Part shown: one piece after another, positions 1-18,740 of the stretch
Numbering within the stretch: position 1 is the stretch's first letter
How the letters are laid out: each line of letters starts with the position of its first letter
Assembly (NCBI GenBank): GCA_023130215.1
Contig: JAGMAN010000078.1
Span: 1 to 18,740, forward strand
Length of the DNA stretch: 18,740 bases
Source of the DNA: a bacterium
Lineage (GTDB): Bacteria > NPL-UPA2 > JAGMAN01
Direction of reading: 5' to 3'
Notes under the pieces: generated by a model
What the model was told of the DNA's origin: nothing
Database searches by the model: none
What the model saw: the letters and a program-made list of their open reading frames with translations, nothing else
Made by a program: the position numbers and the translations under genes

Positions 1-131
1 AGAGAGGAAGGAGTAACCATTTTTAGTTGCCCGACCTTTAAAGCAATCCGGCTAATCTTTTTTGCTCCGTGTCCTTCAGCTTTCTTAAGAACACTCTCTA
101 AGACAGTCCTGGCAATTCCAAATTCATGCAT
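1..131 (-). CDS. hypA: HypA, hydrogenase/urease nickel insertion protein (5' end only)
   Basis: The first 43 codons of a minus-strand gene are present and the rest lies beyond the left edge. The translation begins MHEFGIARTVLES and continues with AEGHGAKKISRIALKVGQL. This is the N-terminal pattern of HypA, whose Met1-His2-Glu3 start forms the nickel site. HypA family proteins bind Ni and, through a C-terminal zinc domain (not visible here), help HypB deliver nickel to the large subunit of [NiFe]-hydrogenase. The ATG at 131 is chosen because His2 must follow it and because GGGAG lies about seven bases upstream. The gene follows nikR on the same strand after a gap of about 104 bases with no obvious terminator, so NikR control of hypA is plausible. 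The assignment is firm, but completeness cannot be judged. Confidence 0.9.
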   Translation of the reverse strand, partial: MHEFGIARTVLESVLKKAEGHGAKKISRIALKVGQLKMVTPSS

Positions 132-211
132 GTTTTATCTCCCGAATGAGGTTTGTATCTTCTGAATATTCGCGCTACATAACAGCAAAAAAATAATACC
201 ATTCACCCAGT

Positions 212-229
212 TTAGAAATAAGTTTCTAA
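212..229. repeat. Perfect 7-bp inverted repeat between nikR and hypA
   Basis: TTAGAAA (212-218) and TTTCTAA (223-229) are exact inverse complements separated by four bases. The repeat starts just after the nikR stop codon. It is A/T-rich and has no adjacent T-run in the direction of transcription, so it is a poor terminator. It could be a weak hairpin or a regulator site in front of hypA. It does not match the NikR operator found upstream of nikR. Confidence 0.4.
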
Positions 230-235
230 CGGGGT

Positions 236-652
236 TCATACAAGTCCCTTCCCGGTTGTCGCTGGAGTGAGAGAGCCATGTTTCACCCCTTTTGTAGACC
301 TCATCTTGTGGGCAAGTTGTTCGATCTTCTTAGGGCTACCTTTCACGGCAATTATCTCTAAACAATTGTCCTCGTCTAAATGAATATGCTGGCTGGAAAC
401 GATGAGGTCATGAAAATCATGTTGAATATCGGTCAGTTTGTTTACAAGATCTCTTCTATGGTGGTCATAGACAAGGGTAATTGCTCCGGCAACTTCCTTG
501 CCCTTGGCCCATTCCTTCTTAACCAGGTTCTCCCTGATTAAATCCCTGATTGCCTCAGAGCGGTTAGGGTAAGCTCTTTCCGTGATGAAATTATCAAATT
601 TATTCAGGAGTTCCTCGTTGAGGGATACTCCAAAACGGACTGTCTTATTCAT
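236..652 (-). CDS. nikR: NikR, nickel-responsive transcriptional regulator
   Basis: The 138-residue protein has the size and layout of NikR: an N-terminal ribbon-helix-helix DNA-binding domain (about 1-45, starting MNKTVRFGVSLNEELL) followed by an ACT-like metal-binding tetramerisation domain. The nickel ligands known from E. coli NikR (His76, His87, His89, Cys95) are all present here shifted by two: His78, His89, His91 and Cys97, in the segment from IQHDFH to HIHLDEDNCLE. NikR represses (or in some species also activates) nickel uptake and nickel-enzyme genes when nickel is sufficient. A strong promoter and an operator-like palindrome lie directly upstream, so autoregulation is likely. hypA follows on the same strand, which fits a role in [NiFe]-hydrogenase nickel supply. 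The N-terminus matches family proteins, so the ATG at 652 is preferred. Confidence 0.96.
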   Translation of the reverse strand: MNKTVRFGVSLNEELLNKFDNFITERAYPNRSEAIRDLIRENLVKKEWAKGKEVAGAITLVYDHHRRDLVNKLTDIQHDFHDLIVSSQHIHLDEDNCLEIIAVKGSPKKIEQLAHKMRSTKGVKHGSLTPATTGKGLV

Positions 653-682
653 CAGGAATCTCTTTCGGCTACCTTTGAAATG

Positions 683-709
683 GTATTACGATTTATAATT
701 TCGTAACAT
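683..709. promoter_or_regulatory. NikR operator-like palindrome
   Basis: GTATTAC (683-689), a 13-base spacer, then GTAACAT (703-709). The inner half-sites TTACGA and TCGTAA are perfect inverse complements, and the outer bases are partly symmetric. This matches, as I recall it, the GTRTTAC-N13/14-GTAAYAC type of NikR site described for non-enterobacterial NikR proteins, rather than the E. coli GTATGA-N16-TCATAC form. It lies about 30 bases before the nikR start codon and overlaps the expected transcription start, a position where binding would block RNA polymerase. Confidence 0.8.
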
Positions 710-710
710 A

Positions 711-740
711 ATATTAACACGAACAGGTTTTCTTTGTCAA
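711..740 (-). promoter_or_regulatory. Sigma-70 type promoter of nikR
   Basis: Read on the minus strand: a perfect -35 TTGACA (740-735), an 18-base spacer and -10 TAATAT (716-711). Transcription would start near 704, inside the NikR-like palindrome at 683-709. The promoter begins only about 40 bases after the stop codon of the upstream membrane-protein gene. Confidence 0.8.
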
Positions 741-778
741 CCCCCTTGCGATTTTTGTCGATTTTTTTTCTTCTTCCA

Positions 779-3073
779 TTATCTATGATCACTGGATGCG
801 GCAACCAGGATGAGGCTGCATACTTTAAGCATAACTACAATTATGCAGGTTCGGACCAGTCCCAGAACCGGAAAAAGCACCACTCCTCCAAGGATACCAG
901 CAATCCAGCCACCAAAAAGGTCGGCTCCATAAAGCAGACCAGCTGTGCCGCTCAGGTTAGGAGAAGTTTTTAAATATATCTTGTTGGCCAAAGGGAACTG
1001 GGCACCAATTAGAAGACCAGAAAGAAATGACAAAAACAAAAAGACTATTTGTAAAAGGAAGAATGCTGCGGGGTGGTCTAAGTAAGGATGGAAGAGGAGA
1101 AATATCATCGGAAGTGCGGCCGAAAAAAGAATTATGGCTATCTCCATTTTCAGAAACGAGGCAAAATCTCGCTTAATTCGTTCTAAAAGGGAAGTCATTA
1201 CCAAACTTCCTACTGCCACCCCAACCATAAAGGCAGTCACTAAGAGTCCTATTCTATGATAGACATAACCACAAAGTGTTTGAAAGGTAAAGATTAAAGC
1301 AAGATCAAATATCATCCCGGCAAAGCCAGTAGCGGCGATGGCAAAGGGAACGCTTAGATTAGAAAACCTTGCCATTTTAAAACGAACGCTCAAAAAGGCC
1401 AGGGTAAATACAAAAAGCAGGATAACGAATAGCCTGAAGTTCACCTGGCCAAACCATCTAAACAGCCCCCGCATGTAGGGAGAAAAAAGTGCATTCCAAT
1501 AGGCAAGGCTGTAGAACACCCCCAAGGGGAGGAAATCCTGATTGAGCTTCTCTCCGGCACCTCTGAGGGAAGTCAAAAACCAACCCAGCCATCTTTGGTC
1601 TAAGCGATACTCAATGTGGGCCGGAGTTAGAAGGCTGACCTTTAGCTTGCGTTCGCTCAACCTCTGGCTAAGTAAAGTGGAGCTAATTAAAGAGATGTCT
1701 TTGGAAGTGGAAGCCAAGAAGAGATTGAAGTCTCCCGGGATTATTCTCACATAAGGATAGACCGCTTTGAGCGTCCTGTGAATACAGGCATTGAGATTCC
1801 TTAACTCCTCGCTTAAGTAGGTTAAGGAGCCAGGTGAAGTAATAACCAGTATGCCTTTTTCTTTCAGGGTTTTCTTAACCAAAGAGAAGAACTCCATAGT
1901 AAAAAGCCTGTTTGCCTGTAAGTCTGACGGAGAAGATAAGCCAACCAGAACAAGGTCGTATTTATGAGGAGTTCTTTTGATAAAGAGTCTGCCATCGGTG
2001 TATTTGATGTTTACCCTGGGGTCAGTGAGTTCTACTTGAGTAAGTGGTGTGGGAAATTTCTTGACTACTCTTAGCAATAAGGGGTCGAGTTCAACATAGT
2101 CAACCCTCTCTACAGGATATTTCAATATCTCATTTATCACTCCTCCTGCACCGCCGCTGATAACTAGCACTTCTTGCGGATCGGAGTGAGAAAGCATAGG
2201 CAGGTGAACAAACTCCTCCACAAAGGTTATATCGGGAACGGGGGTGGTGATGATAGGGATGCTATTGGAAAAGAAGGTATACTGTTCATGCTCCTGAATA
2301 ACAGCGATGTTGCCGTATATAGAATTCTGATAATGGACTACCTCCTTTCCTCTCCATTGCTGCCTTATGGAAAGGTGGTGAATCCTATCTGCTTCTGGAC
2401 TGAACATGAGATAAGCATATAAGACTAAAAATGCTGCCGATGCGATGTACATAATCTTGGCGATTTGTATTTGTCTGTGTCGCCAGAAAGGTCCCAGTAG
2501 AAGCATACCCAGGATAAAATTTAATGAAGCCACAGCGAAAGCTATCTGGAAGGAATGAAAATAAGGAATAAGAAGGTAGGTAAAGGCAATCCCTCCAGCA
2601 ATTGTGCCCAGAGTTTCGTAGATATAGACTTTGCCGATTGAAGAAGCATCTTTGCGCCTGGCAAGATTATCATATATTTTACAACTGAAAGTAAACAATG
2701 CGCCGTGGGGAAGACTTACAGGTAGAAGAATAAGAAAAGAGGAATACAGGATGGGCCATAGCCCTAAACCTTCACCGGGGACAGCGCCGATCAGCTCTTT
2801 CAGAACCCGGGTTAAATAGATTGCCAGGGGAAAGGAGAATGAAAAGAGAAGTAAAAGGCCGACAAATGCCTCGGTTTTTCTCCTGAATTGCTCAATCCCT
2901 TTCCCTAAAAAGAAGCAGCCAAAGGCCTCTAATATGAGCCAGTTAGCAAGTATGATCCCGATGGATAATTCATTACCGTAGAAGGTTACCAACAGTTCTC
3001 TGAGGAGCAATATCTGGGCAACGATACCGCTGAAGCCGCTTACCAATATAGCCAGAATAAGGCGCTTTCTCAT
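779..3073 (-). CDS. Membrane protein with a spermidine-synthase-like (SAM-fold) domain
   Basis: About 764 residues in three parts; residue numbers here count from a possible TTG start at 3079, two codons before the ATG used. Several hydrophobic membrane segments lie at about 7-225, a soluble domain at about 235-480, and further membrane segments at about 548-760. The soluble domain has spermidine-synthase/methyltransferase motifs: VLVISGGAGG (304-313, nucleotide-binding loop), VELDP (329-333) and TDGR (361-364). The YDLVLV strand (374-379) then continues with GLSSPSD, where aminopropyltransferases have a catalytic Asp. The two membrane parts look like an internal duplication: GFSGIV and YETLGTIAGG in the first, GFAGMI and YGADLFGGWIAG in the second. 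No strong ribosome-binding site precedes either start; ATG 3073 is taken as the simpler choice. No polyamine pathway partner is adjacent. The family assignment is good, but true spermidine synthesis is doubtful and the substrate is unknown. Confidence 0.85.
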   Translation of the reverse strand: MRKRLILAILVSGFSGIVAQILLLRELLVTFYGNELSIGIILANWLILEAFGCFFLGKGIEQFRRKTEAFVGLLLLFSFSFPLAIYLTRVLKELIGAVPGEGLGLWPILYSSFLILLPVSLPHGALFTFSCKIYDNLARRKDASSIGKVYIYETLGTIAGGIAFTYLLIPYFHSFQIAFAVASLNFILGMLLLGPFWRHRQIQIAKIMYIASAAFLVLYAYLMFSPEADRIHHLSIRQQWRGKEVVHYQNSIYGNIAVIQEHEQYTFFSNSIPIITTPVPDITFVEEFVHLPMLSHSDPQEVLVISGGAGGVINEILKYPVERVDYVELDPLLLRVVKKFPTPLTQVELTDPRVNIKYTDGRLFIKRTPHKYDLVLVGLSSPSDLQANRLFTMEFFSLVKKTLKEKGILVITSPGSLTYLSEELRNLNACIHRTLKAVYPYVRIIPGDFNLFLASTSKDISLISSTLLSQRLSERKLKVSLLTPAHIEYRLDQRWLGWFLTSLRGAGEKLNQDFLPLGVFYSLAYWNALFSPYMRGLFRWFGQVNFRLFVILLFVFTLAFLSVRFKMARFSNLSVPFAIAATGFAGMIFDLALIFTFQTLCGYVYHRIGLLVTAFMVGVAVGSLVMTSLLERIKRDFASFLKMEIAIILFSAALPMIFLLFHPYLDHPAAFFLLQIVFLFLSFLSGLLIGAQFPLANKIYLKTSPNLSGTAGLLYGADLFGGWIAGILGGVVLFPVLGLVRTCIIVVMLKVCSLILVAASSDHR

Positions 3074-3155
3074 AACCAATGGATTTCTATGATATCATCT
3101 CTTCTGAATATTGTGCTTCTTCATTCTAATTCCAATTTGAAATTACTACAGTTCA

Positions 3156-3184
3156 AGTTTACCATATTTGGACTGAGAGGGCAA
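3156..3184 (-). promoter_or_regulatory. Candidate promoter of the spermidine-synthase-like gene
   Basis: On the minus strand: -35 TTGCCC (3184-3179), a 17-base spacer, then -10 TAAACT (3161-3156) with an upstream TG in the extended -10 position. The transcript would start near 3149, leaving about 75 untranslated bases before the ATG at 3073. The motif fit is moderate. Confidence 0.45.
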
Positions 3185-3228
3185 AGAGAAAGCCTTATCT
3201 TTTGGTAAAATTTTTCTGAAGAAAAACA

Positions 3229-3258
3229 TTGACATCACTCCAAGAACTGAGATATAGT
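3229..3258 (+). promoter_or_regulatory. Sigma-70 type promoter reading toward the CAT tRNA
   Basis: TTGACA (3229-3234), an 18-base spacer and TATAGT (3253-3258). Transcription would begin near 3265, about 135 bases before the tRNA at 3401. No other gene lies between, so this is the likely tRNA promoter. It is divergent from the promoter at 3156-3184. Confidence 0.65.
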
Positions 3259-3264
3259 TAACAG

Positions 3265-3395
3265 GAGAAGGGTCTAAGCCTTGCCGAACAATACCACATC
3301 CCTGAACTCAAAAAGGTGCATGTAGAGAAATTCCAAGAGGTTTACGCCTAAACCAATCGGTGGGCATAAACATGGAAGGGATTATAGCTTAACAT
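3265..3395 (+). other. Possibly structured leader or small RNA before the tRNA
   Basis: This stretch without a protein gene lies between the promoter at 3229-3258 and the tRNA. Three complementary pairs nest correctly: TAAGC (3275-3279) with GCTTA (3387-3391), ATCCCT (3298-3303) with AGGGAT (3377-3382), and GTTTACGCC (3340-3348) with GGCATAAAC (3363-3371, one mismatch). An alternative inner hairpin GGTTTA/TAAACC is also possible. I do not recognise an RNA family and see no U-rich terminator before the tRNA, so it may simply be a precursor leader removed by processing. Confidence 0.25.
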
Positions 3396-3400
3396 AACTT

Positions 3401-3473
3401 GGGCCCATAGCTCAGTTGGTAGAGCAGCGGACTCATAATCCGTCGGTCGTAGGTTCGAGTCCTACTGGGCCCA
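3401..3473 (+). tRNA. tRNA with CAT anticodon (Ile2 likely, Met possible)
   Basis: A complete 73-base cloverleaf: acceptor stem GGGCCCA with TGGGCCC, D-arm AGCTCAGTTGGTAGAGC, anticodon stem GCGGA/TCCGT around loop CTCATAA (anticodon CAT at 3434-3436), T-arm GTAGG-TTCGAGT-CCTAC, and discriminator A. No CCA is encoded. CAT anticodons belong to initiator Met, elongator Met or the lysidine-modified Ile2 tRNA. The fully paired first acceptor base pair (G1-C72) argues against an initiator. The acceptor pairs C4-G69 and C5-G68 are those known to favour the lysidine enzyme TilS in E. coli, so tRNA-Ile2 is my preferred reading. Confidence 0.95.
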
Positions 3474-3504
3474 TTTGTTGTTTTCCCCTAAACAGCGTTC
3501 CACA

Positions 3505-3528
3505 AAACCTGTCCAGGGGTTTCGTTTT
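3505..3528 (+). terminator. Weak candidate terminator after the CAT tRNA
   Basis: AAACC (3505-3509) and GGTTT (3518-3522) can form a short hairpin, followed by CGTTTT. The stem is short and the T-run interrupted, so this is a marginal call. It lies about 30 bases after the tRNA, in the right place to end its transcript. Confidence 0.25.
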
Positions 3529-3570
3529 ATCAAGCTATAATCTGAGTAAGTGCAGTGTGGGGAGTGGAAT

Positions 3571-3588
3571 TGTAGTAAAAATGCTACA
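3571..3588. promoter_or_regulatory. Upstream activator-type palindrome, site 1
   Basis: TGTAG-N6-TGCTACA (3571-3588), an imperfect palindrome with half-sites TGTAG and CTACA. A second copy with identical half-sites lies 22 bases downstream. The centre is about 165 bases before the predicted start of the sigma-54 promoter at 3720, a normal distance for an enhancer-binding activator site. A lone TATAAT at 3536-3541 has no good -35 and is not called as a promoter. Confidence 0.6.
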
Positions 3589-3592
3589 CTTG

Positions 3593-3610
3593 TGTAGGCT
3601 TATTGCTACA
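3593..3610. promoter_or_regulatory. Upstream activator-type palindrome, site 2
   Basis: TGTAG-N6-TGCTACA (3593-3610), the same half-sites as site 1 with a different central spacer. The centre-to-centre distance is 22 bases, about two helical turns, so two dimers could bind on the same face of the DNA. The outer symmetry ATTGTAG (3569-3575) with CTACAAT (3606-3612) also links the two sites. Confidence 0.6.
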
Positions 3611-3719
3611 ATTTGACTAATTTGAAGGGCCTGCCAAAAGCAAGGAAGAAAAGCCTTTTATAATCTCAAGTCTCGGGAAATAAAGAGCTTAGAGGAGGGA
3701 GGGAGGCTTTTTGAAAAGC

Positions 3720-3735
3720 TGGCACGAAATTTGCG
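3720..3735 (+). promoter_or_regulatory. Sigma-54 (-24/-12) promoter of lpxD
   Basis: TGGCACG-N4-TTGC with GG (3721-3722) and GC (3733-3734) exactly ten bases apart, as sigma-54 RNA polymerase requires. Every core position of the TGGCACG-N4-TTGC consensus is matched. Transcription would start near 3745-3747, about 97 bases before the preferred lpxD start. Sigma-54 promoters need an ATP-dependent activator, and the tandem palindromes at 3571-3610 are the obvious candidate sites. Confidence 0.8.
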
Positions 3736-3749
3736 TTATAAATCTTATG

Positions 3750-3814
3750 ATCAGTGGCTCTTTTCAGGGGCAGAGTTTCCCCCATTCCTTCTTTCCTCTG
3801 CCCATGCCACTGAT
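3750..3814 (+). promoter_or_regulatory. Nested hairpin at the 5' end of the lpxD transcript
   Basis: Two perfect inverted repeats nest: ATCAGTGGC (3750-3758) with GCCACTGAT (3806-3814), and GGGCAGAG (3768-3775) with CTCTGCCC (3796-3803). The hairpin starts within a few bases of the predicted sigma-54 start and ends about 28 bases before the preferred lpxD ATG, leaving the ribosome-binding site free. No T-run follows, so it is not an intrinsic terminator. A role in mRNA stability or translational control is possible. Confidence 0.6.
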
Positions 3815-3842
3815 TCCTGCACTAAATAGGTGAGTTATGTTG

Positions 3843-4877
3843 ATGTCATTGAGAGAGATAGCTGAATTGGTAGACGGCCAGGTGATCGGCGATGAGAACA
3901 TTGTGATTACTGGAGTGGCGGGTATAAAGGAGGCCAAGGAAGGAGACATAACCTTTGTGGCTAACTCCCGTTATACTTCCTTAATGAACACTACCCAGGC
4001 ATCAGCCATCATCGTTGGTCAGGGAGTGAGTAATAATCATAGGCCACTCATCCAGACAGATGAACCATATCTTGCTTTCACCAAAGTAATGAATTTATTG
4101 GTCAATGGGAACGGGGAGATGATTGCCCCTGCTGGTATCCACCCTACCGTCATCCTCGGGAAGAATGTAGAGCTTGGCAGCAGCGTCTCCCTCCAGCCTC
4201 ATGTAGTCATTGAAGATGATGTTCAAATTGGAGATAGGGCAATTATTTATCCTCATGTTTATATTGGACGCAAAAGCCACATTGGAGATGAGGCCCTGAT
4301 TTATCCCCGGGTGACCATCCGGGAAAAGATTGAGATTGGCAAGCGGGTCATCATTCACAGTGGAACAGTAGTGGGAAGCGATGGATTTGGTTTTGCTCCA
4401 GTAAAAGGGGTTCATCACAAGGTTCCTCAGATCGGGACAGTCATCATTGAAGACGATGTGGAGATTGGAGCCAATGTGACTATAGACCGAGGGACCATTG
4501 GGAAAACGGTCATCGGGAGGGGAACCAAGATAGACAATTTGGTTCAAATTGCTCATAATGTAGTAATTGGTGAGAATTCAATCATCGTTGCCCAGGTAGG
4601 TATTTCCGGCAGCGCCATCCTGGGAAAAGGAGTAACCTTAGCCGGTCAATCTGGAGTGGCTGGCCACGTAACTGTTGGTGATAATACCATCGTTGCTGCC
4701 CGGGCCGGAGTGACCAAGACCATTCCGCCGGACTCCTTCGTCTCCGGATTCCCGGCTAAACCCCATGAGAAAGAGAAGAGGATAAAAGCCAGCCTCCATC
4801 GCCTTCCCGAACTGTGTAAGGCCATTGGCCAGTTGGGAAAGAAGGTAAAGAGATTGGAGGAAAAGCTTAAACAGTAG
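3843..4877 (+). CDS. lpxD: LpxD, UDP-3-O-acyl-glucosamine N-acyltransferase
   Basis: This enzyme transfers a 3-hydroxyacyl chain from ACP to UDP-3-O-acyl-glucosamine, the third step of lipid A synthesis, in the cytoplasm. The 344-residue protein has the LpxD layout: an N-terminal uridine-binding domain (about 1-95), a left-handed beta helix of hexapeptide repeats (about 100-310, many I-G-x-x units), and a basic C-terminal helix ending [11 protein letters not shown]. The catalytic histidine is in IAHNVVIG (His238 from this start; E. coli His239). An ATG at 3837 is in frame, but AGGTGA at 3828-3833 is only three bases from it and nine from the ATG at 3843, so the latter is preferred. The gene stands alone, apart from fabZ or lpxA, with a sigma-54 promoter and a strong terminator. 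That implies separately regulated lipid A acylation. Confidence 0.96.
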
Positions 4878-4911
4878 GGGTTTGATTTTAAGGGTATCGA
4901 ACCCGCGCAGT

Positions 4912-4931
4912 GGGCGTCATGAATGTCGCCC
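4912..4931. repeat. REP-like palindrome after lpxD
   Basis: GGGCG (4912-4916) and CGCCC (4927-4931) flank CAT-GA-ATG, giving an almost perfect palindrome with one mismatched pair. On the other strand it reads GTAGGGGCGACATTCATGAC followed by GCCC. This is the style of a short intergenic repeat dispersed in many bacterial genomes. It sits in the 3' region of lpxD, before the terminator. Only one copy is visible, so family membership is an inference. Confidence 0.4.
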
Positions 4932-5012
4932 CTACAAAAACGCTATACAGCGAAGCAGTACTGCCTGAGAATCGGCACTGTTTTACCGTGTTTCACTGTA
5001 CACAATAAACTT

Positions 5013-5054
5013 ACCGCTTGAGGAGGGTTGCCTCAACACCAAGCGGTTTTTTTT
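5013..5054 (+). terminator. Rho-independent terminator of lpxD
   Basis: ACCGCTTG (5013-5020) pairs with CAAGCGGT (5040-5047), with an inner GAGG/CCTC stem, followed by eight T (5047-5054). It is a strong intrinsic terminator on the plus strand, 135 bases after the lpxD stop codon and directly before the tRNA-Glu promoter. Confidence 0.92.
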
Positions 5055-5055
5055 A

Positions 5056-5084
5056 TTGCTAAGAAAATACACTTGTGGTAAAAT
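5056..5084 (+). promoter_or_regulatory. Promoter of tRNA-Glu
   Basis: TTGCTA (5056-5061), a 17-base spacer and TAAAAT (5079-5084) with TG in the extended -10 position. The start would be near 5091, five bases before the mature tRNA. The -35 begins two bases after the T-run of the lpxD terminator. Confidence 0.7.
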
Positions 5085-5095
5085 CCCTGCGGGAA

Positions 5096-5168
5096 GGCCC
5101 CATCGTCTAGTGGCCTAGGACGGGTGGTTCTCAGCCATCAAACCGGGGTTCGATTCCCCGTGGGGCCA
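5096..5168 (+). tRNA. tRNA-Glu (anticodon CTC)
   Basis: A complete 73-base cloverleaf: acceptor GGCCCCA with TGGGGCC, D-arm GTCTAGTGGCCTAGGAC, anticodon stem GGTGG/CCATC (one G-T pair) around loop TTCTCAG (anticodon CTC at 5130-5132), T-arm CGGGG-TTCGATT-CCCCG, discriminator A. CCA is not encoded. It reads GAG codons. It has its own promoter, and no clear terminator separates it from purB, so some transcripts may continue into the purine operon. Confidence 0.96.
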
Positions 5169-5181
5169 CTACAACATGGAG

Positions 5182-5249
5182 TTGCTTGAGTTTGTTGAGT
5201 TAACTTTATAGACTCAATGAACTGCGGATGGCGGCAAGAAAAAATCCGC
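5182..5249 (+). promoter_or_regulatory. purB leader: weak promoter and hairpin
   Basis: TTGCTT (5182-5187), 17 bases, then TTTATA (5205-5210) is a weak promoter candidate for the purine operon. Downstream, GCGGAT (5224-5229) and ATCCGC (5244-5249) form a six-pair hairpin without a following T-run. I see neither a purine riboswitch consensus nor paired PurR boxes. Readthrough from tRNA-Glu is the alternative source of purB transcription. Confidence 0.3.
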
Positions 5250-5291
5250 TCAGGGCTAAGACCGAAACTTAAATGAAGAGGAGTAAAGTCA

Positions 5292-6584
5292 ATGATTGAA
5301 AGATATATTTTGCCCAAGATGGGTAGAATCTGGAGTGAGGAGAATAAGTTTAAGACGATGCTTCAGATTGAAATCTTAGTGTGCGAAGCTTTGGCCAGGT
5401 TGGGTGAGATTCCCAGAGAAGCGCTCGCTAAGATAAAGGAGAAGGCCGGTTTCGATTTAGAGAGGATAAGAGAGATTGAGGCGGAGACAAGGCACGATGT
5501 CATTGCCTTCTTAGAAGCAGTTGGGGAACGGGTGGGCGATGAGTCAAGATATATCCACTTAGGGCTCACCTCTTATGATATTGTTGATACCTCTCTATCT
5601 TTGAGGATGCAGGAAGCCGCAGATCTTATCCTGCAGGATTTAAAGAAACTTTCTCAAGTCCTCAAAAGGAGGGCAAAGGAGCACAAAGAAACGGTAATGA
5701 TTGGGCGCTCCCACGGGATACATGCCGAGCCAATTACCCTGGGTCTCAAATTTGCCCTCTGGTGGAAAGAGACAGAACGAAACAGCGAGAGAATTGCCCA
5801 GGCCCGGGAGGCGATAAGCTACGGTAAAATTTCTGGGGCAGTTGGGACCTATGCCCACCTTGACCCCCGGGTGGAAGAATATGTGTGCAAGAAGCTTAAT
5901 CTTACCCCTGCCCCTGTCTCCACCCAGATACTCCAGCGGGATCGGCATGCCCAGTATCTCTGCACCTTAGCCCTGATTGCCAGCTCCCTGGATAAATTTG
6001 CCTTAGAGATACGAAATCTTCAGAGGACGGATATTTTAGAGGTTGAGGAATACTTCACCAAAGGTCAAAAGGGCTCCTCAGCTATGCCCCATAAGCGAAA
6101 TCCCATCGTCTCAGAGAGAGTCTCGGGTCTGGCCCGGATAATTCGAGGGAATGCCCAGGTCAGCATGGAGAACATTGCCCTCTGGCATGAGAGAGACCTG
6201 ACCCACTCTTCAGTGGAGAGGGTCATTATCCCCGATAGCTGTATTTTAGTTGATTATATGCTGAATAAGTTCACTGAAGTGATGGAGAATTTAGTCGTCT
6301 ATCCAGAGAACATGAAAAAGAATTTAGAGAAGACAAAAGGGCTTATCTTCTCAGAAACAGTTTTATTGGAGTTAGCTAAAAAAGGATTAAGGCGCGCAGA
6401 TGCTTACCGAATAGTGCAGCGAAATGCTATGAAGGCTTGGGAGAAAGGAACTGCCTTCAAGGCGCTGCTTCTCCAGGATAAAGAGCTCAGGAAACATCTC
6501 CGCAGTAGCGAGGTTGAGAACTGCTTCGACCTAAAGCATAATTTAAGGAATGTAGATAGAATATTCAAGAGATTAGAAATATGA
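5292..6584 (+). CDS. purB: PurB, adenylosuccinate lyase
   Basis: PurB cleaves SAICAR to AICAR plus fumarate in IMP synthesis and adenylosuccinate to AMP plus fumarate later. The 430 residues match the short, single-domain-type bacterial PurB. The fumarase/aspartase superfamily signature GSSAMPHKRNP lies at 261-271 and carries the flexible-loop catalytic serine. The conserved GRSHGIHAEPITLG segment starts at 138 and contains catalytic-region His141 and His144. TRHDVIAF at 67-74 is another conserved active-site segment. A good ribosome-binding site (GAGGAG) precedes the ATG at 5292. The stop codon overlaps the purM start (ATGA), showing translational coupling. It is the first gene of the purB-purM-purH-purD operon. 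Confidence 0.97.
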   Translation: MIERYILPKMGRIWSEENKFKTMLQIEILVCEALARLGEIPREALAKIKEKAGFDLERIREIEAETRHDVIAFLEAVGERVGDESRYIHLGLTSYDIVDTSLSLRMQEAADLILQDLKKLSQVLKRRAKEHKETVMIGRSHGIHAEPITLGLKFALWWKETERNSERIAQAREAISYGKISGAVGTYAHLDPRVEEYVCKKLNLTPAPVSTQILQRDRHAQYLCTLALIASSLDKFALEIRNLQRTDILEVEEYFTKGQKGSSAMPHKRNPIVSERVSGLARIIRGNAQVSMENIALWHERDLTHSSVERVIIPDSCILVDYMLNKFTEVMENLVVYPENMKKNLEKTKGLIFSETVLLELAKKGLRRADAYRIVQRNAMKAWEKGTAFKALLLQDKELRKHLRSSEVENCFDLKHNLRNVDRIFKRLEI

Positions 6585-7621
6585 AGTATAAAGAGGCTGG
6601 GGTAGATATAGAAGCAGGAGACAGGTTAGTAGCTAAGATAAAGTCTCTGGTGAAAGGGACACTTCGGCCAGAGGTTATCAGCGGGATTGGTGGGTTCGGT
6701 GGGCTATTTCATCTGGATGCCAAGAAATATAAAGACCCGGTGCTGGTGGCTGGAACGGATGGAGTGGGAACGAAGTTAAAAGTGGCTACCCTTTGCAATA
6801 AGTTCGATACAATGGGGATAGATTTAGTGGCCATGTGCGTTAATGATCTACTTCCCCAGGGGGCAGAACCCCTTTTTTTTCTGGACTATTTAGCAGTGGG
6901 GAGGCTAAAACCGGACTGGGCTGAGGAAGTTATCAGGGGAATAGCTAAGGGCTGTGAAATAGCCGGGTGCGCTCTCTTAGGAGGAGAGACGGCTGAGATG
7001 CCGGGAGTTTATCCGGAAGGTGAGTATGAATTAGCTGGATTTGCCGTAGGAGTAGTGGAGAGGGACAGGATAATTGATGGTTCAAAGATAAAGGTTGGAG
7101 ATAGAATCATTGGTCTTGCCTCCAATGGCCTTCACAGCAATGGATATTCACTGGTGCGCCGGGTATTTAGACTGGCGGAGGGCGAGGAAGACGAAGCTAA
7201 AAGGAGACTGTCGGATCGTGTCGAGGGTTTGGGAAGAACTTTAGGGGAAGAACTCCTTGAGCCTACCAGAATATATGTAAGACCAATACTGGAGCTCCTT
7301 CAAAAATTCGAAATCCGGGGCATTGCCCATATCACCGGAGGAGGGATGGTTGGAAACATCCCCCGCATCCTGCCAGAGGATTGCAAAGCAGTTATCCATA
7401 AAGGCAGTTGGCCTATGCTTCCCATATTTTCTCTCCTCCAGAAGGAGGGGGAAATCCCTGTGGAGGAGATGTTCAAAGTCTTCAATATGGGCATAGGAAT
7501 GGTAGTCATCGTCCCTGAGAACGAGATAGAAGGAGTAAAATCTGAATTAAACGAGATGGGAGAAACATCATATCTAATAGGTGAAGTCGATAGGGGAAAC
7601 AGAGAGGTGGAAATCCGTTAG
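6581..7621 (+). CDS. purM: PurM, phosphoribosylaminoimidazole (AIR) synthetase
   Basis: PurM closes the imidazole ring, converting FGAM to AIR with ATP. The 346-residue length is typical. The family ATP-binding segment GTDGVGTKLKVA is at 58-69, and GGETAEMPGVYPEGEYELAGFAVG with NGLHSNGYSLVRR follow in normal order, as does the C-terminal HITGGGMVGNIPRILP segment. The start overlaps the purB stop by four bases and has no strong ribosome-binding site of its own, so translation is probably coupled to purB. purH begins ten bases downstream. The usual neighbour purN is missing between purM and purH. Confidence 0.97.
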   Translation: MKYKEAGVDIEAGDRLVAKIKSLVKGTLRPEVISGIGGFGGLFHLDAKKYKDPVLVAGTDGVGTKLKVATLCNKFDTMGIDLVAMCVNDLLPQGAEPLFFLDYLAVGRLKPDWAEEVIRGIAKGCEIAGCALLGGETAEMPGVYPEGEYELAGFAVGVVERDRIIDGSKIKVGDRIIGLASNGLHSNGYSLVRRVFRLAEGEEDEAKRRLSDRVEGLGRTLGEELLEPTRIYVRPILELLQKFEIRGIAHITGGGMVGNIPRILPEDCKAVIHKGSWPMLPIFSLLQKEGEIPVEEMFKVFNMGIGMVVIVPENEIEGVKSELNEMGETSYLIGEVDRGNREVEIR

Positions 7622-7631
7622 GAGGTAAGAA

Positions 7632-9266
7632 GTGGCTAAGATAAGACGGGCTTTAATTAGTGTTTCGGATAAGAAGGGAATCGCTGAGTTCGCCAAGGGG
7701 CTAAATGAGCTGGGGATAGAAATTCTATCCACCGGAGGGACGGCTAAACTGATTAAGGAGGCGGGAGTCCCGGTTCGCTCTATCTCCGACTATACCGGCC
7801 ATCCTGAGATGCTTGACGGCAGGGTGAAGACTCTACATCCAAAGGTTCATGGAGCCCTACTTGCTCTGAGAGATAACCCGGAACACATGAGGCAGGTGAA
7901 AGAACAGGGAATTGAACTCATTGATATGGTTGTAGTAAACCTCTACCCTTTCGAGGAGACGATTGTTAAGGGGGATGTGAAATTAGAAGAGGCAATAGAG
8001 AACATAGATATTGGTGGCCCGACCATGCTCCGTTCAGCCGCTAAGAATTATGAGAGTGTCGCTGTAGTGACTGACCCGGATAGTTACGGAGATATTCTGA
8101 ATGAGCTGCGGCAGAACAGTGGAGAGTTGAGTGCAAAGACCCGGGCCCGCCTTGCCCGAAAAGTATTCAAACGAACCGCTCATTACGATTCGGTTATCTC
8201 TAATTATCTGGCCCAGATGCTCGGAGGCGACAAAGAGAGCCTGCCTGCATTCCTTGAGCTGAGATACGAGAAGAAGCAGGATTTGCGATATGGGGAAAAC
8301 CCTCACCAGACAGGAGCCCTTTACCAGCAGATAGGGTCTTCAGAAACAGGTCTTGCCGGAGCAGAACAACTCCACGGGAAAGAACTCTCTTTTAACAACC
8401 TTCTTGACCTAACTGCCGCTCTGGAGATCGCTCGTGACTTCCCCAGCCCTACGGTGGTGGTAATAAAACACAATAATCCCTGCGGGGTAGCATCAGGTGA
8501 GAGTTTGAGTCAGGCCCTGGATGCGGCCTGGGTCTCAGACCCAATCTCTGCATTTGGTTCGGTTATAGGCTTGAACCGGATGATGGACGCGGAGACTGCC
8601 TCCCATCTTACCTCAAACGATTACCAGCGTGATGTCATAATTCCCCGCTACCGCAAGGAGTCAGGGTATAAAGATGCGACAGTTCTTCCTGCCTTCATAG
8701 AGGCAATCATCGCACCTGACTATGAGCCTGAGGCTTTAAAGACATTGCGTCAGAAGAAAAACTTGAGGGTGATTAAACTCTCCGATTTTAATCCTCCCGG
8801 CAGAAAACAAGATTATGACTTAAGGAAAATCCCGGGCGGGGCATTGCTCCAGTCCCTCGACCTTGAGCATGTGCCCGCGGAGCAGTTTAAAGTTGTAACT
8901 AAGAGGAAGCCGACCCAAGATGAGACGCGTTCAATGCACTTTGCCGATTGTGTGGCTAAACATGTAAAGAGTAATGCAATTGTTCTGGTCCAGGGAGAGG
9001 CAACGGTAGGAATCGGGGCAGGTCAGATGAGCCGGGTAGATTCCTGCATAATTGCCGCTCGTAAGGCGGGACTGAGGGCTAAGAACTCTGTGCTTTCCTC
9101 CGATGCTATGTTCCCAGCTCGTGATGGACTGGATGCAGCAGCTTCGACTGGGGCATCGGCTGTCATTCAGCCGGGTGGTTCCAAGAGAGATGAGGAAGTA
9201 ATTGCCGCCGCCGATGAGCATGGTCTGGCCATGGTCTTCACCGGGATGAGACATTTCAGGCACTAA
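7632..9266 (+). CDS. purH: PurH, AICAR transformylase / IMP cyclohydrolase
   Basis: This bifunctional enzyme makes the last two steps to IMP. The N-terminal cyclohydrolase domain (about 1-195) has [28 protein letters not shown] and NLYPFEET in order. The C-terminal transformylase domain has RYGENPHQ (219-226) and the catalytic Lys279-His280 in [10 protein letters not shown], and ends GMRHFRH. At 544 residues it is longer than the roughly 510-530 usual. The extra length seems to lie near 327-353 (from NDYQRDV to VLPAF), just before the conserved EAIIAPDY segment. The start is GTG, supported by GGAGGT at the correct distance. purD follows after two bases. Confidence 0.97.
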
Positions 9267-9268
9267 AA

Positions 9269-10573
9269 ATGAAGGTATTAGTAATTGGTGGTGGGGGAAG
9301 GGAGCATACCCTAATCTGGAAAATTGCCCAGAGTCCAAAGGTAGATGAGATTTATTGCGCTCCCGGCAATGCTGGTATTTCTCAATTAGCAGAGTGCATA
9401 GGGATTGAGTCAGCGAACACACCTGCCCTCATAAGCTTTGCGAGAGAAAAGAAGATTGACCTTACTCTGGTCGGTCCGGAAGCCCCATTAGCGGCTGGAA
9501 TTGTGGATGAGTTTGAGAAGAAAGGTTTGAGGATATTCGGCCCCTCCAAAGCAGCGGCTGAGATAGAATCCAGCAAAGTCTTTGCAAAAAAGCTGATGCA
9601 GAAATACGGTATCCCCACCGGGGATGGGGAGGTTTTTGAAGAGCCTCAGCCTGCCATCAACTATATTCGGGATAAAGGAGCACCCATTGTGGTTAAGGCG
9701 GATGGATTAGCCGCCGGCAAGGGTGTCATCGTCTGCCAGACAGTCCAAGAAGCAGAGGAAGCAGTCGCCCTGATTATGGTCCAGCGCAAATTTGGTGAGG
9801 CCGGAAGAAGAGTTATCGTTGAAGAGTGTCTTCAGGGAGAAGAAGCCTCTATCATTGCTTTCACTGATGGGAAAACGGTCTTGCCTATGGTCTCCTCTCA
9901 GGACCATAAGAGGGCCTATGACCAGGACAAAGGACCAAATACCGGGGGGATGGGTGCCTATGCTCCTACACCAGCGGTAAATTCTCAAACATTAGAGAAA
10001 GTCTTGAAGGAAGTGCTCATCCCAGCAGTCAAGGGAATGGCTGAAGAAGGCAGAATCTATAAAGGGGTGCTTTATGCAGGGATAATGCTCACTTCGGAAG
10101 GCCCGAAAGCTCTGGAGTTTAATTGCCGATTTGGTGACCCGGAAAATCAAGTGATTATGCCTTTATTAGAAACAGACTTAGTTGAGATAATGTCTGCAAT
10201 TATTGAGGAGAGACTTGCCGAGATGGAAATCCACTGGAATGAGCGCTCAGCCGTCTGCGTGGTCTTAGCCTCAGGTGGATATCCCGGTAAATATGAGAAA
10301 GGGAAAGAGATTAGGGGTTTAGATGAAGTCAGTCCGATGAAAGATGTGATAGTCTTCCACGCTGGGACAAAATATCTTGCGCACGCGGGCCTGACCCCTA
10401 CCCCCCCATTCTTCACCAACGGAGGAAGAGTATTGGGGGTAACTGCCTTAGGGGATAGTCTTCTCGCAGCTATAAAAAGGGCCTATTCTGCAGTAGATAA
10501 AATAAACTTTGAAGGAATGCATTATAGAAAAGACATCGGCGCCCGAGCCTTACCCTATTCTTTCAATAAGTAG
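9269..10573 (+). CDS. purD: PurD, phosphoribosylamine-glycine ligase (GAR synthetase)
   Basis: PurD joins phosphoribosylamine and glycine with ATP to give GAR, the second step of purine synthesis. The 434-residue protein starts [19 protein letters not shown] and has the ATP-grasp features in order: [64 protein letters not shown] and [11 protein letters not shown] with the metal-binding Glu and Asn. It starts two bases after the purH stop with no good ribosome-binding site, so coupling to purH is likely. It closes the operon. Its last 19 bases overlap the end of the convergent acyl-CoA dehydrogenase gene, and I see no terminator hairpin there. Confidence 0.97.
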
Positions 10574-11694
10574 TTGGCGATGACGCTCCTCTGGATTTCG
10601 CTCGTCCCCTCTACAATCTCGAACAGTTTTGCCTCTCGCATGTACCTCTCCACTGGATAATCCTTCGTATAGCCATAGCCACCGTGAACCTGGACGGCCT
10701 TGGTGGTCACCCGCATGCATACCTCGGAGGCATAGAGCTTACCCATAGCGGCTATCTTTTCGAATTTCTCTCCTCTGTCCCGCAGGAAAGCAGCTTTAAG
10801 AACTAAGAGGCGGGCGGCTTCTATCTCGGTAGCCATATCAGCCAGAGCAAACTGGATGGCCTGGAAGCTGGAGATTGGTTTTCCGAACTGAACCCTCTCC
10901 CTGGCATACTGGACCGCAGCCTCATAGGCAGACTGAGCCAGTCCCACTGCCCCAATTCCCATGCCAATTCTTCCTACATCCAGGGTCTTCATGGCTATCC
11001 TGAATCCTTTCCCCTCTATGAGAAGCAGATTTTCCATAGGCACCCGGCAGTCCTGGAAAATCAGCTCTCTATTGGCAAGAGCGGGATAGGCCATCTTATC
11101 AAATTCCTGGCCAAAGGTGAATCCAGGAGTATCCTTCTCAACAATAAAGGCACTTAAGCCCCTCACTCCCTTTCCTGGCTTGGTGTTAGCAATGATGATG
11201 TAGGTTTTAGCTACACCCCCATTGCTAATGAAAATCTTTGTTCCATTGAGGACATAGTGATTACCATCTAAAATGGCTGTGGTCTGAACATTTCCGGCAT
11301 CAGAGCCGGCCTCTGGCTCGGTTAAGGCGAAAGCTCCTAATGCCTCCCCCTTGGCTAAAGGAGGAAGATGTTTTCGTTTCTGCTCCTTATTTCCAAACAT
11401 GAGAATGGGATAGACGCAGAGTAAATTGGCCCCGTAAATGGAGCCGGTAGTAGTGCAAGCCTTAGACAATTCCTCTCCAATCAAAGTCCAGGTAGAATAA
11501 TCCATTCCCAAGCCGCCGTATTCTTCCGGAATAGTCACTCCTAAGAGGTCAGATTGAGCAAGCACCTTAACATTCTCCCAGGGAAACTCGCCTTTTTCGT
11601 TAATCTCAGCCGAGCGGGGCTGAAACTTCTTCCGACAGATCTCCCTCACTTCCTTAAGTATAGCTTCCTGTTCTTCGGTCAGATTAAAATCCAT
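10555..11694 (-). CDS. Acyl-CoA dehydrogenase family flavoprotein
   Basis: The protein has 379 residues from the ATG at 11694 and starts MDFNLTEEQ, a typical start for this family. Acyl-CoA dehydrogenases use FAD to form the alpha-beta double bond of acyl-CoA and pass electrons to ETF. Signature one, [12 protein letters not shown], is at 123-134. The C-terminal part [22 protein letters not shown] leads to the catalytic glutamate Glu362 in VEGTSEIQR, the short-chain/butyryl-type position. AGGGGG lies six bases before the ATG; a GTG at 11709 inside the rnc stop is less likely. It is the last gene of the fatty-acid synthesis operon, which is an odd place for a catabolic enzyme. No etfAB genes are adjacent. 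The substrate cannot be read from the sequence. Confidence 0.93.
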
Positions 11695-11708
11695 TTTCAA
11701 CCCCCTCA

Positions 11709-12452
11709 CTAACCTTTCAACTTCTTCAAAGCTTGCCTGGCTGCTTCCTGCTCAGCTACCTTTTTGCTCCTGCCCTTACCTGTTCCATAGAGCTTCCCCT
11801 GGACACTGACGACAACCTGGAATATTCTCCTGTGATCCGGGCCCTGGGTGGAAGTAACCTGATAGACCGGCGCTTGCCTGAACTTAGCTTGTGCATATTC
11901 CTGAAGAGCGCTCTTATAGTCACCGCCCTCTTTATTCAGGCTGACATCTTCAATCTTCTCACTTAACTGTCTGAGAATAAACTGCCTGCAGGCATTTAGC
12001 CCCCCATCCAAGTAGATAGAAGCAATTATGGCCTCAAAGGTATCGGCTAAATTGGAGGGGCGCCGCCTTCCACCACTTGCCTCCTCCCCTTTCCCCAAGA
12101 GGAGGAAGTCCCCTAAGTTAAGTCTTCTTGCCTTACTGGCCAGGGCCGACCTGCTGACCACAGCGGCTTTCAACTTAGAAAGTCCCCCTTCAGCGGAGTG
12201 GGGAAATCTACTATAAAGGTCCTCACTCACGAGCATTCCCAGGAGAGCATCGCCTAAAAATTCAAGCCGCTGATTATCCTTAAAATCTTCCCCTTTTTCG
12301 TAAGAGAAGGACCTATGGGTTAAGGCCTCATTAAGCAGGGATAAATTTTGGAAGAGGCAGCCAATTCTACGCTGGCACTCAAAAAGTTCTTTTTCTCGCT
12401 CCTCATCCAGCAACTCCTGCTGATACCTCCTCACGACAAGATACACCCCCAC
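11709..12452 (-). CDS. rnc: RNase III
   Basis: RNase III cuts double-stranded RNA, including the rRNA precursor. The family signature [13 protein letters not shown] is at 60-72 with acidic residues Glu64 and Asp68. [16 protein letters not shown] (136-151) gives Asp137 and Glu140, completing the metal site. A double-stranded RNA-binding domain spans about 178-246, ending [16 protein letters not shown]. The listed start is GTG at 12452, but it lies inside a G-rich dispersed repeat (12453-12489) that also provides the apparent ribosome-binding site. The first 20 to 25 residues are not conserved, so the true start may be further in. fabF-rnc is a common bacterial gene pair. Confidence 0.96.
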
Positions 12453-12489
12453 CCTCCCCCTTTCAAGGGGGAGGATTGAAGAGGGGGAG
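12453..12489. repeat. C/G-run palindromic repeat between fabF and rnc
   Basis: CCTCCCCCTT (12453-12462) and AAGGGGGAGG (12465-12474) form a perfect 10-base palindrome with two central bases, followed by ATTGAAGAGGGGGAG. Elements of this pattern are dispersed in the intergenic DNA of many bacterial genomes. Here it abuts the predicted start of rnc. Confidence 0.7.
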
Positions 12490-12494
12490 AAATT

Positions 12495-12565
12495 ATTGAA
12501 ATTGCGATACTGTAAGATATCCTGGCTACACCCAGAATCAAGTATCGGATTGAAATTTCGATACT
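12495..12565. repeat. 17-bp direct repeat spanning the fabF stop codon
   Basis: ATTGAAATTGCGATACT (12495-12511) and ATTGAAATTTCGATACT (12549-12565) agree at 16 of 17 bases. The second copy encodes the end of fabF and the first lies just beyond its stop. Between them AGTATCG (12541-12547) is the inverse of the CGATACT at 12505-12511, so a weak hairpin could form after fabF. This may be the trace of a small duplication or of a repeat insertion. Confidence 0.6.
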
Positions 12566-13785
12566 ACTAAGGTAGCATTGTGCCCGCCAAATCCCAGGGA
12601 ATTAGACATGGCTACCTGGACCTCTTGGTGTCGGGCCTGATTGGGAACATAATCCAGGCCACATTCAGGGTCGGGATATTCGTAATTTATAGTAGGTGGA
12701 ATAATGCCATTTTCTATAGTTAAAAGACAGGCAATTAGTTCTACTCCTCCGGCGGCTCCTAAGAGATGGCCGGTCACAGACTTGGTGGAGCTCACCGCTA
12801 CTTTGTTAGCATGTTCCCCGAAAACTTTCTTTATGGCCATAGTTTCAAACTTGTCATTTAGTTGAGTGGAGGTTCCATGAGCATTGATGTAATCAACTTC
12901 CTCTGCCCTTAGATTTGCATCCTTAAGAGCCAACTGCATTGCCCTGGCTGCTCCCTCACCCTCAGGAGCGGGAGCAGTGATATGATAGGCATCGCCACTC
13001 ATTCCATAGCCAACTAATTCCCCATAAATGTGTGCAGAGCGGCTTCGGGCATGCTCTAATTCTTCTAAAATGATGATTCCCGCTCCTTCCGCCATTATGA
13101 ATCCATCTCTCATCTTATCAAATGGACGACTGGCTTTCTCCGGTTCATCATTACGAGTGGAAAGAGCTTTCATGGCACAGAAACCGCCTACTCCAAGCGG
13201 GGTGATCGCAGCCTCCGTTCCTCCCGTAATCATCAGATCAGCCTCTCCTCGATGAACTATTCTATAGGAATCCCCAATAGCATGGGATGCTGAAGCACAG
13301 GCAGTAGCCACACAGAAATTGGGTCCCTTTATTCCCAACCTTATAGCAATCTGCCCGGAAGCCATATCAACGATGAGCATGGGGATGAAGAAAGGGGAGA
13401 TTTTGGAGGGACCTTTCTTTAATAAGGTAGAGTGCTCTGCTTCAATGGTTGACAGTCCCCCAATTCCAGAACCAACCAGCACTCCAATCCGCTCTAATTC
13501 CTCCCGGCTCAAGTCTAATTTACTATCTTCCACAGCATCTAAGGCAGCTACCAGTGCAAACTGAGTAAAGCGGTCCATCCGCCTGGCTTCTTTCTTGCCA
13601 AGGCGCTCTGAGGCATCAAAACTATTAACCTGACCGGCAATCTGGCTGTCATAACCAGTGGGGTCAAAATGAGTAAGTCGGCGAACGCCACTTCGCCCCT
13701 CGGTGATGGAGTTCCAGAATTCCTCCTTACTGTTCCCGACAGGAGAAATCACCCCCATTCCGGTGACTACTACTCGCCGTACCAC
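12538..13785 (-). CDS. fabF: FabF, 3-oxoacyl-ACP synthase II
   Basis: FabF condenses malonyl-ACP with acyl-ACP in the elongation cycle. The 415-residue protein has the full catalytic triad at the same numbers as E. coli KAS II: Cys163 in VATACASAS, His303 in [11 protein letters not shown] and His340 in [12 protein letters not shown], with Lys335 before the last. The start is GTG at 13785, preceded by GGGAGG. acpP ends 14 bases upstream, a very common acpP-fabF arrangement, and rnc follows after about 85 bases. The last codons form part of a short direct repeat that recurs just after the stop. Confidence 0.97.
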
Positions 13786-13799
13786 TATTCCTCCCTGCC

Positions 13800-14033
13800 C
13801 TATTGGGTATGTTCCTCAATATAGCCAGTTGCCTCTCTCACCGTGGTAATCTTTTCTGCATCCTCATCTGGAATCTCGATATCAAACTCTTCCTCTAAAG
13901 CCATGACCAGCTCTACTGTATCCAGGGAATCAGCTCCCAGGTCGTCAATGAATGAGGCTTCTGGAACAACCTTGTCAGCCTCCACTCCTAACTGGTCAAC
14001 GATAATCTGCTTGATCTTTTCTTCCGATGACAT
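13800..14033 (-). CDS. acpP: Acyl carrier protein
   Basis: A small acidic protein of 77 residues that carries growing acyl chains on a phosphopantetheine arm. The attachment serine is Ser36 in [15 protein letters not shown], followed by the acidic recognition helix [18 protein letters not shown]. The ATG at 14033 (MSSEEKIKQ) is chosen over an in-frame ATG eight codons earlier because AAAGGAGG sits seven bases before it, inside what would otherwise be coding sequence, and because 77 residues is the normal length. It lies between fabG and fabF. The 66-base gap after fabG holds a promoter-like -10 and a hairpin, consistent with the extra expression ACP needs. Confidence 0.97.
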
Positions 14034-14057
14034 CTCCACACCTCCTTTAATGAGCAC

Positions 14058-14090
14058 ATCACTTGGCGAACATTAATGAAGCTAAGTGAT
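14058..14090 (-). promoter_or_regulatory. Hairpin in the acpP leader
   Basis: ATCACTT (14058-14064) and AAGTGAT (14084-14090) are perfect inverse complements, extended to nine of ten pairs by GGC/GCT. The loop holds the palindrome CATTAATG. It lies directly after the predicted start from the internal promoter at 14099-14107, so it would form the 5' end of an acpP transcript. No T-run follows on the minus strand. Confidence 0.5.
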
Positions 14091-14098
14091 AAGTGCGA

Positions 14099-14107
14099 AT
14101 TATATCA
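14099..14107 (-). promoter_or_regulatory. Candidate extended -10 promoter for acpP
   Basis: On the minus strand the end of fabG reads TGATATAAT, a consensus extended -10 whose TATAAT overlaps the fabG TAA stop. No good -35 is visible at 16 to 18 bases. The start would be near 14092, about 60 bases before the acpP ATG. The coding constraint here (Met-Ile-stop) could produce the motif by chance. Confidence 0.4.
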
Positions 14108-14837
14108 TTCCACCATCCACATTCATCACCTGACCGGTGATATAGCGAGCCTGCTCAGAAACGAGGAAGAGGACTGCCTCAGCTACATCCTCCACCTCAC
14201 CGAGCTTGGCTAAAGGAATACGCTTGAGCATCTCCGTCTTCACTTCTTGTGATAACCTCTCTGTCATCTCTGTCTTTATGAATCCAGGGGCAATGGCATT
14301 CACATTTATCCCACGGGGAGCTAATTCCTTCGCCAAGCTCTTGGTCAGACCAATAATTCCTGCCTTGGAAGCAGCATAATTGGCCTGTCCCACATTTCCC
14401 ACTAAGCCAATTACTGAAGCAATGTTGACGATCTTGCCGCTACGCTGCTTGAGCATTCCCCTGACTACCGCTTTGGCGCAGTTGAAGGCTCCCTTAAGAT
14501 TTATCTCCATCACCCTATCCCAGTCACCCTCATCCATCCGGACAATCAGGGCATCCCGGGTTATTCCAGCATTGTTGATTAGTATATCAATCCGTTTAAA
14601 GCTGTCAAGTGTTTTCTCTACCATCCCATTTACCTGGTCAGACTTGGATACATCTGCCTCAAAGACAAGCGTTTTTCTCCCCAGGGATTTTAGCTCCCTG
14701 GCCGTCGCTTCCGCCCCCTCCAGATTAATATCTACGATGACTATATTGGCTCCTTCCCTGGCTAAAGTCAGGGCAATAGCCCTGCCTATCCCCTGAGCCG
14801 CCCCGGTTACCATGGCTACCTTGTCCTCTAAAAGCAT
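14100..14837 (-). CDS. fabG: FabG, 3-oxoacyl-ACP reductase
   Basis: FabG reduces 3-oxoacyl-ACP to 3-hydroxyacyl-ACP with NADPH. This 245-residue short-chain dehydrogenase has the nucleotide-binding motif TGAAQGIG (11-18), the NNAG motif (88-91), and the catalytic tetrad Asn113, Ser141, Tyr154 and Lys158 (YAASK). It ends with GQVMNVDGGMI, the usual FabG tail. The ATG at 14837 has GGAGGG upstream and overlaps the end of fabD by ten bases. Gene order fabD-fabG-acpP is the classical one and supports FabG over other reductases of the family. Confidence 0.96.
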   Translation of the reverse strand: MLLEDKVAMVTGAAQGIGRAIALTLAREGANIVIVDINLEGAEATARELKSLGRKTLVFEADVSKSDQVNGMVEKTLDSFKRIDILINNAGITRDALIVRMDEGDWDRVMEINLKGAFNCAKAVVRGMLKQRSGKIVNIASVIGLVGNVGQANYAASKAGIIGLTKSLAKELAPRGINVNAIAPGFIKTEMTERLSQEVKTEMLKRIPLAKLGEVEDVAEAVLFLVSEQARYITGQVMNVDGGMI

Positions 14838-15793
14838 ATCAGCCCTCCCTGTAACGCCTTTAGCCCTTCAACCGTTCTCTCTAAACTTTCTCTGTCCTCC
14901 ACATTATAACACCTAAGGCTTTTATCAATCCTTCGCAGTAGCCCTCTAAGAACTTTGCCTGGACCGATTTCCACAAAGGAGTTTATTCCCCTCCCCACTG
15001 CGCTCCTCATTGACTTTTCCCAGAGCACCGGACCGTGGACTTGCTTAATTAAAGCAGATTTAATTTCTGAGGAACCACTTATAAAATCTCCTAAAACATT
15101 GGCCAGGAATGGAACCCTTGGGCGGTTAATCTCGGTATCCTGTAGCTCCTGAGCAAGCCGCTCGGATGCAGACTTCATCAGGGGAGAATGGAAAGGGCCA
15201 CTTACTGCTAAACTAACTACCTTCTTAGCTCCCTCTTCTTTTGCTCTCTTTTTGGCCCACTCAATAGCTTCTTTCTCTCCAGAAATTACTATCTGTCCAG
15301 GGCAATTGAGATTGGCTATTTTCAGAATTCCTCTCCCTTGACCCTCTTCACAAACTTTCTCTACTCCTTTTAACCCAAGACCAATGATGGCCGCCATCCC
15401 ACCTAAATTTGTCCGTGAGGCTTCCTGCATAAACTGCCCGCGACTTCGAACCAACTTAACGGCCTGATGAAATCCTAAGGCACCGGCTGCCACTAAGGCT
15501 GAATATTCTCCTGAGCTATGCCCGGCTACTGCTTCCAATTCATAGCCGTTAATGGGCAGTCGCCCTTCAAATACTCTTAAACAAGCTATGCTTGTAGCGA
15601 GAACGGCGGGTTGGGCATTCTCAGTTAAGTCCAGCTTTTCCTTAGGACCCTGAAAGCAAAGCCTTTTCAGATCAAAGTCCAAAGCATCGCTTGCTTCCCC
15701 AAAGACCTGGCGGGCCACTGGAAAGTTTTTATATAAATCCTCCCCCATTCCGACATATTGTGCTCCCTGACCGGGAAATAGAAAAGCTACCAT
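14828..15793 (-). CDS. fabD: FabD, malonyl-CoA:ACP transacylase
   Basis: FabD moves malonyl from CoA to ACP to feed elongation. The 321-residue protein starts MVAFLFPGQGAQYVGMG, typical of the family. The nucleophile Ser93 is in GHSSGEYSAL (usually GHSLGEY) and the catalytic His202 in SGPFHSPLM. The oxyanion-loop glutamine is in PGQG. The start overlaps the fabH stop by seven bases and no strong ribosome-binding site is visible, so coupling to fabH is likely. The end overlaps fabG. Confidence 0.96.
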   Translation of the reverse strand: MVAFLFPGQGAQYVGMGEDLYKNFPVARQVFGEASDALDFDLKRLCFQGPKEKLDLTENAQPAVLATSIACLRVFEGRLPINGYELEAVAGHSSGEYSALVAAGALGFHQAVKLVRSRGQFMQEASRTNLGGMAAIIGLGLKGVEKVCEEGQGRGILKIANLNCPGQIVISGEKEAIEWAKKRAKEEGAKKVVSLAVSGPFHSPLMKSASERLAQELQDTEINRPRVPFLANVLGDFISGSSEIKSALIKQVHGPVLWEKSMRSAVGRGINSFVEIGPGKVLRGLLRRIDKSLRCYNVEDRESLERTVEGLKALQGGLICF

Positions 15794-16770
15794 CTAATGA
15801 CACAGGCTCCCCAGGTTAAGCCGCCTCCGAAGGCATCAAGGAGAATTATGTCGTCTTCTTTAATCTTTCCTCCTCGATAAGCCTCATCCAAGGCAATAGC
15901 AATGCTGGCCGCTGAAGTATTCCCATATTTGTCTACGTTTGAATAAAGTCTGGAAAGAGGAATCCCTGCCCTCTCAGCAGCTGCCCGCATGATTCGGATA
16001 TTGGCCTGATGGGGAATGAATAGGCTCACATCTTTAGAGGATAAGCCACATTGGGATAGGGCTTCCTCACCTGCCTCGGCCAGAACTCGGACCGCTATCT
16101 TGAAGAGTTCACTGCCTCTCAGCTTGATATAGTGCAATCCCGTATCAATGGTTTCGTGAGTAGCCGGGAGCATTGAGCCTCCAGCCGGAAGTTTTAACAG
16201 GTCCCCGGCGTTACCATCTGCCCCCAGGCAAAAGGAGAGGATGCCTTTACCCTCATCTGTTGGCCGCAAGACCACTGCTCCCGCTCCATCTCCCATCAGG
16301 ATGCAGGTATTACGATCGGTCCAATCAGTAATCTTAGATAAGGTTTCCGCTCCTATCACTAAAGCTGTCTCATAAACACCATTTTTTATGAATTGATGAG
16401 CTACCGCTAAGCCATAAACAAATCCAGAGCAGGCCGCACTTAAATCAAAGGCAGCTATCTTTTTGGCTCCAATCCTGTCTTGAACCAAACAGGCAGTGGA
16501 GGGAAAAGACATATCGGGCATAACCGTAGCTACAATAATCAAATCTATCTCGGATGGACTGATTCTTGCTTGCTCCAAAGCCCGCTCGGCCGCCTTTATA
16601 GCCAAATCTGAGGCAGCTGTCTTCTCATCAACGATATGGCGCTCCCGGATACCAGTTCTCACCTTAATCCATTCATCGCTGGTATCCACCATCTTCTCTA
16701 AGTCAAAGTTGGTAAGAACCTTCTCAGGAGCGAAAGAACCAGTGCCAACTATAGCGGTGGATCTTCCCAT
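15787..16770 (-). CDS. fabH: FabH, 3-oxoacyl-ACP synthase III
   Basis: FabH starts fatty-acid synthesis by condensing an acyl-CoA primer with malonyl-ACP. The 327-residue thiolase-fold protein has the catalytic triad Cys114 (LSAACSGF), His254 (PHQANIRI) and Asn284 (GNTSAAS). The C-terminal DAFGGGLTWGACVIRW segment is typical. AAGGAGG lies about ten bases before the ATG at 16770. The gene begins inside the last 22 bases of plsX. The primer type (acetyl or branched) cannot be decided from the sequence by eye. Confidence 0.97.
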   Translation of the reverse strand: MGRSTAIVGTGSFAPEKVLTNFDLEKMVDTSDEWIKVRTGIRERHIVDEKTAASDLAIKAAERALEQARISPSEIDLIIVATVMPDMSFPSTACLVQDRIGAKKIAAFDLSAACSGFVYGLAVAHQFIKNGVYETALVIGAETLSKITDWTDRNTCILMGDGAGAVVLRPTDEGKGILSFCLGADGNAGDLLKLPAGGSMLPATHETIDTGLHYIKLRGSELFKIAVRVLAEAGEEALSQCGLSSKDVSLFIPHQANIRIMRAAAERAGIPLSRLYSNVDKYGNTSAASIAIALDEAYRGGKIKEDDIILLDAFGGGLTWGACVIRW

Positions 16771-17753
16771 CTTGAAATTGCCTCCTTAATATGCTCATTT
16801 ACCTGGCGGCTAACCAGTTCCCGGGCTACCCGAATGGCATTCTTGATTGCCTTGGGAGAGGAACTCCCATGAGAAATGATACAGACACCATCAATTCCTA
16901 GGAGAGGGGCTCCCCCTCGTTCGGCATAATCAACTTTCTTCTGGAAATCTCCATACGCCCTTTTAATAAAAAGTGCGCCCAGTCTGGCCCTCATCCTTCG
17001 GCCCAGTTCTTTTCTGAGAGAACTCTCCAAGGTCTCAGCCAAACCTTCAGCGGCTTTGAGAACAATGTTTCCAATGAAGCCATCGCAGACGATAACATCC
17101 ACCTGGCCATTGAAGATGTCCCTTCCCTCTACATTTCCAATGAAGTTCATTGATGTTTCTTTGACCAGCCGATAAGCCTCCCTGGTCAGTTCGTTCCCCT
17201 TCCATTCCTCCTCTCCAATGCTCAAGATACCCACTTTTGGTTTGGGCTTACCTAATATGTATTCAGCATAGATGCTTCCCATAATGGCGAACTGGCAGAG
17301 GTTCTTTGGCTTAGAATCCACATTGGCTCCGGCATCGAGGAGGATAGAGATGCTAGTGGGAGTAGGCATGGAGGCAGCAATGGCCGGCCGATCTACCCCG
17401 GGTAGAGTCCCTAAATAAATTTTTCCTGCGGCAAGGGCAGCTCCCGTATTGCCGGCACTTACCATGGCCTCTGCCCTTCCCTCCTGAAGGAGCTTAACCG
17501 CCTTAATGATGGAAGAATCCTTCTTGCGCCTGATAGCCGAGATGGGAGATTCATCCATTCCCACTACCTCAGTGGCTCTTTTTAGAGAGATCTTCAGACC
17601 CTTAGTCTCGTGCCTGGCTAACTCTTTCTTGATAGCAGTTTCATCTCCGACCAGGATGAGCTCTAAATCCATCTCCTTAGCCGCTGAGACCGCTCCCTCC
17701 ACATTGACCTGAGGAGCTTTATCTCCACCCATGCTATCAATGGCCACTCTCAT
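16749..17753 (-). CDS. plsX: PlsX, phosphate acyltransferase
   Basis: PlsX makes acyl-phosphate from acyl-ACP, the donor that PlsY uses for the first acylation of glycerol-3-phosphate. The 334-residue protein begins [14 protein letters not shown] and has the family segments [40 protein letters not shown] and [15 protein letters not shown] in order. The start overlaps the rpmF stop by four bases (ATGA) without a clear ribosome-binding site, so it should be coupled to L32 translation. rpmF-plsX-fabH is a widespread order linking membrane lipid synthesis to ribosome production. Confidence 0.97.
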
Positions 17754-17944
17754 TTTTTGGCTTTTTTCTCTTTCACGGCAATCACCATCTTCTCTCTATA
17801 GTATCCACAATTAGGACAGACTCGATGACTGAGCTTCGGCTGACCACAATGAGAACACCTGGAGAGAGTGGGAAGAGAAAGCTTCTTATGCGTCCGCCTC
17901 TTATCCCTTCTTGACTTAGAAGTTTTCTTCTTCGGTACTGCCAT
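17750..17944 (-). CDS. rpmF: Ribosomal protein bL32
   Basis: A 64-residue basic protein starting [21 protein letters not shown], the standard L32 N-terminus. It has four cysteines in two CxxC pairs (CSHC at 30-33 and CPNC at 43-46), so this is the zinc-binding form. AAGGAG lies six bases before the ATG at 17944. It is followed by overlapping plsX. The yceD-type gene often found just upstream of rpmF is absent, and coaD occupies that position. Confidence 0.97.
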
Positions 17945-17956
17945 ATCAGGCTCCTT

Positions 17957-18442
17957 TCAAGTTTTCTTGAGCTTCTCCCGCAACTTCTTTTCTACCATGG
18001 GTGGAACAAATTTCTGGACATCTGCCCCTAAGCCAACCGCTTCCTTGATGATTCGAGAACTGAGGAAAGAATAAGATTCATTGGTCATCATGAAGACAGT
18101 CTCGATATCCTCAGCGAAACTGCGGTTGGTAAGAGCCATCTGGAACTCAAATTCGAAATCAGAGATGACCCTCAGCCCCCTGATAACCACTCTGGCTCCT
18201 TGCTTCTTCACATAGTCTACCAGAAGGTTACCGAAATGATCCACCTTCACTCCCGGCATATCTTCAGTAACTTTCTTTAACATTTCCACCCTCTCCTCAA
18301 CTGAAAAGAGGGGTTTCTTGTCCAAGCTGTGGGCTACTGCTACAATCACAGTATCGAAGACGGTCAGCGCCCTTTTAATTAAATCAATATGCCCATAGGT
18401 AATCGGGTCAAAGGTTCCCGGATAGACAGCTATCCTTGACAC
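17957..18442 (-). CDS. coaD: CoaD, phosphopantetheine adenylyltransferase
   Basis: CoaD adenylates 4'-phosphopantetheine to dephospho-CoA, the penultimate step of coenzyme A synthesis, and so also supports ACP charging. From GTG 18442 it has 161 residues, the usual length. It has GTFDPITYGHIDLI with the nucleotidyltransferase TxGH motif (Thr15 to His18) and the C-terminal SFLSSRIIKEAV segment containing the second ATP-binding motif. A GTG three codons earlier (18451) would overlap the AGGAGG ribosome-binding site, so 18442, eight bases after AGGAGG, is preferred. It follows rsmD within a few bases, a common rsmD-coaD pair. Confidence 0.96.
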   Translation of the reverse strand: MSRIAVYPGTFDPITYGHIDLIKRALTVFDTVIVAVAHSLDKKPLFSVEERVEMLKKVTEDMPGVKVDHFGNLLVDYVKKQGARVVIRGLRVISDFEFEFQMALTNRSFAEDIETVFMMTNESYSFLSSRIIKEAVGLGADVQKFVPPMVEKKLREKLKKT

Positions 18443-18447
18443 TTCCC

Positions 18448-18740
18448 TCACCTCCTATAGAAGGAGAGCACTGTATTCCCATACTGCTCTTCCCTCGTTA
18501 ATTTGAGATTTCTCATTCTCTGAGAGATAACTTTCTTTCGGTAGCGTTCAACTACTACTACTCCGCCATCATCTATTATATTACTACTGGTTAACTCCTG
18601 TAAAGTTGCTTCTGCTAAATCGCTACTGTATGGGGGATCCAAGAAGAGGAGCCCGAATTTTCTCCCTCTTCCAGCTAAAAATTTAATAGCCTTATTTGCC
18701 TCCTCCTTATAAACTTCTGCTCTCTCACTGAAACCAAGTG
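18448..18740 (-). CDS. rsmD: RsmD, 16S rRNA guanine-N2 methyltransferase (3' part only)
   Basis: The reading frame is open from the window edge (first full codon at 18738) to the TGA at 18448-18450. The translation includes FGLLFLDPPYSSDLAEATLQ, with the DPPY motif used by amino-methylating SAM enzymes, then a C-terminal region rich in strands (GGVVVVERYRKK). Together with coaD directly downstream this identifies RsmD, which methylates G966 of 16S rRNA in E. coli. The N-terminal SAM-binding part is beyond the right edge. An apparent shorter reading frame starting at DPPY is only the tail of this gene. Confidence 0.9.
   Translation of the reverse strand, partial: LGFSERAEVYKEEANKAIKFLAGRGRKFGLLFLDPPYSSDLAEATLQELTSSNIIDDGGVVVVERYRKKVISQRMRNLKLTREEQYGNTVLSFYRR

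Follow-up and report, generated by a model that had tools for sequence, protein, structure and literature searches.

A predicted sigma-54-dependent hairpin RNA gene upstream of lpxD in an uncultured bacterial phylum

The window, a stretch of 18,740 nucleotides, was the whole of contig C113 from a 1.01 Mb genome (90% complete) of an uncultured phylum. On its + strand, a tRNA-Met(CAT) gene (3400–3474) was followed by two palindromes, a sigma-54 promoter, a hairpin RNA and lpxD (3837–4877). The lpxD product, UDP-3-O-acylglucosamine N-acyltransferase, carried hexapeptide repeats in addition to the LpxD N-terminal domain (Pfam LpxD, E 8e-20). The phylum sample consisted of nine genomes, G000 to G008, with G000 being the genome of the window. 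G002 belonged to the same genus as G000, G003 to the same order, and G006 and G008 to another family; completeness was 81% for G001, 94% for G004 and 58% for G005. Genome-wide work on G000 covered searches and selected stretches.

The promoter, TGGCACGAAATTTGC (3720–3734, + strand), matched the sigma-54 -24/-12 element with 0 mismatches, the invariant GG and GC lying 10 bp apart as an earlier note on this DNA had reported, and placed the predicted start near 3746. No perfect match of this type arose in 200 shuffles of the window, and perfect sigma-54 sites occurred in only four copies in the 1.01 Mb genome. Upstream on the same strand were the two palindromes, candidate activator sites (UAS): TGTAGTAAAAATGCTACA (3571–3588), an exact match to TGTAGN6TGCTACA, and TGTAGGCTTATTGCTACA (3593–3610), at the 22 bp spacing given in the earlier note. 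They were the only exact matches to this pattern in the genome; 0.01 were expected in the window, and none of the shuffles contained two. Measured from the -12 base, their centres were ~154 and ~132 bp upstream, or at about -166 and -144 if the start is set 12 nt beyond that base, in agreement with the positions proposed before (about -165 and -144).

A gene for sigma-54 itself, rpoN, was present on C23 (E 1e-43), truncated where the contig stops, and four strong enhancer-binding-protein genes were located on C54, C43, C24 and C120. Upstream of lpxD, promoter and palindromes were kept in G002, G003, G006 and G008, and the block as a whole was conserved in six genomes from four families (G000, G002, G003, G006, G007 and G008). 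The palindromes of these genomes followed the consensus TGTRGTN6ACYACA with slight departures. There were two per locus, 20–22 bp apart, in G000, G002, G003 and G007; one was found in G006 and in G008. As rpoN was present and the sites were conserved, the objection which the earlier note had itself raised, namely a lack of both, falls away. Its claim of a full sigma-54/activator architecture held across families, and the genome encoded both rpoN and a strong candidate for the activator. The observation of a predicted sigma-54-dependent, activator-controlled promoter at 3720–3734 was thus confirmed.

Sigma-54 sites were also seen elsewhere in G000. Three of them (C16:1776, C116:4887 and C120:1241; two perfect, one with 1 mismatch) closely preceded prepilin-like genes with a GFTLIELL motif. 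Those on C16 and C116 had the upstream element GCCACCGACGGTA in common, and the one on C120 lay 3' of an activator gene, at a distance of ~140 bp. A perfect site at C73:7016 stood before a short Fis-like HTH reading frame. At C88:4470, a 1-mismatch match fell in a structured-looking stretch (GAGGTGAAAGTCCTCGCACC...), which is possibly an intron or some other RNA.

The most conserved element, located between the promoter and lpxD and absent from the earlier note, was a hairpin RNA (3749–3815, + strand). Its predicted fold had an outer stem TCAGTGG/CCACTGA (3751–3757 with 3807–3813), an inner stem GGGCAGAG/CTCTGCCC (GGCAGAG/CTCTGCC in the alignment; 3768–3775 with 3796–3803), a variable one-sided bulge between the two, and a 20-nt C/U-rich loop, UUUCCCCCAUUCCUUCUUUC (3776–3795). 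The loop segment TTCCTTCTTT was identical in all six genomes. Identity was 84% in the RNA core versus 39% in the palindrome-promoter spacer for G000/G003, and 69% versus 14% for G006/G007. The fold z-scores of five genomes were -4.3, -4.2, -3.7, -0.9 and -2.5, two of the five being no better than ~2.5 standard deviations. Covariation was slight (one pair altered on both sides, two pairs on one side), because the stems hardly vary. As would be expected of an sRNA gene, the segment was conserved in sequence and predicted structure and was non-coding, with weak support from covariation.

We considered it barely credible that the segment encodes a short peptide in the QSFPHSFF frame. In G000, a frame of 28 aa begins with the ATG at 3748, but G002 and G007 lacked a start codon in this frame after the predicted start, G003 had an indel, and nucleotide identity spanned all codon positions. 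Since no shared frame had a start codon in either G002 or G007, the hairpin segment is not a leader peptide; this candidate was rejected for want of a conserved start codon or reading frame.

A covariance model first built from four sequences, with G003 and G007 left out, recovered the G003 copy and an unexpected one in G007, each with E ~1e-12. The refined model returned the same six genomes, one match each, and no others among 386 genomes; outside the phylum it gave no match in this set, with stricter filters applied. No convincing second copy was found in the genome of the window, the next match scoring 22 bits (E 0.03). A covariance scan of 3550–3850 against Rfam (release 15) gave no family match with E up to 1.

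The distance from the -12 base to the stem was 14–16 nt in four of the six genomes, where the predicted start fell a few nt before the stem, and 42–44 nt in the two f5 genomes, which had an extra leader. The predicted spacing of start and stem in the four genomes is what a primary small RNA would be expected to show. The extra leader, ~26 nt long and 5' of the hairpin in G006 and G008, contained another small hairpin (GGTTACCCGAAACC in G006). By eye, the CCGA of its ACCCGA could contact the UCGG of the main loop, a possible loop-loop contact.

The first product of the promoter appears to be a hairpin RNA, strongly conserved and not described before, with its own sensor-activator pair. The earlier note was right to place a sigma-54 promoter before lpxD; a reading of it as an lpxD promoter and no more was not supported, since the conserved RNA would be transcribed first. 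Nor did lpxD follow the promoter everywhere. In G007, the order was an NtrC-type regulator gene, the palindromes, a sigma-54 site (TGGCACATATATTGC), the RNA, an intrinsic terminator (11-bp stem plus T-run) directly after it, and a rhomboid-like gene; lpxD was absent at the locus. Thus, the RNA stands alone in G007, where the terminator would define its 3' end; no such end was seen in the window. The view of the earlier note, with sigma-54 control of lpxD as the main point and the hairpin as a mere 5' stabiliser of the mRNA, would account for a promoter and palindromes as described and for lpxD as the next gene on the strand. It is nevertheless very unlikely, as G007 has no lpxD downstream and a mere stabiliser would not need a near-invariant loop with TTCCTTCTTT unchanged in every copy.

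In the other five genomes lpxD was the next gene after the RNA, its ATG lying 16–22 nt from the RNA end in G000 and G008 (22 bp in the window). G006 had ~130 bp with a repeat-like insert in between. No terminator was visible after the RNA in any of the five. Within the window, we saw no terminator-like site in 3815–3837 nor, on the + strand, any sigma-70-like site ahead of lpxD, which makes read-through into lpxD likely. Co-transcription of lpxD from the sigma-54 promoter is plausible for all five genomes. As the transcript probably runs into lpxD there, the RNA would be 5'-UTR-derived in these genomes. In G004 and G005, lpxD had no RNA, and sigma-70-like sites were located upstream instead. 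The titles and abstracts returned by a literature search described neither a sigma-54 promoter nor a conserved leader RNA for lpxD.

The same proximity, together with the lack of a terminator and of a sigma-70-like site in the window, would fit a hairpin acting in cis as the 5' leader of lpxD (an attenuator, a riboswitch-like or a protein-binding element), with the sigma-54 promoter serving lpxD. We regard this as unlikely: the G007 RNA had the identical loop, the promoter and the palindromes, but a terminator and no lpxD, the insert separates RNA and gene in G006, and G004 and G005 manage lpxD without the RNA. A cis role could exist in addition to an sRNA role.

The activator, left unknown in the earlier note, can now be given a candidate. 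Directly upstream of the RNA locus, G003, G006, G007 and G008 encoded an NtrC-type response regulator with Response_reg, Sigma54_activat and Fis-type HTH domains. In G000, C54 encoded its ortholog (75% identical to the G003 regulator) and, adjoining it, a sensor kinase whose domains were Cache, HAMP, HisKA and HATPase. All six orthologs grouped in one clade (support 99/93) of a tree that covered 30 regulators. The clade was found only in RNA-bearing genomes, with no member from G001, G004 and G005, which lack the RNA; G001 and G005 are incomplete genomes.

In the window, the tRNA-Met gene took the place of the activator gene, and a tRNA was also located upstream of the RNA locus in G002. The G002 regulator ortholog (C131) overlapped or abutted a tRNA gene with its 3' end, at the contig end. 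These arrangements in G000 and G002 indicate that regulator and RNA were separated in this genus, the palindromes staying with the RNA, and the tRNA genes at both places suggest a rearrangement at tRNA genes. Because activator and RNA are unlinked in G000 and G002, their pairing there rests on orthology and the conserved palindromes.

Judged from the promoter, the palindromes, the conservation and structure of the RNA, the synteny and co-occurrence of the activator and the terminator of one relative, 3571–3815 is probably the gene of a small RNA under a two-component system and sigma-54. In the proposed circuit, the membrane sensor kinase on C54 (Cache, HAMP, HisKA, HATPase) would phosphorylate the adjacent NtrC-type response regulator, which would then bind the palindromes (TGT-N12-ACA type) and activate sigma-54 RNA polymerase at 3720–3734. 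The transcript would begin a few bases 5' of the outer stem, with the two stems holding the 20-nt C/U-rich loop open. Acting in trans, the RNA may, as its likeliest mode of action, pair through this loop with purine-rich (Shine-Dalgarno-like) mRNA segments, in most genomes without Hfq; we give loop pairing about an even chance.

A search for targets with AAAGAAGGAA in five genomes, the G003 matches being mostly left out, showed no enrichment over the reversed pattern and no start-site target common to several genomes. For the wobble-tolerant 20-mer complement of the loop, counts were at or below the control, and matches were largely inside reading frames. Hfq was detected in one of the nine phylum genomes (G003), though several were >90% complete. 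With no target found and Hfq in a single genome, a role as protein decoy is a serious rival: the RNA would capture an RNA-binding protein recognizing the C/U-rich loop, instead of pairing with mRNAs, in the manner of GlmY for RapZ and the Csr-type RNAs for CsrA. The single conserved loop, exposed on a clamped stem, would suit such a role. There was no protein candidate, and the target searches covered short patterns in incomplete genomes. We rate the decoy as somewhat unlikely.

The small RNA reading can be extended to lpxD, as a tentative proposal that we hold at clearly less than even confidence. A phylum-specific sRNA family with its own kinase-regulator pair and sigma-54 promoter would make up the 5' portion of the lpxD mRNA, and one signal would both free a trans-acting RNA, probably Hfq-independent, and raise lipid A acylation. 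An envelope signal as the input to lpxD control is a guess.

Three known systems have a similar layout. In myxobacteria, the nla19-Pxr region has a regulator gene, a sigma-54 promoter and then an intergenic, conserved stem-loop RNA (PMC5568312), the same order as in G003, G006, G007 and G008. However, Pxr has three predicted stem-loops, whereas the phylum RNA has a single long hairpin made up of two stems and a C/U-rich loop; Pxr also has no link with lpxD and belongs to a different phylum (the sequence comparison here being the Rfam scan). In the GlmY/QseEF (GlrKR) system of Enterobacteriaceae, the activator-site consensus is TGTN12ACA (PMC6075780), which the palindromes of the window, as TGTRGTN6ACYACA, also fit. 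There too, a kinase and an NtrC-type regulator are encoded beside a sigma-54-driven small RNA. By contrast, glmY precedes the kinase gene and also has a sigma-70 promoter that overlaps the sigma-54 one; three sites, IHF and RapZ are further features of that system. The phylum RNA is found 3' of the regulator gene or unlinked, and shows no sequence kinship to glmY according to Rfam. Qrr/LuxO of Vibrionaceae combines a sigma-54-dependent sRNA with an NtrC-type activator, often encoded alongside (PMC10162802), and so resembles our locus. It differs in the LuxO site (TTGCAWWWTGCAA), the opposite orientation of the Qrr gene to luxO, its known mRNA targets, and the structure and sequence of the RNA. 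The resemblance to Pxr, GlmY and Qrr is one of layout; no relation in sequence was found, and we do not assign the phylum RNA to any of those families. What is new is the RNA family, the phylum in which it occurs and, for five of the six genomes, its apparent coupling to lpxD.

If true, the locus would add to the known RNA families one from an uncultured phylum, complete with a circuit of sensor, activator, binding sites, promoter and RNA. It would also show that an NtrC-type regulator beside a sigma-54-dependent sRNA recurs beyond Proteobacteria and Myxococcota. The near-invariant loop, in genomes mostly without Hfq, poses a testable question, mRNA pairing or protein capture. Co-transcription of lpxD, if it occurs, would link a step in lipid A synthesis that is usually regarded as constitutive with the signal of this circuit.
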